The translations under genes were made by a program, and so were the position numbers. Positions 1 through 64,000 of a stretch of 64,000 nt of DNA are shown here, one piece after another (position 1 is the stretch's first letter; each line of letters begins with the position of its first letter). The notes beneath the pieces are model-generated. The model was not told where the DNA came from and ran no database searches. It saw nothing but the letters and a program-made list of their open reading frames with translations. Source of the DNA: Erysipelotrichaceae bacterium (GTDB taxonomy: Bacteria; Bacillota_I; Bacilli_A; Erysipelotrichales; Erysipelotrichaceae); the NCBI GenBank assembly GCA_015058955.1, contig SVBJ01000001.1:1-64000 (forward strand). The letters are read 5' to 3'.

Positions 1-1
1 C

Positions 2-64
2 ATAAAAGTGGATACAGTCAATAAGAACGTTTATGAAATCGTGAGCGAAATACTGACGCTTTGA
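2..64 (+). CDS. C-terminal end of an unidentified protein (truncated by window edge)
   Basis: An open frame enters from the left edge and stops with TGA at 62-64, leaving about 20 residues ending IVSEILTL. The tail (DTVNKNVYEIVSEIL) is reminiscent of the C-terminal helix of small P-loop kinases, which often end with a DTxxxSVEEVVxxI pattern, but this is too short to assign. It is followed by a noncoding stretch and a terminator at 209-232, consistent with a real gene end. Confidence 0.35.
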   Translation: MKVDTVNKNVYEIVSEILTL

Positions 65-343
65 TATCAACAAATTCAAGTTTGTCGGTGTGAAGACAAG
101 TGGGGTTAAAAAGTGGGGTTAGTGATAGTTTTCCATTAAAAAACACTGTAAAATAAGGCCTTTTTGAATGTAGGTATCAAGGAGTGTATGCTCCACCATA
201 TGTAAATCAAGAGGTCAGATGACCTCTTTTTTATTCAATATTTTTGATTGTTAACTGTTTCAGATGACATCTCAACACTATAGGAAAATCATCATAAGAT
301 AAGTAAAAATGATATAATAAAGACAACATGGAGGTGTAATAAT
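65..343. other. Intergenic region with short tandem repeat, terminator and promoter
   Basis: No gene is seen in these 279 bases. They contain a tandem repeat of an 11-mer (AAGTGGGGTTA at about 98-108 and 110-120), a small hairpin GGAG-tgtatg-CTCC at 181-194, a strong terminator at 209-232 and a TATAAT box at 313-318 ahead of the next gene. No convincing -35 box lies 17 bases upstream of the TATAAT. Confidence 0.5.
209..232 (+). terminator. Rho-independent terminator
   Basis: Perfect 9-bp stem AAGAGGTCA / TGACCTCTT with a 2-base spacer (the closing pairs probably open to form the loop), followed by a run of T. It probably ends the transcript of the gene truncated at the window start. Confidence 0.8.
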
Positions 344-568
344 ATGAAGTGCCCTTTTTGTGGAAGCGAAAGAATTGAAGAAGGTATTGCCTGGGGACAG
401 ACAGCTGAGGTAGGCAATATTGGTCTGTTATATAAATCTTCTGTTGGATTTATAAAAGCTGTAGGCACAGCGGAAGTATATTCAGATCTCTGCCTTAACT
501 GCAAGACCATTTTGAGGACTTATATCAAGGGCAATACAGACAAAGATTGGTATCACGGTACGGAATAA
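344..568 (+). CDS. Small zinc-ribbon protein, 74 aa, function unknown
   Basis: This 74-residue protein begins MKCPFCGSERIEEG and carries a second cysteine pair, CLNC, at about residues 50-53. The CxxC...CxxC arrangement is typical of a small zinc ribbon, so it probably binds one zinc ion. It has no signal peptide or membrane segment. A good ribosome-binding site (GGAGG) sits 8-9 bases upstream of the ATG and a TATAAT box lies at 313-318. Small zinc-ribbon proteins of this size often take part in nucleic-acid or protein contacts, but nothing in the sequence or neighbourhood identifies a role. Confidence 0.75.
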   Translation: MKCPFCGSERIEEGIAWGQTAEVGNIGLLYKSSVGFIKAVGTAEVYSDLCLNCKTILRTYIKGNTDKDWYHGTE

Positions 569-664
569 AGTCTGTTATTCAGTAAGAAATGCATTTGATT
601 ATGTAACGTCAATAATGCATGAGATGCAATAATTCTGACAAATTGGTATTATTTGGAGAAATAT

Positions 665-1093
665 ATGACAGTAAATAACAAAAAAAGAGTAGCTCGTCGT
701 GGTGACTGGAAAACAGAACCCATGCCTGAAAAGAATAAGACATTTGTGCTGAACAGGCGTTTCAGTGACGAGGAAATGAATGCTCTCCGTTGCGGAAACA
801 TTCCTCAGGCCATGGAGGATAAGTGGTTTTGGTATATGGAGGGAAGTACTCTCTTGGCACACCGCAGTTGGAGCGGATACTGCATTTACCAGATTGAATT
901 CAGGGAAGACAATAATCATGTTGTAACGGTAAACCGTGATCCGAAACAGTACAAATTCACCAGCATTAAAAAGGAGACTGAAACCTTAAACAAACTGCTG
1001 GACTTCTGGTGCGAAACACCTTATGATCACTACAATGAGTGGCTTTCGGAAACATACGATGCAATAAAGAATGCAGATGAGAAACAGCAGTAA
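665..1093 (+). CDS. Standalone domain also found attached to ADP-ribose-processing proteins, 142 aa
   Basis: The reading frame is open from a TTG at 653, but I start it at the ATG at 665, which has GGAG six bases upstream (655-658). The core runs from a RRFSDEEMNALRCGNIP segment through MEDKWFWYMEG and HRSWSGYCIYQIEF. I recall this EDKWF...HRSWTG..IY pattern as a small domain occurring alone and fused to macrodomain or ADP-ribosylglycohydrolase proteins in many bacteria. No catalytic residues are known to me. It is cytosolic, with no signal or membrane segment, and lies between a zinc-ribbon protein and a MscS channel, neither of which clarifies its role. The family relation is from memory and the function is unknown. 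Confidence 0.65.
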   Translation: MTVNNKKRVARRGDWKTEPMPEKNKTFVLNRRFSDEEMNALRCGNIPQAMEDKWFWYMEGSTLLAHRSWSGYCIYQIEFREDNNHVVTVNRDPKQYKFTSIKKETETLNKLLDFWCETPYDHYNEWLSETYDAIKNADEKQQ

Positions 1094-1128
1094 AAGATGT
1101 TATAATCTATTATCAGTGAGGATATCAG

Positions 1129-1959
1129 ATGGAAAACTTTAAGGAAACATTTTCAAAAGTAGGAATTCAGTTGCTGGCAATTATTGCAATATGTCTTGTA
1201 GCTAAGATAATTGTTTCCTGTGTTTCTCATTTTACCGGAAAGGTAATAAAGAAAAACGAGGAAGGTCCGAATCTGAAGAGAATAACAACTTCGATGACGA
1301 TTCTGCGCAGTGCTTCAAGATATCTGGTATGGTTTCTGGCTGTTCTGGCAATAATATCAATAATCGGAGGGTTTAATGCCAATAATGCTCTGCTGACAGC
1401 CGGGGTTGGAACAGTGATCATCACCATAGGTGCCCAGAGTCTGTTTTCTGATATTATCAGCGGTCTGTTTCTGGTCTTTGACCGTCAGTATGAAGTTGGT
1501 GATTATGTCAAGATAGGTGAATACGAAGGGCGTGTCAGCGCTATTTCCATCAGGGCAACTTATCTGGAAATAGGCGGGCGCAAGATCATAATCCCTAACG
1601 GTCAGGTAAAAAATGTGATCAACTATCGTGATTATGTCGGCTGTACGGTAGTCATACCGGTCAGCTATAATGCCGATCAGAAAACGGTCAGGGCAATACT
1701 GGATGAAGTATGCCGGGAATATGGAAAGAACAACACGGCAAAAGTACTTGATTCACCTTCAGTGCTGGGAATTGATGATTTCGGTTCCAGCAGCATTGAC
1801 TACAAGATATATGCCAAATGCTATCCAATGCAGCATTTCTCGGTTCCGCGTGATCTGCGCCGGATCATAAAAGACCGTTTTGACCGGGAAGGAATTGAAA
1901 TACCTTATTCACAGGTTGATGTACATATAACAAACGGGAAAGGTTATCCGGAGGGATAA
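1129..1959 (+). CDS. MscS-family mechanosensitive ion channel
   Basis: This 276-residue membrane protein has three predicted transmembrane helices in its first ~120 residues: residues 8-32, about 60-85, and a Gly/Ala-rich pore-lining helix around 88-115 (ALLTAGVGTVIITIGAQSLF). The soluble MscS beta domain follows (FDRQYEVGDYVKIGEYEGRV), then the alpha/beta vestibule. The length is close to the 286 residues of E. coli MscS. Such channels open under membrane tension and release solutes during hypo-osmotic shock. A GTGAGGA ribosome-binding site precedes the ATG and a TATAAT box lies at 1101-1106, so it is probably transcribed on its own. Confidence 0.92.
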   Translation: MENFKETFSKVGIQLLAIIAICLVAKIIVSCVSHFTGKVIKKNEEGPNLKRITTSMTILRSASRYLVWFLAVLAIISIIGGFNANNALLTAGVGTVIITIGAQSLFSDIISGLFLVFDRQYEVGDYVKIGEYEGRVSAISIRATYLEIGGRKIIIPNGQVKNVINYRDYVGCTVVIPVSYNADQKTVRAILDEVCREYGKNNTAKVLDSPSVLGIDDFGSSSIDYKIYAKCYPMQHFSVPRDLRRIIKDRFDREGIEIPYSQVDVHITNGKGYPEG

Positions 1960-2037
1960 TCTTTTTATATATTTATATATGTCATTAATATAATTAAAGC
2001 TCCATTCAGGAGCTGATTCAGTATATTCCATCATAAG

Positions 2038-2128
2038 TGGCGGAGGATGTGAGATTCGAACTCACGCAAGCTGTTAAACTTCTAACGGTTTTCGAAACCG
2101 GCCCCTTAGACCGCTTGGGTAATCCTCC
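2038..2128 (-). tRNA. tRNA-Ser (anticodon CGA)
   Basis: On the minus strand the sequence folds as a class II tRNA: acceptor stem GGAGGAT/ATCCTCC, discriminator G and an encoded CCA at 2038-2040, a long variable arm typical of serine tRNA, and a T-arm GTGAG-TTCGAAT-CTCAC. The anticodon loop reads TTCGAAA, giving anticodon CGA, which decodes UCG. The first anticodon-stem pair appears to be a C-U mismatch. Confidence 0.95.
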
Positions 2129-2321
2129 GCTTTGAGCTTTTTCAGGCTCACAGATATTCTATCACATTTAAAGAATATGACTATAAAAAAATATATATAA
2201 TAGGATATCGCCATTATTTCTGAAAAAGGGGCAATGATTCGTTGTTTCATAAAAATGAAATTTTTTACATGAAAAAGTTAGTGAAAATCTATTTGAAAAC
2301 ACTGAAAATATGAAAAATCGG

Positions 2322-2350
2322 TTGACAAATTCATGTATTTATCGTTTAAT
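2322..2350 (+). promoter_or_regulatory. Promoter of the opp operon
   Basis: A consensus -35 box TTGACA (2322-2327) is separated by exactly 17 bases from TTTAAT (2345-2350), which matches the -10 consensus at five of six positions. It lies about 50 bases upstream of the oppA start codon. Confidence 0.75.
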
Positions 2351-2401
2351 TCTTTTTGTATACAATTTTATGTTGTTTTTATTATGAAAGGGGAAAACAA
2401 G

Positions 2402-4357
2402 ATGAAAAAATTATTAGTTGTATTACTTACTGCATTAATGATCTTTTCGGTAGTTGGTTGTACAAAGCCTCAGGAAGATGATCACACAGTTGATACTTAT
2501 TCCATGATCGACAGCTTTGATATCACTACATTAGACTATGTTTATAACAACAAGTCTTCTAACGGTGACTACACTTCAAACTTCATCGAAGGATTATTAA
2601 CTCAGGATTCACATGGTACCTTAATCGCCGGTATGGCTGAAAAGTGGGAACCAAATGCTGACATGACTGAATGGACATTCACAATCCGTGACAATGCTAC
2701 ATGGTCAACAGCTGAAGGCGAAGTTTATGGCAAGGTTACTGCTGAAGACTTCGTAACTGGCTTAAAGCATGCAGTTGCTACACAGTCTGAAACTTTATCA
2801 CTGGTAGAAGACCTGATCGTAAACTTAAGAGCTTACAAGGAAGGAACTGCTACTTGGGATCAGGTTGGTATTAAGGCTGATGGCAACAAGTTAACTTATA
2901 CTCTGACTCAGAGCTGCGGTTATTTCGATGGTATGACAACATACTCAATCTTATGGCCTATCAACGCTGAATTCTTAGAGTCAATGGGCGATAACTTCGG
3001 TACAGTTGATGCAAAGAGCATCCTTTACAATGGCTGCTACATCCTGTCTTCATTAGTTGCTGCTCAGGAAGTTAAGTTTGATGCAAACCCTAACTACTAT
3101 GACAAGGACAATGTCTTCGTAAAGCACGTTATCGTTACTTACACTGACGGTTCAGACCCTGCACAGAACTTCAACATGTTCGTTAACAACGAAGTTACAG
3201 CTACAGGTATCAATGGTGCATTACCAGATGTAGTAGCTAAGGCTGATGAACTCTACAAGGACAACCAGTACAAGAGCATGACCACTGCTACTTCTTACTG
3301 GGGTGCATTCAACTTCGACAGACAGTCATATGCACTGTACAACGATCCATCTGTTGTAACAACAAACAAGACTGATGCTGAAAAGGCTGATACAAAGGCT
3401 GCTATCCTGAATAAGAACTTCCGTTTAGCTGTCTACTCAGCTTATTCAACAAAGGCTACTCAGGCTATCACAAAGGGTGATGAAAGAGCATTGGACGCTG
3501 CCAGAAATACATTAGTTCCTTACACATTCGCTGCAACAAGCGATGGCACAAGCTATGGCGCTCTGGTAACTAAGTATGTTGAAGAATTAGAACCTGAATT
3601 CGCAGGCATCAACCTGGTTGATGGTCAGGATGCTTGGTACAATCCTGAAAGAGCTCAGAAGTTCGCTGCTAAGGCAAAGGAAGAATTAGGCTCTTCAGTA
3701 TCTGCATGGCCAGTTAAGTTAGACTACCCAGTCTATGCTGCTTCTGAAAACCAGAAGAACATCGCAATGGCTATGAAGAAGTCAATCGAAGATGCTATCG
3801 GTGACTATGTAGAAATTAACTTAGTATTATTAGAAGGTAACTCTTCAGTTTACTATTCAGCATTCTACAGTGTTCCAACAGGAAAAGATAACTCAATCGA
3901 CTTCTCATTCGGTGCTGGTTGGGGCCCTGACTATGGCGACCCATTAACATACATCAACTGTTTCGATGCACAGAATGGTGATATGCTGAACTACTCAGGC
4001 TTAGACTTAGCTGATGAAGCTGAATCTGAGAGTGGCAAGGCTGCTAAGCAGGCTATCGGTCTGTATGACATCAAGACATTAATCGATGCTGCTGCAACAT
4101 TAGGTGGCGACGAAAGAATCGATGCATTCGCAAAGATCGAAGCTATGTTATTAACTCAGGGTATCTTAAGACCTTATTCAACTTCAGGTGCTAACCTGGT
4201 TGTCAGCAAGGTTGTTCCATTCACAGCTGGTTACGGCTTATATGGTCAGGCTGCTTACAACGCAGTTCCTTACTTCAAGTACATGAAGGTTCAGGACACT
4301 CCTGTAACAACAGCTGAATACGAAGCTGCAAAGGCTAAGTGGTTAGCTGGCGAATAA
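2402..4357 (+). CDS. oppA: Oligopeptide ABC transporter substrate-binding lipoprotein OppA
   Basis: This 651-residue solute-binding protein belongs to the SBP family 5. The frame is open from 2333, but the ATG at 2402 is chosen because it has a GGGG-rich ribosome-binding site and begins a lipoprotein signal peptide (MKKLLVVLLTALMIFSVVGC), whose cysteine at residue 20 would be lipidated. The mature protein captures extracellular peptides and delivers them to the OppBC pore. The coding sequence uses TTA for leucine and GCT/GCA for alanine much more than its neighbours, a bias suggesting high expression. It is followed by a hairpin at 4381-4415 and then oppBCDF, so it should be made in excess over the membrane components. 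Confidence 0.93.
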   Translation: MKKLLVVLLTALMIFSVVGCTKPQEDDHTVDTYSMIDSFDITTLDYVYNNKSSNGDYTSNFIEGLLTQDSHGTLIAGMAEKWEPNADMTEWTFTIRDNATWSTAEGEVYGKVTAEDFVTGLKHAVATQSETLSLVEDLIVNLRAYKEGTATWDQVGIKADGNKLTYTLTQSCGYFDGMTTYSILWPINAEFLESMGDNFGTVDAKSILYNGCYILSSLVAAQEVKFDANPNYYDKDNVFVKHVIVTYTDGSDPAQNFNMFVNNEVTATGINGALPDVVAKADELYKDNQYKSMTTATSYWGAFNFDRQSYALYNDPSVVTTNKTDAEKADTKAAILNKNFRLAVYSAYSTKATQAITKGDERALDAARNTLVPYTFAATSDGTSYGALVTKYVEELEPEFAGINLVDGQDAWYNPERAQKFAAKAKEELGSSVSAWPVKLDYPVYAASENQKNIAMAMKKSIEDAIGDYVEINLVLLEGNSSVYYSAFYSVPTGKDNSIDFSFGAGWGPDYGDPLTYINCFDAQNGDMLNYSGLDLADEAESESGKAAKQAIGLYDIKTLIDAAATLGGDERIDAFAKIEAMLLTQGILRPYSTSGANLVVSKVVPFTAGYGLYGQAAYNAVPYFKYMKVQDTPVTTAEYEAAKAKWLAGE

Positions 4358-4380
4358 TAGCTTAATAAAGTTATAACTAA

Positions 4381-4415
4381 ATAGGGTCAGGTCAAAATCC
4401 CTGACCCTATTTTAC
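4381..4415 (+). terminator. Intra-operon terminator/attenuator between oppA and oppB
   Basis: An 11-bp perfect stem ATAGGGTCAGG / CCTGACCCTAT (4381-4391 with 4400-4410) is followed by TTTACT. Its position just after the binding-protein gene suggests partial termination or mRNA stabilisation that raises the OppA:OppBCDF ratio. Confidence 0.75.
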
Positions 4416-4435
4416 TCAAAAAAGGAGGATGGATA

Positions 4436-5935
4436 ATGAAAAAAGGATATATTTGGAAAAGATTGCTAAGATCATTCCTTTCAGTCTTTATCATCATGAT
4501 TATCGTTTTTATCATGCTATATTCACTGGTTCCACGAGACAACATATTTTTTGAAGACGCTACATATAAGAAGCTTGGCGGAAAACCTGATGACAAGAGG
4601 GAATACGTCATGCGTACCTGGGAAAAGCTTGGTTATCTTGATTATGAAACACTGAACGATTTCTGTGCTGCCAAATATGAACAGGGCAGTGCTGAAATGG
4701 AAGCAGCCATGGAAAACGGTTCAAAGGAATACTATGAATTCATAGATACTTTTGAGAAAAAAGGATATACCGTTGAATATCTGCAGCTTTCAAAAAAGCC
4801 TTATGCATTTAAGGATGTACCTTTGGTTCAGAGACTGGCTAAATGGGTATCACATCTGCTGGTTATTGATACACCTTGGTCTGTACAGGATCCTAATAAT
4901 CCTGATCTCAAGAGGTACATTAAATTAGGTACTACACCGACTGGCGGACTTGCTCTGATCGGCAGCGGTACCACCCATAAATATCTTATTTATACTGATA
5001 CCAGATTCCCGTTCCTTCACCAGAACATTATTACTCTTAACCTCGGAACTTCATATCCTAAATTTGAGGGTATGCAGGTACTGGATGTTATCTTCCAGTC
5101 TCAGGGTACAGAGGTAAAGAGAGAAGTTACTTTTGAAACGGGCGTGACTCAGGAATCAGCAATTAACTTTGGCTCTCTTACATATAAGCCAACACTTGAC
5201 AGACTTGATCAGGCCAAGTTCGTTGACCATTATGCTAACTATACAACAAACAAAGAACAGTCATCCATGATCGGTACATCCTTTATCATGGGTATCTTCG
5301 CCTTGATTCTGGCATATGGCATTGGCTTGCCGGCAGGATTGGCCATGGCCAAGAACAAGGATGGCATCGTTGACAAGATCGGTATGTTCTATATCATCTT
5401 CATCATCGCCGTTCCATCTCTTGCCTACATTTATCTGTTCAGATATCTGGGAACAAGACTGTTCAATCTTCCGTCCGCCTTCCCAATCAAGGGTGCCGGA
5501 GATGTCAGATCCTGGATCCTTCCGATTATTTCACTGTCACTGCCGTCAATCAGTTCATTGATGCTGTGGACAAGACGTTACGTTGTTGACCAGACAAACT
5601 CTGACTATGTCAAGTTTGCCAAGGCCAAGGGACTTAATCAGAAGGAGATCTTCTGGAATCACATCTTCAAGAACGCCATTATCCCAATCGTTCACGGTAT
5701 TCCTTCATCATTGGCAGGCACCATTATCGGCGCCATCATTACTGAAGCCATTTACTCTGTAGGTGGTATGGGTAAGATGCTGCCTGATTCAATCAAACAG
5801 TATAACAATACGATGGTTGTTGCCCTGACATTCATGTTTGCGACAATTTCCGTACTGTCAGTATTAATGGGTGACATCGTGCTGACCTGGGTTGACCCTA
5901 GAATCAGCTTAAGCGAAAAGGAGGGCAGATCATAA
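4436..5935 (+). CDS. oppB: Oligopeptide ABC transporter permease OppB, with long extracytoplasmic insertion
   Basis: This is a 499-residue inner-membrane permease. One N-terminal transmembrane helix (about residues 12-32) is followed by a ~240-residue extracytoplasmic region. Five further helices carry the conserved cytoplasmic EAA loop (DYVKFAKAKGLNQKEIFWNH) that couples to the ATPases. Typical OppB proteins are about 300-330 residues, so the extra ~180 residues sit between helices 1 and 2. This long OppB form is known in some Firmicutes. AAAGGAGG precedes the ATG, and the stop overlaps the oppC start by one base. It forms the translocation pore with OppC. Confidence 0.93.
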   Translation: MKKGYIWKRLLRSFLSVFIIMIIVFIMLYSLVPRDNIFFEDATYKKLGGKPDDKREYVMRTWEKLGYLDYETLNDFCAAKYEQGSAEMEAAMENGSKEYYEFIDTFEKKGYTVEYLQLSKKPYAFKDVPLVQRLAKWVSHLLVIDTPWSVQDPNNPDLKRYIKLGTTPTGGLALIGSGTTHKYLIYTDTRFPFLHQNIITLNLGTSYPKFEGMQVLDVIFQSQGTEVKREVTFETGVTQESAINFGSLTYKPTLDRLDQAKFVDHYANYTTNKEQSSMIGTSFIMGIFALILAYGIGLPAGLAMAKNKDGIVDKIGMFYIIFIIAVPSLAYIYLFRYLGTRLFNLPSAFPIKGAGDVRSWILPIISLSLPSISSLMLWTRRYVVDQTNSDYVKFAKAKGLNQKEIFWNHIFKNAIIPIVHGIPSSLAGTIIGAIITEAIYSVGGMGKMLPDSIKQYNNTMVVALTFMFATISVLSVLMGDIVLTWVDPRISLSEKEGRS

Positions 5936-6906
5936 TGAGTGAAATCGTAAATAACGAAATTATGAATGAAACTGCAGTTGAAGAACAGCTGCCTGCTGAT
6001 GCCTTTGAGTTCGCTGAATTTGATGAAAAGGAATCCGAACACATTGCAGCTCCGCGTTATTCATACTGGGGCTCTGTCTGGAAGACTTTTGTCAGGAACA
6101 AGTTTACGGTAGGTTTGGCTATTTTCATCATCATTCTGGTAGCGTTTGCCATCATTCAGCCAATGTTCTCCGGATATGATCCGATGGTTGCACCGTACAT
6201 CAATGATTCAAGCCATAAGTTCCAGTCACCAAGTCTGAAGTATCTCTTTGGTACTGACAACGTTGGTAACTCAGTTTTTGATGCCGTATTTGCCGGTGCC
6301 AGAAACTCAATCATCATCAGTTTCGTTTGTACTGCCATCAACATGCTGATCGGTATTCCGGTTGGAGCCCTCTGGGGTTTCTCCAAGAAACTGGATAAGT
6401 ACATGATCGAAATCTACAACGTCATTTCAAACGTTCCGTTCCTGCTGCTTGCCATGATCCTCAGCTATGTTCTGGGCTCAGGCTATCTGCCATTGATATT
6501 CACAATGACATGCACGGACTGGATCTACGTTGCATACTTCATCAGAACACAGGTAATGATCATCCGTGACAGAGAATACAATCTGGCTTCAAAGTGTCTG
6601 GGAACTCCAACCTGGACCATGATCACCAAGAACATTCTTCCTTACTTGATTTCCGTAATCATGACATATATATCAAGAGAAATACCTGTTCTGATCTCCT
6701 ACGAAGTATTTCTGTCCTACATGGGACTGGGCTTAAGCGCCAAGTATGCTTCATTAGGTAAGCTGATTTCCCAGTATACATCATTCATGACAGGTTATCC
6801 TCACCTGTTCTGGATCCCTGTAGGTATCCTGGCCTGCATCTCCATTTCATTATATGTAGTTGGACAGAGGCTGGCTGATGCTGCAGACCCACGTACACAT
6901 ATGTAA
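5935..6906 (+). CDS. oppC: Oligopeptide ABC transporter permease OppC
   Basis: This 323-residue permease has an N-terminal cytoplasmic segment rich in acidic residues, a first helix at about 60-82, and five further helices. The EAA-type coupling loop lies near residues 210-235 (DREYNLASKCLGTPTWTMITKN). It ends with the usual OppC/DppC tail containing the LADAADPRT motif. It pairs with OppB to make the peptide channel. Its ATG shares one base with the oppB stop codon (TAATG), indicating translational coupling, and the AAAGGAGG for oppD follows directly after its stop. Confidence 0.95.
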   Translation: MSEIVNNEIMNETAVEEQLPADAFEFAEFDEKESEHIAAPRYSYWGSVWKTFVRNKFTVGLAIFIIILVAFAIIQPMFSGYDPMVAPYINDSSHKFQSPSLKYLFGTDNVGNSVFDAVFAGARNSIIISFVCTAINMLIGIPVGALWGFSKKLDKYMIEIYNVISNVPFLLLAMILSYVLGSGYLPLIFTMTCTDWIYVAYFIRTQVMIIRDREYNLASKCLGTPTWTMITKNILPYLISVIMTYISREIPVLISYEVFLSYMGLGLSAKYASLGKLISQYTSFMTGYPHLFWIPVGILACISISLYVVGQRLADAADPRTHM

Positions 6907-6921
6907 AGGAGGACGGTAATT

Positions 6922-7992
6922 ATGGAAGAAAAGAAAGTCATATTATCGGCCAAAGACGTTGAAGTACGTTTCAGAGTCCGTGAGAATTACCTGACAGCTA
7001 TCCGCGGGGTTTCCCTGGATATCTATGACGGCGAAACATTCGCCATCGTAGGTGAATCAGGCTCAGGCAAGTCTGTATTCACCAAGACCTTTACCGGCAT
7101 GATCGATTCCAACGGTGCAATTACTGGCGGAAGCATCATGTTTGAAGGAAAGGATTTAACAAAGTTAACTACTGATAAGGACTGGGAAGGCATCAGAGGT
7201 GCCAAGATATCAACTATCTTCCAGGACCCTATGACATCCCTGAACCCTATCAGAACCATCGGTTCTCAGATATCAGAAGTAATCGAAAAGCATCAGGGCA
7301 TTTCCCATGAAGAAGCCAAAGCTCAGGCCATTGAATTAATGGAAAAGGTTGGAATTCAGGACGCTGCAAACCGTTTTGATGAATATCCGTTCCAGTATTC
7401 AGGCGGCATGAGACAGAGAATCGTCATCGCAATTGCCTTAAGCTGTCATCCGAAGATTCTGATCTGTGACGAACCTACAACAGCTCTGGACGTTACGATC
7501 CAGGCACAGATCATCAAGCTGATCAAGGAACTGCAGAAAGAACTGAAGTTCACGACCATCTACATTACTCATGACCTTGGTGTTGTTGCCAACGTTGCAG
7601 ACCGTGTAGGTGTCATGTATGCCGGTCAGATCATTGAGTATGGTACTGCTGAAGAAGTCTTTTATGATCCTCAGCATCCATACACATGGGCTTTACTGTC
7701 ATCACTGCCTCAGCTTGGTGTAAAGGGTGAAAATCTGTACTTCATTACAGGTACTCCTCCATCACTGTTCAATAAGATTCAGGGCGATGCATTCGCACCA
7801 AGAAATCCGCATGCTCTGAAGATCGACTTCATTAAGGAACCTCCAATGTTCAAGGTTTCCGATACTCACTATGCCAAGACCTGGCTGCTGGATCCGAGAG
7901 CTCCTAAGCTTGAAAAGCCGGAAGCCATTCAGGATCTGCACGGCAAGATCAAGCGCATGACTGATAAGGGAGGTGCATTCCATGTCGAATGA
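6922..7992 (+). CDS. oppD: Oligopeptide ABC transporter ATP-binding protein OppD
   Basis: This 356-residue ABC ATPase has Walker A GESGSGKS near residues 45-52, signature [12 protein letters not shown] near 165, Walker [13 protein letters not shown] and an H-loop (ITHDLG). The C-terminal ~100 residues form the oligopeptide/dipeptide-specific extension, but the cysteine cluster that binds an Fe-S group in some OppD/DppD proteins is absent. It energises peptide import together with OppF. It overlaps the start of oppF by 11 bases. Confidence 0.94.
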
Positions 7993-8956
7993 TAGAGAAG
8001 TTATTTTATCAGTAAAGCATGTCGATGTTTCTTTCGATAACGGAGGCAAGAAGAGATTCAGAGCTGTCAAGGATGCAACTTTCGATATCTACCGTGGTGA
8101 GACATTTGCGCTGGTAGGCGAGTCCGGTTCAGGTAAGACTACATTAGGACGTGCCATTCTGCGTATCAATGAACTCAGCAACGGCGAAATTGATTTCAAG
8201 GGAAAGAGGATCTCCGGAAAGATCTCCAAGGAAGAGGACATTAATGTCATCCGTTCCATTCAGATGATCTTCCAGGACCCGGCTGCTTCTCTTAATGAGA
8301 GAGCTACCATTGAATACTGTGTTTCCGAAGGCCTGTACAACTTCCATCTCTATAAAGATGAAGCTGACAGAATTGCCAAGGTTGACAAGGCACTTGAAGA
8401 CGTAGGTCTGCTGCCTGAACACAAGAGCAGATATCCGCATGAGTTCTCCGGCGGCCAGAGACAGAGAGTCGGCATTGCCAGAGCCATGATCATGGAACCT
8501 GAATTCATCGTCGCTGATGAACCAATCTCAGCACTGGATGTTTCCATCCGTGCCCAGGTACTGAACCTGATGAACAAACTTAAGGAAGAAAAAGGGCTGA
8601 CTTATCTGTTCATCGCTCATGACCTGTCAGTAGTCAGATTCATCGCTGACAGAATCGCCGTTATCCATCTGGGAAGAATCGTAGAAATAGCTGAAAGTGA
8701 AGAACTGTTTGCACATCCGCTGCATCCATATACCGTTTCACTGCTGTCAGCCGTACCTATGCCTGACCCTCAGATAGAAAAAAACAGAAAACTAGTCATC
8801 TATGATAATTCCAAGCGTGACTTATCCGGTCCTAAGCCGGTTCTTCAGGAAATCACTCCGGGTCACTTCGTCTTCGCAAACGACCGCGAAATGGCTGAAT
8901 ACAGAGAAAAGCTGAAGAAGATGGATGAGGAAAAGAAAAATCTCACCAATCAGTAG
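7982..8956 (+). CDS. oppF: Oligopeptide ABC transporter ATP-binding protein OppF
   Basis: This 324-residue ABC ATPase has Walker [12 protein letters not shown], signature [14 protein letters not shown], Walker [13 protein letters not shown] and a switch histidine in FIAHDLS. The frame also opens at GTG 7973, but the ATG at 7982 is preferred because AAGGGAGG lies eight bases upstream. The C-terminal region holds the oligo_HPY segment ([15 protein letters not shown]) typical of OppF. It is the last gene of the opp operon and converges with a minus-strand gene, overlapping it by seven bases. Confidence 0.94.
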
Positions 8957-9306
8957 AAGATCAGTGAGATAACATAGGATAAAGCCAGATAGAATAGTCC
9001 GGTAAACAAAGGATAGTTAAATCTATCCTTTTTTTGTTCCCGCTTCTCCTTTATGTACCTGTCGTAGTTAATTTCTTTACCGGACATCTTGCGGACAAAC
9101 ACAAAACGGGTAGCGTCAAAGTCTCCTTTGAGATACAGATGATTGAGTACACCGATCAGAACCATTACCGTGGAAACGATGGTCATGACATCAAGAAAAA
9201 CCAGGAGTCTGTTGCCTTCGGAAGTGAAGGCTTTCAGTGCCGGATACGTTATTACATAAAGACTGACGATCAGAAAATTCTGCCATTTGAAGTTTTTGAA
9301 ATTCAT
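8950..9306 (-). CDS. Small membrane protein, DUF3899-like
   Basis: This 118-residue protein has three predicted transmembrane segments: near residues 12-22, 33-58 ([24 protein letters not shown]), and at the very C-terminus (98-117). A charged Lys/Glu/Arg-rich stretch lies between segments two and three. Size, helix arrangement and the GDFDATRF motif after helix 2 resemble the DUF3899 family of Firmicutes, whose function is unknown. There is no clear ribosome-binding site, and a TATAAT-like box (TTATAATA) ends only about 6 bases before the ATG, so the message may be leaderless. It converges with oppF. Confidence 0.7.
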
Positions 9307-9494
9307 ATTTTTATTATAACTGAAGGTTCTGTAATGTTAAAGAGATGGCTGTTTTTCAACACACAAAACAGCAGAATTGTCAACCCGAAAACAGGGAATA
9401 AATCATACAAAATTTGAGTTATTATAGTAGATATTTCACATTGGTTGATGTAGAATATTAAAGGATAGTTGGATTTCCAACTAAAGGGGATTTA

Positions 9495-10634
9495 ATGAGT
9501 AATCAAAATAATTTTCTTATAGACATTTCTGTCCTGTATCGCTACACACAGAAGTATTTTGACCGTCACCTGGCCCAGTACGGAATAGGTTCCGGCCAGA
9601 TGATTTTCCTGCTCCTCATCAATGAGCATGAGGGCATAACGATGCAGCAGTTGACCGTCATGGCCGACTTTGACAAGGGAACCACGACAAAGAATCTGCA
9701 GAGACTTGTTGAGCAGGATTACATTGTGATAGGGCCAGATGAAAACGATAAGAGAGTTAGAAGACTGTATACCACGCGCAAGACCAGAGACATCATAAAC
9801 AACCTCTATGAGATCAGAAATGAATGCTGTAACCGGCTCATGAAGGGTCTCAATAACGAGGAAGTTGAGGAGCAGATTCACAGACTAACCGCCAACTCCC
9901 ATGACATTGTACCGGATGAAGAGTACAGTCAGATGAGGATCGGCGGTCTGCAGAAGCTGACACTGCTGGATTACCCTAATCATGTCTCATGCACGGTGTT
10001 CACGGCAGGATGTAACATGAAATGTCCGTTCTGTCACAACCGTGATCTGGTCTTCATACCGGAAAACTTCGAATTCTACAATCCGGAAAGCATCTTTGAA
10101 TACCTGCGCAAGCGCCAGGGAACTCTGGATGCCGTAGCCATTACCGGCGGTGAACCGCTGCTTCAGCCTGGTTTAAGAGACTTCATAATGGAAGTCAGAA
10201 AACTGGGATTCAAGGTAAAGCTGGATACCAATGGTTATTATCCGGATAAGCTGAAGAAACTTGTTGACGAAGGTCTGATCGATTATGTTGCCATGGATGT
10301 CAAGGCACCGCTGCCTAAGTATCCGGTTACGGTTGGTCTGCCGGAATCAGGTTTCCACACTGAGCAGATCCAGAAAAGCATTAAGTATCTTCTCAGCGGA
10401 ACAGTTGATTATGAATTCAGGACCACGGTTGTAAGGGAATTCCACACTAAGGAAGATCTGGTCGCAATCGCCAAAATGATAAAGGGTTGCAAACATTACT
10501 ATCTGCAGCAGTTTGTGGATAGCGGCAGATGTATTGAGCAGGGATTCAGTGCATATAATCGTGAGGAAATGTATGAACTGAAGGAAGAAGTAGCCAAATA
10601 CATCCCGGAAGTTGAGTTAAGAGGAATAAGCTAG
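9495..10634 (+). CDS. MarR-type DNA-binding domain fused to anaerobic ribonucleotide reductase activase (NrdG-like radical SAM)
   Basis: This 379-residue fusion protein starts with a MarR-type winged-helix domain (residues ~1-140) with a dimerisation helix, a recognition helix near QQLTVMADFDKGTTTKNLQRL and a wing (DENDKRVRRLY). From about residue 150 it is a radical-SAM activase with the cluster motif CNMKCPFC (Cys173, Cys177, Cys180) and the SAM-binding GGEP motif. The C-terminal half should generate the glycyl radical on NrdD, encoded 14 bases downstream. The N-terminal half may bind DNA, possibly the nrd promoter, linking activase level or redox state to transcription. GGGG precedes the ATG. 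The two halves are fused in one uninterrupted frame. Domain assignment is secure; the regulatory role is inference. Confidence 0.85.
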   Translation: MSNQNNFLIDISVLYRYTQKYFDRHLAQYGIGSGQMIFLLLINEHEGITMQQLTVMADFDKGTTTKNLQRLVEQDYIVIGPDENDKRVRRLYTTRKTRDIINNLYEIRNECCNRLMKGLNNEEVEEQIHRLTANSHDIVPDEEYSQMRIGGLQKLTLLDYPNHVSCTVFTAGCNMKCPFCHNRDLVFIPENFEFYNPESIFEYLRKRQGTLDAVAITGGEPLLQPGLRDFIMEVRKLGFKVKLDTNGYYPDKLKKLVDEGLIDYVAMDVKAPLPKYPVTVGLPESGFHTEQIQKSIKYLLSGTVDYEFRTTVVREFHTKEDLVAIAKMIKGCKHYYLQQFVDSGRCIEQGFSAYNREEMYELKEEVAKYIPEVELRGIS

Positions 10635-10648
10635 GAAAGGGAAACACT

Positions 10649-13006
10649 ATGTACAGAGTTGTAAAAAGAGATGGCAGCGTCGTTGAGTTTGACATCAAGA
10701 AAATAGCCAATGCCATCACACAGGCTTTTGAAGCCACTAACAAGAATTACCATCCTTCAACAATCGACATGCTGGCACTTAAGGTTACCAGCGACTTTGA
10801 ACCGAAGATCAAGGATGAACTGATCGGTGTTGAAGACATTCAGGACAGTGCTGAATCAGTACTGATTCAGGCTGGTTACGATGATGTAGCCAAGAGCTAT
10901 ATCTTATACCGTCGTCAGAGAGAAAAAGTCAGAAATGTCAGCGAGACCATGCTTGACTACAAGCGGCTGGTTGACAGCTATGTTAAGGCAATTGACTGGA
11001 GAGTTAAGGAGAACTCAACCGTTACCTATTCAGTAGGCGGCTTGATCCTGTCTAACTCCGGTGCCATTACCGCTAACTACTGGTTAAGTGAAGTATATGA
11101 TGATGAGATCGCCAACGCTCACAGAAACGGCGACATTCACATTCATGACCTGAGCATGCTTACAGGCTACTGTGCCGGCTGGTCTTTAAAACAGCTGATT
11201 CAGGAAGGTCTGGGCGGTGTTCCGGGCAAGATCACTTCATCACCTGCCAAGCACCTGTCAACTCTGTGCAACCAGATGGTTAACTTCCTGGGTATCATGC
11301 AGAATGAATGGGCTGGCGCTCAGGCATTCTCCAGCTTTGACACATACCTGGCTCCTTTCGTAAAGGTCGACAATCTGGATTACCATGAAGTAAAGCAGTG
11401 CATCCAGAGCTTCGTCTATGGTGTTAACACTCCTTCAAGATGGGGCACTCAGGCACCGTTTACCAACGTTACCCTTGACTGGACCGTACCTGATGACCTG
11501 GCTGAACTGCCATGTCTGATCGGCGGCAAGGAAATGGACTTCAAGTACAAGGACTGCAAGAAGGAAATGGACATGGTCAACAAGGCATTCATCGAAATCA
11601 TGATCGAAGGCGATGCCAACGGCCGTGGCTTCCAGTATCCTATTCCTACCTATTCAATCACCAAGGACTTTGACTGGTCTGAAACTGAAAACAACAAGCT
11701 TCTGTTTGAAATGACTGCTAAATATGGTACTCCATATTTCTCAAACTATGTCAACAGTGACATGGAGCCAAGCGATGTCAGAAGCATGTGCTGCCGCTTA
11801 AGACTTGACTTACGTGAATTAAGAAAGAAATCCGGCGGATTCTTCGGTTCAGGTGAATCAACAGGTTCAGTAGGTGTTGTAACCATCAACATGCCTAGAC
11901 TGGCATATCTGGCCAAGGATGAAAAGGACTTCTATAACAGATTAGCCAGAATCATGGACTTAAGCGCACGCTCACTGAAGATCAAGAGAGATGTCATCAC
12001 CAAGTTACTGGAAAACGGTCTGTATCCTTATACCAAGAGATATCTGGGCACCTTCAATAACCACTTCTCAACCATCGGCCTGGTCGGCATGAACGAAGCC
12101 GGTCTGAACGCCAACTGGTTAAGAAAGGACATGACTCATGAGGAAACTCAGCAGTTCACCATCAATGTACTGAACTTCATGCGTGAAAGACTGTCTGACT
12201 ATCAGGAAAAGTACGGCGACCTGTATAACCTGGAAGCTACACCGGCTGAAAGCACTTCCTACAGACTGGCTAAGATCGATAAGAAGAAATATCCTGATAT
12301 CATTACCGCCAATGAAATGGGTGATCCATACTATACCAACAGTTCACATCTGCCGGTAGGATACACTGATGATATCTTCTCAGCTCTGGACATCCAGGAT
12401 CAGCTGCAGACACTGTACACTTCCGGTACTGTCTTCCATGCCTTCTTAGGTGAAAGACTGCCTGACTGGAAGGCTGCAGCTTCACTGGTAAGAAAGATTG
12501 CCGAGAACTACCGTCTGCCATACTACACAATGTCACCGACATATTCAGTATGTGCTGAACACGGTTACCTCAGCGGTGAGCAGGATACTTGCCCATACTG
12601 CGGACGTCCGACAGAAGTCTACAGCCGTATTACCGGTTACTACAGGCCAGTACAGAACTGGAATAAGGGCAAGGCTCAGGAATTCCTCGATCGTAAGACA
12701 TATGCCTTTACCGGTTTAGGAAACTTCAAGGAAAACGAAAAGCCGGTTAAGGAAGTAAAGAAGGAAGCTGAAAAGGCTGAACAGCTCTTACTGTTCACCA
12801 CCAAGACCTGCCCTAACTGCAAGATCGTCAAGGACATGCTCGGAAAGAAGGGCATCGAATATACGATCGTTGATGCAGAGGAAAACGTTGATGAGTGCAA
12901 TAAGTTTGAAGTAAATCAGGCTCCTACTCTGATCGCCATCACTCAGGACGGCTATGAGAAGTATGCCAATGCTTCCAACATCATCAAGTACATCAACAGA
13001 AATTAA
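10649..13006 (+). CDS. nrdD: Anaerobic (class III) ribonucleoside-triphosphate reductase with fused C-terminal glutaredoxin/thioredoxin-like domain
   Basis: This 785-residue enzyme reduces ribonucleoside triphosphates to deoxy forms under anoxia. An ATP-cone (about 3-90) provides allosteric control. The catalytic barrel has the MCCRL motif (Cys381/382) that holds the thiyl-forming cysteine. A zinc site (CAEHG...CPYC) precedes the glycyl-radical motif RITGYYRP with Gly663. NrdD proteins normally end shortly after this glycine. Here ~75 further residues form a thioredoxin-fold domain with a CPNC active site (Cys721, Cys724) and a cis-Pro-like APT motif. The fused domain probably supplies reducing equivalents, as proposed for thioredoxin/NrdH-dependent NrdD subclasses, in place of formate. 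It is cotranscribed with the activase fusion and followed by a strong hairpin. Confidence 0.93.
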   Translation: MYRVVKRDGSVVEFDIKKIANAITQAFEATNKNYHPSTIDMLALKVTSDFEPKIKDELIGVEDIQDSAESVLIQAGYDDVAKSYILYRRQREKVRNVSETMLDYKRLVDSYVKAIDWRVKENSTVTYSVGGLILSNSGAITANYWLSEVYDDEIANAHRNGDIHIHDLSMLTGYCAGWSLKQLIQEGLGGVPGKITSSPAKHLSTLCNQMVNFLGIMQNEWAGAQAFSSFDTYLAPFVKVDNLDYHEVKQCIQSFVYGVNTPSRWGTQAPFTNVTLDWTVPDDLAELPCLIGGKEMDFKYKDCKKEMDMVNKAFIEIMIEGDANGRGFQYPIPTYSITKDFDWSETENNKLLFEMTAKYGTPYFSNYVNSDMEPSDVRSMCCRLRLDLRELRKKSGGFFGSGESTGSVGVVTINMPRLAYLAKDEKDFYNRLARIMDLSARSLKIKRDVITKLLENGLYPYTKRYLGTFNNHFSTIGLVGMNEAGLNANWLRKDMTHEETQQFTINVLNFMRERLSDYQEKYGDLYNLEATPAESTSYRLAKIDKKKYPDIITANEMGDPYYTNSSHLPVGYTDDIFSALDIQDQLQTLYTSGTVFHAFLGERLPDWKAAASLVRKIAENYRLPYYTMSPTYSVCAEHGYLSGEQDTCPYCGRPTEVYSRITGYYRPVQNWNKGKAQEFLDRKTYAFTGLGNFKENEKPVKEVKKEAEKAEQLLLFTTKTCPNCKIVKDMLGKKGIEYTIVDAEENVDECNKFEVNQAPTLIAITQDGYEKYANASNIIKYINRN

Positions 13007-13020
13007 TTTCAGGAATTATG

Positions 13021-13050
13021 ATACAGCACCCGGGAGACCGGGTGCTGTAT
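13021..13050 (+). terminator. Rho-independent terminator of the nrd operon
   Basis: A perfect 13-bp stem, ATACAGCACCCGG / CCGGGTGCTGTAT, with a GAGA tetraloop and a short, interrupted T tract (TTTGTCT). The open frame through this hairpin is treated as noncoding. Confidence 0.85.
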
Positions 13051-13104
13051 TTGTCTGGTAAAGGCATAAATGATAGAATGAACGTGAAAGAGAGGCAGAA
13101 ACGC

Positions 13105-13992
13105 ATGACGACACTGTACTGTGGAACATACGCTGAGGGCGGCATATATAAAATCGGTTTCAGTGAAGGCCGTTTTGGACCGGCTGAAATGTTCTGTGAA
13201 ATAGACAGTCCTAAATACCTGTGCCGGGGAGACGGTTTTCTGGTGAGCCTGTGCAAAACAAATGGGAAAGGCGGGGTAGCAGTTATTGATGAGAATGGAT
13301 GTATCATTGATGAACTAGGCTATGAAGACAGTGTACCGTGTCATGTCATGTATCAGGGTGGCAGGATAGCAACTTCCAATTTCCATGAAGGAACTTTCTG
13401 TCTGCTGGGTTTTGAAAACAGCCTACTCCATCTTCTGAAGAAGGTTAAGATCAGGGATAAGGCCGGATGTCACATGTTATTGCCATATGGAGACATGCTG
13501 CTGGGATTTGCTCTGTACATGGACCGTATTTACGTTTTTGACAGGGATCTGAACTGTGTGAGGGAAATAGTATTTCCGGAAGGAAGCGGTCCCAGACATG
13601 GCGTGTTTTCCCAGGACGGCAGATATCTCTATGTGGTAAGTGAACTGTCAAATGAACTGTTCATTCTGAAAAGTGATTGCTGGGATATCGTGGACAGGGT
13701 ACAGCTGATTGATGATCCAAAGTCAACCAGCGCGGCAATCAGACTGTTTAACGGACGACTGTACGTTTCCGTCAGGGGACGGAACAGGGTATATGAAGCT
13801 GAGATTGTTAATGAGAAACTGAGGGTTTCGGCTTGCTATGACTGCGGAGGCAGTCATCCCCGTGACATGATCGTAGTACAGGGATATGCCGTCTGTGCCA
13901 ACCGCTTTACCGATTCTCTGAGTTGTGTCAGTCAGAATGGTGTCATTGATACCGTAACGGTTCCACAGGCTGTAAGTGTCATAGAGCATTAA
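13105..13992 (+). CDS. Lactonase-family beta-propeller protein (6-phosphogluconolactonase-like)
   Basis: This 295-residue protein belongs to the YbhE/Pgl-type seven-bladed propeller family. It begins MTTLYCGTYAEGGIYKIGF and contains the family-typical GPRHGVFSQDGRYLYVVSEL near residue 170 and a GGSHPRDM repeat near the end. E. coli Pgl (331 residues) hydrolyses 6-phosphogluconolactone, but family members differ widely in substrate, and no pentose-phosphate gene is adjacent. The frame is open upstream through a terminator hairpin. The ATG at 13105 is chosen because GAGAGG lies upstream at the right distance and homologues start with a short beta-strand at this position. Function is inferred at family level only. 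Confidence 0.8.
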   Translation: MTTLYCGTYAEGGIYKIGFSEGRFGPAEMFCEIDSPKYLCRGDGFLVSLCKTNGKGGVAVIDENGCIIDELGYEDSVPCHVMYQGGRIATSNFHEGTFCLLGFENSLLHLLKKVKIRDKAGCHMLLPYGDMLLGFALYMDRIYVFDRDLNCVREIVFPEGSGPRHGVFSQDGRYLYVVSELSNELFILKSDCWDIVDRVQLIDDPKSTSAAIRLFNGRLYVSVRGRNRVYEAEIVNEKLRVSACYDCGGSHPRDMIVVQGYAVCANRFTDSLSCVSQNGVIDTVTVPQAVSVIEH

Positions 13993-13993
13993 T

Positions 13994-14022
13994 GAGGGAA
14001 ATCAGATGATTTCTCTTTTTTT
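13994..14022 (+). terminator. Rho-independent terminator
   Basis: Stem AGGGAAATCA / TGATTTCTCT with one G-T pair, followed by a run of seven T, directly after the lactonase-like gene. Confidence 0.75.
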
Positions 14023-14085
14023 ATTGTACGATTCTCTATAATATAAAATAAAAATATAAATGCTTTCAGTAATGGGACTTTATGA

Positions 14086-14091
14086 TATAAT
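14086..14091 (+). promoter_or_regulatory. -10 box of the DUF5722/CWB2 gene
   Basis: TATAAT at 14086-14091 lies 35 bases upstream of the start codon. The -35 region at the expected distance (CTTTCA) is only a weak match. Confidence 0.5.
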
Positions 14092-14125
14092 AGTCCATAT
14101 TGCTTGAATGACAGGAGGGTACTGC

Positions 14126-16948
14126 ATGAAAAAACTGCTGAAGACACGGATGATCGTGCTGATGATCGTTACAGGATGTTTCGGTTCTGTAAAACTGATG
14201 GAAACGGAGGCGGCAAGCCGGAATGTATCTGTATCAGTCAGCTCTGATAAAATCAGCATCACCATAAACGGTGTCGGTTCATCGGGAACTGGAACACTGG
14301 TAAGTTATGATGCCTATGATTATCATCCATCTGATCCATACAAAGGATTATCAAAAGGCAACGGCAGCAGCAGGTTGAATATCGCTGACTATGAATGCGG
14401 CAGCAGTTTTTCCCTTGACATAAACCGTTATGATGCAAACGGCAATGACGGTCTGTACCGCAAATACTATGTTCTCAAAGGTGAAAAGATCCTGGCTGGA
14501 CCGGTATATGCTACGGAAATAGAATCACTGAGAAGCGTTCCGGCCTTTGAAAGGGCCGGAAAGAAAGGCCTTATCATCGGCTCAGACAATACTGCTGAGA
14601 CAGCGATTGAAATGGGAATCAGCAGGGCTGTAATAAACATTGACCTTGGTGACCTCATTTACAAAAACGAGGATGCCAACGGCAATCACATTGACAACAG
14701 CGGTATTCCTTATGTAATTCCTTTTGAATCAAACGGAGAAACTTTCTACTTTAACGGTGCCAAGATTTATGGCCTTGATTACTGCCTGGCTCCTTATACC
14801 AAGGCGGGCATAAATGTAACTGCCATCATCATAACCTGGTTAAGTCAGGCTGAGGCTCCGGGAAGCGGCTATCCTGAATCCCTGAGATATGATACCAATG
14901 GAACTGACGCCATTACCCTGGGCTTCAATACATCCAATTCCCTGGGAGCAAGATACTGGACAGCAGCCATGGAATTCCTGGCTGACCATTATTCAAAGGA
15001 CAGGAATGAAGTCTTCATTGACCGTTTCTGCATTGGCAATGAAATAGACTACTGCTATGACTGGTATCTGATTCAGTCAGGGGCTCCTGATTCATCAGGA
15101 AACTACCATAAACCTTCCCTTGACGTGTTCATGGAAGAATACGCCAGAGTATTGAGAATTGCCAATTCAGCCGTAAAGAAATACAATTCCGAAGGTCAGG
15201 TATTTGTTTCTCTGACCCATAACTGGGCGGAGAGCAGCATGGAAAGCTATTGCGTGACGCAGAAGCACAGAAGATACCTGTCATACCGGCCAAAGGACAT
15301 GTTGGACTGGCTCAGCAATGTTGACAAGCAGCGCGGTGATTATAACTGGGGCATTAACGTTCATCCGTATCCGATCGGAACCCAGTCAAGCAATCCGGCC
15401 ATCACCGATGTCAATCCGGCTTACCAGGGTAAGAAATACGGTCATGCCGTTTCTCATGATGACTATGGCTACAGTAATGCCCATCCTGTTACCGGCGACT
15501 GGAGAACTTCTCCTTGGATCACCACAGTTAACCTTGAACTTTACCAGCTGTATTTTGATCAGCCAGTAAACAAATATAATGGTGATCAGCTGCGTAAAGT
15601 GATCATTACGGAAGCCTGCCTGTGCAACGTTCACAGGGAAGATTACAGTCTGGAAGAATATCAGAAGTCAGCTTATGAACAGGCAGCTTCAATTGCCATG
15701 CTGTATTACCGTGCCGCTCATGTTGACTGCATTGATGAAGTAGACTACTTCAAGGAATTCGATGATGAAGCCTACCGTCTGGGTCTGCGTGAGAAAAACG
15801 GTGAAAAGAAACCGTCATTCTATGTCTGGAAATACATTGATACGGAACACAGCTTCAAGTTCGCCAATAAGTATCTGGGTTATCTTACCGTAGACAGACT
15901 GGCCTCCGTTACCAGCTATAAGGAGCTGATGACGGTAGTCAAATCAGATTTCAACTGGGATAAGGCCTGGAATACTGACAAGATCATTACCAGAGACAGC
16001 GGGGAGACCATCAATGAAACAGGTCTGTTCCGTATCTATGGAGATAACAGATTTGATACCTCAATAAAACTGGCTCAGGCTTACCTGGCTCAGCAGGGCA
16101 GTGAAAAACTGGAAAACGTCATCGTTGCCAGCGGTGTCAACTTTGCGGATGCCTTAGCCGGAAGCTTCCTGGCAGCCAAGAAGAATGCACCTATTCTGAT
16201 CGTCAGAGATGACAAGATCGAAATGGTTGCCCAATTCATTAAGGAAAACCTGGCTGAAGGCGGCAGAGTATATATCTTAGGTGGAACAAGCGCTGTCAGT
16301 AGTGCCATGGAAAGTGCTCTTGACGGTCTGAAAGTCAGAAGACTGGCCGGCAATAACAGATATGAAACCAACCTGAAGATCCTGGAAGCAGCTGAAGTCG
16401 GTGACAGTGCCATTCTGGTATGTACCGGTAACAACTTTGCGGATTCACTGAGTGCTTCTGCTTCAGGTAAGGCTATTCTCCTGGTAAAGGATGCTCTGAC
16501 AGACGCTCAGGCTGCATTCATTAAGGAAAACAGCGACAACAGATTCTACATTCTGGGCGGAACCGCTGCAGTAACCAGTGCGGTTGAAAAACAGCTGAAA
16601 CAGTATGTAAAGCCAACCAGACTGGCAGGTGGCAACCGTCATGAAACATCAACGATGATTGCTTCGGAATTCTTCGCAGAACCGGAGATCGCTGTATTTG
16701 CCTACAGTAAGAATTTCCCGGACGGCTTATGTGCCGGACCACTGGCTTACATCATGAAGGCTCCGCTGATCCTGACAGCTCCAGGCTCAACAGCCCAGGC
16801 TGAAGCTTACATCAGAAGCACAGGCAGCGAATTGGGAGTGGTCTGCGGCGGAACGGGACTTATTTCCGATAAGGACATGCTGAAGATCTATACCAATACC
16901 CTTAATGAAAAGGTCAGAACCTGGAAAAAGGGTGCAATATTTGAATAA
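14126..16948 (+). CDS. Exported DUF5722 protein with three C-terminal cell-wall-binding (CWB2) repeats
   Basis: This 940-residue surface protein begins with a signal peptide (charged KKLLKTR, then a hydrophobic core ending near METEAAS). The central ~500 residues match the DUF5722 family, which resembles a TIM-barrel glycoside hydrolase. Conserved-looking acidic motifs include FCIGNEIDYCYDW near residue 305 and ITEACLCNVH near residue 495, possible catalytic glutamates. Residues ~635-920 are three CWB2 repeats, each opening with an R(I/L)xGxNRxxT pattern (YGDNRFDTS, AGNNRYETN, AGGNRHETS) and carrying NFADxL or NFPDGL. In Clostridioides these repeats bind an anionic wall polymer in threes. The enzyme is therefore probably wall-anchored and acts on a polysaccharide. 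AGGAGGG precedes the ATG at 14126, preferred over the in-frame ATG at 14108. Confidence 0.85.
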   Translation: MKKLLKTRMIVLMIVTGCFGSVKLMETEAASRNVSVSVSSDKISITINGVGSSGTGTLVSYDAYDYHPSDPYKGLSKGNGSSRLNIADYECGSSFSLDINRYDANGNDGLYRKYYVLKGEKILAGPVYATEIESLRSVPAFERAGKKGLIIGSDNTAETAIEMGISRAVINIDLGDLIYKNEDANGNHIDNSGIPYVIPFESNGETFYFNGAKIYGLDYCLAPYTKAGINVTAIIITWLSQAEAPGSGYPESLRYDTNGTDAITLGFNTSNSLGARYWTAAMEFLADHYSKDRNEVFIDRFCIGNEIDYCYDWYLIQSGAPDSSGNYHKPSLDVFMEEYARVLRIANSAVKKYNSEGQVFVSLTHNWAESSMESYCVTQKHRRYLSYRPKDMLDWLSNVDKQRGDYNWGINVHPYPIGTQSSNPAITDVNPAYQGKKYGHAVSHDDYGYSNAHPVTGDWRTSPWITTVNLELYQLYFDQPVNKYNGDQLRKVIITEACLCNVHREDYSLEEYQKSAYEQAASIAMLYYRAAHVDCIDEVDYFKEFDDEAYRLGLREKNGEKKPSFYVWKYIDTEHSFKFANKYLGYLTVDRLASVTSYKELMTVVKSDFNWDKAWNTDKIITRDSGETINETGLFRIYGDNRFDTSIKLAQAYLAQQGSEKLENVIVASGVNFADALAGSFLAAKKNAPILIVRDDKIEMVAQFIKENLAEGGRVYILGGTSAVSSAMESALDGLKVRRLAGNNRYETNLKILEAAEVGDSAILVCTGNNFADSLSASASGKAILLVKDALTDAQAAFIKENSDNRFYILGGTAAVTSAVEKQLKQYVKPTRLAGGNRHETSTMIASEFFAEPEIAVFAYSKNFPDGLCAGPLAYIMKAPLILTAPGSTAQAEAYIRSTGSELGVVCGGTGLISDKDMLKIYTNTLNEKVRTWKKGAIFE

Positions 16949-16956
16949 AACACAGT

Positions 16957-17183
16957 AAAAGCAGATATCTCTTGGCAATCTGCAGTAATGGTGCCGGTGA
17001 GCATGCAGTAGTAGTATATGGTTGTGGGTTGGTAAATGGAAACCAGACTTTGTTGGTATTTGATCCACACGGACAAGTACAACAGGTACATTTTCTGTGT
17101 CATATGCATCTCCGACATTTACATCATCTATAAACGCGATTGTATGTACATGGGATTATGGATATTTCAGTTATTGTAATTAA
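16957..17183 (+). pseudogene. Decayed remnant of a papain-like/C39-type cysteine peptidase domain
   Basis: No intact frame is present, but one frame reads GAGEHAVVVYGCGLVNGNQ then TLLVFDPHGQ from about 16990. This resembles the catalytic-His strand and the following NG.QTL.V.DP motif of C39/papain-like peptidases (GHAVVVxGY...DP). A second frame from about 17076 then reads STTGTFSVSYASPTFTSSIN and stops at TAA 17181-17183. The start and catalytic Cys region are missing, and the frame changes near 17070. It sits just after the DUF5722 gene and before a lipoprotein. The assignment rests on motif resemblance only. Confidence 0.55.
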
Positions 17184-17185
17184 AT

Positions 17186-17851
17186 ATGAGTATGAAGAAA
17201 ACTATTATCGTAATTTTACTATTTATGTTTGTAGTTTTAACTGGCTGTAGTATAGAGGGAAACCGAACAGTCAGTTATGTCATGCCTAATGGAGAGATCA
17301 TTCCTCTGGATAAGGCGGATTCTGACCGATATCTGGAAGCCTATGATAATCTGGAAAAAACCTACGCAAATTCAGATGGTCTGGGCATAGGAGGCTATTT
17401 TACCTTTAAGATATCGCAGAAGGGGAAAAAGGATGTCTTTGTATATTATGCTGAAGACGGCATACTGCATATAAACAAGAAAGACAACTACTACGTTGAT
17501 ATGTATGATCCTTATTTCGATATTCACCGTGAACTGTGGCTGAAGAATGAAAAAGCGTATTACAGAGAAACCATGGCACTTTGGTTTGAGGTGACAGTTG
17601 ATTCCAATGAAGGAATATCAAGAGTTAGTTCAAATGAGATGGGTAAAGTGGTATTTGTTAATGGTGAAAAGACAGTGTCAGATGTACTTAATGCGTATGG
17701 TATCAATAGTGATGACACTTCAACAATAAACTCTGTATTTGAAAAGAATAATGGCAGGAATGAAATAAACAGTGAAGCAACTTATCAGTCAATGAAGATC
17801 AAGCTGATAGGCATCTATGAAAGTAATTACTACATTATAAAAATGGAATAG
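17186..17851 (+). CDS. Putative lipoprotein, function unknown
   Basis: This 221-residue protein has a lipoprotein signal (MKKTIIVILLFMFVVLTGCS) with the lipobox LTGC. The mature part has no family I recognise. It starts with a short segment around MPNGEIIPLDKADSDRYLEAY whose layout resembles the start of the lipoprotein at 29122 (GDWTVLDKEEAEKAYRIIE), suggesting distant paralogy. There is no clear ribosome-binding site before either possible ATG (17186 or 17192), and it directly abuts the peptidase remnant, so expression is uncertain. It would be anchored on the outer face of the cell membrane. Confidence 0.65.
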   Translation: MSMKKTIIVILLFMFVVLTGCSIEGNRTVSYVMPNGEIIPLDKADSDRYLEAYDNLEKTYANSDGLGIGGYFTFKISQKGKKDVFVYYAEDGILHINKKDNYYVDMYDPYFDIHRELWLKNEKAYYRETMALWFEVTVDSNEGISRVSSNEMGKVVFVNGEKTVSDVLNAYGINSDDTSTINSVFEKNNGRNEINSEATYQSMKIKLIGIYESNYYIIKME

Positions 17852-17974
17852 AAAAATAATTATGGAAAACCGTGAACTATCAAATAATGAAAAACTCATT
17901 TATATGACTTTTCAAATGTATTTAATTAAAAAGAGTTTTACTTTTTGTCACCTGCGTTAATTTAAAAGACCCGT

Positions 17975-18000
17975 AAAAGCTGCCGTCAGGCAGCTTTCTT
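17975..18000 (-). terminator. Rho-independent terminator (possibly bidirectional)
   Basis: Stem AAAGCTGCC / GGCAGCTTT with loop GTCA lies between two convergent genes. On the minus strand it is followed by TTTTA, and on the plus strand by CTT, so it best serves the minus-strand gene. Confidence 0.75.
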
Positions 18001-18018
18001 ACATATTGAGTTATTCTT

Positions 18019-18573
18019 TTATCTGACCAGGTCAAGACACTTGTCAGGTTCTTCAGCATACAGTGAACGGACAATGACTTTGCCGTCCAGATGTTCCTCT
18101 TTCAGCATTTCAGTTAAGACGTCCATGAAGATCCCCTTACGGTTTACCAGCCTGGCGCTGTCAAGAGTTTCCTGCAGACCCTGACGGCCTTCAAAGGAAC
18201 CGTACCAGTCAGCTTCACAGGTGTAGTCAACACCACAGGATGGGGAACCATCTATTCCTACGATGCCAAGAACCTGGAAGGAATCATTGCTGAGGTATTC
18301 CTTCAGCTGCTGAATAAAAGGCTCCAGGATCTTGCGGCTGTGCTGACGGAAGAAAGGGTTGTCAAACTGATTGGAGACATGTCCCCAGCGTCTGGAACCA
18401 TATAAGGTAAATTCAGGGCATGGCAGCTGAACGATCTGGATGCCGTTATTTAATGCCGTGGAAACAAACTTCAGGCGCAGTGCTTCTTCGGCATCAATTT
18501 CCCGCTGGTTATAAAGAACGACCTTGGAGGCCGTGTTGAGTATGCAGTGTGATAGGAATATTATCTTTTTCAT
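18019..18573 (-). CDS. TudS/DUF523-related putative desulfidase (CD3072-type)
   Basis: This 184-residue protein contains the three cysteine motifs of the TudS/DUF523 group: SHCILN near residue 9, LPCPE near 53 and GSPSCG near 113. In TudS, thiouracil desulfidase, three such cysteines hold a [4Fe-4S] cluster whose free iron accepts sulfur from a thiolated substrate. I recall this variant as the 'CD3072 family TudS-related putative desulfidase'. The frame is open further upstream, but the ATG at 18573 has AGAGG eight bases before it, and the SHC strand should lie near the N-terminus. It is divergent from the YjjI gene and lies 2.6 kb from an ECF operon whose S component resembles the CD3073 family. 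That suggests a shared pathway. Confidence 0.8.
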   Translation of the reverse strand: MKKIIFLSHCILNTASKVVLYNQREIDAEEALRLKFVSTALNNGIQIVQLPCPEFTLYGSRRWGHVSNQFDNPFFRQHSRKILEPFIQQLKEYLSNDSFQVLGIVGIDGSPSCGVDYTCEADWYGSFEGRQGLQETLDSARLVNRKGIFMDVLTEMLKEEHLDGKVIVRSLYAEEPDKCLDLVR

Positions 18574-18632
18574 ACGTAAATACCTCTTTTTCATTGTAGC
18601 ATAATCCGGGCTGTTTGAATATTTTGTCAAAA

Positions 18633-18659
18633 CCTGACATTTGTCATGTTTTTGTCAGG
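18633..18659. promoter_or_regulatory. Inverted-repeat operator candidate in divergent promoter region
   Basis: The spacer between the desulfidase and YjjI genes carries CCTGACA (18633-18639) and its complement TGTCAGG (18653-18659). A second, tighter palindrome, TGACATTTGTCA, lies at 18635-18646. TGTCA half-sites recur four times in about 35 bases. A Crp/Fnr-type or other dimeric regulator could bind here. The Crp-like gene at 20273 is a candidate. Confidence 0.5.
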
Positions 18660-18708
18660 AAACATGAAGATAAAATGATATCAGATAACAATAAACGGAG
18701 ATAATACC

Positions 18709-20238
18709 ATGAAAACACTGTATGACATTGATTCAATCAGGGAACGTGTCAGAGAGATCATCTTTGACGGTTCACTCACACATGAACAGCAGATGATGCA
18801 GCTGGCCATGACGGCTGAAAACACTCTCCCTTATCCGGAAGGAACACCGGATAATTTTGAGGAACTGTTTGACAGTCTGCAGATCTGCGACCTTTCCGAG
18901 GGACATGCACCTTATTGCCCGAGATACATTCTTCCGGACTATGACCTGTTAATGGAGAAGGGATGTGACTTCCTGAGACTTACTCCTCCAACCAATCTGT
19001 TTGAGGCATTGAATACGCTGTTGATTTTCTACCGCAATGTACCGTCAGTAACGCATTTTCCGGTATACATGGGACACATTGACAAGCTTCTGGAACCTTT
19101 TGTGACGGGAAGTGAAAACGACAGACAGATGATCGCCGGTTTTCTGAACTGTGTTGACCGTACTTTCGGTTCAAGCTTCTGCCAGATGAATCTGGGACCG
19201 GAAGATACTAAATCAGCCCGCATCATCTTTGAACTGCTGCCGCAGATAAATAACTCCATTCCGAATATGTCCCTGTGCTATGACCCGGACATTACTCCGG
19301 ATGATTATGCTGAAAAGGCCATTGAGTGTTCACTGAAGACAGCCAATCCGGCTTTCGCCTATGACCCGGTCTATAAGAAGGATTTCCATGGAGCCCGTTA
19401 TGGGCTGGCCAGCTGCTATAATGGCCTGCCATATGCCGGAGGTGCCTTTACCTTATCAAGAGTAAGACTGAACCGTATTGCTCAGAATTCATCATCACTG
19501 CAGGATTTCATGGAGCATCAGCTACCTTATGTGGTTTCCTCACTGTGTCAGTTCATGGAAGCCAAGATCAGATTCATCTGCGAGGACATTCCATTTTTCA
19601 GAACTCATTTCCTGGTTAAGGAAGGTTTCATCAAGAAGGATAATTTCGTTGGTTTGTTTGGCGTTGTCGGTCTGCATGAATGTGTCAACATCCTGATGCA
19701 GAAGGAAGGAAAGAACTATTCCTTTGGCCCTGATGCCCAGGCTAACAGGCTTGGCGTTGAGATCATGGACCGTCTGAAGGAACTGGTGGAACAGCATGAG
19801 AGCGCCTACTCGCCGGTATGGAACCATCACTTCATGCTGCATGCTCAGGTTGGTGCGGAAAACGATGATGATACCAGCCCGGGAGCTCGCATAGCCATCG
19901 GTAAGGAAATAGACCTGTATGACCATCTGCGTCAGGCCGGACTGTTCCATCCTTACTTTACCAGCGGTGTCGGTGACATCTTCCCGTTTGAAACGACTGC
20001 TGCCAATAACCCGGCTGCCATTCTTGATGTCTTCAAGGGTGCCTTTAAGGTCAACATGAGATATATTTCAACTTATTATTCTGACAGTGACCTGATCAGA
20101 GTTACCGGCTTCCTGGTAAAGAAGAGTGAAGTCTTTGCCCATGAGGCAGGACGGCAGGTCGTCAATGAAACAGCCGGTGGATCGGTTGACGTATTAAGAA
20201 ACAAGGGAATTCTGGACAGAAAGGTTCGTACACTGTAA
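18709..20238 (+). CDS. yjjI: YjjI-family glycyl radical enzyme
   Basis: This 509-residue protein is close in length to E. coli YjjI (about 516) and matches the DUF3029/YjjI glycyl-radical family. The probable radical glycine is Gly467 in RVTGFLVKKSEV, 42 residues from the end. The motif has Phe where most glycyl radical enzymes have Tyr. Cys236 in GLASCYNGLP is the likely thiyl cysteine. The reaction of YjjI is not established. Such enzymes need a radical-SAM activase, normally YjjW for this family. None is encoded in the window apart from the NrdG fusion, so the partner must lie elsewhere. It has a good start at 18709 (ACGGAG upstream), is divergent from the desulfidase gene and ends at a terminator. 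Confidence 0.85.
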   Translation: MKTLYDIDSIRERVREIIFDGSLTHEQQMMQLAMTAENTLPYPEGTPDNFEELFDSLQICDLSEGHAPYCPRYILPDYDLLMEKGCDFLRLTPPTNLFEALNTLLIFYRNVPSVTHFPVYMGHIDKLLEPFVTGSENDRQMIAGFLNCVDRTFGSSFCQMNLGPEDTKSARIIFELLPQINNSIPNMSLCYDPDITPDDYAEKAIECSLKTANPAFAYDPVYKKDFHGARYGLASCYNGLPYAGGAFTLSRVRLNRIAQNSSSLQDFMEHQLPYVVSSLCQFMEAKIRFICEDIPFFRTHFLVKEGFIKKDNFVGLFGVVGLHECVNILMQKEGKNYSFGPDAQANRLGVEIMDRLKELVEQHESAYSPVWNHHFMLHAQVGAENDDDTSPGARIAIGKEIDLYDHLRQAGLFHPYFTSGVGDIFPFETTAANNPAAILDVFKGAFKVNMRYISTYYSDSDLIRVTGFLVKKSEVFAHEAGRQVVNETAGGSVDVLRNKGILDRKVRTL

Positions 20239-20242
20239 CACA

Positions 20243-20265
20243 AAACCAGCCTGATGGCTGGTTTT
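20243..20265 (+). terminator. Rho-independent terminator (bidirectional)
   Basis: Stem AAAACCAGCC / GGCTGGTTTT with loop TGAT lies between the convergent yjjI and Crp-family genes. It can serve both strands. Confidence 0.8.
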
Positions 20266-20272
20266 CATCTAT

Positions 20273-20944
20273 TCATACTAACTGGGAAAATCGGTTCTGA
20301 AGCTTTCTGTACTGTTCAGCGGTTATGTACAGTCTGTTCTTATTACGGCTTAACAGTCCTTTTTCGACAAATTCATCAATGTAGCGGTAAAGAGTCCTGA
20401 GATTGAGATGGGAATTCCGGGCGATCCGTTCCCTTGTATCTCTTATGTAATATGGGAAAGTCTTAAGCCGGCAGCTGTTAAGCAGATACAGCCCCAGTCT
20501 TTCTTCATTGTTGAGAATGAGTCTGGATTCGGATTCGTTCATGTTCTGAATGGCCAGGGAAGCCAGATACGGAGCCAGGATGCGGTAACTGTCAGGATAT
20601 TCATTCAGGGTGTCTTCAAACTGCGTGACTGAAACCTTTATTACCTGACAGTCCCCGTCAGCGTATACGCTGGCTCCGAAAGTATCCATTTTGCGCAGAA
20701 ATTCCGTGATGCCCAGGATCTGCGGGGCAGAAAGGGAGGCAATTATGGCATTGTCACCGCTGGTGGAAACGGACTTGATCTTTACGTTTCCTTTAATCAG
20801 GATGAAAAGGCTGCTGATGGGATCACCAGCATTAATAAAAATCTCATCACTGTAAATGACGGTTTCCCTGTCACAGTGAGGAGGCATGGCTTTTTCTTCT
20901 GACAGAAATCCCCTGATCAGCCGGTAATAGAACTGTGCATTCAT
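20273..20944 (-). CDS. Crp/Fnr-family transcriptional regulator
   Basis: This 223-residue regulator has an N-terminal cyclic-nucleotide-type effector domain (residues ~25-125, with the GDPISSLFILIKGNVKI strand pattern), a dimerisation helix (~130-150) and a C-terminal winged helix with RERIARNSHLNLRTLYRYIDEF as helix-turn-helix. The canonical cAMP-binding arginine-serine cluster is not evident, so the ligand is probably different. It is transcribed away from the ECF/nucleoside operon beginning at 21153, sharing a ~200-bp intergenic region, and is a natural candidate to regulate that operon and possibly yjjI and the desulfidase gene. This target assignment is inference from position. Confidence 0.85.
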   Translation of the reverse strand: MNAQFYYRLIRGFLSEEKAMPPHCDRETVIYSDEIFINAGDPISSLFILIKGNVKIKSVSTSGDNAIIASLSAPQILGITEFLRKMDTFGASVYADGDCQVIKVSVTQFEDTLNEYPDSYRILAPYLASLAIQNMNESESRLILNNEERLGLYLLNSCRLKTFPYYIRDTRERIARNSHLNLRTLYRYIDEFVEKGLLSRNKNRLYITAEQYRKLQNRFSQLV

Positions 20945-21152
20945 GTAATGTTCCTCTTAAAATAATATAACACAAAGGGGAAGAGGTTAATTCTCTGACG
21001 CCCTGAAGTATGGGGCGAAAGGAAATGAATTTTATGTCAACTTTACCAAAGTCAGTTTTTGTGCTTTAATAAATATGAATAAAGATGTAAAGACAATAAA
21101 AAATGGAGGGTAATTTTTATAATCTTTATGTAAGAAATCAAAGGAGAATCAT
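20945..21152. promoter_or_regulatory. Divergent control region of the ECF operon
   Basis: This 208-base spacer separates the Crp-type regulator from the ECF operon. It contains a small hairpin CGCCC-tgaagtatg-GGGCG near 20999-21018 and a 13-bp palindrome ACTTT-acc-AAAGT at 21040-21052, either of which may be an operator. AAAGGAG lies seven bases before the ATG at 21153. I see no riboswitch class I recognise, and -35/-10 boxes are not clear. Confidence 0.45.
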
Positions 21153-21755
21153 ATGACAGAAAAGAAAAGATCAATTAAGGATGATTTTACGATGCTTACC
21201 ATACTGCTGATCCCAATCGGTGTCGCAGTAAACGTAGTAGGCGGTAACCTGGCAAGCCTTTTAAAACTGCCAATGTACCTTGATACAATCGGTACAATCT
21301 TTACCGGTATCATTGCCGGACCATGGGTTGGTGCTGTTACAGGTCTGTTAACAAATATAGTTACAGGTATCCTGAACCCTGTTAACTTCTGGTTCATTCA
21401 TGTAAACGTCATCGTTGGCTTAATTACTGGTTTTATGGCCAGAGCTGGCTGGTTCACTGACTGGAAGAAGGGTTTATTAGCTACAGTTATCCAGGCAGCT
21501 GCATCAACAATTGCTTCTGCTCCTCCAGTAGTATACGTATTCGGTGGTGTTACAGGTTCAGGCACATCTCTGATTTCCGCAGTTATGATCGCTGCAGGCA
21601 AGAGCATCTGGACTTCATTCCTGAGTGTTGAAATCATCTGGACAATTATCGACAGAATCATTTCCTGGTTGATAAGCCTGGGTGTCATGAGAGTTATCCC
21701 TGACAGAACTCTGGTTAAGTTCCCTTTAGGCAACTTATACTTAAAGAAGAAATAA
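21153..21755 (+). CDS. ECF transporter substrate-binding (S) component, CD3073-like
   Basis: This 200-residue integral membrane protein has about six transmembrane helices. The segment LPMYLDTIGTIFTGIIAGPW followed by VGAVTGLLTNIVTGI is a typical S-component signature for capturing small molecules such as vitamins or nucleobases. I recall very similar proteins as the 'CD3073 family putative ECF transporter S component'. It is the first gene of an operon with its own T and two A subunits, so this is a dedicated group I ECF transporter. Codon use is TTA/GCT-rich, unlike the T and A genes, and a hairpin follows it, suggesting overproduction relative to the energy module. Downstream nucleoside-cleaving enzymes point to a nucleoside or base-like substrate, which is an inference. 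Confidence 0.85.
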   Translation: MTEKKRSIKDDFTMLTILLIPIGVAVNVVGGNLASLLKLPMYLDTIGTIFTGIIAGPWVGAVTGLLTNIVTGILNPVNFWFIHVNVIVGLITGFMARAGWFTDWKKGLLATVIQAAASTIASAPPVVYVFGGVTGSGTSLISAVMIAAGKSIWTSFLSVEIIWTIIDRIISWLISLGVMRVIPDRTLVKFPLGNLYLKKK

Positions 21756-21773
21756 ACTGACTGACTAAGCAAA

Positions 21774-21808
21774 GGGGGTAGTGGTCCCTCCCACCCCCTC
21801 TTTTCATT
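21774..21808 (+). terminator. Intra-operon hairpin between the ECF S and T genes
   Basis: Stem GGGGGT (21774-21779) / ACCCCC (21793-21798), with partly pairing interior, is followed by TCTTTTCATTTTT. It probably causes partial termination, so more S component is made than the T/A module. Confidence 0.65.
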
Positions 21809-21832
21809 TTTAAAGGAAAAGGACTTTTTGAT

Positions 21833-22630
21833 ATGGACAAATCTTTTTTAGAGCAGGTACAGATTCATAAGAAAAACAAACTGGACGGTCTGCATCCGAA
21901 GACCAAGATGTATGTTCTGATCTTATACGTAATCTGTACATTTATTTTAGGCGTCAAAGTTACCAGACTGCAGCTGCCTTTATATCAGATAGCATGGTTT
22001 GGTGTCCTTCTGATCATATTTGCGGCCAGCGGACAGTTCATGAAATGCTTAAGAGGCTGCAAGGCAGTATTCGTAGTCTTTGCGGTCATCGTGGTTGCCC
22101 AGTCTTTGATTCAGCCGGGCGGTGAGGTTCTGTTTAAACTGGGACCTATTACCATTGAACAGGATGGTGTTCAGAAAGCCTGCTCACTTGGCTTCATGGT
22201 TCTTGACGTTGCCGGCATTTTTGTCTGGTTCTTCCAGACAACCAGTAATAAGGAAATAGCTGCTGCTTTAAATGAAGCAGGAGTAAATGATAAAATCGCC
22301 TATGTCTTCGTATCCACTCTGAAGATGATCGATGAAATGGGAAAAAATTCCCGTACGATCATGAACGCCCAGCGCGCCAGAGGAATCGAGACTGAAGGTA
22401 ATCTGATGGTAAGAGCCAAGGCATTCGTACCGTCTTTAATACCGCTGATCCTGACCGCCATTACCGGTGCTGAGGAAAGAGTGGTTACCCTGGAAGCCAG
22501 AGGCTTCTCAGTAAAGGGTCCCAAGACCAGTGTCTTCAAGCTGGAGAAATCAGGTGCTGAAACTGCAGCACTGATTGTCAGCCTGCTTGTTACTGTTGCG
22601 TTAGCAGCCTGGAGGATTTTCTTAGTATGA
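21833..22630 (+). CDS. ECF transporter transmembrane (T) component
   Basis: This 265-residue membrane protein has an N-terminal cytoplasmic HPKTKMYVL segment and five to six transmembrane helices. The EcfT coupling helices include an MNAQRARGIE sequence near residue 180, a match to the Ala-Arg-Gly motif, and a second EARGFSVKGP segment near 222. These two A-R-G motifs contact the ATPases. The protein connects the S component to the two ATPases encoded immediately downstream. Its stop overlaps the next start by four bases (ATGA). Confidence 0.9.
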   Translation: MDKSFLEQVQIHKKNKLDGLHPKTKMYVLILYVICTFILGVKVTRLQLPLYQIAWFGVLLIIFAASGQFMKCLRGCKAVFVVFAVIVVAQSLIQPGGEVLFKLGPITIEQDGVQKACSLGFMVLDVAGIFVWFFQTTSNKEIAAALNEAGVNDKIAYVFVSTLKMIDEMGKNSRTIMNAQRARGIETEGNLMVRAKAFVPSLIPLILTAITGAEERVVTLEARGFSVKGPKTSVFKLEKSGAETAALIVSLLVTVALAAWRIFLV

Positions 22631-23481
22631 GTACGATAATGGAATGCAGAGATGTCACTTATCAGTATCCTCTGACTGATAAACCGACATTAAAGGATAT
22701 TAACATCAAGATTGAACAGGGCAAGGTTTATGGCGTTGTCGGCGAAAACGGTGCCGGCAAGACCACATTCTGTGCCGTTTTAAGAGGATTCGCCCCGAGT
22801 TTCTTCCAGGGTGAATTAAAGGGAGAAGTCCTGCTGGAAGGCAAGAACATCGTTGAATACGGCGGTGACATTTCCACCAGGATCGGTTATGTCTTCCAGA
22901 ATCCGTTTACTCAGATTTCCGGTGTCAAGGATACTGTCTATGAAGAAGTATGCTATGGTCTGGAAAACTTCGGTGTTCCGGTTGATGAAATCGACAGAAG
23001 AGTCTGTGAAGTTATGAAGATGACCAACATTGAATCTCTGGCCATGCAGAATCCGTTTGAAATCTCCGGCGGTCAGATGCAGAGAGTTGCTCTGGCATCC
23101 GTAATCGTTCTGGAACCTGACATTCTGGTAATTGACGAACCTACCAGCCAGCTGGACCCGGAAGGAACCGAAAGTGTCTTTGAAGTCATCAAGGCCATGA
23201 AGGAAAAGCATAAGACCATCGTTCTGGTTGAACATAAGATCGACCTTATTGCTGAATACGCTGATGAGGTCATCGTCTTCAAGGATGGCAGAATCATTGC
23301 GAACGGACCTACTGAAGACATTCTTTCAGATATGTCCTTACTGGATCAGGGTGTCAACCTGCCTCAGGTTGCCATCATGTGTTCCAAGCTTAAGGAAAAG
23401 GGACTGCCGCTGGAAAAGATCGCAATAACCGACAAGGAAGCCGTTAAGGTCATTGAAAAAGCGCTGAAGGAGAGGAAATAA
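22627..23481 (+). CDS. ECF transporter ATP-binding protein (first of two)
   Basis: This 284-residue ABC ATPase has Walker A GENGAGKTT, signature ISGGQMQRVALA, Walker B ILVIDEPTSQLDPE and the switch histidine in LVEHKID. It shares four bases with the T gene and precedes the second ATPase by two bases, so all three are translationally coupled. With intact motifs it should form the competent half of the asymmetric ATPase dimer that drives substrate import. Confidence 0.92.
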   Translation: MSTIMECRDVTYQYPLTDKPTLKDINIKIEQGKVYGVVGENGAGKTTFCAVLRGFAPSFFQGELKGEVLLEGKNIVEYGGDISTRIGYVFQNPFTQISGVKDTVYEEVCYGLENFGVPVDEIDRRVCEVMKMTNIESLAMQNPFEISGGQMQRVALASVIVLEPDILVIDEPTSQLDPEGTESVFEVIKAMKEKHKTIVLVEHKIDLIAEYADEVIVFKDGRIIANGPTEDILSDMSLLDQGVNLPQVAIMCSKLKEKGLPLEKIAITDKEAVKVIEKALKERK

Positions 23482-23483
23482 TT

Positions 23484-24287
23484 ATGACTGATATATTAAT
23501 CAAGAATGTTAGTTTTACCTATCCTAACGGCCATAAAGCGGTCATAGACGCCAATCTGGAGATCAAACAGGGTGAAAATGTTGCCATCGTCGGACAGAAC
23601 GGTGCCGGCAAGACCACTCTGGTAAAGATGATGAACGGTTTGGGCAAACCGTCTTCCGGTGATGTTTTTGTCGGAGACAAGAATACCAAGGATTACACTA
23701 CCGCTCAGATCTCCCGCAGTGTAGGTTATGTTTTCCAGAACCCTGATGATCAGATCTTCCATTCTACCGTAGAGGAAGAAGTCCGTTTCGGACCGGCTTA
23801 TTTCAAACTGCCATTGGAAGAAGAGAACAGAAGAGTTGAATATGCTCTGCAGATCACCGGCATGGATCAGTATCGCAATACCAACCCATTCGATCTGCCT
23901 TTGAGCATCCGTAAGTTTGTTACCATTGCCGCAGTCATTGCCATGGATACCGACGTCATGATCTTTGACGAACCGACAGCCGGGCAGGACATTGAGGGCA
24001 ATATCCGTCTTGGTCAGATCCTGAAGGCTTTACATGAAGCCGGCAAGACGGTCATAACAATTTCTCATGACATGGAATTCGTTGCCACATATTTTGACAG
24101 AGTCATCGTCATGGCAACCAAGCATATTGTCAGAGAAGGAACCCCTAAGGAAATCTTTTGGGACTTTGAATCACTGGAGAAGGCCATGCTCAAGCAGCCA
24201 TATGTCTCCAGAGTATGCAAGGCCCTGGGAATTGAGGGTAATGTAATTTCCGTTGATGAAGCAGTAGAAAAAATACTGCAGAAATAA
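23484..24287 (+). CDS. ECF transporter ATP-binding protein (second), with degenerate ABC signature
   Basis: This 267-residue ATPase has Walker A GQNGAGKTT, Q-loop FQNPDDQI, Walker B VMIFDEPTAGQD and a switch histidine (ISHDME). The ABC signature, normally LSGGQ, is replaced by LPLSIRKF at about residues 139-146. Because the signature of one subunit completes the site on its partner, only one of the two composite ATP sites should have a full set of motifs. This same replacement may be a subfamily trait and not a mutation. The gene stops at 24287 and the MFS gene begins at 24288. Confidence 0.9.
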   Translation: MTDILIKNVSFTYPNGHKAVIDANLEIKQGENVAIVGQNGAGKTTLVKMMNGLGKPSSGDVFVGDKNTKDYTTAQISRSVGYVFQNPDDQIFHSTVEEEVRFGPAYFKLPLEEENRRVEYALQITGMDQYRNTNPFDLPLSIRKFVTIAAVIAMDTDVMIFDEPTAGQDIEGNIRLGQILKALHEAGKTVITISHDMEFVATYFDRVIVMATKHIVREGTPKEIFWDFESLEKAMLKQPYVSRVCKALGIEGNVISVDEAVEKILQK

Positions 24288-25445
24288 ATGAGTTCCAATC
24301 ACAAGAAACTCGCATATCTGGCGTTTGCCCTGTATTTTCTTTCCGGTGTGGTATGCATGCTGATCGGCAGCACCATGTCATCGCTGGTTGAACTCTACAG
24401 CCAGCCGCTGGAGAAGATAGTGCTGTTTATCGGAGCATTTGCGACGGGAAGAACACTGTCGGTATATATGATAGGAAAATGGGCCAGAAAAGATCCTATG
24501 ATGGTCCTTTTTCTGGGTACCTGCATGCTGATGGTTTATCTGCTGGGAGTTGTTCTGATTCCGGCATACTACGTCAGCCTGGTATGTGCCTTTTTGGGAG
24601 GAATCGGGATGAGTGCACAGGATGCAATCTGTCCGCTGTTTCTTTCCAGAGTTTATCCTGAAAGATATTCATCAAGTCTGAGTGCCGGACAGGCATTATA
24701 CGGTCTGGGCGGTTTTGCGATCAGTGCCCTGGTTGGCCTGATGCTGCAGGTAAAGTGGCCATTCTACGTAGCCAGCATCATCCTGGCAATGGTAGGAGTA
24801 TCCATGCTGGTACTGATCCCGTTTACCAGATGGGAAAACAGTGAAACCGAAGAACAATACGAAACCGTAAAGCCTCTCTACTCCAAAAACAACAGGCTTG
24901 TTCTGGTGCTTCTGGGCGCGGCGCTTTTTGCCTACTGCAGCATCTGCAATGCCTTGGGCTCTTACATGTCCAGCTACATTGAACACCTCTCAGGAAGCCG
25001 GGAGAAGGGCTCATATCTGTTGGCCATCTATAATCTTGTGATCGTAATCGGAGCACTGGTTTTCATGGGTTTATTAAGAAAGCTGAATGAAAGAACGGTT
25101 CTGGTTCTTAACTCCGTGATCATAACCATAGTCATGGCGGTGGCATTGTTGATGGACTCCCTGAGAGGATTCTACGTTGGCTTCCCGCTGATCGGGTTCT
25201 TTCTGGGCGTGCTGTTTACCATCATAATTGCGATTGGAACCAGACTGGAATACCGCAACATCTCAGTTGCCAGCGCCTTCATTGCGACGATCGGCAGCTG
25301 CGGTGACATCTTTACCCCATTTGCGACATCACGCCTGATCCCGCTTTGGGGAGTAAGATCCGCACTTTATTATACTGTTATTTTAATGGTCATTCAGACC
25401 GTTGTATCTGTATTGGTTTATATGATGACAAAGGAGGAATTGTAA
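24288..25445 (+). CDS. MFS transporter in the nucleoside-salvage operon
   Basis: This 385-residue protein has 12 predicted transmembrane helices and a sugar/nucleoside-type MFS layout, with a cytoplasmic loop of charged residues between helices 6 and 7 (RWENSETEEQYE). The start codon follows the previous stop with no gap, and AGGAGG for the next gene lies at its 3' end. Within this operon it may export a product such as the released sugar or base, or provide a second entry route for the substrate. The specific cargo cannot be read from sequence. Confidence 0.85.
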   Translation: MSSNHKKLAYLAFALYFLSGVVCMLIGSTMSSLVELYSQPLEKIVLFIGAFATGRTLSVYMIGKWARKDPMMVLFLGTCMLMVYLLGVVLIPAYYVSLVCAFLGGIGMSAQDAICPLFLSRVYPERYSSSLSAGQALYGLGGFAISALVGLMLQVKWPFYVASIILAMVGVSMLVLIPFTRWENSETEEQYETVKPLYSKNNRLVLVLLGAALFAYCSICNALGSYMSSYIEHLSGSREKGSYLLAIYNLVIVIGALVFMGLLRKLNERTVLVLNSVIITIVMAVALLMDSLRGFYVGFPLIGFFLGVLFTIIIAIGTRLEYRNISVASAFIATIGSCGDIFTPFATSRLIPLWGVRSALYYTVILMVIQTVVSVLVYMMTKEEL

Positions 25446-25446
25446 T

Positions 25447-26208
25447 ATGCCAAGAATTCAAAGCAAGGAAGTCCTGATGGACGACGGCAGCGGCAGACAG
25501 TATCACATTCACTGCAAGAAGGGTGAAGTCGGCAAGTATGTACTGCTTCCGGGAGACCCATTCAGAACTGACAGAATAGCCAAGCATTTTGATGATCCGC
25601 ATCTGGTAGCTCACAACCGTGAACACAAGACCTGGAGCGGTTATCTGGATGGTGAACTGGTATCAGTATGCAGTACCGGCATGGGCGGTCCGTCTACAGC
25701 CATCTGCCTGGAAGAACTGATTCATTGCGGCGCTGAGGTTTTCATCAGAGTCGGAACCTGCGGCAGGATCTGTGAGGAAAGCTACGATCCGACTCTGGAA
25801 GGCTGTGTCATTACCGGTGCCATCAGAGATGAAGGAACAACCATTCATTATATTCCTATCGAATATCCGGCTATCGCCGACAGAGAAGTAACCAATGCTC
25901 TGGTCAAGGCTGCCAAAGATCTGGGTTATCCGTTCGCTGAGGGCATTGCTCAGTCCAAGGACTCATTCTACGGTCAGCATGACCCTGACAGCATGCCTGA
26001 TGCTCCAAGACTGCATGAAAGATGGCAGGCCTGGGAAAGAGCAGGGGTAATGGCTTCCGAAATGGAGACCAGCACGCTGTTTGTCGTATCAGCCATCAGA
26101 GGTGTCAAGTCAGGTGCCATCATGGCATATGGCTCAATGAATGATCATACGATTGAAATTGCCTGCCAGGCGATCAGAAATCTGATCAAGGCTGACAGGG
26201 AGGGATAA
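25447..26208 (+). CDS. Uridine phosphorylase-type nucleoside phosphorylase
   Basis: This 253-residue enzyme equals E. coli uridine phosphorylase in length and belongs to the PNP/UDP family. Visible motifs are LLPGDPFRTDRIA (phosphate site), STGMGGPSTAICLEEL, RVGTCG and SEMETSTLF (ribose/base site with the catalytic-region Glu/Met). It should cleave a pyrimidine-type nucleoside with phosphate to give base and (deoxy)ribose-1-phosphate. AAAGGAGG precedes the ATG, and it follows the MFS gene by one base. In this operon it can act on the imported substrate. Whether it prefers uridine or a modified nucleoside cannot be told. Confidence 0.9.
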   Translation: MPRIQSKEVLMDDGSGRQYHIHCKKGEVGKYVLLPGDPFRTDRIAKHFDDPHLVAHNREHKTWSGYLDGELVSVCSTGMGGPSTAICLEELIHCGAEVFIRVGTCGRICEESYDPTLEGCVITGAIRDEGTTIHYIPIEYPAIADREVTNALVKAAKDLGYPFAEGIAQSKDSFYGQHDPDSMPDAPRLHERWQAWERAGVMASEMETSTLFVVSAIRGVKSGAIMAYGSMNDHTIEIACQAIRNLIKADREG

Positions 26209-26210
26209 TC

Positions 26211-26927
26211 ATGGGTTTCTATGAGGAAACCCTGGCCCCTGTACTGCACAGGGTAGCACGAGAAATAGAAAAGACTGATCACATGCAGGACATCCTGCAT
26301 GGAACGATGTCAGCGGAACGCTTCCGTTTCCAGATCAGACAGAACTATCAGTACCTGCTGGACTATACCAGATGCTGGGCCTTAGCTCTGGCGAAATGCC
26401 GCAGTTATAAGGAAATGGAAGTATTCTATCCGATTCTGAAAAACACGATGGAGTCAACGGTAATGGTCAACCGTACCTATTGGGCAGACCAGCTGGGACT
26501 GTCAGTTGATGAAATGGATGCCGTTATCGAGGCACCGGGAAAACGCTCCTATACGGCTTTCCAGTTAATGAGCGTTAATCAGGGGGGTCTGGCTGAAGCC
26601 ATGATGGCACTGTTCCCATGCAACATTCTCTACCGCTATTTCGGTGAGGATCTGCTGGATCAGTGTGATCTGCCGCATGACAACATGTTCTACAAGTGGC
26701 TGGAATACTATGCCACTGATGAATACATCCGGAAGACGGAAAACGAAATAAATATTGTCAACAAGCTGTGTGAGGATAAAAACGAGAAGGAAAAGGCCTA
26801 TCTGCTGGAGATCCTGTGCAACAGCTGCAACTACGAGATTCTGCAGTGGCAGGACATGTATCACAACATGACGACCTGGCCGCTGGATGACATCTATCCG
26901 GAAAAGTTCACGACACTTGAGGATTGA
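26211..26927 (+). CDS. TenA/thiaminase II-family protein
   Basis: This 238-residue all-helical protein matches the TenA family in length and motifs. The cysteine of LFPCNILYRYFG (about residue 140) aligns with the catalytic Cys of thiaminase II, and the glutamate in NYEILQWQDMY (about residue 211) with the catalytic Glu near the C-terminus. Classical TenA hydrolyses aminopyrimidines in thiamine salvage. Other members cleave different C-N bonds. No thiamine genes are nearby. Placement between uridine phosphorylase and nucleoside hydrolase genes suggests it processes a modified pyrimidine or a related base here, which is inference. Confidence 0.85.
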   Translation: MGFYEETLAPVLHRVAREIEKTDHMQDILHGTMSAERFRFQIRQNYQYLLDYTRCWALALAKCRSYKEMEVFYPILKNTMESTVMVNRTYWADQLGLSVDEMDAVIEAPGKRSYTAFQLMSVNQGGLAEAMMALFPCNILYRYFGEDLLDQCDLPHDNMFYKWLEYYATDEYIRKTENEINIVNKLCEDKNEKEKAYLLEILCNSCNYEILQWQDMYHNMTTWPLDDIYPEKFTTLED

Positions 26928-26931
26928 TCTT

Positions 26932-27882
26932 ATGAGTGAAGAAAAAAGAAAGATAATCATTGATACCGACTGCGGTTCCGATGATGCCATGGCCATTGCG
27001 ATGGCTCTTAATGATGAGCGATATGAAGTGATCATGCTGACAACCGTATCCGGTAATGTCCGTCTGAAACAGGCAACTTACAATGCCCTGACGACTCTGA
27101 AGGTTACTGACAGTTATTATCCGCCTGTATACATGGGCTGTGATGAAATGCTGGTCAGAGACTGGGTTGGTTCCGCTGAGACACATGGTGAAGACGGCAT
27201 GGGTGATCTGGGTCTGGTAGACTATGATCTCAAACCGGCTGAAGGCAATGCTGTCATCAAAATGCTGGAAGCCCTAAGGGATAACCCGGAAAAGACGATC
27301 GACATAATTGCCTTAGGTCCATTGACCAATCTGGCCGTAGCCATCCGTCTGGATCCTGAAACCATGAAAAGAGTCAGAAGGATACTTGTCATGGGAACTG
27401 CCGGGTTAGGTACCGGCAATGTTTCACCGGTTGCTGAATTCAACATCTGGCAGGATGCCGAAGCCTGCAAGGTTGTTCTCAAGTCGGGGATTGATCCGCT
27501 GATTTTCGTTGGCTGGGATGCCTGTCTGGATGATGCCATGCTGACACCGGATGAGATAAGGATGATCAGAGAATCAGGACCTCTGGGAGGATTCTGCATT
27601 GATTCCAATGTGGTATTAATGGAAATGAACAAAGGCAGATTCGGTGACTATTATCTGGACATGGCTGATCCTTCTGCCATGGCAGCAGCACTTTATCCGG
27701 AGTGCATTGACAAATGTGATAAATATTACTGTGAAGTTGATACGGGTGAAGGTCCAAGCTATGGCGGGGTGCTGGTAGACTTCTATCATTTCTCCGGCAA
27801 GGAACCAAATGCCTATATCTGCAGTAAGCTGAAACCTGAAATATATAAGGAGTATATGTACAGAACCTTAAAGGTAAGATAG
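26932..27882 (+). CDS. Inosine-uridine-type nucleoside hydrolase
   Basis: This 316-residue enzyme has the calcium-binding DTDCGSDDAMA motif at about residues 11-21 and the AEFNIWQDAEA motif near residue 165, both diagnostic for the IUNH family. It hydrolyses the N-glycosidic bond of ribonucleosides to free base and ribose. The ATG at 26932 is chosen over an upstream ATG at 26887 because GAGG lies before it and it starts just before the conserved strand. The usual catalytic His in the C-terminal half is not evident in its usual context, so specificity may differ. Together with the phosphorylase it gives the operon two nucleoside-cleaving enzymes. Confidence 0.9.
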   Translation: MSEEKRKIIIDTDCGSDDAMAIAMALNDERYEVIMLTTVSGNVRLKQATYNALTTLKVTDSYYPPVYMGCDEMLVRDWVGSAETHGEDGMGDLGLVDYDLKPAEGNAVIKMLEALRDNPEKTIDIIALGPLTNLAVAIRLDPETMKRVRRILVMGTAGLGTGNVSPVAEFNIWQDAEACKVVLKSGIDPLIFVGWDACLDDAMLTPDEIRMIRESGPLGGFCIDSNVVLMEMNKGRFGDYYLDMADPSAMAAALYPECIDKCDKYYCEVDTGEGPSYGGVLVDFYHFSGKEPNAYICSKLKPEIYKEYMYRTLKVR

Positions 27883-27895
27883 GAAAGGAAAGACT

Positions 27896-29092
27896 ATGAA
27901 GGAACTGAAGGTTAAATTCTTAATGGGGCCACCTGACTGTAATGACCCTAACATTCCCCACTACAGTGATGAATTTCTGAAATCACTTTCAGCTGAACTG
28001 GGTATTAATGTTGTTCTTGGTGAGATGGATGAGGTAGCTGCTCAGCCGTTACCGGTATATTTCATCGCATCCGGCGGTGCGGAAAACGGCTTCAAGGCCA
28101 ACTATCAGAGCACCAGAGAACCGTATATCCTGCTGACTACACCTGGATATAACTCTCTGGCAGCATCCATGGAGATCATGGGTTTTCTGGCAGAACATAA
28201 CCTCAAGGGTGAGATCCTCCATGGAGACTTTGAAACACTGGCTAAGGAACTGAAGATCAAACTGGCAGTTGCCGAGGCTAAGGAAGCCCTGAAGCATCAG
28301 CATCTGGGATGCTTTGGTGAACCGGGTGGTCTGATCGCTTCTGATGTTGATTTCGTCAAGCTGAAAGAACTGACCGGAGCCAAGTCCACGCTGTTTGAAC
28401 TGGATGAACTGATTGCCGAATATCATAAGGGCGGCTATCCGGAAAACCAGTGGACTGAACAGTTAAAGAAAAAGGGCTTCAGACCGGAAGAGACCGAAAA
28501 GGCTCTGAATGTCTATGGTGCCCTGAAGAGATTAATTGACAAATATCAGCTGACGGCAGTAACGGTAAGATGCTTTGATCTGCTGGCAGCCATTCATACA
28601 ACAGGATGTCTGGCTTTGGCCATCCTTAACGCTGAAGGAATTCCGGCTGCCTGTGAAGGTGATCAGAAGGCTCTGTTAAGCATGGTCATCATGAGAGTAC
28701 TGACTGGCAAGTCAGGCTTCATGGCAAATCCAAGCACGATGGATCCAAAGGCTGCAGAGATCATCTTTGCTCACTGTACGATCCCTCTGGACATGCCGGA
28801 TGAGTATTTCCTGACTACTCACTTTGAATCAGGAATCGGTGTGGCCGTAGCCACTGACATCGAACCTCAGGTAATGACGATCTTCAAGTGCAACGGTGAC
28901 TTAAGCAGACATTATGCCGGAAGAGCAGATCTGCTGGAAACCATGCATCTGGGAACGTTATGCCGCAGCCAGATGAAGCTGAGACTGGAAGACGGTACGG
29001 AATACTTTGCCAAGAGACCTATCAGCAACCATCACATTATCTGCAAAGGTGATTATAAGGAAGTTATAGACGCTTTCTTTGAACAGTATTAG
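27896..29092 (+). CDS. L-fucose/L-arabinose isomerase-like protein
   Basis: This 398-residue protein resembles the C-terminal half of L-fucose and L-arabinose isomerases, with segments such as TTGCLALAILNAEGIPAACEGD, SGFMANPSTMD and a late HFESGIGVAVATD region. Glutamate and aspartate residues there could bind a metal. It is shorter than true fucose isomerase (about 590), so it is a distant member. Nucleoside hydrolase releases free ribose, so an aldose-ketose isomerase at the end of this operon would fit conversion of that sugar. No sugar kinase is adjacent. AGGAAAGGA precedes the ATG. Confidence 0.7.
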   Translation: MKELKVKFLMGPPDCNDPNIPHYSDEFLKSLSAELGINVVLGEMDEVAAQPLPVYFIASGGAENGFKANYQSTREPYILLTTPGYNSLAASMEIMGFLAEHNLKGEILHGDFETLAKELKIKLAVAEAKEALKHQHLGCFGEPGGLIASDVDFVKLKELTGAKSTLFELDELIAEYHKGGYPENQWTEQLKKKGFRPEETEKALNVYGALKRLIDKYQLTAVTVRCFDLLAAIHTTGCLALAILNAEGIPAACEGDQKALLSMVIMRVLTGKSGFMANPSTMDPKAAEIIFAHCTIPLDMPDEYFLTTHFESGIGVAVATDIEPQVMTIFKCNGDLSRHYAGRADLLETMHLGTLCRSQMKLRLEDGTEYFAKRPISNHHIICKGDYKEVIDAFFEQY

Positions 29093-29121
29093 AAATATCA
29101 CGGAAAGGACAGGATGAGTTA

Positions 29122-30015
29122 ATGAAAAAGATAATGATTTTAATATGTCTGTTCTTTTGTATGACTCTGACTGCCTGCAGTAAGTATGACAGAATAGAGG
29201 CAAGAGTTTCTGAAGGTGACTGGACTGTTCTTGATAAGGAGGAGGCTGAAAAAGCTTACCGGATAATTGAGAAATTTGAAAAGGGAGGTTACCAGGAAAT
29301 TAACCCTGATGATATGGGCAAAGGCGGACTGGATTTTTACATCCGTGTCAGCAAGGGCAACAGCCAGACGGTATATGATACCCGAGGTCCTGAATGGGCT
29401 AAGGCAATGCCAGATCAGACATATCATGCTTTTAAGGTCAATTCTGACTTTTACAGTGAACTCGTCACTTTCTATGAAAACTATTTTCCTTTGCTATACT
29501 CCATAGAGTATTCTCCTGCTGATCCTTTTGTTTATTGTGAACATGATGGCAGATTTACACCAGATCAGGAAAGTATTTACCGTTTGTATGGAGAGATACG
29601 CCAGTCTGCTTGGCAATTTCCGTCCCGGCCACAGTATGAGGGAAGTTATGATGATGAAATCTGCCGGATCGTTTATGACGATACTGTTATAAAGGAAACA
29701 ATTCATCTGTTTAGTGATTTCAAGGTTATTAACGGCAGAAAACTGCCATTAAATAATACTGAACTGGTAAGATTTATTCTGCCGGATACGGAGATACCGG
29801 ATGCTGGAACATATTCTTCCAATGCTTATACACTGATACTGAATGAAGACAGAACAGGTGTTTTCAAAGCAGGAGATATGGAATATGATATTAAGCTGGA
29901 TATCTCCAGACAGGTTATAACAGGAATAGATGAAGAAATCCCTTACCGCTATAAGGATCAGATGATCAGTTTTGAAGGTATTGGCGGACGTATTTATCTA
30001 AGAAAGGAATTTTAA
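29122..30015 (+). CDS. Putative lipoprotein, function unknown
   Basis: This 297-residue protein begins MKKIMILICLFFCMTLTACS, a lipoprotein signal with lipobox LTAC. The mature N-terminus (VSEGDWTVLDKEEAEKAYRI) resembles that of the lipoprotein at 17186, and both have aromatic-rich bodies. No known family is recognised. It follows the isomerase-like gene by 29 bases with no intervening terminator, so it could be cotranscribed with the ECF operon. A strong hairpin follows it. It would be anchored on the outer leaflet of the membrane. Confidence 0.7.
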   Translation: MKKIMILICLFFCMTLTACSKYDRIEARVSEGDWTVLDKEEAEKAYRIIEKFEKGGYQEINPDDMGKGGLDFYIRVSKGNSQTVYDTRGPEWAKAMPDQTYHAFKVNSDFYSELVTFYENYFPLLYSIEYSPADPFVYCEHDGRFTPDQESIYRLYGEIRQSAWQFPSRPQYEGSYDDEICRIVYDDTVIKETIHLFSDFKVINGRKLPLNNTELVRFILPDTEIPDAGTYSSNAYTLILNEDRTGVFKAGDMEYDIKLDISRQVITGIDEEIPYRYKDQMISFEGIGGRIYLRKEF

Positions 30016-30021
30016 TGACAG

Positions 30022-30066
30022 TAACCAGCAGCTGTTGAACAATAGCTGCTGGTTATTAGTGTTTTT
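30022..30066 (+). terminator. Rho-independent terminator
   Basis: A 12-bp stem TAACCAGCAGCT / AGCTGCTGGTTA with a 10-base loop is followed by TTAGTGTTTTTG. It ends the long operon that begins at 21153 and the lipoprotein gene. Confidence 0.8.
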
Positions 30067-30093
30067 GTACTATACTGAATAGAGGTAAAGCAA

Positions 30094-30771
30094 ATGAATA
30101 AACTGATTGAGAAAATCAAAAAGATTCCAAAGTGGGGTTATGCTGTCGGACTGTTATATTTTGGATTACAGTATGGAATGTACCGTCTGGGAGAATGGCT
30201 CAGTGGTATTATTGGAACCAAACGGAATGCTTTTGAATGGAAGATTCAGTTCATCGATGACCGGATCCCTTTGATCCCGGCATTTGTTGTCATCTATATA
30301 TTTTCCTATGTTTTCTGGATCTGCGGACCGATTGCGGTATCTCTGACCAGTAAAAAGAACTTCAAGAAGTACATCATCGGTCTGACGCTGGCCTATATCA
30401 TAGGTTTCCTGTTCTTTGTCTTCATGCCTACCTACATGGACAGAGTAAAGGAAGGATTGATGGAACAGGCCGCCAAGCCGGGTGTATTTAACAAGCTTCT
30501 GGCTACAGTTTATGGAGCTGACGGCAGTGAGATGGCTTATAATCTGGTTCCGTCTTATCACTGTCTGATCAGCACATACTGTTATCTGGGCGTGCGCAAA
30601 CAGCCGGAGATCTCTAAAGGCTTCAGAGTATATTCTCTGATTATGGCTATTCTCATCAGTATTTCTACCGTCTGCACCAAGCAGCATTACATCATTGATG
30701 TTGTGACAGGAGTCGGAATATCGATTGGCTGTTATCTGTTAATGAATAAAGTTTATTCTGACAGGGACTAA
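30094..30771 (+). CDS. PAP2-superfamily membrane phosphatase/phosphotransferase
   Basis: This 225-residue membrane protein has about six transmembrane helices. It carries the PAP2 motifs PSYHCLIS (residues ~152-159, variant of PSGH) and KQHYIIDVVTGV (~191-202, variant of SRxxxxxHxxxD). The PSxH/KQHY form resembles inositol-phosphorylceramide-synthase-like members of the superfamily more than simple bacterial PAP2 phosphatases. It could dephosphorylate or transfer head groups on membrane lipids. It is a single-gene transcript bounded by terminators at 30022 and 30772. Confidence 0.85.
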   Translation: MNKLIEKIKKIPKWGYAVGLLYFGLQYGMYRLGEWLSGIIGTKRNAFEWKIQFIDDRIPLIPAFVVIYIFSYVFWICGPIAVSLTSKKNFKKYIIGLTLAYIIGFLFFVFMPTYMDRVKEGLMEQAAKPGVFNKLLATVYGADGSEMAYNLVPSYHCLISTYCYLGVRKQPEISKGFRVYSLIMAILISISTVCTKQHYIIDVVTGVGISIGCYLLMNKVYSDRD

Positions 30772-30793
30772 AAAACAGGATTGCTCCTGTTTT
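30772..30793. terminator. Bidirectional terminator
   Basis: Stem AAAACAGGA / TCCTGTTTT with loop TTGC lies between the convergent PAP2 and aldose-epimerase genes. Confidence 0.75.
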
Positions 30794-31631
30794 AGATAAG
30801 TTCGAAATAATACTCACATTCAAACACCTGACCAGGTGGCAGAAGATCATTCTCCATGTCATCTCGGAAGGTGTTTTCCTTTGGCAGATCATTGTCAGGG
30901 TACCAAGGCTCTATGCAGACAAACGGTGCCTTGTCACTGGAATGCCAGAAGCCTACGGAAGAAAAACCTTCAATGCCAACTCTGACAGTGTGTCTGCCGT
31001 TAGTCAGCTGAGCCCAGCTGGACTTGAGTTGATGGTTATGGTAGAAGAAGGACGGGAACAGACTGACATCTTTCAGGGAGAAGCTGTTTCCGTCAGCAAT
31101 TTCTCTTTCAGGATGACTCAGGTTTTCAGTTTGTTCAAACTCTATGCGGTAGTTTCTGTAACTTTCTCTTCCGTCAATCGGACAGTTGAAGGCCGGATGG
31201 AATCCGATGATGAATGGCAGCATCTTCTCGTCGCGGTTGGTTATCGCACATTTTATCAGCAGCTTGTGTCCCTGCAACTTATATCTGACTTCCACGGAGA
31301 AAAGGAACGGATAGACTCTCATGGTATTGAAATCTGACTGCAATACCAGGGCTACCTCATCATCTCTTACCTCGGTGAAGGTAAACTCGGCGTCACGGGC
31401 AAAGCCATGCTGACCGCAGAAATACTCCTTACCGTCATAGGTATACTTGCCGTCCTTTAAAGGTCCGGCATATGGGAACAACAGGGGATTGCAGTTGCGC
31501 CAGTGCTGTGGGTTACGGGACCAGATGGTTTCAACCGTGCTTCCGATTTTCTTAAAACTGATGACTTCAGCGGCGTGGGAACTTACCGTTGCCTGGACGA
31601 AGTTATTCTTAATGGTGATCTCCTTACTCAT
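30792..31631 (-). CDS. Aldose 1-epimerase family protein (LacX-like)
   Basis: This 279-residue cytosolic protein has the galactose-mutarotase fold. It shows FPYAGPLKDGKY, QHGFARDAEF (His likely catalytic) and GFHPAFNCP, and the C-terminal CIEPWYP segment with the presumed catalytic glutamate. It should interconvert alpha and beta anomers of a free or phosphorylated hexose. The protein is of the shorter LacX/YeaD-like class. Its start overlaps the end of the upstream pseudouridine synthase gene by eight bases, so the two are cotranscribed. Confidence 0.85.
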   Translation of the reverse strand: MSKEITIKNNFVQATVSSHAAEVISFKKIGSTVETIWSRNPQHWRNCNPLLFPYAGPLKDGKYTYDGKEYFCGQHGFARDAEFTFTEVRDDEVALVLQSDFNTMRVYPFLFSVEVRYKLQGHKLLIKCAITNRDEKMLPFIIGFHPAFNCPIDGRESYRNYRIEFEQTENLSHPEREIADGNSFSLKDVSLFPSFFYHNHQLKSSWAQLTNGRHTVRVGIEGFSSVGFWHSSDKAPFVCIEPWYPDNDLPKENTFRDDMENDLLPPGQVFECEYYFELI

Positions 31632-32316
31632 TATCTGAGCCTCCTTTCAGTTTTTCTATTTCCTCTTCCGTCAGTTCACGGTATTCACCGACTGAGAGGT
31701 CTTCTATGTTCAGAAATGAATATTCTGTTCTTTTAAGATAGGTGACAGTGCTGCCGAGATAACCGATCATTCTTCTGACCTGATGGAACTTTCCTTCATG
31801 AATGGTCAGATATCCTGAGGTATCCGTCAGCCTTTCCAGTTTTCCCGGCAGGGAAGTAAAGTCAGAGAATTCAATTGGCTGGGACAGAATCAGCTCTGCT
31901 TCCGCAGGCAGTGGTTCGTCACATTCAAAATAGTATTTCTTGTCGACATGATATTTTGGCGAAATCAGCTGATGGGTCAGCTGACCGTCATTGGTTATTA
32001 TCAGCAGACCTTCGGTTTCCTTGTCAAGACGGCCAACTGAGTTAAGATCCTTATAGTAATTGGGAACAAGTTCCAGGACATTCGGTGAACCATCCTTGGT
32101 ACAGATGAAGCCAGCCGGCTTGTTCAGCAGAAAGTACTGATACTGCTGATAAACCAGCGGTTCGCCTTCCAGAGTGACATAAGATGATTCAGTAACCTTG
32201 AAGTCTGGTTTGGTGATGATTTCCTCATCAACGCTTACCAGACCGGCCTGAATCAGTTTTTTTATTTCCTTACGGGTGCCGATCCCCAGATCAGCCAGAT
32301 ACTTATCCAATCTCAT
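31624..32316 (-). CDS. rsuA: Pseudouridine synthase, RsuA/RluB/E/F family
   Basis: This 230-residue enzyme has an S4 RNA-binding domain at residues 1-55 (MRLDKYLADLGIGTRKEIKK) and a catalytic domain containing GRLDKETEGLL, whose Asp is the conserved nucleophile. Length and motifs fit RsuA, which makes pseudouridine 516 in 16S rRNA, but the exact target site cannot be told. It lies ten bases downstream of an rRNA cytosine methyltransferase gene, so this is a small rRNA-modification operon that also carries the epimerase gene. Confidence 0.88.
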   Translation of the reverse strand: MRLDKYLADLGIGTRKEIKKLIQAGLVSVDEEIITKPDFKVTESSYVTLEGEPLVYQQYQYFLLNKPAGFICTKDGSPNVLELVPNYYKDLNSVGRLDKETEGLLIITNDGQLTHQLISPKYHVDKKYYFECDEPLPAEAELILSQPIEFSDFTSLPGKLERLTDTSGYLTIHEGKFHQVRRMIGYLGSTVTYLKRTEYSFLNIEDLSVGEYRELTEEEIEKLKGGSDNE

Positions 32317-32325
32317 ACTTATATT

Positions 32326-33642
32326 CTACAGTTTTCTGTGTCCTGCCTCAATTTTGTTTTTCAGCTTATGACCGTCAGCCTTGGCAAATCCCAGAGGATA
32401 ACCGTCAACACAGACCAGTACCCATCCCTGACAGGTTGAATCTGCCTGAATGGTTTCACCCTTAAGATAGCGTTCAACTCTTTCGTCGCCACAGGAGAAA
32501 CTGACAGTCTGCCAGAACTGATCCTGCTTCAATGACATGGCCAGATGCTGAGAAGGCTCAAAGCGTTCTTTTTTCATTTCTCCTAGTAACAGGCCGGAAC
32601 GCAGAGTCATGATGCCGGAAGTAACAAACGGATGATCACTGTAATATACCTTGTTTCCGATCCTGAAAGTCGTTCCTGAGGAATAATCACAGGAGATCAT
32701 GGACAGAAATTCATTCAGTGAATCATTGCTGAAAGAAGGAAAATTGATGATCTCTGACTTTTCGGATGTACCATTTTTCTGCAGTAAGGCCAGGAAATGT
32801 CCTTCACCGTTCAGTAAGAACGGATACAGTCTGGCACACCTGTCCAGATCGTTTATACCCGGAGCAAACAATGGATGCTTATTCATGTCCCGTAATGACA
32901 TTTCAGGATGATTCTTCAGGGCATATTCAATCACTTCTTCATCTTCATGCGGGTTGAATGTGCAGGTTGAGTAAAGCAGCATGCCTCCGTCTTTTAAAAG
33001 CGAAATGGCCTTGTCTATCAGTTCTTTCTGAATCGGCCGGTAATACTCATGATTGCGCTTTTCCCAGGAGGCGATCAGGGAAGGATCCCTGCGGAACATG
33101 CCTTCACCGGAACATGGAGCATCCAGCAGGATCTTGTCAAAGGTGTTTTCCGAGAAAGCGGAAATGTCAGTGCTGGTGACATATACATTTTTAAATCCGT
33201 GTCTTTCTATGTTCTTCAGAGTTGCCTGCTGACGGGATGAACTGATGTCATTGCTGATTAACAGGCCGCTGGTAAGACGGCTGGCCAGCTGAGTAGTCTT
33301 GCCGCCTGGTGCCCGACAGCCGTCAAGAACAACATCATCCGGTTCGACAGGCAAAAAGGCACCTGGTGCCATGGCACTGGGTTCCTGAAGATAATACAAG
33401 CCGGCATGGTAGTAAGGATGCTGGGACGGTTTATCTTCCTCACTGTAGTAGAATCCTTCCGGACACCATGGAACCGGTGTCAGATGGAAAGGAGATATCT
33501 TCAGAAAATCAGCGACTGATATCTTGGAGGTGTTTATTCTTAAACCGTTAAAGGAAGGCATGCTAAAACAGTCCACATATTTTCGGAAATCTTCTTTAAG
33601 CAGGTTCTGCATGTTAATCAGGTATTCTTCAGGTAATTTCAT
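32326..33642 (-). CDS. rsmF: RsmF-like rRNA cytosine-5 methyltransferase (RsmB/NOP family)
   Basis: This 438-residue SAM-dependent enzyme contains an N-terminal RNA-recognition part, the SAM-binding motif VVLDGCRAPGGKTTQLA, and the two catalytic cysteine motifs DAPCSGEGMFR and YSTCTFNPHEDEEVI. The C-terminal ~120 residues form the PUA-like RsmF extension, ending near the GYPLGFAKADG motif. It should methylate cytosine in 16S rRNA. It is the first of three overlapping or closely spaced minus-strand genes (methyltransferase, pseudouridine synthase, epimerase). Confidence 0.88.
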   Translation of the reverse strand: MKLPEEYLINMQNLLKEDFRKYVDCFSMPSFNGLRINTSKISVADFLKISPFHLTPVPWCPEGFYYSEEDKPSQHPYYHAGLYYLQEPSAMAPGAFLPVEPDDVVLDGCRAPGGKTTQLASRLTSGLLISNDISSSRQQATLKNIERHGFKNVYVTSTDISAFSENTFDKILLDAPCSGEGMFRRDPSLIASWEKRNHEYYRPIQKELIDKAISLLKDGGMLLYSTCTFNPHEDEEVIEYALKNHPEMSLRDMNKHPLFAPGINDLDRCARLYPFLLNGEGHFLALLQKNGTSEKSEIINFPSFSNDSLNEFLSMISCDYSSGTTFRIGNKVYYSDHPFVTSGIMTLRSGLLLGEMKKERFEPSQHLAMSLKQDQFWQTVSFSCGDERVERYLKGETIQADSTCQGWVLVCVDGYPLGFAKADGHKLKNKIEAGHRKL

Positions 33643-33663
33643 AAGTCATTTACATTCTAGCAT

Positions 33664-33687
33664 AAAAAAGGGAATCCTATGATTCCC
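33664..33687 (-). terminator. Terminator of the small membrane protein gene
   Basis: Stem GGGAATC / GATTCCC around CTAT, followed on the minus strand by CTTTTTTATG. The stop codon of the 44-residue gene lies inside the hairpin. Confidence 0.75.
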
Positions 33688-33811
33688 GGTTGTCGTTTAC
33701 TTCGTAGAAAGTCTTTCTTCTTTTTATCAGCAGATTCAGAATCAGTCCCAGTGGAAGGAAAATGATGCTGACAATTAAGGCTTTGGTTATTCCACTCAGA
33801 TATTTCTTCAT
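33677..33811 (-). CDS. Small single-helix membrane protein, 44 aa
   Basis: This short gene encodes a positively charged start (MKKYLSGITK), one long hydrophobic helix (ALIVSIIFLPLGLILNLLI) and a basic then polar tail (KRRKTFYEVNDNRES). GGGGAGG stands eight to fourteen bases before the ATG, and a rho-independent terminator overlaps the stop codon. A complete gene structure in 150 bases makes a real small protein likely. A longer 62-residue frame here in another phase lacks both features. Function is unknown. Neighbours are tRNA-Leu upstream and the rRNA methyltransferase downstream. Confidence 0.65.
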   Translation of the reverse strand: MKKYLSGITKALIVSIIFLPLGLILNLLIKRRKTFYEVNDNRES

Positions 33812-33910
33812 CTTTCATTGCCTCCCCGTAACCACAGTGTACCATAATACAGATATTTGAAAAGGGGGTTAATGAGTTCTTAACAAATTATAAAAGCATA
33901 GTTAAGCACA

Positions 33911-33930
33911 AAAAAACCGGGATTACCCGG
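33911..33930 (-). terminator. Terminator downstream of tRNA-Leu
   Basis: On the minus strand the sequence CCGGG-taat-CCCGG is followed by seven T. Confidence 0.8.
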
Positions 33931-33941
33931 AAGCTTTCAAA

Positions 33942-34028
33942 TGGTGCTCGAGGAGGGACTTGAACCCTCAAGGGTTTTATCCCGGTGGATTTTGAGTCCA
34001 CTGCGTCTGCCGATTCCGCCACTCGAGC
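33942..34028 (-). tRNA. tRNA-Leu (anticodon CAA)
   Basis: On the minus strand the acceptor stem is GCTCGAG/CTCGAGC with discriminator A and an encoded CCA. The anticodon stem-loop GTGGA-CTCAAAA-TCCAC gives CAA, which decodes UUG. A long variable arm (CGGGATAAAACCCTT) and a T-arm GAGGG-TTCAAGT-CCCTC complete the class II leucine tRNA. Confidence 0.95.
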
Positions 34029-34072
34029 ATGTAGCATTATTTTAACTTATTAATGCCTAAAAGTAAATAATG

Positions 34073-35161
34073 TTAATTGCGGTCAAACCTTATTTCTATC
34101 TCGTCAGTGCTGACGTCAAGAGCCTCTCTGACAACCCTGGAAATCTCTTCCTTATTGGTCTGGTGGTCATATGGAACGACAATGTCAACGAAGTACTTAT
34201 TCAGCTTGCGATTGAAGTGAAAGTCATGAAAACCTACGGCATCATCATGCTTTTTCAGGGCTGTTGTCAGATTCTCACGTAATTGCGAGAACTGCTGATC
34301 ATCATCAGACGGGTCAGCATGTAGGGTCAGCTTGATGCCGGTTTTCCGGGCAACTTCCGTTTCCATGGCATCCAGAATGTCATGGGCCTGCTGCAGTGTC
34401 AGGGAAGCATCCAGATCAATGTCGGCTGAACCGAAGACGATGTCCGGCCCGTAGCTGTGAATGCGCAGATCATGAATGCCCTTGATTTCAGAGTAATCAG
34501 TCAGGATCTTTTCCACTTCTTCATAGGTGTTTTCATTGCCCGGCTGTCCTAAAAGCACGGAAGTCATTTCCATGAAAATGCCTAAACCGTTGATAATGAT
34601 GATAATGGAAAGAACAAGACCTAACAAGGCATCAAGATATGGAGTAGTCAGCGGTGTCAGAACATAGCCGACAATGATAATGGCCGTTGAAGCGGCATCG
34701 GAAAGGGAATCAGTAATCTGAGCCTTCAGCGGGATCAGCCCGCTTTCCTTATGCAGCTTACGGTAATACAGAGCCAGAGCTGCTTTGGCCAGCATGGATA
34801 TCACCAGTATGATGACAGCCAGCTTATTGAAGGCAACGGGAGCCGGATCAATAAAACGCTGAACTGAAGACTTAAGAAGGGACAGTCCGACAATTATTAT
34901 CATTAAGGCTATTCCCTGTGAAAGCATGTATTCAACACGGCCATGGCCATATGGATGTTCACGGTCAGCCGGCTTGCGGGCAATGCGGTAACCGATGAAG
35001 ATCAGAATGGCATTTCCGATGTCTGTAAGGTTATTGAAGCCGTCAGAAAGAATGGCAATGGAGTTTGTCACAAAACCCGATACCAGTTTTACGGTACACA
35101 AAACAATGTTTACGCCTATTCCGGCCAGGCTGGCCTTTCTGCTTATGCTTTCCTTATCCAT
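34073..35161 (-). CDS. Cation diffusion facilitator (CDF) metal efflux transporter
   Basis: This 362-residue membrane protein has six transmembrane helices in its first ~215 residues and a cytoplasmic C-terminal domain. Metal-site motifs are SDGFNNLTDIGN in helix 2 and HPYGHGRVEY before helix 3, with DSLSDAAST in helix 5. The first-site residues Asp-Asn-Asp and the Asp-Asp of helix 5 vary among Zn, Mn and Fe exporters, so the ion cannot be fixed. It exports divalent metal using the proton gradient. It lies downstream of the phosphodiesterase gene, separated by a terminator. Confidence 0.9.
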   Translation of the reverse strand: MDKESISRKASLAGIGVNIVLCTVKLVSGFVTNSIAILSDGFNNLTDIGNAILIFIGYRIARKPADREHPYGHGRVEYMLSQGIALMIIIVGLSLLKSSVQRFIDPAPVAFNKLAVIILVISMLAKAALALYYRKLHKESGLIPLKAQITDSLSDAASTAIIIVGYVLTPLTTPYLDALLGLVLSIIIIINGLGIFMEMTSVLLGQPGNENTYEEVEKILTDYSEIKGIHDLRIHSYGPDIVFGSADIDLDASLTLQQAHDILDAMETEVARKTGIKLTLHADPSDDDQQFSQLRENLTTALKKHDDAVGFHDFHFNRKLNKYFVDIVVPYDHQTNKEEISRVVREALDVSTDEIEIRFDRN

Positions 35162-35183
35162 AACACCTATTATAGTACAAAAA

Positions 35184-35205
35184 AACTTCCTGAGAACAGG
35201 AAGTT
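35184..35205 (-). terminator. Terminator downstream of the YfcE-like gene
   Basis: Stem AACTTCCTG / CAGGAAGTT with loop AGAA. On the minus strand it is followed by a run of T, ending the phosphodiesterase transcript. Confidence 0.75.
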
Positions 35206-35208
35206 ACA

Positions 35209-35757
35209 TTACTTGACGGTTACCTCACCGAAGACCTCATTGGTCTCAATGTCATACCAGGTAAAGGTTCTGTCCTCCAGCATCATGTAGCTGTTATGTG
35301 AACCGTCCTTAGGTAAAGATACGGAGCCGGGATTCATGTAGATCCAGTCTTCATGATCGCTGCATGCCGGCACATGGAAATGTCCGTTGAGCATGATCTC
35401 ATGGTTATGCAGAGGCAGCGGATCCTTTTCATTATGTTTGTGACCGTGGGTAGCATAAATGGTCAGACCGTTGATTTCCAGCATGATGTAATCAGCCATG
35501 ATCGGGAATTCCAGAACCATCTGATCGATGTCAGCATCGCAGTTTCCCTGAACTGCCATGATGTTGTATTTCTCCCGGTTAAGGGCAGCAAATACCTGTT
35601 TAGGAGCATAGTCCTTTGGAAGTGGATTTCTCGGGCCGTGATAAAGCAGGTCACCCAGCAGAAGCAGTTTGTCTGCCTTGGATTCCTTAAATCTCTTAAT
35701 GATCAGATTGCAGTAATAAGCAGAACCGTGAATGTCAGAAGCTATCATTAATTTCAT
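35209..35757 (-). CDS. yfcE: YfcE-family metallophosphodiesterase
   Basis: This 182-residue enzyme starts MKLMIASDIHGS, giving the DxH metal motif, followed by GDLLYHGPRNP, GNCD and the GHTH-type motifs ATHGHKHN and NGHFHVP. Two divalent metals in this calcineurin-like fold hydrolyse phosphodiesters. E. coli YfcE has about the same length (184). The frame is open further upstream, but the ATG at 35757 directly precedes the first catalytic strand and has CGAGG before it. Physiological substrate is unknown. Confidence 0.9.
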   Translation of the reverse strand: MKLMIASDIHGSAYYCNLIIKRFKESKADKLLLLGDLLYHGPRNPLPKDYAPKQVFAALNREKYNIMAVQGNCDADIDQMVLEFPIMADYIMLEINGLTIYATHGHKHNEKDPLPLHNHEIMLNGHFHVPACSDHEDWIYMNPGSVSLPKDGSHNSYMMLEDRTFTWYDIETNEVFGEVTVK

Positions 35758-35824
35758 GTTTGTATACCTCGATTGCATAATATCCAAATATTCGTCTAAA
35801 GTCAAACAAGTGAGGGCAATAACA

Positions 35825-35853
35825 TTGACATTTAAGATCAATATGGCAATAAT
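35825..35853 (+). promoter_or_regulatory. Promoter of the Crp/Fnr regulator gene
   Basis: TTGACA (35825-35830), a 17-base spacer and AATAAT (35848-35853, five of six matches). The start of transcription would fall near 35860. Confidence 0.7.
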
Positions 35854-35864
35854 AGTGTTGTAAC

Positions 35865-35880
35865 TGTCCCAAATGGGACA
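35865..35880 (+). promoter_or_regulatory. Palindromic operator candidate
   Basis: TGTCCCAAATGGGACA is a perfect inverted repeat (six-base arms, four-base centre), positioned a few bases after the predicted transcription start and 11 bases before the ATG of the regulator gene. The position would suit autorepression. Confidence 0.65.
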
Positions 35881-35891
35881 AATGGAGCAAT

Positions 35892-36578
35892 ATGAGACTA
35901 ACCGATGTAACTAAAAACCAACTGACTGACATTTGCTCAACATTCATGTTTGAAGGAATGAACAGCGATGACGTACTGACTATTCTTCAGGATGAGCGAG
36001 TCATCTGTCAGAGCTATCTGAAAGGGGAAACGGTGTTTGGACCCCAGCAGTACAGCCGATCTCTGGCTTACATTCTCAAGGGCAGCGCCTTCATATCAAT
36101 GAAGACGGGAAGCGGTGAGAATTTCCCAATGCGCAAGATTGAAGAGGGGAGCTTCTTCGGTGTTGCAGCCCTGTTCAATGAGGAAACCAGATACGTTACC
36201 GAGATCAGTGCGGCTGCAAACATGAAGATAGTTTTCTTCAGGGAATCTCTGGTAGAGGAATGCATCAGAAACCATGCTGATTTTGCGATGAACTATGTCC
36301 GTTTTCTGGGCAGCAGGATCCGCTTTCTTAACCGTAAGATCTCCCTGCTGGCCAATACTTCTTCGGAAAGCTCTCTGATCGGGTATCTGCTCAATGCAGC
36401 CGGTCGCTTTGGAGAGGAGTTCAGACTGGAAGTATCCTACTCACAGCTGGCCAGGAATCTGAACATGGGCAGAAGTTCTCTTTACAGAGCTCTGGATGAT
36501 CTGGAAGAAAGAAACATCATCCGCAGATCAGGCAGAAACATTACGTTGGTCAATTATGAAGCTTTGAAAAACAGTTAG
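35892..36578 (+). CDS. Crp/Fnr-family transcriptional regulator
   Basis: This 228-residue protein has an effector-binding domain (about 30-135), a long dimer helix (about 125-155) and a C-terminal winged helix with SYSQLARNLNMGRSSLYRALDDLEE as recognition unit. There is no obvious cysteine cluster for an Fe-S centre and no CRP-type cAMP pocket signature, so the ligand is unknown. It sits 16 bases before the ABC importer genes and is likely to control them and itself via the palindrome at 35865. AAATGGAG precedes the ATG. Confidence 0.87.
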   Translation: MRLTDVTKNQLTDICSTFMFEGMNSDDVLTILQDERVICQSYLKGETVFGPQQYSRSLAYILKGSAFISMKTGSGENFPMRKIEEGSFFGVAALFNEETRYVTEISAAANMKIVFFRESLVEECIRNHADFAMNYVRFLGSRIRFLNRKISLLANTSSESSLIGYLLNAAGRFGEEFRLEVSYSQLARNLNMGRSSLYRALDDLEERNIIRRSGRNITLVNYEALKNS

Positions 36579-36594
36579 AAAAGAAGGGGTTTTT

Positions 36595-37572
36595 ATGAAA
36601 AAGTTAATTACAGTCTTAATGGCATTATTAATGGCCGTTACCATGCTGACAGGATGCAAGCCAAAGGATGAACCAGCCGTCAGATATGACGTCAATTTCG
36701 GCGTCTTAAAGGGACCTACAGGTATTGGTGCAAGTTATCTGCTGGAGAAAAACAGCAACGGTGAATCACTCAACAACTATAAGGTGACAGTTGAAGCAGA
36801 GGCTAATGCCATGGTTTCCCGGATTGCTTCTGGAAGTTTGGACATTGCCGCCATGCCTACAAACGCTGCCAGTGCTCTTTATAACAAGACCAATGGTGAT
36901 GCCAAGATCATTGCACTGAATACAGCCGGTGTTCTTTACATCCTGGAAAAGGGCAACACCATCAACAGCGTTGCTGATCTGAAGGATAAGATCATTTATG
37001 CCGTAGGGCAGGGCGCAAATCCTGAATATGTTCTCAAGTACATTCTGGAACAGAATGGTTTGAAAGATAATGAAGACTATCACATTGAATTCAGAGACAG
37101 CGCAACACTTACTACTTCCGCAGCCTCTGGGTCTGTCGAAGTATGCATGCTGCCGGTACCGGCTGTTACGACAGTTCTCGTTAAAAACAGTGAAATGCGT
37201 GTTGCATTAAGCCTGTCTGAAGAATGGGATAAGCTTAATAACGGCAGTACACTGACCATGGGCTGTGTCGTTGTCAGAAAGGAATTCTACGAAAACAATA
37301 AGAAGGCTGTTGAACAGTTCTTAAAGGAATACGAAGAATCCATCAATTATGTCAAGGCTAATCCTCAGGATGCCGGAGCATTGTGCGAGAAGTATGAAAT
37401 CGTTCCATCTGCTGCAATTGCCACTAAGGCAATCCCTGATGCCAATCTGATTTTCGTATCAGGCAAGGATATCAGACCAACCATCGAAGGCTACTTCAAG
37501 GTTCTCTTTGATGCTGATCCAAAGTCAATCGGAGGCAAGTTACCTGGTGATGACTTCTATCCAGGAGAATAA
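36595..37572 (+). CDS. NMT1/SsuA-type ABC transporter substrate-binding lipoprotein
   Basis: This 325-residue protein begins with a lipoprotein signal (MKKLITVLMALLMAVTMLTGC, Cys21). The mature part is of the periplasmic type II fold, with GVLKGPTGIGASYLL near the start and PTNAASALYNK, as in the nitrate/sulfonate/taurine and thiamine-pyrimidine binders. It delivers a small organic anion or vitamin precursor to the permease encoded next. The substrate cannot be assigned. AAGAAGGGG precedes the ATG, and the gene overlaps the permease start by 23 bases. Confidence 0.88.
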   Translation: MKKLITVLMALLMAVTMLTGCKPKDEPAVRYDVNFGVLKGPTGIGASYLLEKNSNGESLNNYKVTVEAEANAMVSRIASGSLDIAAMPTNAASALYNKTNGDAKIIALNTAGVLYILEKGNTINSVADLKDKIIYAVGQGANPEYVLKYILEQNGLKDNEDYHIEFRDSATLTTSAASGSVEVCMLPVPAVTTVLVKNSEMRVALSLSEEWDKLNNGSTLTMGCVVVRKEFYENNKKAVEQFLKEYEESINYVKANPQDAGALCEKYEIVPSAAIATKAIPDANLIFVSGKDIRPTIEGYFKVLFDADPKSIGGKLPGDDFYPGE

Positions 37573-38308
37573 ATTACTTAAAAACGCAATATCCCGGGTT
37601 TTCTGGCTGCTGTTATGGCAGCTGGCAGCCCTTAAGGTTGGTAAGGAACTGATCCTTCCCAGCCCTTTTGCGGTTGTAAGGGCCTTAGGAGGGCTGCTCG
37701 TTACTGCTTCTTTCTGGCAGAATACCTTTACGACAATTCTGAGAGTACTGTCCGGTTACTGCCTGGGAATAGTCTCTGCTGTCATTCTGGCTGTATTGAC
37801 CTGCAGCAGTGATCTGGCAGATTCCCTGCTCTCACCGATCATCAGGATTGTCAGAGCTACTCCGGTAGCCAGTTTCATCATCCTGGCACTGTTATGGATG
37901 GGCAAAAGCAACGTTCCGGTTTTAATGTCCATGCTGATGGTGGTGCCGGTGGTCTGGGAAAACATTGTTGCCCAATATCAGGCAACTGACAGAAATCTGC
38001 TGGAAATGGCCCGGGCCTATGACTTTTCAAAATGGAAGAAGTTCAGATACATCTATGTGCCTTCTGCCTTCCCGGGATTTATGGCAGGCTGTCTGTCGGC
38101 CATGGGCCTGGCCTGGAAGAGCGGAATAGCCGCCGAAGTACTGAGTCAGCCAACATTGGCCATCGGTTCAAATCTGTATTATTCCAAGGTCTATCTGGAA
38201 ACTCCGGAACTGTTTGCCTGGACAGCAGTTGTTGTCATTTTGAGCATGTGCATTGAAAAGCTGATAAAAAAGTGGCTTTTCAGAGGTGTCGGCAATGAGA
38301 ATAAATAA
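37550..38308 (+). CDS. ABC transporter permease (SsuC/TauC-like)
   Basis: This 252-residue inner-membrane permease has six predicted helices and the EAA-type loop (LLEMARAYDFSKWKKFRYIYVPSA). The frame opens upstream at 37508, but the ATG at 37550 is chosen to limit overlap with the binding-protein gene. The ribosome-binding site is weak, so translation probably depends on coupling to the upstream gene. It makes the pore of the importer with the ATPase encoded next. Confidence 0.88.
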   Translation: MTSIQENKLLKNAISRVFWLLLWQLAALKVGKELILPSPFAVVRALGGLLVTASFWQNTFTTILRVLSGYCLGIVSAVILAVLTCSSDLADSLLSPIIRIVRATPVASFIILALLWMGKSNVPVLMSMLMVVPVVWENIVAQYQATDRNLLEMARAYDFSKWKKFRYIYVPSAFPGFMAGCLSAMGLAWKSGIAAEVLSQPTLAIGSNLYYSKVYLETPELFAWTAVVVILSMCIEKLIKKWLFRGVGNENK

Positions 38309-38834
38309 TCTTGATTTCAGCTATGACAAAAAACAGATATTCCATGATTACTCGCTGGATTTGTCTGATGGTATAACCTGTCTGATGGGAGCCAGCGGGA
38401 AGGGGAAGACCACTTTGCTGAAGTTAATGGCAGGTTTATTGAAACCGGATAATGGTACGGTGGACATTGATGACAGGAAAGTATCATTCATGTTTCAGGA
38501 AGACCGTCTGCTGCCCTGGCTGAATGTCAGGGAAAACGTTCTGCTGGTAACCGGCAGGGAAAAGGAAACGGATGAACTGCTGCAGGAACTGGGAATAGAC
38601 GGTAACCTGAAAATCAGTGAACTGTCCGGGGGCATGGCACGCCGAGTTGCACTGGCCCGCTGCCTGATGTTTGAAAGCGACGTTCTGCTGATGGATGAAC
38701 CGTTTAAGGGACTTGATGAAGAGCTGATGAAAAAAGTGGCTTCAATCATTGTCAGACAGAACAAGCCAACCATCGTTTCAACGCATTCACTGGATGAAGT
38801 TGAAGCACTTGGTGGCGAAATAGTTAATCTATAG
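38295..38834 (+). CDS. ABC transporter ATP-binding protein, unusually short
   Basis: This 179-residue ATPase has Walker A GASGKGKTT, Q-loop FMFQEDRLLPW, signature LSGGMARRVALA, Walker B LLMDEPFKGLD and the switch His in VSTHSLDE. SsuB/TauB relatives are about 240-260 residues, so this one is a minimal nucleotide-binding domain lacking the C-terminal extension. All catalytic motifs are intact. The ATG at 38295 has AGAGG upstream and overlaps the permease end by 14 bases. Confidence 0.88.
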   Translation: MRINNLDFSYDKKQIFHDYSLDLSDGITCLMGASGKGKTTLLKLMAGLLKPDNGTVDIDDRKVSFMFQEDRLLPWLNVRENVLLVTGREKETDELLQELGIDGNLKISELSGGMARRVALARCLMFESDVLLMDEPFKGLDEELMKKVASIIVRQNKPTIVSTHSLDEVEALGGEIVNL

Positions 38835-38851
38835 AAAAATGGACTGATTCT

Positions 38852-39304
38852 ATGAAAAAAATGAAGATTATAATTGGCATTGTCGTACTGATCATAGTGG
38901 TAGAAATAGCCATGATATGGCATAGAAGATCAGATTATAACTTTATCATGACTTTTAACTGGGGAATAGCACTGCCTTATAAATCGCATTACACTGAGAC
39001 ATATGAAGCTGACTCGGGGCCAAGTTTTCATGGAGACGGTACCCGCTACCATGTGTATTACTGCGAAAATGCTGAAGCGATAGATAACTGGCAGCTGTGG
39101 CGGGCTGAAAGCAAGTCCATCCACTACGAGAGTTATTCCATTGCGGTCAGCAAGTGGCTGGATGAAATAGATGTTCCCTCTGAAAAGCGTCCCGAATATT
39201 CTGAATGTGTTTTCTGGTATAATGCCCATATGGATACAAGTGAAATAATTGTGCTGTGGAACAGGACAGAAAAGACTGTATATGTTGTGGAGCATTTCAT
39301 TTAA
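38852..39304 (+). CDS. Membrane-anchored protein of unknown function, 150 aa
   Basis: One N-terminal transmembrane helix (MKKMKIIIGIVVLIIVVEIA) is followed by a ~125-residue outside domain rich in Trp, Tyr and His. No family is recognised. It follows the importer ATPase by 17 bases and may be the last gene of that operon. There is only a weak ribosome-binding site. It shares the N-anchor plus small extracytoplasmic domain layout with the 222-residue protein at 43741, without clear sequence similarity. Confidence 0.6.
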   Translation: MKKMKIIIGIVVLIIVVEIAMIWHRRSDYNFIMTFNWGIALPYKSHYTETYEADSGPSFHGDGTRYHVYYCENAEAIDNWQLWRAESKSIHYESYSIAVSKWLDEIDVPSEKRPEYSECVFWYNAHMDTSEIIVLWNRTEKTVYVVEHFI

Positions 39305-39334
39305 AAGTCAAACGTGGTTTCCTGTATTTTAAGG

Positions 39335-39420
39335 TAAAAGCACATTTCGAAAATGTGATTGACATTTGTTTATAGGCACTTTTTTGCTGAAGTTATGAGA
39401 CTTTGGCGAAAGTGCTTTTA
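39335..39420 (+). repeat. Nested inverted repeats upstream of the hydrogenase operon
   Basis: TAAAAGCAC (39335-39343) is a perfect complement of GTGCTTTTA (39412-39420). Between them lie an internal palindrome around CACATTT-cga-AAATGTG (39341-39357) and a second stem GGCACTTT / AAAGTGC near 39375-39416. The stems share arms and so exclude each other. The final arm is followed by TTTTATTTG, which may also make it a terminator for the upstream gene. Confidence 0.55.
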
Positions 39421-39439
39421 TTTGTACAGACTTTTATTT

Positions 39440-39445
39440 TATAAT
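39440..39445 (+). promoter_or_regulatory. -10 box of the hydrogenase operon
   Basis: TATAAT at 39440-39445 lies about 40 bases before the first start codon. No good -35 box lies 17 bases upstream, suggesting activator dependence or a promoter elsewhere. Confidence 0.5.
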
Positions 39446-39486
39446 ATATACGTGATAATTCGCTATTAAAAGGAAAGGAAGAATTT

Positions 39487-39978
39487 ATGGCAAAACTTAG
39501 TGCAAGTGCAACTGCTAAGATCCTTGAAATCTGTGATCGTTACACGGATGAAAAAACTCCGTTAATGATGATTTTAAGTGACATCCAGAACGAATACGGC
39601 TACATTCCTCTGGAAGTACAGGAACTGGTTTCTGCTAGAACCGGTATTTCAGTTGCCGAGATTTACGGTGTAGTCACTTTCTACTCATTCTTCTCCCTGA
39701 CTCCGAAAGGAAAGTACATTGTCGGCTGCTGTTTGGGTACAGCCTGCTATGTTAAGGGAGCACAACAGATCATTGACAAGTTTTCAGAAGTTCTGGGAAT
39801 CAAACCTGGTGAAACCAGTGCTGATGGCCTGTTCACACTTGATGCTTTACGCTGCATCGGTGCCTGCGGCATCGCTCCGGCTGTAAGCATTAACGGTCAG
39901 GTTCATCCTAAGATGTCTGTTGACAAGGTCAAGAACATCGTTGAGGAAATCCGTGCAAAGGAAGGTGCAGCAGCATGA
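39487..39978 (+). CDS. hydC: NAD-linked [FeFe] hydrogenase, NuoE-like [2Fe-2S] subunit (HydC)
   Basis: This 163-residue protein is the NuoE/HydC-type thioredoxin-fold subunit. The [2Fe-2S] cluster ligands are in CCLGTACYVKGA and RCIGACGIAPA. It passes electrons between the NADH-binding subunit and the hydrogenase. GGAAAGGAAG precedes the ATG. The codon usage (GTT, CTG/TTA mixed) is like the two following genes. Its stop overlaps the start of the next gene by four bases, so they are translationally coupled. Confidence 0.92.
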   Translation: MAKLSASATAKILEICDRYTDEKTPLMMILSDIQNEYGYIPLEVQELVSARTGISVAEIYGVVTFYSFFSLTPKGKYIVGCCLGTACYVKGAQQIIDKFSEVLGIKPGETSADGLFTLDALRCIGACGIAPAVSINGQVHPKMSVDKVKNIVEEIRAKEGAAA

Positions 39979-41858
39979 TCAGAACAGTAGAAGAATTCAA
40001 TGCAAAAAAAGCTGTATGTACTGCAAATCTTGAAGCCAAAATCAGTGGCTCTGATGGAAGACGTCACATCGTTTTATGCGGTGGTACCGGATGCTTATCC
40101 AGCCATTCAGATGAGATCAAGGCAAGATTTGAAGAAGTATTAAAGGAAAGAGGACTGGAAGACAGAGCAACTGTTAACCAGGTTGGCTGTTTCGGTTTCT
40201 GTTCTCAGGGACCTTTCGTCAAGATCTATCCTGAAGACACTCTGTATCGTATGGTAAAGATTACTGATGTTGAGGAAATCGTTGAATCAGACATCGTCAA
40301 CAACACTGTTGTTGAACGTCTGTTATACGTTGACCCTGTAACAAAGGCCAAGGTATCAAAGCAGGATGAAATCAACTTCTATAAGAAGCAGAGACGTATT
40401 GCCTTACATGGCTGCGGTGTCATCAATCCAGAAGACATCAATGAAGCCTTAGGCATGGGCGCATATGAAGGCTTGAAGAGAGCCCTCACCATGACCAGAC
40501 AGGAAGTTGTTGATGAAGTTACTAAGTCAGGCTTACGTGGCCGTGGCGGTGGTGGCTTCCCAACAGGACGTAAATGGCAGTTTGCCTTAAACGTTGATGC
40601 TGATCAGAAATACGTAGTATGTAATGGTGACGAAGGCGACCCAGGTGCCTTCATGGACCGTAGTATCCTTGAAGGTAACCCATTAGCTGTCATCGAAGGC
40701 ATGGTCATTGCCGGTTATGCATTCGGTGCAAGTGAAGGTTACTTCTATGTACGTGCTGAATATCCAATCGCTGTCAAGCGTTTGAGAATCGCCATCCAGC
40801 AGGCTACAGAAGCCGGTCTGTTAGGCGATCATATCCTGGGAACTGATTTCAGTTTCAGATGTCATATCCGTTTAGGTGCCGGTGCGTTCGTCTGCGGTGA
40901 GGAAACTGCATTACTGAACTCAATCGAAGGCAAGCGTGGTATGCCAAGACCAAGACCACCTTTCCCTGCAGTCAAGGGTTTATGGGGCAAGCCGACATGC
41001 GTTAACAACGTTGAAACTCTGGCCTGCGTTCCATACATCTTAAGAAACGGTGCTGATGATTTCGCATCTGTCGGTACTGAAAGATCAAAGGGTACCAAGG
41101 TATTCGCCTTAGGCGGTAAGGTCAATAACGTCGGTCTGGTTGAAGTACCAATGGGAACAACCTTAAGAGAACTGATCTACGACATCGGCGGCGGCATACC
41201 TAACGGCAAGAAGTTCAAGGCCATTCAGACTGGCGGACCTTCAGGCGGATGCCTGACCGAAGAATATCTGGATGAACCAATTGACTTCGATAACCTGGTA
41301 GCCAAGGGCTCAATGATGGGCTCAGGCGGTGCCATTGTCATGGACGAAGACAACTGCATGGTTGACGTAGCCAAGTTCTACATGGAATTCATCTGTGATG
41401 AATCCTGCGGTAAGTGTACACCTTGCCGTATCGGTACCAAGAGAATGCTTGAAATCCTGACCCGCATCACTGAGGGCAAGGGAACAATGCATGACCTGGA
41501 AGAACTGGATGAATTAAGCCAGACCGTTAAGACAAACTCACTGTGTGCCTTAGGTCAGACATCCAGCAACCCTATCACATCAACACTGACTCACTTCAGA
41601 GATGAATATATCGCTCATATCGTTGATAAGAAGTGCCCTGCACACGTCTGCAAGAACTTAATGGAATACCATATCGATCCAGACAAGTGCATTGGCTGCG
41701 GAATGTGCGCACGTAACTGCCCTGCAAGCTGCATTACCAGAACAGACTATGTTGCACCTGGTCATAAGCTTGCATCAATGTCAATTGATTCCAGCAAGTG
41801 CGTAAAGTGCGGAACTTGTATCTCATCTTGTAAGTTCGGCGCAATTTCAAAGATATAG
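39975..41858 (+). CDS. hydB: NAD-linked [FeFe] hydrogenase, NuoF-like flavin/NADH subunit (HydB)
   Basis: This 627-residue subunit has an N-terminal thioredoxin-like [2Fe-2S] domain (residues ~1-115). The NuoF core follows, with the NADH/FMN site (GRGGGGFPTGRKW and GDEGDPGAFMDR) and the CGKCTPCRIGT [4Fe-4S] motif. The C-terminal ferredoxin domain carries two CxxCxxCxxxC motifs (CIGCGMCARNCP, CVKCGTCISSC). Such subunits oxidise or reduce NAD(H) and exchange electrons with ferredoxin in electron-bifurcating hydrogenases. It lies between the NuoE-like and catalytic subunit genes. Confidence 0.93.
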   Translation: MIRTVEEFNAKKAVCTANLEAKISGSDGRRHIVLCGGTGCLSSHSDEIKARFEEVLKERGLEDRATVNQVGCFGFCSQGPFVKIYPEDTLYRMVKITDVEEIVESDIVNNTVVERLLYVDPVTKAKVSKQDEINFYKKQRRIALHGCGVINPEDINEALGMGAYEGLKRALTMTRQEVVDEVTKSGLRGRGGGGFPTGRKWQFALNVDADQKYVVCNGDEGDPGAFMDRSILEGNPLAVIEGMVIAGYAFGASEGYFYVRAEYPIAVKRLRIAIQQATEAGLLGDHILGTDFSFRCHIRLGAGAFVCGEETALLNSIEGKRGMPRPRPPFPAVKGLWGKPTCVNNVETLACVPYILRNGADDFASVGTERSKGTKVFALGGKVNNVGLVEVPMGTTLRELIYDIGGGIPNGKKFKAIQTGGPSGGCLTEEYLDEPIDFDNLVAKGSMMGSGGAIVMDEDNCMVDVAKFYMEFICDESCGKCTPCRIGTKRMLEILTRITEGKGTMHDLEELDELSQTVKTNSLCALGQTSSNPITSTLTHFRDEYIAHIVDKKCPAHVCKNLMEYHIDPDKCIGCGMCARNCPASCITRTDYVAPGHKLASMSIDSSKCVKCGTCISSCKFGAISKI

Positions 41859-41870
41859 GAGGATCCCGAT

Positions 41871-43646
41871 ATGTCATTAGTAAATATTAAGATTGAAGGC
41901 ATTCCATATCAGGTTGACAGCTCGCTGACCGTTCTGGAAGCAGCTAAGAAATGCGGATATGAAATTCCGTCATTATGTTCATTCAACCATGGCGAATGCA
42001 ATGTCGGTTCCTGCCGTGTCTGCTTAGTTGAAGCTACAGGCGCCAGAGGACTGGTTGCATCCTGCGTTTATCCTGTTTCTGAAGGAATGGAAATCAGAAT
42101 TTCCACTCCGAAGGCAACGGAAGCCAGAAGAAGAAGTGTTGAATTACTGCTGTCAAATCACAACATGAACTGTCAGCAGTGCGAAAAGAACGGCCATTGT
42201 GAACTGCTGCATGTTGCACAGATCACCGGTGCCAGAGAAGGCGCATTTGCCGGTGTCCGTTCTGAAACATATCTGGATGAACTTGCACCAGGCTTAATCA
42301 GAGATACCTCAAAGTGTATCCTGTGCGGCAGATGCATCGCCAGATGTTCAAATGCTCATGGCTTAGGTATCCTGGGCTTTGAAAACAGAGGTTTCAAGAC
42401 CATCGTTTCACCAGCTGAAAACAGAAGCTTCGCTGATTCACCTTGTATCCAGTGCGGACAGTGCGTTAACGTATGTCCTACCGGTGCTCTGATGGAACAT
42501 TCAGAGATCTACAAGGTTGACAAGGCCTTTGCGGAAGGCAAGCATGTCATCGTACAGGCTGCCCCGGCTGTAAGAGCTGCCTTAGGCGAAGAATTCGGTT
42601 ATCCAGTAGGCACACCTGTCACTGGCAAGATGACAGCTGCCTTAAGAAGACTGGGATTCGAAAGAGTCTATGACGTAAACTTCGGTGCTGACTTAACCAT
42701 CATGGAAGAAGGCACGGAATTATTACACCGCTTAACAGAAGGCGGAGTATTACCAATGATCACTTCCTGCTCACCGGGCTGGATCAACTATGCAGAATAC
42801 AACTATGGTGACTTATTACCACATCTGTCAAGCTGCAAGTCTCCTCACCAGATGCAGGGTGCCATCATCAAGTCATACTGGGCACAGCAGCATAATGTTG
42901 ACCCTAAGGACATCTTCGTAGTATCAGTAATGCCATGCGTTGCCAAGAAGTTCGAAAGACAGAGAGAACAGGAAATGGTCAACGGCTTATACGACGTTGA
43001 CGCAGTCATCACTACCAGAGAACTGGCTAAGATGATCAAGCGTGCCGGTATCATCTTCAACCGCTTACCGGATGAAGAATGGGATCAGGACATCATGGGC
43101 GATTACACAGGTGCTGGCGTTATCTTCGGCGTTACTGGTGGTGTCATGGAAGCTGCCTTAAGAACTGTTTACTACAAGTTAACAGGCAAGGAACATGACA
43201 AGATCACCTTCGACGAAGTAAAGGGTCATGATGCAGGTATCAGAGAAGCCTCAATCGACATCAACGGTACAGTGGTAAATGTTGCCATCGCATCAGGCAT
43301 GAAGAGTGCCAAGGTATTACTTGACCAGATCCGTGAAGGCAAGTCAAAATATCACTTCATCGAAATCATGGGCTGCCCTGGTGGATGTATCAATGGCGGT
43401 GGCCAGCCATACATCAAGCCAAGCTTAATGCCAAATGAACCGGATGACATCATTGACACATATAAGGAAAAGAGAGCCAAGGCTCTGTATTCTGAAGATG
43501 AACGTCAGGTAGTACGTCAGTCTCATAACAATCCTCAGATCATTGAGTTATATGAAAAGTTCTTAGGTGAACCTAACTCTCATAAGGCTCATGAATTACT
43601 GCATACAACCTACGCAGCAAGAGAAGGATTCAACGAGGTTAAGTAA
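41871..43646 (+). CDS. hydA: [FeFe] hydrogenase catalytic subunit (HydA)
   Basis: This 591-residue enzyme has an N-terminal [2Fe-2S] domain (CSFNHGECNVGSCRVC), a His-Cys3 cluster (HNMNCQQCEKNGHC) and two [4Fe-4S] clusters (CILCGRCIARC and CIQCGQCVNVCPTG). The H-cluster ligands are in TSCSPGW (Cys300), MPCVAKK (Cys356) and GCPGGCINGGGQP (Cys502, Cys506). It makes or consumes H2. Together with HydB and HydC it forms a trimeric NAD-dependent, probably bifurcating, group A3 enzyme that disposes of reductant during fermentation. Maturases HydEFG are not in the window. A terminator follows at 43652. Confidence 0.95.
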   Translation: MSLVNIKIEGIPYQVDSSLTVLEAAKKCGYEIPSLCSFNHGECNVGSCRVCLVEATGARGLVASCVYPVSEGMEIRISTPKATEARRRSVELLLSNHNMNCQQCEKNGHCELLHVAQITGAREGAFAGVRSETYLDELAPGLIRDTSKCILCGRCIARCSNAHGLGILGFENRGFKTIVSPAENRSFADSPCIQCGQCVNVCPTGALMEHSEIYKVDKAFAEGKHVIVQAAPAVRAALGEEFGYPVGTPVTGKMTAALRRLGFERVYDVNFGADLTIMEEGTELLHRLTEGGVLPMITSCSPGWINYAEYNYGDLLPHLSSCKSPHQMQGAIIKSYWAQQHNVDPKDIFVVSVMPCVAKKFERQREQEMVNGLYDVDAVITTRELAKMIKRAGIIFNRLPDEEWDQDIMGDYTGAGVIFGVTGGVMEAALRTVYYKLTGKEHDKITFDEVKGHDAGIREASIDINGTVVNVAIASGMKSAKVLLDQIREGKSKYHFIEIMGCPGGCINGGGQPYIKPSLMPNEPDDIIDTYKEKRAKALYSEDERQVVRQSHNNPQIIELYEKFLGEPNSHKAHELLHTTYAAREGFNEVK

Positions 43647-43651
43647 CTGAT

Positions 43652-43682
43652 AAGGAACATGGATCACCATGTTCCTTTTTCT
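43652..43682 (+). terminator. Rho-independent terminator of the hydrogenase operon
   Basis: Stem AAGGAACATG / CATGTTCCTT with loop GATCAC, then TTTCTTT. Confidence 0.85.
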
Positions 43683-43740
43683 TTCGGTAAAAGGTTAAGA
43701 TGTGTTATCATTCAGTTAGAAGAATGAAAGAGTGAGACTT

Positions 43741-44409
43741 ATGAGGAAACTGCTGCTGCTTCTTTTGGCGATTGCGGCTCTGATCGTGACCATTATCAGT
43801 ATCATAAAAGTTAAACCTGAAGACATTGCCAATGAATCACCTGGCATGGGCTGGGCAGGTGTTGATATCGGTGAAAAAATCAGTGCTGAGGATGCATATT
43901 ATATTTATAATTTCCGGGACACTATTTTCGGTCTGAATTCTGAGGAATATGAGTTTTATAAAGCAGACAGGTCAGGTTTTTTTGCCAGACATCCTAACGG
44001 ACAATATGAAGTATATGTTCTGCCAAATGCAGGAATAAAAAGCCTGGAGGAACTGATTAAGCGCGCAGAGTATGAAGTCGATCCCGATTTTCTTAGTTAT
44101 ACCAATGTTATCATGATGCCATATGATAAATCCGACTTTGGGGACAGTCTCAGGGTAAATCTTGACGACATTCGGAAAGTGTTTGGCGATGGAACCGAAA
44201 CATCCAGGGAAATCAGGATCATGGAAAATGCTCTGATGTTTTCCAAAGATTACGTAACTCACGCAAAGGGAACCCTGACAGAGAGCGTGATCGTCAGTGC
44301 AATAGGAGCTTATCGTCAAAATGGTACCCTGATATATGGAAGAGCCATATTGGGAATGCCCGTTGATCAGGTCTATCAGTTCCGGAGAGAACTCTCCATA
44401 AGCTATTAG
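43741..44409 (+). CDS. Membrane-anchored protein of unknown function, 222 aa
   Basis: An N-terminal transmembrane segment (MRKLLLLLLAIAALIVTIISII) is followed by a ~195-residue extracytoplasmic domain. There is no lipobox. No family is recognised. The start at 43741 is preferred over a GTG nine bases earlier because AGAGTGAG lies before it. It is a single-gene unit bounded by terminators on both sides. Confidence 0.65.
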   Translation: MRKLLLLLLAIAALIVTIISIIKVKPEDIANESPGMGWAGVDIGEKISAEDAYYIYNFRDTIFGLNSEEYEFYKADRSGFFARHPNGQYEVYVLPNAGIKSLEELIKRAEYEVDPDFLSYTNVIMMPYDKSDFGDSLRVNLDDIRKVFGDGTETSREIRIMENALMFSKDYVTHAKGTLTESVIVSAIGAYRQNGTLIYGRAILGMPVDQVYQFRRELSISY

Positions 44410-44425
44410 ACACTAACGAAAAAGA

Positions 44426-44458
44426 AAAAGGACGGAATCGATTGGTTCCGTCCCTTTA
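44426..44458. terminator. Bidirectional terminator
   Basis: Stem AAGGACGGAA / TTCCGTCCCTT with one mismatch, between convergent genes. A/T-rich flanks allow function on both strands. Confidence 0.75.
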
Positions 44459-44474
44459 AAACATATAATTTCGG

Positions 44475-45458
44475 TTATTCAGGAATGACAGCGTCAGCTG
44501 AATACTTGAAATCGCTGCCGAACTGATAAATGAACTGAGCCATTAATGGCATGCCGCCAAACATGACGGTCTTGCTGCTCCAGTCTGGATGGGCAATGAT
44601 CTGATTGCAGGTATCCAGTTCATACTGAAGGATCATCGGATGAAGATCCAGGGCACCATGTCCAGGGAAAACTCCGGAAATCTCATTGCCGTATCTTTCG
44701 AGAAGCTTTGCCAGTCTGTCTCTGAAGGAATTGACGGTGCATAGATGCGGGAAGCGCTCATTGTTGGCTCCGCCAAAGGCACTGGTTGTATCACCGATGA
44801 ACAGGCAGTGATTGCTGTGGTCATAAAAAGCACTCTGACCGGCTGTATGACCTGACAGATGAATAAGTTCAACGGCATGTCCGTTTCCAAGGTCGAAGGT
44901 ATACCCGTCAGGGATGGCTGCTATTTCATAATGATGATATTCAACCAGCCGTGAGGTATCATATTCAGCGGTCTTAGGCTTACCGTTTTCATCAAGCAGC
45001 CAGTTTTTCATGTAATCAGGATTGTTCTGTTCTTCCAGTAATGGAGCATCAAATTCATTGATGAATACCTTGTCAAACTGACTGTTTCCGCCGATGTGGT
45101 CAACGTGATTATGGGTGTTGGCACAGATTATCTCTCTGCCCTCAGCGAGTTTTTCACACAGTCCCTTAAGATCTCCCAGGCCAAGTCCGGTATCGATCAG
45201 CAGAACTTTTTCAGGACCGATGATCAGATATGCCCACATGTCGCCAAGTCCGCTGGCAACACTTGGCAAAAAGATGCAGTAGACATCATCTCTGAACTTA
45301 TAGGCTTCGGCATATGGATTGATTTCAGGATAGTATTCCTTCAGATCACTGTGTTCTCTTAAGATCTTCATGAAACTCCATCTGGATGGCTTTTCGTTTT
45401 CCGGCTTGTGATTGACGACAGGGATGTCATTCTTAATTGGTCTTGGCTGCATGTTCAT
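44475..45458 (-). CDS. MBL-fold metallo-hydrolase
   Basis: This 327-residue protein has the metallo-beta-lactamase motifs THNHVDHIGG (HxHxDH), LSGHTAGQ (distal His), GDTTSAFGG and FPGHGALD. It binds two metal ions. The N-terminal ~70 residues (charged, proline-rich, then SRWSFMKILREHSDLKEYYPE) are longer than in simple MBL enzymes. The start at 45458 is chosen over an upstream ATG because AAAGGAGA precedes it. Likely a thioesterase or lactonase-like hydrolase; substrate unknown. It is divergent from the Gfo/Idh oxidoreductase gene. Confidence 0.85.
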   Translation of the reverse strand: MNMQPRPIKNDIPVVNHKPENEKPSRWSFMKILREHSDLKEYYPEINPYAEAYKFRDDVYCIFLPSVASGLGDMWAYLIIGPEKVLLIDTGLGLGDLKGLCEKLAEGREIICANTHNHVDHIGGNSQFDKVFINEFDAPLLEEQNNPDYMKNWLLDENGKPKTAEYDTSRLVEYHHYEIAAIPDGYTFDLGNGHAVELIHLSGHTAGQSAFYDHSNHCLFIGDTTSAFGGANNERFPHLCTVNSFRDRLAKLLERYGNEISGVFPGHGALDLHPMILQYELDTCNQIIAHPDWSSKTVMFGGMPLMAQFIYQFGSDFKYSADAVIPE

Positions 45459-45585
45459 ATCGGTTGTCTCCTTTTTTACAACGTCATTATATGGTTGAAT
45501 GCCCGTATTTTCAATCAAGGGGATCAACAGGTTTACAAATGGACAGCAAGGTTAATCAAATGCGCATTTTACATGTATGAATAGG

Positions 45586-45627
45586 CCTGCAGTTTGCCTG
45601 CAGGGCTAAAATATGAAAAAATATAAT
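45586..45627 (+). promoter_or_regulatory. Hairpin and -10 box upstream of the Gfo/Idh gene
   Basis: CCTGCAG (45586-45592) pairs with CTGCAGG (45598-45604) around loop TTTGC. TATAAT follows at 45622-45627. The 13-mer TTTGCCTGCAGGG at 45593-45605 recurs exactly at 50209-50221, upstream of the nucleoside kinase gene. Confidence 0.5.
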
Positions 45628-45640
45628 TGGAGGAATAATC

Positions 45641-46576
45641 ATGAACATAGCTATAATAGGATGCGGCTACATTGCCACCAGAGTAGCCGGAGGAATCATG
45701 TTCTCTGAAGGAAACCTGTACGCTGTTGCGGCCAGAGATAAGGAAAGAGCCAGACAGTTCTCCCTTAACTTTCCAGACTGCAAATACATGGATTATGATG
45801 AAGTTTTCTGTGATGAAAACATCGACATGGTATATATCGCCACCATTAATGAAACTCATTATGGACTGATCAGAAGAGCCCTGCTGAATCACAAGCATGT
45901 TATCTGTGAAAAGCCGATGCTGGCCAATGCTGAACAGATAAGGGAAATGTTTGCCCTGGCCAAAGAGCAGAAATGCTTCCTGATGGAAGCTCATAAGACC
46001 TGCTTTACGGTGCTTAACAGGACATTAAAGCCAATTATTGAAGAAAAGATAGGCAAAATAGAACACATCTACGGCAAGTACTGCAGTACTCCTGATCTGG
46101 ATAAGCTGAAAAGGGCAACCCTGTACGAGGAAACCATGGGAGGTGCCCGGTATGATATCGGCGTCTATCCAATCTGCTTTGCCAACTACTATGCTGACAG
46201 TGAGATAAGAAAAGTCAAGATGATCAGGATCGTCAAGGACAAGTATCCTAATGACATTGAGATGGTAGCCGACATTGTCTATGCCAATGGCATAACCGCT
46301 ACCGTAAAGTGCAGCTGGCTGGATGGAACTGAAAACAGGGGATATCTCTATGGCGAAAAGGGATATGTCAAGATCGTCAACTTCTGGAAAAACACGGAAG
46401 CTGAGATCTTCTATAATGATGGAACCCGTGAAGTCATCAGGGTTGAACAGGACAGCGATTTTACCGGTGAAGTAAATGAAGCAGTCAGATGTGCCAGCCT
46501 AGGGCTTACTGAAAGTCCGGTCATGGGTGAAAAAGCATCCCTGGAAATCATGAAAGTCTTATCTAAAGTCAAATAA
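45641..46576 (+). CDS. Gfo/Idh/MocA-family oxidoreductase
   Basis: This 311-residue protein has an N-terminal Rossmann fold with IIGCGYIATR and the conserved CEKPMLAN motif near residue 90, followed by the alpha/beta substrate domain containing MGGARYDIGVYP. These enzymes oxidise or reduce sugars and related polyols using NAD(P). GGAGG precedes the ATG. It lies 32 bases upstream of the phosphomannose isomerase-ROK fusion gene, and together they may act on the same sugar. Confidence 0.88.
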   Translation: MNIAIIGCGYIATRVAGGIMFSEGNLYAVAARDKERARQFSLNFPDCKYMDYDEVFCDENIDMVYIATINETHYGLIRRALLNHKHVICEKPMLANAEQIREMFALAKEQKCFLMEAHKTCFTVLNRTLKPIIEEKIGKIEHIYGKYCSTPDLDKLKRATLYEETMGGARYDIGVYPICFANYYADSEIRKVKMIRIVKDKYPNDIEMVADIVYANGITATVKCSWLDGTENRGYLYGEKGYVKIVNFWKNTEAEIFYNDGTREVIRVEQDSDFTGEVNEAVRCASLGLTESPVMGEKASLEIMKVLSKVK

Positions 46577-46608
46577 TCCATTTATAATATTTATGAGGGA
46601 GTGATTAT

Positions 46609-48459
46609 ATGAGCATTCTGAAGCTTAAACCTGCTTTTAAGGATAATCTATGGGGCGGTCACCGTCTGGTAGAAGAGTTTAATTTTGACTATGACGGTGA
46701 AATCTGTGCTGAGGCCTGGGTCCTTTCCTGTCATCCGGATGGACCGTCAATCATTGCGGAAGGTGAATATGCCGGCAAGACACTGAAGGAATACATTGAT
46801 GCTGAGGGCTTTGAAGTGCTTGGTACCAACTGCCGCCGTTTCCGTGATTTTCCAATTCTGGTAAAATTCATTGATGCCAGAGATGATCTTTCCATTCAGG
46901 TTCATCCATCCAATGGCTATGCCTTACGGAATGAGGGACAGTATGGAAAAACGGAAATGTGGTATGTCCTTGATGCTGAACCTGGGGCTTTCCTGTATCA
47001 GGGATTCAAGAAGGCCATTTCCAAGGAAGAATACAGGGAGAGAATAGAAAACAACACTCTGCTGGAAGTACTTAATAAAGTAGAAGTTCATAAGGGTGAC
47101 ATCGTATTCATTGAATCAGGCACTCTTCATGCCATCGGCAAGGGTATAATGGTAGCTGAGATCCAGCAGAACTCCAACGTCACTTACCGTATTTATGACT
47201 ATAACCGTAAGGATAAAAACGGCAAGACCCGTGAACTGCACATTGATAAGGCACTGGCTGTTACTAACAGAGTACCGCCGGTAAAGGAAAATACCGGATT
47301 CCCGCATATCGCTGACTGTGATTATTTCACGGTTGACCGAGTGAATCTTGACGGTATTTCCCGCTACAGAATGCAGGGAACCGTAACGGAAAAATCTTTC
47401 CTTTCACTGCTTATTCTGGATGGTGAAGGAACCATTTCTTCCCAGGGTGAGAAGAAATCCTTCAGAAAAGGTGATTCTCTACTGATTACTGCCGGCAGCG
47501 GTGATTATCAGATCGAAGGAAAATGCGATGCCCTGATGACGACCATCAGGGAAAAGGCTTCACCTATGAGAGTCGGAGTCATCATCGGATCTTATGAGAC
47601 AAGAGTTGGTCTGGTTGACGAGAAGGATAACATCCTCTCGGAAGAAAAATTCATGACCAGACCGGAAAGAGGATATAAGGCTATTCTGGAAGAAGTTGGT
47701 GAGGAAGTCCTCTCCATACTGGAAAATCATGGGGTACCTCTGGAACAGTGTGTCGGCGTCGGCATTGGTGTACCGGGAACCATCGACAGAAAGAAAGGAA
47801 TAGTCAATTATTCCAATAACATCAAATGGGAGAATGTCAACATTGTCGAGGAACTGGGCAGAGTAATTCCATGTCCGGTCAGAATTGCCAATAATGCTGA
47901 CTGTGCTGCTCTGGGAGAAGCAATTGAAGGAGCAGGCAAGGATTACAGTGACGTTGTCATGTTTACATTGGGCAACGGTGTCGGCGGAGGCATCATTCTC
48001 AACGGCAAGGTGTTTGAAGGCGGCATGATTGGGGGCAGTGAACTGGGCCACATGGTGGTCAAGGCTGATGGACTGCAGTGCAGCTGCGGCCGCAAGGGCT
48101 GTCTGGAAGCTTATGCCTCAATTCCGGCACTTCTCAGCCAGGCAAAGGAAGCAACCGGCCTGGAACTGTCGGTAAATGAGATTTTTGACAGATATGACAA
48201 GGGGGACCGGATCATCACGGAAGTCCTGAATAACTACATGGATATCCTTGGTACCGGTGTGGTCAATGTAGTCAACATCTTCAGACCGCAGCTGGTATTA
48301 CTTGGCGGAAGCCTTTCTCATCATGAAGCGGTCATGCTGGATACGATCAGAGACAAAATGGCCAGGGAATGCTTCGGCTCACCTTACATTGCCATACCGC
48401 AGATCGCCATTGCCCAGCTTGGCTCTGATGCCGGAATAATCGGTGCGGCTAACCTTTAG
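46609..48459 (+). CDS. Mannose-6-phosphate isomerase fused to a ROK-family domain with altered active site
   Basis: This 616-residue fusion has a class I phosphomannose isomerase in residues 1-~318. Its zinc ligands are recognisable in IQVHPSN, GKTEMWYVL and GTLHAIGKG. A ROK-type sugar kinase domain follows from about Met320 to the end, with the zinc motif CSCGRKGC and the ELGHM motif intact. Two positions are non-standard. The phosphate motif, usually DIGGTK, reads IIGSYE (residues 325-330), so the Asp is missing. The catalytic Asp of the NDAN/NDAD motif is Asn429 in ANNADCAALGE. The kinase half may therefore be inactive and serve as a sugar sensor. The isomerase should be active. It follows the Gfo/Idh gene. 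Confidence 0.88.
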   Translation: MSILKLKPAFKDNLWGGHRLVEEFNFDYDGEICAEAWVLSCHPDGPSIIAEGEYAGKTLKEYIDAEGFEVLGTNCRRFRDFPILVKFIDARDDLSIQVHPSNGYALRNEGQYGKTEMWYVLDAEPGAFLYQGFKKAISKEEYRERIENNTLLEVLNKVEVHKGDIVFIESGTLHAIGKGIMVAEIQQNSNVTYRIYDYNRKDKNGKTRELHIDKALAVTNRVPPVKENTGFPHIADCDYFTVDRVNLDGISRYRMQGTVTEKSFLSLLILDGEGTISSQGEKKSFRKGDSLLITAGSGDYQIEGKCDALMTTIREKASPMRVGVIIGSYETRVGLVDEKDNILSEEKFMTRPERGYKAILEEVGEEVLSILENHGVPLEQCVGVGIGVPGTIDRKKGIVNYSNNIKWENVNIVEELGRVIPCPVRIANNADCAALGEAIEGAGKDYSDVVMFTLGNGVGGGIILNGKVFEGGMIGGSELGHMVVKADGLQCSCGRKGCLEAYASIPALLSQAKEATGLELSVNEIFDRYDKGDRIITEVLNNYMDILGTGVVNVVNIFRPQLVLLGGSLSHHEAVMLDTIRDKMARECFGSPYIAIPQIAIAQLGSDAGIIGAANL

Positions 48460-48469
48460 AAACAAAGAG

Positions 48470-48496
48470 AAACACTCAGGAAACTGAGTGTTTTAT
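48470..48496 (+). terminator. Rho-independent terminator
   Basis: Stem AAACACTCAG / CTGAGTGTTT with loop GAAA, then TATCTT, after the fusion gene. Confidence 0.8.
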
Positions 48497-48561
48497 CTTA
48501 TGCAGTATGTGATATGATAATAATATAGAATATAAGATTACAATATCTTCAGGGAGTATTT

Positions 48562-49224
48562 ATGAAACAGGTGTTTCTTGTACTTTTTACCATCACATCA
48601 CTGATCCATCTGTATGACAGCTGGAATGATGACAGTATCCGCAGAGCCAGAACAAAGCCGTTTTTACTGTTGTTATTACTGCTGTTTTATGTTGCGGCAA
48701 CTAAGAAAATGAACATCTATCTGGTACGGGCCCTGGCCTTCAGCTGGCTGGGCGATGTATTACTGATACCAAAGGGACATAAATGGTTTACCATGGGAGG
48801 AATAAGCTTCATCTTCTCTCATGTATTCTTCGTTCTGACCTACCTGCCGAATGTAAGCTTTAAAACAGCTAACTGGCTGATCGTCATACCGATGGCAGTG
48901 ATCTATTATGGTATCAGTTTCTTTATCATGTATGTATTGAAGCCGACTACACCTAAGAGCATGGTCCTGCCGATGCGGTTTTATCTGCTGTGCAACAGTA
49001 CCATGAATGTGGTGTCACTGCTGCAGTTAATGACCAACAGAAGCTCTGGAGCCTGGGTGGCCTTTGCGGGAGCTCTACTGTTCTTTGTGTCGGACTGCTG
49101 TCTGTTTCTGGTCAGGTATTATAAAAGGCCTGAGATCATCTTCAGAAAGCATTTCACGGTCATGCTGGCTTATCTTCTGGGTGAGCTGCTGATCGTATTG
49201 GGAATACTGAGCATAATGGGATAA
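48562..49224 (+). CDS. Lysoplasmalogenase-like YhhN/TMEM86 family membrane protein
   Basis: This 220-residue protein has about eight short transmembrane helices. Conserved YhhN-type motifs are FSWLGDVLLI near residue 65 and FVSDCCLFLVRYYKR near 175, whose aspartates are typical of the family. Eukaryotic TMEM86B hydrolyses lysoplasmalogen; many anaerobic bacteria contain plasmalogens. AGGGAG precedes the ATG. It is 13 bases upstream of a lipid-kinase gene, so both may act in membrane-lipid turnover. Confidence 0.75.
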   Translation: MKQVFLVLFTITSLIHLYDSWNDDSIRRARTKPFLLLLLLLFYVAATKKMNIYLVRALAFSWLGDVLLIPKGHKWFTMGGISFIFSHVFFVLTYLPNVSFKTANWLIVIPMAVIYYGISFFIMYVLKPTTPKSMVLPMRFYLLCNSTMNVVSLLQLMTNRSSGAWVAFAGALLFFVSDCCLFLVRYYKRPEIIFRKHFTVMLAYLLGELLIVLGILSIMG

Positions 49225-49237
49225 AAAGGAGAAGCTT

Positions 49238-50146
49238 ATGAAATATGTATTTATCGTAAACCCTGTCGCCGGTGACGGCCGGGGAGTGGAAGCCATTAAG
49301 GCAGCATATGAGAAATCACCGGAAAAAAGTGACTGCACGGTTTATGAGACCAGAGGCGTTGGTGATGCAACCGAATATGTCAGAAAATGGATAAAAGACA
49401 ATCCCAAGGAAGAAGTAAGATTCATTGCCTGCGGCGGTGATGGAACCCTTAATGAGGTATTCAATGGAGCAGTTGGCGTGGATAATGCCAGCGTTACCTG
49501 TTATCCTTGCGGCAGCGGCAATGACTTTGTCAAGGTGTTTGGCGGTCCGGAAGTTTTCATGGATGTTGAAAAGCTTCTGCATGCCACTACTCAGCCTCTT
49601 GACCTGCTGAAAGTCGGTGACCGCTACAGCAATAACGTGGTAAATTTCGGTTTTGATACCACGGTAGCCATTACCATTAATGAAGACAGGGAAAAGAACG
49701 GTCATGGCAGCAAAAGTTCCTACACCAAGGGCATCATCAGAGCTCTGCTTACCAGCATGAACAACAAGGCCAAAGTGTACGCTGACGGCAGGCTGCTCAA
49801 TCCTGACGGCAGAATGCTCCTTTGTACGGTGGCAAACGGTCAGTATGTGGGAGGTTCCTTCAAGTGTGCTCCTAAGGCCAGAGTAGATGACGGTTTAATT
49901 GAAGTGTGCCTGATCAAGCCGATCTCACGTCTGCGCTTTGTCAGGATCCTGAAACCTTATACCAATGGCCAGCATCTTGATGATCCGGGAATGAAGGACA
50001 TCGTTACCTATTGTCAGACTAAGAAGGTGGAAGTCGTGGCACCGGATGGTTTTGCCTACTCACTGGACGGTGAGATCATTTACGACAATCACTTTACGGT
50101 GGAAATGGTTCCGGGAGCCATCAGACTGGCAGTGCCAAAACAGTAG
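49238..50146 (+). CDS. Diacylglycerol kinase/YegS-family lipid kinase
   Basis: This 302-residue enzyme has the DAGK catalytic domain with FIVNPVAGDG near the start, the GGDGTLNEVFNG nucleotide motif near residue 67, and PCGSGNDFVK. It phosphorylates a lipid such as diacylglycerol, recycling it to phosphatidic acid. GGAG stands before the ATG. A terminator follows. The nearby lysoplasmalogenase-like gene is probably cotranscribed. Confidence 0.9.
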   Translation: MKYVFIVNPVAGDGRGVEAIKAAYEKSPEKSDCTVYETRGVGDATEYVRKWIKDNPKEEVRFIACGGDGTLNEVFNGAVGVDNASVTCYPCGSGNDFVKVFGGPEVFMDVEKLLHATTQPLDLLKVGDRYSNNVVNFGFDTTVAITINEDREKNGHGSKSSYTKGIIRALLTSMNNKAKVYADGRLLNPDGRMLLCTVANGQYVGGSFKCAPKARVDDGLIEVCLIKPISRLRFVRILKPYTNGQHLDDPGMKDIVTYCQTKKVEVVAPDGFAYSLDGEIIYDNHFTVEMVPGAIRLAVPKQ

Positions 50147-50168
50147 AACATATATTAATCAAAACAGT

Positions 50169-50195
50169 AAACCGTAAGATACTTACGGTTTTTTC
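50169..50195 (+). terminator. Rho-independent terminator
   Basis: Stem AAACCGTAAG / CTTACGGTTT around ATA, then TTTCTG, after the lipid-kinase gene. Confidence 0.8.
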
Positions 50196-50208
50196 TGTGC
50201 AGCAGTGC

Positions 50209-50259
50209 TTTGCCTGCAGGGTGAAATAGATATATAATTATCTGCTGATGGGTTATAAT
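50209..50259 (+). promoter_or_regulatory. Upstream region of the nucleoside kinase gene with shared 13-mer
   Basis: TTTGCCTGCAGGG at 50209-50221 is identical to the element at 45593-45605. Two TATAAT boxes follow (50233-50238 and 50254-50259). Confidence 0.45.
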
Positions 50260-50306
50260 GAATATAGTAAGAAAAGCATTAATAATCTGAGCAAAGAGAG
50301 GTTTTT

Positions 50307-51962
50307 ATGATGAAATATAAAGTAAAAATAGAAAATCTTAATGTGGTAAAGGAGTATGAAGGGGTTCCGCTGGAAGTCATTCAGAAGGACATTGAAGATC
50401 AGCTGCCGTATCCTACTTATCTGGCCAAACTGGACAATGCCTACCGAGCCCTGACTCACGTACTCAATCACGACTGTACGATAGAATTCCTGGATTTACG
50501 AAATAATGAAGCCTGGCTGGTATATCAGAACTCACTGGTTCTGATCTTCATCAAGGCCATTCATGATGTATTCGGCAAGGATGTTCTGGTGAATGTCCGT
50601 AATTCTCTTAACAAGGGTCTCTACATTACCCTGAATAAGAGGATCTATGAAGACGATGTCGTCAAGCTGACCGACAGAATGCATGAGATCATTGAAATGG
50701 ATCTGCCTATCATCAAGGAACACGCCACCAAGGACGGTGCTCTCAAGATTGCCAAGAGGGGCAGACAGGAAGAACTGATCAAGCTGATTGACAGTATTAC
50801 CAACATTGACGACGTTGAAGTTTATTCCCTGGAAGATGAAACCGTCGTATTCTACAATCTGATGGTTCCTTCAACCGGTTATATCCGTCTGTTTGAGATC
50901 AATCTTTACCGCAACGGCCTGATCCTGAGCTTCCCGCATCCGGGAAATCCTGACAAGCTGGTTGAGTATCAGGAACAGGACATGTTATATGCTGCCTTCG
51001 GTGAAGCTGCCCGCTGGGGTCAGCTGATGAATGTCAACTTCGTCTCTGATCTTAATGAAAAGATACTGTATGACAATATCGATGACATCATTCTGATGCA
51101 GGAAGCACTCCATGAAAAGAAGATAAGCGACATTGCCGATATGATCTGTGAACGAAAGGCCAGACTGGTTCTGATCTGCGGACCAAGCAGTTCAGGAAAG
51201 ACTACTTTTGCCAAGCGTCTGTGCATTCAGCTGGGTGTCAACGGCAAGAAGACTCTGTACATGGGTACTGATGACTATTACAAGGAAAAAAGCGAACGTG
51301 TCTATGATGAAAACGGCAAGCCGGATCTGGAAAGCATCAGAGCGATTGACACCAGACTGTTTGTTGAACACATCAATGGCCTGCTGAATGGGGAACAGGT
51401 AGACCTGCCAACCTATGACTTCAACAATTCCTGCAAGGTATACGGCAAGAGAATTACCAGGCTGGACAAGGATACAGTAATTGTCATTGAAGGCATTCAT
51501 GCCATGAACTCACTGCTGACGGAAGGCATTGATGACAACATGAAGTTCAAGATCTACATCTCGCCGTTTACCCCGATCTCCATTGACCATCATAACCGTG
51601 TGTCTACTACGGATGCCCGCATGTTAAGAAGAATAGTCAGAGACTACAAGTTCAGAAACAGTGAAGCGCAGAGAACGATCGACATGTGGCCGGATGTCCG
51701 CCGCAGTGAAGATGTCAACATCTTCCCGTATAACTCTGAGGCTGATGTCTTCTTCAATTCCAACTGCATCTATGAACTGGCAGTACTGAAGAAGTATGCC
51801 GAACCGTTGCTAAAGAGAATCAGGAGAACGGAACCGGAGTATGCGGAAGCCAGAAGAATGCTGAACTTCCTGAAGTACTTTGATTCAATCTATGATGACT
51901 CAATGATCCCTAACAACTCCATCATGAGAGAATTCATCGGTGGATCAGTTCTGCTGAAGTAA
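50307..51962 (+). CDS. Nucleoside (uridine-type) kinase with N-terminal TGS/ThrRS-like domains
   Basis: This 551-residue protein has an N-terminal ~270-residue region resembling the TGS and editing-associated domains of threonyl-tRNA synthetase. The C-terminal half is a P-loop kinase with Walker A GPSSSGKTTFAKRL near residue 293, a DDYYK motif and DLPTYDF, as in uridine/cytidine kinase and phosphoribulokinase. Proteins of this architecture are known from Thermotoga and many Firmicutes as nucleoside kinases. It may phosphorylate nucleosides imported or salvaged by the cell. AGAGG precedes a tandem ATG (50307/50310). Confidence 0.85.
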   Translation: MMKYKVKIENLNVVKEYEGVPLEVIQKDIEDQLPYPTYLAKLDNAYRALTHVLNHDCTIEFLDLRNNEAWLVYQNSLVLIFIKAIHDVFGKDVLVNVRNSLNKGLYITLNKRIYEDDVVKLTDRMHEIIEMDLPIIKEHATKDGALKIAKRGRQEELIKLIDSITNIDDVEVYSLEDETVVFYNLMVPSTGYIRLFEINLYRNGLILSFPHPGNPDKLVEYQEQDMLYAAFGEAARWGQLMNVNFVSDLNEKILYDNIDDIILMQEALHEKKISDIADMICERKARLVLICGPSSSGKTTFAKRLCIQLGVNGKKTLYMGTDDYYKEKSERVYDENGKPDLESIRAIDTRLFVEHINGLLNGEQVDLPTYDFNNSCKVYGKRITRLDKDTVIVIEGIHAMNSLLTEGIDDNMKFKIYISPFTPISIDHHNRVSTTDARMLRRIVRDYKFRNSEAQRTIDMWPDVRRSEDVNIFPYNSEADVFFNSNCIYELAVLKKYAEPLLKRIRRTEPEYAEARRMLNFLKYFDSIYDDSMIPNNSIMREFIGGSVLLK

Positions 51963-51963
51963 G

Positions 51964-52470
51964 ATGAAGAAGATACTGGTCATTGGATGTCCCGGTTCCG
52001 GCAAGTCAGTATTTTCGCGCCGCTTATCCACAATACTGGGAATACCGGTATATCATCTGGACATGGTATATTGGAAACCTGATGTAACGGAAGTCCCCAG
52101 AGAAGTATTTGATGAGAGAATAACAGAGATAATGAACCGTGATGAATGGATCATGGACGGTAACTATGGCAGAACACTGAGGTACAGACTGTCATACGCC
52201 GATACGGTTTTCTTTCTTGATCTGCCGCTGGAAGTGTGTCTGCAGTCCATTGAGGACAGAATAGGCACCGTCAGAGATGATCTGCCCTGGGTAGAAGAAA
52301 AACTTGATCCCGAATTCCGTGAATATGTCATACAGTTCCCGGATAACCAGGGAGTCAGAGTCAGGAAAGCTCTGAATGAAAGCCGAAACGTGAACATCAT
52401 CCGCTTTACTTCCCGTGAAGAGGTAAACAGTTATTTGGACAGATTGGAAAATGATAACGGAAGTATTTGA
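51964..52470 (+). CDS. Small P-loop kinase (FlaR/adenylate-kinase-like)
   Basis: This 168-residue protein begins with Walker A VIGCPGSGKSVFSRRL and continues with YHLDMVYWKPD and WIMDGNYGRTL, the pattern of 'DNA topology modulation protein FlaR'-like AAA kinases. The ATG follows the previous stop by one base and overlaps the next gene by 20 bases. The substrate is not known; relatives are often annotated as adenylate kinase-like. Confidence 0.8.
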   Translation: MKKILVIGCPGSGKSVFSRRLSTILGIPVYHLDMVYWKPDVTEVPREVFDERITEIMNRDEWIMDGNYGRTLRYRLSYADTVFFLDLPLEVCLQSIEDRIGTVRDDLPWVEEKLDPEFREYVIQFPDNQGVRVRKALNESRNVNIIRFTSREEVNSYLDRLENDNGSI

Positions 52471-53152
52471 CAGTGCGGAAAAACTGCATGAGGCAGTGCT
52501 TAAATATGGATTTCTCCCTTTTTTCGAAAATGAAATAAAGGGTTTTTCCATTGAGGAACATACTCCGGCAGACCGCTGGTTTACCTCAATTGATGGTCCG
52601 TGGGAATGGAAGGGACCGGTTTTAAGAATGGGGGATGTGGTTTACGGCAAGTTCTTCAATAACAAGGCCGGATACGTTTCCCTGAAATGGTATCCTGACT
52701 TTGCGAACTTCCGTCGTGACGGCTATGACTTTGATGCCCGCATTGACGATGGGCTGAAAGTGGATGGAGCTGACATCAACATCTATGAGGAACTGATCAG
52801 ACATGATGCCATTCTTTCTAAGGGACTGAAGAAACTGACAGGTTACTGGGGAAAGGAAGGCAAGAGCGGTTTTGAGTCGATCATTACCAGACTGCAGATG
52901 CAGGGATATGTTCTGACTACGGATTTCGAATATGAACTGGATAAAAAAGGCAATCCCTATGGCTGGGGCATTGCCAGATATTCGACACCGGAACAGATGT
53001 ACGGAAAAAGTTTCATAAAGAAGATGTATAAACGCTCACCGGAGGAATCCTATGAAAGAATGTTCAGGCATCTGGTCAGGATCTATCCTGATGATGGACG
53101 AAAGATAGCCAAACTGCTTGGCTATAAGGGTAAGACAGTAAAAATCAAATGA
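52451..53152 (+). CDS. AlkZ-related winged-helix-type protein
   Basis: This 233-residue cytosolic protein contains GPWEWKGPVLRMGDVVYGKFF and the DFANFRRDGYDFDARIDDG segment, which I recall from 'AlkZ-related' proteins. True AlkZ/YcaQ are DNA glycosylases for crosslinks and are longer (about 400), with a QxQ or QxD active site not seen here, so glycosylase activity is doubtful. Its start lies inside the previous gene, with GGAAAATG as context. It is ended by a terminator at 53152-53174. Confidence 0.65.
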   Translation: MITEVFDSAEKLHEAVLKYGFLPFFENEIKGFSIEEHTPADRWFTSIDGPWEWKGPVLRMGDVVYGKFFNNKAGYVSLKWYPDFANFRRDGYDFDARIDDGLKVDGADINIYEELIRHDAILSKGLKKLTGYWGKEGKSGFESIITRLQMQGYVLTTDFEYELDKKGNPYGWGIARYSTPEQMYGKSFIKKMYKRSPEESYERMFRHLVRIYPDDGRKIAKLLGYKGKTVKIK

Positions 53153-53174
53153 AAACCGGCGATGCCGGTTTTTT
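53152..53174. terminator. Bidirectional terminator
   Basis: Stem AAAACCGGC / GCCGGTTTT with loop GAT, between convergent genes. Confidence 0.8.
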
Positions 53175-54451
53175 CATCCTTCAAGATACTTAATGTAGGC
53201 TTCCCTGGTCATTTTCACCTGGAAGCTCTTTTTAATTTCCTCGACTTTCTGCGGATCTTCCAGCAGATCGATCACACAGCCGGCCAGGATCTTTGCCTGG
53301 GTGATGTAGACTTCGTAAGGATCAGCGATCCTCATATCGGCACCGTGGATCCTGCCGGAAATGCCGTTGTAGCCATACTGGACGATTGGCTTGAACAGAC
53401 AGATGTCACCGACATCACCCCCGGCAATGGAGGTTTCATGATGCTTTATTACTGAAGCATCAGCGTAATCCAGGATATTGGCTTCAATGGTTTCATTCAG
53501 TTTGTCATTCTGAACAAACGGGAAATATCCCGGAATGTCATCAACGATGCACGAGCCTCCCAAGGCTACGGCACAGTGATGAGCTGTATCAGTGAGCTGC
53601 TGATTCAGTCTGGTCAGCAGATCGGAATTGGCTGTTCTGACGTAGCATTCATAGACGACCTTATCAGGAATGGAATTGACGGTATTGCCGCCTTCATCAA
53701 TGATGCCGTGTACTCTGACCATGTCCTCGTCGCGGAAGGTTTCCCTGAGATAGGCAATGGCATTCAGGAACAGGGCGCATTCATTGAGCGCATTTACTCC
53801 CAGATGCGGCATGGTGGCAGCATGGGCTGCCTTGCCCAGGAAGGTGATCTTCTTATAGATGAATCCGGCCAGGGTTGAACCTACGGAATAACGGTAATGG
53901 TCATCTCCCATGGCATGAAGATGGATCAGACAGTCAACATCGTCAAAGATACCGTCCACCAGCATGTTTTCCTTGCCGGAAAGATATCTGATCTTTCCTT
54001 CCTTTATCAGCTGCTGACGGTATGGCAGATCGGTAAATTCTTCCGCCGGGGTAAAGAACAGGGTAACGGTTCCCTTAAGCTGATCCTTTATCTGATTGAG
54101 GGCATCCAGGGCTGCCAGGGTGGCAGTACACTGGGTTGAGTGTCCGCAGGCATGAGCGGCCGTGGTAACCGGATCGGCGCAGGGATGTCCCCGGGTAGGG
54201 ATGGCATCCAGTTCCGCAATCAGTCCGACATGCGGTCTGCCTGAGCCAAGGGTAACGGAAAAGCCGGTATAGGCAAAGGTCTTATCGACCTTCAGACCGT
54301 GAGAATGGAGATAGTCTCTTATTATCTCACCGGTTCTGAATTCTCTGAAGCCCAGTTCCGGGGTATTGAAAAGGGTATTGCCCAGTTCCAGGGTCTCTTC
54401 CTGATGGCTTTCAATATGCGAAACTGCCTGTTTCTTGAGTTCATCTATCAT
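53174..54451 (-). CDS. M20-family amidohydrolase/peptidase
   Basis: This 425-residue zinc-dependent hydrolase shows GLIAELDAIPTRGHP, AAHACGHSTQ and FFTPAEEFTD, the metal and catalytic motifs of M20D amidohydrolases (HipO/AbgB-like), with a lid domain in the middle. It probably hydrolyses N-acyl amino acids or a dipeptide-like amide. The start overlaps the end of surE by 11 bases, so it is the last gene of a four-gene minus-strand operon. Confidence 0.88.
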   Translation of the reverse strand: MIDELKKQAVSHIESHQEETLELGNTLFNTPELGFREFRTGEIIRDYLHSHGLKVDKTFAYTGFSVTLGSGRPHVGLIAELDAIPTRGHPCADPVTTAAHACGHSTQCTATLAALDALNQIKDQLKGTVTLFFTPAEEFTDLPYRQQLIKEGKIRYLSGKENMLVDGIFDDVDCLIHLHAMGDDHYRYSVGSTLAGFIYKKITFLGKAAHAATMPHLGVNALNECALFLNAIAYLRETFRDEDMVRVHGIIDEGGNTVNSIPDKVVYECYVRTANSDLLTRLNQQLTDTAHHCAVALGGSCIVDDIPGYFPFVQNDKLNETIEANILDYADASVIKHHETSIAGGDVGDICLFKPIVQYGYNGISGRIHGADMRIADPYEVYITQAKILAGCVIDLLEDPQKVEEIKKSFQVKMTREAYIKYLEG

Positions 54452-55214
54452 ACTCGTTCCAGTCCTTTCTCAAAGTGTCCAGTGCCGTATGGTGTACCAT
54501 GTCGAAATGCACCGGCGTCATGGCTATGTAACCCTGAAGCATGGCATAGATGTCATGATCCAGGTCTTCAATCACATCATTAAGTACCACAAATCCGCCC
54601 GGAATGACGTAGTATTGGGAATCACTGTCTTCTCTTACTACCGTATAGTGGGCATCAAAGGTATGAATACCGCCGCTTTCAGCGACCACTATTCCCTTGA
54701 AGTCTTCATCGGTGTTAGGAAAGTTGACGCTTAGGGCAAACTCGCGGTTATATGGCATTTTCATAAACCAGCCGGCAATTTTTCTGATGGCCGGGGCACA
54801 CTTGTCATAGTCAAAGTGATCACCGGTATCCAGGGAAGTGGCAATGGAAGGAATGCCGTTGATGAAGCCGGCAATGGCTCCCCCAATGGTACCGCTGGAA
54901 ACGCAGTCATTACAGAGGTTAGGGCCTTCATTTATGCCGGTGACGATCAGGTCAGGGCGGCGTTCCAGCAAGGCATCAACAGCCAGGTCAACACAGTCCT
55001 TTGGCGTACCCCAGACAGCATAGCCCGGGATTCCTTCTTCAAAGAAGCGCTTTTGTACGCGTATTTCACTGCCGATGGTCAGACTGTGACCTTTGGCGGT
55101 CTGCTGGGTAGCGGGGGCAACCACGGTAACCTCGCCCAGCGGGCACAGGGCCTTGGCCAGGGAATGGATCCCCGGTGCATCGAATCCGTCATCATTGGAA
55201 ACCAGTATTCTCAT
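54441..55214 (-). CDS. surE: 5'/3'-nucleotidase SurE
   Basis: This 257-residue enzyme starts MRILVSNDDGFDAPGI, with the two adjacent aspartates that bind metal, followed by VVAPATQQTAKGHSLT and TGINEGPNLCNDCVSSGTIGGA. SurE dephosphorylates nucleoside monophosphates and has been linked to survival in stationary phase. Its start codon overlaps the end of the upstream DUF2974 gene by four bases (ATGA). Confidence 0.95.
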   Translation of the reverse strand: MRILVSNDDGFDAPGIHSLAKALCPLGEVTVVAPATQQTAKGHSLTIGSEIRVQKRFFEEGIPGYAVWGTPKDCVDLAVDALLERRPDLIVTGINEGPNLCNDCVSSGTIGGAIAGFINGIPSIATSLDTGDHFDYDKCAPAIRKIAGWFMKMPYNREFALSVNFPNTDEDFKGIVVAESGGIHTFDAHYTVVREDSDSQYYVIPGGFVVLNDVIEDLDHDIYAMLQGYIAMTPVHFDMVHHTALDTLRKDWNEYDR

Positions 55215-56311
55215 TTTCTGTCCTCATTTCTTCTTTTAAGCAGTGAATCAAGATAGTTGTTATAGAATGATCTGACATTGCATTTGAGCAGGACTGCCAG
55301 AACGTTAAGTACTATTGAACGGGCGGTTGGCGGGAATGAAATGAAGCGGGTGGTCATTTCCGCCATGACTCGGGTTGGATGAGTAAAGATGTCCCGGGCA
55401 CTGGTATAGCCCAGTTCCATCAGAGTATCGTATGTCGTGTTGATGAATACGATCTTCTGCTCAGTGGTTAAGCCGTTATTCCAGTCATCAAAGACTTCTG
55501 CCATGAAGCCTGAGCCTTTGGTGTTTTCACTTATGGTATACAGTCGGTTGAAGTCCACCTCCCAGCTTAATACATTGTGCTGGAACAGCATGTTGTCACC
55601 GCTGCTTTTGACGATGAAGGTCTGGGTGTTGTTATTGAGAAGACGCCCGATGACCGATGACTGCGGTATCCAGGTCGTCAGTTTGTCCTTCATGGCCAGA
55701 TATTCCGGTTTATTCAGGAAATCCTCACTGAATCCCGGACCGTCAAAGCTGTGGGCTTCGATGATCTTGTGAGGATGAGTGCATAATACTGCCGCATAGA
55801 AGGCCAGGTTGCCGCCTTTGGAGTGACCTCCCAGATGGAATGATCGCAGAGCATTCATGCGCTGATTCAGGTATTCCAGAGCTGCCTTCTGTCCGGCAGT
55901 AGGGCACATGTAAGTCATGTTGAAGTTTTCCTTCCAGCCGATCAGACTGGTCTCGGTTCCTTCATAGGCAATGTAATATGTATGGTCAGGCAGTTTAAAG
56001 AACATGGCACAGAACTGCAGTTCCTGTTCCTGACTGAGTATTCTGGTGTAGTCAATGATGCGGATGCCACCGAAACGCATGGTGTCAGCTGCCAGTAAGG
56101 CCAGTTCATATCTTTCCGGATCACTCTGGATCAGTTCTTCCTGGCGTTCAATGGTCCAGCTGGCTTCCTGCAGGGTTATCGGTCTGCCAGTCAGGGCTGA
56201 GGTCCAGTCAAGATACGGCAGCTGGGTCAGAAACAGGCTGTCCAGTTCATTGAAAGGCGACTGGGACATTGGTACGTCCCCGCGCCATTTTACGTAATCA
56301 TAAATGTTCAT
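55211..56311 (-). CDS. DUF2974 (Mbeg1-like) alpha/beta-hydrolase
   Basis: This 366-residue protein has the serine-hydrolase nucleophile elbow LGGHSKGGN (Ser164), matching DUF2974/Mbeg1-like lipases, preceded by YIAYEGTETSLIGWKENF. The acidic and His members of the triad are not resolved by eye. The C-terminal ~30 residues include a hydrophobic segment (SIVLNVLAVLL). Its substrate is unknown. It overlaps the OLD-type ATPase gene upstream and surE downstream by four bases each, so it should be translated in step with both. Confidence 0.85.
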   Translation of the reverse strand: MNIYDYVKWRGDVPMSQSPFNELDSLFLTQLPYLDWTSALTGRPITLQEASWTIERQEELIQSDPERYELALLAADTMRFGGIRIIDYTRILSQEQELQFCAMFFKLPDHTYYIAYEGTETSLIGWKENFNMTYMCPTAGQKAALEYLNQRMNALRSFHLGGHSKGGNLAFYAAVLCTHPHKIIEAHSFDGPGFSEDFLNKPEYLAMKDKLTTWIPQSSVIGRLLNNNTQTFIVKSSGDNMLFQHNVLSWEVDFNRLYTISENTKGSGFMAEVFDDWNNGLTTEQKIVFINTTYDTLMELGYTSARDIFTHPTRVMAEMTTRFISFPPTARSIVLNVLAVLLKCNVRSFYNNYLDSLLKRRNEDRK

Positions 56312-57615
56312 CTGGCTTCTTTCATCCTTAAGATATTCTCTTCCATGATATTGATCAGTTTTTCCAGACGCGGGTTTTCTTCCTTCTGCATGTAGGTGTA
56401 GCGGAAGATGCCCAGCGGCTTGATGATGGACCGGACTCTTTCACCGTTGGTGATGTTGAGGTAGCCCTCCAGATCCGGGTTGAGATAGTAGCTGGCAAAC
56501 AGGGAAGGGTTGGCAAAATGGTACTCATCAAAGTAACGGTGATAGGCATCGTGTACGAGATTGGCTGGATTGTCCAGATCGTAAAGAACAAAAGTCCTGA
56601 TTCCCAGATGGTTCAGGAAAATGAAATATATCGGCATGGTTGACTTACCCATGCAGTTGAGAAAACCGGTCTGATGTTCCGAGATCCATTGCGGATGGGC
56701 TACATTGCAGATGTAGTCAAACAGGACATCTTCACTGGCCCCTTCACCCAGAACCATGGTTTCCGAGAAGAAGATGGTGATGATACGGTCACGGAAAGCA
56801 GTGATCAGATAGCTTTCAAGGTCATTCTTCAGCAGTTCCATCAATCCGTCATCCTCGTGGCTCATACGGGAAAAGCTGTGAGTGAGGTATTCATCCTGCC
56901 GGTAGAAGGCTCGTATCTCGCTGACTATGGCCTGCATGTCAACGGTTATCATGCCCATCTGACCGTCCACACCCTTTACCACCATGACGATTTCATCAAA
57001 GCTGGTAAAGAAACGTGAAATTATGTGTTCATTGTGGGTGGTGATGATTACAAGACAGCCGGCTTCTGCCAGAGACAGCAGGACATTGACGATTTCATCC
57101 ATCATCATCGGATGGGCAAACAGTTCCGGTGAGTCAACCAGAACAATGTACTTATCCCCAGTCCGGATGGTGTCATGGTATATCTTGTAAAGCACAGCCA
57201 GTCTGGTTATGGCGAGCGGGCTGGGATCAAAGTGCTGATTTGTAATGCAGTAGGTCAGGGTGTCCAGAGCATCCTGGATCATCTTGCGCATCATCGGTCG
57301 TTTCCGGTGCTCATAGGCGTTTTCCAGGAAGACCATCAGCTTTTCCTGCAGGTTATCCAGAGTGATGTCCGGGAACATTTCACGGATGATGTTGGCGTTA
57401 GGATAATAGTCATCGCCGCTTAACAGATCCATTGACAGCAGAAATCTTCTGGCATATTTGCATGGAGCATCCTCGATGGTGCACTTATTATAAAAGACAG
57501 CTTCAAGCGTATTGGTCTTTCCCACCCCGTTGGCTCCCAGTAAAATGAGCTTGTTATTAACAACCGGTATGGTCAGATCATGAATGTTCTTGTAGCTGTC
57601 TATTGTGATTTTCAT
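56308..57615 (-). CDS. OLD-type AAA ATPase with C-terminal TOPRIM domain
   Basis: This 435-residue protein has an ABC/SMC-like ATPase with Walker A GANGVGKT (residues 27-34), a Walker-B-type stretch YIVLVDSPELFAHP (156-169, with Ser in place of the usual Glu after Asp) and a THN H-loop (193-195). A TOPRIM domain follows with LGEGASEDVLF (Glu291/Glu295) and YDLD (Asp346, Asp348). This order is that of OLD-family nucleases, found in phage P2 Old and in defence systems such as Gabija's GajA. No GajB-type helicase is adjacent. It leads a four-gene overlapping operon. TATAAT lies just upstream (57641-57646, minus strand). Nuclease activity is predicted, not shown. Confidence 0.82.
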   Translation of the reverse strand: MKITIDSYKNIHDLTIPVVNNKLILLGANGVGKTNTLEAVFYNKCTIEDAPCKYARRFLLSMDLLSGDDYYPNANIIREMFPDITLDNLQEKLMVFLENAYEHRKRPMMRKMIQDALDTLTYCITNQHFDPSPLAITRLAVLYKIYHDTIRTGDKYIVLVDSPELFAHPMMMDEIVNVLLSLAEAGCLVIITTHNEHIISRFFTSFDEIVMVVKGVDGQMGMITVDMQAIVSEIRAFYRQDEYLTHSFSRMSHEDDGLMELLKNDLESYLITAFRDRIITIFFSETMVLGEGASEDVLFDYICNVAHPQWISEHQTGFLNCMGKSTMPIYFIFLNHLGIRTFVLYDLDNPANLVHDAYHRYFDEYHFANPSLFASYYLNPDLEGYLNITNGERVRSIIKPLGIFRYTYMQKEENPRLEKLINIMEENILRMKEAR

Positions 57616-57640
57616 GTATAATACCTGTCTTTCAACTAAT

Positions 57641-57646
57641 ATTATA
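57641..57646 (-). promoter_or_regulatory. -10 box of the OLD-type ATPase operon
   Basis: On the minus strand the hexamer reads TATAAT, in context TGTATAATATT, about 25 bases before the start codon. The -35 region is weak. Confidence 0.55.
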
Positions 57647-57662
57647 CAGTAATATGAGAATT

Positions 57663-58208
57663 TTAAGACATTTTTCTTTTCAGGGAAGAGGCGGCAGAAG
57701 CGCTTCTGCCGGCAGCAAATGAGATGGCCGGGAGAAGGGAAATCACCATGATCAGCAGTAACAGCCAGAAGCCTGGCAGAACACCGACTCCAAAACCCGG
57801 GAGAGTGAGCTTTATGAGCAGATCGGAGAGAATGGCAATGATGATGACTGCCATGGTAGTGATGATGTTGATGCGCAGGGCTTTTCTGAGCTGTTTGCGG
57901 GAAGCCTGTAAAAGAGAGTAGGTATAGAAGATGTTGAAGATGATCAGCAATCCTGTGTTTACGGTGAAGGCCAGTCCGATCCGGATGAAATATCTGAAAC
58001 CGAGGACATAGATCACGGTATTTGCGATGGCAGCTGCCAGCACTGCCGGGAGGCAGCCGGGATGTCTTTTCTTGAAAAACAGGTCCCTGACCAGATAAAC
58101 AGCTGCTCCCAGAGGAATAAGGCTTGTGAAAAGAGAGTTGTTGATGGCCAGGGCAATTGCCATTAAGGATAAGCCGTAGGCTGAGGATAATCTTGTTTTC
58201 TGTGACAT
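57663..58208 (-). CDS. Polytopic membrane protein of unknown function, 181 aa
   Basis: This protein has about five predicted transmembrane helices (for example residues 9-45, 50-75, 80-100, 112-135 and 140-165) and a short basic C-terminal tail (SSLKRKMS). No family is recognised. AAGGAGGCAG precedes the ATG at 58208. Transcription runs towards the OLD-type ATPase gene 48 bases away, which has its own -10 box, so cotranscription is possible but uncertain. Confidence 0.65.
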   Translation of the reverse strand: MSQKTRLSSAYGLSLMAIALAINNSLFTSLIPLGAAVYLVRDLFFKKRHPGCLPAVLAAAIANTVIYVLGFRYFIRIGLAFTVNTGLLIIFNIFYTYSLLQASRKQLRKALRINIITTMAVIIIAILSDLLIKLTLPGFGVGVLPGFWLLLLIMVISLLPAISFAAGRSASAASSLKRKMS

Positions 58209-58315
58209 ATTTAACTGCCTCCTTGCATTGTTATGATACTATCCTGCTGATGGAGGCAATGTCCAAGAAAACGGACTGAAAAAGTATATTTTGCGTGGAA
58301 AGTGGCATATACAAT

Positions 58316-58324
58316 TGGTATAAT
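58316..58324 (+). promoter_or_regulatory. Extended -10 promoter of the WYL regulator gene
   Basis: TGGTATAAT at 58316-58324 matches the extended -10 form (TGnTATAAT), which can function without a good -35 box; none is evident. It lies 18 bases before the start codon. Confidence 0.65.
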
Positions 58325-58342
58325 AGTCGTGAGGATCGGAAA

Positions 58343-59299
58343 ATGAGCAAGGCAAGGATCATAAAGCTTCTTAACATTCTGAAGGAAAAGACTGACGTCG
58401 ATCATCCGCTTAACAGTGAGGAACTTATTCCCTTACTGCAGAGCCAGGGTGAGGAAGTGGAAAGAAAGACCATATACAGTGACATAAAGGCACTGAATGA
58501 TATGGGCATTTACATTGAGTCTGTCCGAGGAGAAAAGAGCGGTTACTATTATGACGGTGAGCTGTTTGAAAACAGTGAACTGCGCATTCTGGCGGACGCT
58601 GTCAATGCCTGCAGCTTCATTACCGAATCCAAGAGCCGTTCAACAATGGACAAGCTGTTAAGCCTGACCAATCAGTACAACCGGGGGAAGATAAGAAATA
58701 CGCTGTCCTACCGCCGTACGCACAGCACCAATGAACAGATCTACTATAACATTGATGCCATCGGCGATGCTCTGTATGAAAAGAAAAGGATCACCTTTGA
58801 TTACTTTGACTTTACGATCACCGGGGAGAAGAAAAGACGCCGCCGGGAAAAGTATGAAACAGTTCCCTATGCGATCATCTGGCAGGATGAAAGGTACTAT
58901 CTGATCGGTTTTTCCGAAAAGCATCAGGGGTATGTCCATTACCGCATAGACCGCATGGAAAACATCCTCTCCGGCTCAACGGACCATGTATTCCGTCAGC
59001 TGGACATCCGGGAATATGTGGAAAAGCATATCATGATGTTCTCCGGGGAAACCAGCAGCGTCAGGCTGAGGTGTGCGTCGCGCTTTGCCTCGGAAGTACT
59101 TGATCAGTTTGGCAGCAATGTCATAATGCTGCAGAGCAATGAGGAATATTTTGACTGCAGTGTCAGGGTCGTGGTATCCAGACTGCTGTTCTCCTGGCTG
59201 ATGAGATACGGCAATGGCATTAAGATTCTGGCACCAGACAGCGTCATAGAAGAATTCAGAGAAGCATGCAGGGAGACCCTGCGACAGTATGAGGAGTGA
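58343..59299 (+). CDS. WYL-domain transcriptional regulator
   Basis: This 318-residue regulator has an N-terminal winged helix (SEELIPLLQSQGEEVERKTI, then YSDIKALNDMGIYIE) and a WYL domain at about 130-215, with PYAIIWQDERYYLIGF as its core and a C-terminal WCX-like extension. WYL domains are thought to sense nucleotide or nucleic-acid ligands, and several control defence systems. The ATG at 58343 is preferred over an upstream one because GAGG lies before it. Its target is unknown. It is divergent from the membrane-protein and OLD-type operon, and cotranscribed with the YcxB-like gene. Confidence 0.88.
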   Translation: MSKARIIKLLNILKEKTDVDHPLNSEELIPLLQSQGEEVERKTIYSDIKALNDMGIYIESVRGEKSGYYYDGELFENSELRILADAVNACSFITESKSRSTMDKLLSLTNQYNRGKIRNTLSYRRTHSTNEQIYYNIDAIGDALYEKKRITFDYFDFTITGEKKRRRREKYETVPYAIIWQDERYYLIGFSEKHQGYVHYRIDRMENILSGSTDHVFRQLDIREYVEKHIMMFSGETSSVRLRCASRFASEVLDQFGSNVIMLQSNEEYFDCSVRVVVSRLLFSWLMRYGNGIKILAPDSVIEEFREACRETLRQYEE

Positions 59300-59304
59300 T
59301 TATT

Positions 59305-59883
59305 ATGGAAATCAGATACATAAACAACAATGAAGACATGAAACAGAAGGCTTACTTCAATACGGTCAATTCCGAAAGCTTTAAGGAAGAGAATAAGAAC
59401 CTGAAAAACATCTACCGCTTCATGGCCATTGCCTTGCGGGCCTTCGGTGTTCTGATGATCGTGATGTATTACGCCAATAACGGTACGGATCAGAATCAGC
59501 TCACCCGCGCCTTTACTATGCCGTTTGCCGGATTGATGATGTATCTGTTTTCCCTGGGTACGGTATCAGTCAAGAAGTTCTTTCTGAAGAGATCCGTCAA
59601 TAAGAAGTACCGGAACAACAATGCAGTATATCCGGAAACCGTCATAACCGTTGACAGTAAGAACATTACCTGTGTGAGCGGTAAGGAAAAGGAAGTACAT
59701 AAGCTGACAGAGGAAATGGATGTCTATGAAACCCGGGACTGCTATCTGATTGACCTGAAGAAGAATCAGATAGTACTGCCGAAGAGAGTACTTGATGAAG
59801 AGACTTTTGAAGAATTTGACCGTCATTTCAAGATCCGTAACCGTCTGGTCAGAACTGCTGAAAAGATGAAGGAGAAGAAGTAG
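59305..59883 (+). CDS. YcxB-like membrane protein
   Basis: This 192-residue protein has two transmembrane helices (about residues 38-57 and 68-85), then a C-terminal soluble region around ITVDSKNITCVSGKEKEVHK and VYETRDCYLIDLKKNQIVLPKR, matching YcxB-like (PF14317-type) proteins. The function of this family is unknown. The ATG at 59305 has GAGGAG before it. It lies between the WYL regulator gene and rapZ, two bases before rapZ. Confidence 0.75.
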   Translation: MEIRYINNNEDMKQKAYFNTVNSESFKEENKNLKNIYRFMAIALRAFGVLMIVMYYANNGTDQNQLTRAFTMPFAGLMMYLFSLGTVSVKKFFLKRSVNKKYRNNNAVYPETVITVDSKNITCVSGKEKEVHKLTEEMDVYETRDCYLIDLKKNQIVLPKRVLDEETFEEFDRHFKIRNRLVRTAEKMKEKK

Positions 59884-59885
59884 TT

Positions 59886-60746
59886 ATGAGTTTACTGATC
59901 ATCTCTGGACTTTCCGGAGCCGGCAAGTCCGTTGTCTGTAACAATCTGGAAGACATCGGCTATTTCTGCATCGATAATCTTCCGCCTCAGCTGTTGATAC
60001 CGGTCTGTCGTCTGCAGCTGGATAATCCGACCACCAGAAATCTGGTAATAGTGGTGGACAGCCGTTCCCAGGCCATGTTTGACAGTTTTCTCAGTGAACT
60101 GAACGAACTGAAGAAACAGAACATTGACTATCAGCTGTTATTCATTACCTGTGAACCGGAGACCCTGCTGGGCCGTTTCAAGCAGACCAGAAGAAAGCAT
60201 CCGCTGGTATCACGCAGTGTTCCATCCCTGGAAGACGCCATTCAGAGGGACATCGAGATCTGCGCACCGGTAATGGAGCAGGCAGATGTGGTCATTGATA
60301 CAACCCATCTGAGACCTCAGCAGTTAAGACAGAACATCATCGACATGTTCAAGGATGCTGACTATGACGGCATGACCATCAAGCTGGTTTCATTTGGCTA
60401 TCGCAACGGCATACCTAATGAATCTGACCTGGTATACGATGTCAGATGTCTGCCTAATCCGTTCTATGTTGATGAACTGAAGCACTGCAGCGGTCTGGAT
60501 GATAACGTATATGATTATGTATTCAGCTTTCCACAGTCTGTTTCAATGTCCGGAAAGATCATGGACTTCCTGTATGAATTCATTCCTTACTATCAGAGTG
60601 AAGGCAAAAACGAACTGGTAGTTTCCATTGGCTGTACTTCCGGTCATCACCGTTCCGTCAGCTTTGTCCGCTACATAGACGAAAAGCTCAGGGCAGCCGG
60701 CAGCCGTACCGTTGTGGTACACCGCGACATTGACAAAGAATATTAA
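59886..60746 (+). CDS. rapZ: RapZ/YvcJ nucleotide-binding adapter protein
   Basis: This 286-residue protein has an N-terminal P-loop GLSGAGKSVV at residues 6-15, the DNLPPQLLIPV segment, and the C-terminal GCTSGHHRSVSFVRYI motif characteristic of RapZ. In E. coli it directs RNase E to the small RNA GlmZ; in Bacillus (YvcJ) it binds nucleotide and affects competence. In many Firmicutes it is followed by yvcK and whiA, which are absent here. GGAGAAGAAG precedes the ATG. Confidence 0.95.
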   Translation: MSLLIISGLSGAGKSVVCNNLEDIGYFCIDNLPPQLLIPVCRLQLDNPTTRNLVIVVDSRSQAMFDSFLSELNELKKQNIDYQLLFITCEPETLLGRFKQTRRKHPLVSRSVPSLEDAIQRDIEICAPVMEQADVVIDTTHLRPQQLRQNIIDMFKDADYDGMTIKLVSFGYRNGIPNESDLVYDVRCLPNPFYVDELKHCSGLDDNVYDYVFSFPQSVSMSGKIMDFLYEFIPYYQSEGKNELVVSIGCTSGHHRSVSFVRYIDEKLRAAGSRTVVVHRDIDKEY

Positions 60747-60749
60747 AAA

Positions 60750-61904
60750 ATGAAGAAAGACAATGATTTTGCCGTTATTCTGTTAATGTGTCTGATGGCT
60801 GCCAGTTCAGTGGGGCTTTCCACTAACTGTACCGGTGTCTTCTTTACTCCGGTTTCCGCAGCCCTGGGCATCAGGAGGGGTACCCTGGCTATTTATGCAA
60901 CCATCAGCAGCATTACTACCGGGCTGGTCACGATGATCATTCCGCGAATTCTGACAGAGAAGAACTTCAAAAAAGTGCTGATCAGCGGGATGATGTGCAA
61001 TATTCTGGCCATCTTCTGCATGTCTTTCTGTAACAGAGTCTGGCAGTTCTACCTGCTGGCAATGTTAATGGGAGCCGGAAACAGCTGTTTCTCCATGGTC
61101 ATCATCACCATCATCCTCAACAGTCTGATTCATGAAAACCTGGGAACCAAAACCGGTCTGGTCCTGAGTTTCAGCGGTTTGGGCGGAGCCGTCTTCAACC
61201 CGGTACTGGCTTCAGTCATTGAGAAGCACGGCTGGCAGTCGGGATACCGCATCATGGCGATGATAATGCTGCTGTTATGTCTGCCTTCCATGGTATATCC
61301 GATCCGCTTCATCGCTGCCCGCAAGACAGACAGGGAAAAAAGACATTCTCTGATCGACGGCTTCATGTTCAGGATCTTTCTGGCGGCAATACTGCTGCAG
61401 GTGATCCCGGCCTTAGGCCAGCATATGATCGGCATCGGCACTGATAAGGGACTGACAGCTTCGCAGGCTGCCTATCTCACCAGCGCCTGCATGATTGCCA
61501 ATGTTTCCTTCAAACTGCTGGCGGGATCGCTTTCCGACCATCTGGGTACATTAAAAACAATCGCCATCATGGCGATTGTCAATGTTGCCGGTGATCTGAT
61601 GTTACTGTCCGGCAGCAGCATGGGCATGCTTCTGCTTGGTGCTTTCCTTTATGGAGCAGTCTATGCGATATCTGGATTGCTGATATCGCTGATGTGCAAG
61701 GATCTCTACGGGGCGCAACAGTACCGGGAAGCGTATCCGGTAATATCTTTTGTCTCTACCGTAACTTATGCCTTAAGCGTCAGCGTGGTGGGTTACATGT
61801 ATGACTTTACCGGGTCATATGGTCTGCCTCTGACAGTTGCCACGGTATTCATGGTTCTGTCAACTCTTATGATGGCAGCCCTGTACCGTACTAAGCGTTT
61901 ATGA
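60750..61904 (+). CDS. MFS transporter, OFA/monocarboxylate-like
   Basis: This 384-residue protein has 12 predicted helices. It resembles the oxalate/formate-antiporter-like branch of the MFS (start CTGVFFTPVSAALGIRRG, and GAGNSCFSMVIITIILNSL). It follows rapZ by three bases. Its end overlaps the end of the convergent NFACT gene by 14 bases. Substrate is unknown. Confidence 0.85.
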   Translation: MKKDNDFAVILLMCLMAASSVGLSTNCTGVFFTPVSAALGIRRGTLAIYATISSITTGLVTMIIPRILTEKNFKKVLISGMMCNILAIFCMSFCNRVWQFYLLAMLMGAGNSCFSMVIITIILNSLIHENLGTKTGLVLSFSGLGGAVFNPVLASVIEKHGWQSGYRIMAMIMLLLCLPSMVYPIRFIAARKTDREKRHSLIDGFMFRIFLAAILLQVIPALGQHMIGIGTDKGLTASQAAYLTSACMIANVSFKLLAGSLSDHLGTLKTIAIMAIVNVAGDLMLLSGSSMGMLLLGAFLYGAVYAISGLLISLMCKDLYGAQQYREAYPVISFVSTVTYALSVSVVGYMYDFTGSYGLPLTVATVFMVLSTLMMAALYRTKRL

Positions 61905-63513
61905 ACTGCTTCAGATAGTTTTCATCTATGTCAATGTAGATGGTATTATATTCACTCATTGATACCAGTCCAATCTTGGAACCCGGTATCTTTTTTATGT
62001 GCTTTATCAGAGTGTAGTTGACCGGAATGGAACTGGATTCCCTGGCTCGTGAATAATAAGCGGCCAGCTGGGCACACAGTCTGATCTCTTCTTCGCTTGG
62101 ATGGGAAGTGGTTATGACCACATGGGCACCGTGAAGATCCTTGACATGGAACCAGGTATCCACACGTCCGGCTTTCTTGAAGGTGATGTAGTCATTCTGA
62201 ATATTGTTCTTGCCAACGTAGATGAACTTTTCATTGAAAGATATCTTGAGAAACTTAGGCTCTTCCTGCTTCTTCTTAGGCGCTCTGGTTTTCTTCCGCT
62301 TCATGTAGCCGTTTCTTTCCAGTTCCTGACGGATCTCCCGGGCTGTCAGGAAGTCAGCCTGCTGCAGCTGTTGGTCAAGCAGATTGAAATAGCTGAGATT
62401 TTCTTCAGCCTGTCGCAGCTGTTCTTCAATGTACTTCTGTCCGGTTGAACCCTTGCGGTATTTCTGGAAGCACTTGCGGGCATTGCCCTTGACGTCAAGG
62501 CGCGGATCCAGCGGGATGGTCAGTTCTTCGCCGTCATAACCGGTCAGTGTCACTTTGGTCATTCCTTTGGTGACCTGATCCATGTTGCCGTAAAGAGCTT
62601 CTCCATATCTTCTCCAGATGTCGCAGTTCAGGGCATCTTCCAGGGAGGCATTGAGCCTCTGGATCTTGGTTTCACATTTCTTAATTTCACGACGGGTAAA
62701 CTTGAAAAGATCACCGGTCTGCTGACGGATCCTCTCGCGTTCTTCGCGGGCAAAGTATATTTCATCAAGTCCCTGACAGATCGGATAACTGTCATATGGA
62801 ATGTTGAGATGGGTCAGAGGTATGCAGTGGAACATGTCGTTGGCACTGACGTAAACTTTATCTGACTCATCGATTTGTTTTAATATTTCACGGTAGCTCT
62901 GGCCATGGTTTAAGCGGAAACGGACCTCGTCGGAAAGCAGAGGGGAGAAACCTATCAGTTTTTCAAAGAGGTTGTCACTGTCGGAAACATGGTCAATGCT
63001 GAAAGGATCGATCTTGTCCGGCTGGCTTTCGGTTACCTTGAACAGGGCTCCCGGATGGATGGTTCTCTTGGTATTTTCAAACGGCGGTATGCGCTTGAGG
63101 GCATCGATGATGCGTCCATCTGAGACCAGGATCAGGTTGGCATATTTGCCCATTAACTCTACATAGACGTCAATGGTTATGCGGTCCCCAATCTCATTAC
63201 GGTTGGCGACGGATATTACCAGGTAGCGGTCCAGACCAGCCTGTTCAATGGAGGTTATGGTGCCGCCTTCCAGGTACTTGCGCATCAGCATGATGAAGTT
63301 GGAAGGATTGTTTCTGGTCGGGTATTCTCTTTCCGTAAGGTGAATGCGGTTATAGCTGGAATGGCAGGAAACCATCAGCTGGAACTTCTTCTGCTGGTAC
63401 AGAATAAAGAGGATCTCCGTGTCGGAAATCTGATAGATCTTATTGATGTGTGAGCCGTTTACGCTCTGCAGCTGCTTTACGATCTGCCTCAGAAAAATGC
63501 CGTCAAATGCCAT
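61891..63513 (-). CDS. rqcH: NFACT-family ribosome quality-control protein RqcH/FbpA
   Basis: This 540-residue protein has the NFACT-N domain ([15 protein letters not shown]... [22 protein letters not shown]), a coiled-coil middle (~270-405) and a C-terminal NFACT-R domain with [16 protein letters not shown]. In Bacillus, RqcH binds stalled 50S subunits and adds alanine tails to trapped nascent chains. The protein was also described as a fibronectin-binding factor in other species. The start is well placed, with GCGAGG before the ATG. It converges with the MFS gene and is divergent from gmk. Confidence 0.92.
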
Positions 63514-63547
63514 AATTACCTCGCAATTATTTTACCATATAATATCA

Positions 63548-63576
63548 TTGACCTCTATTTAAAACTGGTGTTAAAT
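63548..63576 (+). promoter_or_regulatory. Promoter of guanylate kinase gene
   Basis: TTGACC (63548-63553) is followed after 17 bases by TTAAAT (63571-63576), 21 bases before the ATG. Confidence 0.5.
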
Positions 63577-63597
63577 TATAGGCAAGAGGTAGTGATG

Positions 63598-64000
63598 ATG
63601 AGTAAAAGAGGCTTATTGATCGTAATATCAGGACCTTCCGGTGTCGGTAAGGGAACAGTAAGAGCCGAATTCATGAAGAATGAGGATCTTAACATCGCAT
63701 ATTCCATTTCCATGACCTCACGTCAGAAAAGACCGGGTGAACAGGAAGGCGTCGACTATTTCTATGTAACCAGAGAAGAGTTTGAGAAAGCCATTGAAGA
63801 GGGCAAGCTGCTGGAATGGACCGAATTTGTCGGCAACTACTATGGAACACCTCTGGAATATGTGAATAAACTCAGAGATGAAGGTAAAAATGTGGTTCTG
63901 GAAATTGAAGTTGAAGGAGCCATGAATGTCAAGAACAAGTGTCCTGATGCCATCATGATCTTCATCACTCCGCCTAGCATGGAAGAACTGGAAAGAAGGA
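63598..64000 (+). CDS. gmk: Guanylate kinase (5' part; continues past window end)
   Basis: The visible 134 residues begin [20 protein letters not shown], with the P-loop GPSGVGKG and then the GMP-binding [22 protein letters not shown] motif. The enzyme converts GMP to GDP. Two adjacent ATG codons are possible (63595 and 63598); the second has AGAGG eight bases upstream. The gene is cut by the window edge. In many Firmicutes gmk is followed by rpoZ, coaBC and priA. Confidence 0.95.

Follow-up and report, generated by a model that had tools for sequence, protein, structure and literature searches.

BirA and PutA are bifunctional enzyme-repressors, in which a DNA-binding domain carried on the enzyme represses the enzyme's own pathway; BirA modifies a protein client. 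To our knowledge no enzyme-repressor of this kind is a radical-SAM enzyme or a glycyl-radical activase. NrdR represses ribonucleotide reductase (RNR) operons via promoter palindromes, and according to a 2014 review nearly all bacteria encode it for the control of RNR (PMC4009431). The locus described here lies in a window of 64,000 nucleotides from an Erysipelotrichaceae bacterium (positions 1 to 64,000 of contig SVBJ01000001.1) and holds a gene in which a MarR winged-helix domain is fused to an NrdG-type RNR activase. Both domain families and enzyme-repressor fusions as a kind are already known. No published description of a MarR-NrdG fusion was found in the open-access literature searched.

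The catalytic half of the fusion resembles the NrdG2 activases of class III RNR (TIGR02495) in scoring over the family cut-off, in its CxxxCxxC motif and in having nrdD as its neighbour, whereas the unfused copies in the Clostridia and the other groups sampled have neither a MarR domain at the N-terminus nor the operator that goes with it. With MarR autorepressors such as MepR, OhrR, SlyA and MarR it shares a complete fold with a conserved recognition helix and wing, and a palindrome of about 18 bp over its own promoter, which the fusion is predicted to bind. It differs from them in that they control efflux or peroxide genes, whereas here the target would be RNR and the domain is fused to a catalytic radical-SAM enzyme. 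Like NrdR, an ATP-cone/zinc ribbon repressor, it is predicted to repress an RNR operon through a palindrome, but the two proteins are unrelated: the NrdR box is acaCwAtATaTwGtg, and the window protein matches MarR, not NrdR. Catalytic and DNA-binding domains share one chain, as in BirA and PutA, and the client of an NrdG-type activase is a protein, as it is for BirA. The best reading of the sequence evidence is a bifunctional activase and autorepressor that would control nrdGD, to which we give a probability of about 80%. The features concerned are these:

9451 to 9456, plus strand: predicted -10 hexamer TAGAAT, with a weak -35 upstream (consensus match only)
9466 to 9483, no strand assigned: putative operator, a perfect palindrome TAGTTGGA-tt-TCCAACTA (8/8 inverted repeat; conservation linked to the fusion)
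9495 to 9908, plus strand: MarR winged-helix domain, complete including the dimerisation helices (residues 1-138; Pfam, AlphaFold, structural alignment)
9675 to 9713, plus strand: recognition helix, motif DKGT.TK (residues 61-73; conservation, AlphaFold)
9723 to 9773, plus strand: wing with the invariant R87 (residues 77-93; conservation, AlphaFold)
9909 to 9938, plus strand: linker, weakly conserved and with reduced model confidence (residues 139-148; conservation, AlphaFold)
9939 to 10631, plus strand: NrdG2-type radical-SAM activase domain (residues 149-379; TIGR02495 over cut-off, structural alignment)
10011 to 10034, plus strand: CxxxCxxC cluster-binding motif C173, C177, C180 (intact in 113/115 fusions)
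10649 to 13006, plus strand: nrdD, encoding an anaerobic ribonucleotide reductase that has an ATP cone and ends in a glutaredoxin-like domain; directly downstream of the fusion

An earlier note, made from the letters alone, had described an NrdG-like activase with the motif CNMKCPFC and a full MarR winged helix at its N-terminus in one frame, and the reading frame, Pfam, NCBIfam and AlphaFold all bear this out. Positions 9495-10634 of the plus strand encode 379 amino acids in a single uninterrupted frame with an ATG start, and the motif is found as claimed at residues 173-180. Pfam matches MarR_2 over residues 30-87 (E 1.2e-10, above the cut-off), MarR (E 7e-7) and Radical_SAM over residues 168-328 (E 1.6e-22), while the NCBIfam model NrdG2 (TIGR02495) covers residues 149-340 with 224.4 bits against a cut-off of 131.15. 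The AlphaFold model has a mean pLDDT of 92.9. Its MarR half consists of helices at 2-29, 33-44, 50-57 and 61-73, a wing at 77-93 and helices at 95-116 and 121-138, with both dimerisation helices (the first and the last) present, and a radical-SAM barrel lies C-terminal to this fold and the linker. In structural alignments residues 1-145 match MarR structures (Z 17-18; 18.3 for 3bpx) and residues 145-375 align with pyruvate formate-lyase activase (3cb8, Z 24.4). The fusion is neither chance nor an assembly error, since there are 115 distinct full-length homologues with identities down to 31%. An internal start at M147, from which free NrdG would be translated, was ruled out as a general feature of the fusions, as M147 is not conserved among them.

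Other fusions of this type, whose phylogenetic spread the earlier note had proposed to follow, proved to be widespread within one bacterial class. All 115 sequences belong to the Erysipelotrichales or to one further family within its class. In the same family as the window, 94 of 195 genomes gave a match with an E-value no higher than 1e-20, mostly full length. At the level of the order, fusions are spread across the whole of the Erysipelotrichaceae and reach part of one more family, and the class sample has them also in three genomes of a third; the remaining matches of the class sample begin near residue 145 and are unfused. No further group with fusions appeared in the phylum sample, and no full-length fusion was found on plasmids or phages. 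Among named genomes the fusion is carried by Erysipelotrichaceae and Coprobacillaceae, including Holdemania, Dielma, Holdemanella, Faecalitalea, Sharpea and Eggerthia, and by metagenome-assembled genomes labelled Acholeplasmatales, and the matches in Lachnospiraceae and Oscillospiraceae in that scan are unfused. The fusion may have had a single origin: a quick activase-domain tree is compatible with this, though it gives no proof.

MarR relatives that stand alone also occur in the family, in front of MATE-like transporter genes. The nearest of them, at L090 1434-3345 and L091 1497-3352, are each followed by such a transporter, and the MarR gene of L091 has two GTTG...CAAC-type sites upstream that resemble the nrd operator. 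These MATE-linked relatives and the L091 sites suggest where the MarR domain of the fusion came from.

Conservation within the MarR domain was computed on 64 fusion sequences of less than 90% identity. The recognition helix is the best conserved stretch of the domain, with D60, K61, G62 and K66 invariant, as is R87 in the wing, and T63 conserved in 98%; residues 96-145 average 41%, the linker and C-terminal MarR helices being variable. The earlier note had reckoned with orthologues in which the recognition helix is not conserved, and what we found are contact residues that are invariant or nearly so. The MarR half thus appears to be a domain under selection for DNA binding, of which this pattern is the signature. 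There is no conserved cysteine within the domain in these 64 sequences (C111 and C112 vary), and we rejected thiol sensing of the OhrR type for it on this ground. Residue 64 of the recognition helix appears to match base 7 of the operator (p about 2e-12, unadjusted), but the match derives from no more than about five tree changes and is inseparable from ancestry, and we set the covariation aside.

The palindrome upstream of the fusion has the form 8+2+8. It begins 15 bases after the first base of the predicted -10, just downstream of that element, and ends eleven bases upstream of the start codon, against the ribosome-binding site. At related loci it drifts with distance, from TAGTTGGAAATCCAACTA to TAGTTGAAAGTTCAACTA. 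We searched the 120 bases upstream of each gene with the pattern TAGTTGRANNTYCAACTA, allowing up to three mismatches. As the pattern came from the fusion loci themselves, the fair comparison is with unfused promoters and shuffles: it is present in 92/115 fusion promoters, 1/46 unfused nrdG promoters and 13/2300 dinucleotide-shuffled promoters (Fisher p 1.6e-21 with relatedness ignored). The conserved palindrome that the earlier note had told its readers to look for is therefore there. It is also found in 37 of 51 clusters when one member is taken from each cluster at 60% identity. Placed against the best predicted -10, the 92 operators lie over the -35 or spacer in 29 cases, over the start-site region in 54 and elsewhere in 9, and both main positions suit a repressor. 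A recognisable operator is missing from 23 of the 115 fusion promoters, mostly in divergent lineages, and upstream of these fusions we found terminator-like hairpins or unrelated repeats and no second shared motif. A search of the window's genome with up to three mismatches returned one exact site, at 9466-9483, and fewer sites than a reversed control pattern, so a regulon extending beyond nrd is unsupported.

Only 14 bases separate the stop codon of the fusion from the start of nrdD, and the two genes are presumed to be co-transcribed. nrdD is the next gene in 107 of 113 fusion loci, these being the loci among the 115 with enough downstream sequence for the count. In the window's genome, which is 95% complete, a single NRDD gene and no large subunit of a class I/II RNR were found, so the fusion probably serves the genome's only RNR. 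The glutaredoxin-like domain at the C-terminus of the NrdD encoded at 10649-13006 is in frame (PF00462, E 8e-6) and suggests that its reductant is a redoxin rather than formate. At one locus (L206, genome G200) an RRXRR/HNH protein resembling IscB is encoded on the minus strand at 891-2207, between the fusion gene and nrdD; this gene, assigned by eye, is probably a mobile element inserted into the operon.

NrdR (TIGR00244) scored over its cut-off in 0/244 genomes of the order and 0/296 of the class, and not in the window's own genome, compared with 9/14 control genomes. As this absence is class-wide and the fusion is narrower, the fusion is at best a possible replacement of NrdR and would fill the NrdR vacancy in at most part of the class.

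The sole unfused nrdG with an operator (L084 1585-2343, genome G051) nests among the fusions near the window's (SH-aLRT 93), which points to loss of its MarR domain while the operator stayed. G051 also holds a distant fused copy elsewhere in its genome and, as a draft 81% complete with 4% contamination, could be a mixture of genomes. In those genomes of the genus g31 that carry an unfused nrdG-nrdD pair besides a fusion, the unfused copy has no operator and sits close behind another gene. The cluster cysteines and the operator have gone from the fusions of G037 and G080, a truncated NrdD-like gene comes next, and an intact nrdDG lies elsewhere in each genome. At L222 (G037) 1786-4472 and the equivalent position in L223 (G080), the cysteine-less fusion is followed by a truncated NrdD-like protein of 501 amino acids, a possible pseudoenzyme pair. 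The loss of the cysteines shows that the fusion arrangement can decay, and in these two genomes decay of catalysis appears to have gone with decay of regulation.

The autorepressor reading follows from the fusion itself, its intact catalytic motif, the constrained DNA-contact residues, an operator that is tied to the fusion and placed for repression, the lack of any NrdR over the cut-off, and the finding of no RNR other than nrdD. We infer that the fusion binds the palindrome and represses from it, which very probably places its operon under its own control. At the level of sequence, the fusion, its contact residues and the fusion-linked palindrome give good support to the earlier note's idea that activation of RNR is linked to regulation of the nrd promoter. 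In the mechanism we propose, the radical-SAM half would install the glycyl radical on NrdD, while the MarR half would dimerise, bind the palindrome over the nrdGD promoter and block RNA polymerase. A BirA-like switch would have the activase choose between its protein client, NrdD, and DNA: free activase (with no unactivated NrdD left, or in a particular cluster or SAM state) would repress, and NrdD-engaged activase would not. This switch is the step that we favour by analogy with BirA, and it is the least certain one of the proposal.

It seems very improbable that the MarR half is a non-regulatory dimerisation or scaffold module and that the palindrome belongs to another regulator. The fusions that lack the operator would fit such an arrangement, but the DNA-contact residues are the best conserved part of the domain, and the palindrome tracks the fusion and is nearly never found at unfused nrdG promoters. 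A constitutive autorepressor is a real possibility, if one falling somewhat short of even odds: feedback would set the level of activase and NrdD, or a small ligand would occupy the MarR pocket, and the radical-SAM half would be tethered cargo. The linkage of operator to fusion and its placement in the promoter require nothing more, and stand-alone MarR relatives in front of transporter genes are the usual layout of ligand-responsive regulators. However, the two halves have stayed in one gene across wide divergence, and their physical connection therefore seems to be of importance.

Alternatively, the state of the [4Fe-4S] cluster in the radical-SAM half may itself set the affinity for DNA, making the protein a redox or oxygen sensor. 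Direct reporting of cluster state to the DNA-binding domain is plausible; the cluster cysteines are intact in all but two of the 115 fusions, and the MarR domain offers no conserved cysteine, which leaves the cluster as the only candidate for redox sensing through conserved residues. Activase clusters serve catalysis, though, so that their conservation is no proof of sensing, and contact or coupling between the domains is not evident, given the variable linker and a pTM of only 0.66 for the monomer model. We regard a redox sensor as rather unlikely. NrdD occupancy, SAM or a ligand of the MarR pocket fit as the signal equally well as cluster state.

For the activase and autorepressor that we prefer, our tentative suggestion is that the activase acts as the transcription sensor of its own pathway, its cluster, SAM or NrdD-engaged state directly deciding how far the sole RNR operon is repressed, in a class that appears to have lost NrdR. 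The sampled genomes of this large gut-dwelling class have no NrdR, and many of its members fuse a repressor to the RNR activase beside a conserved operator. Since the protein is soluble and its putative site is a defined 18 bp, both the cluster-sensing and the client-sensing ideas would lend themselves to tests in vitro. If confirmed, the arrangement would couple the activation of a radical enzyme directly to transcription.
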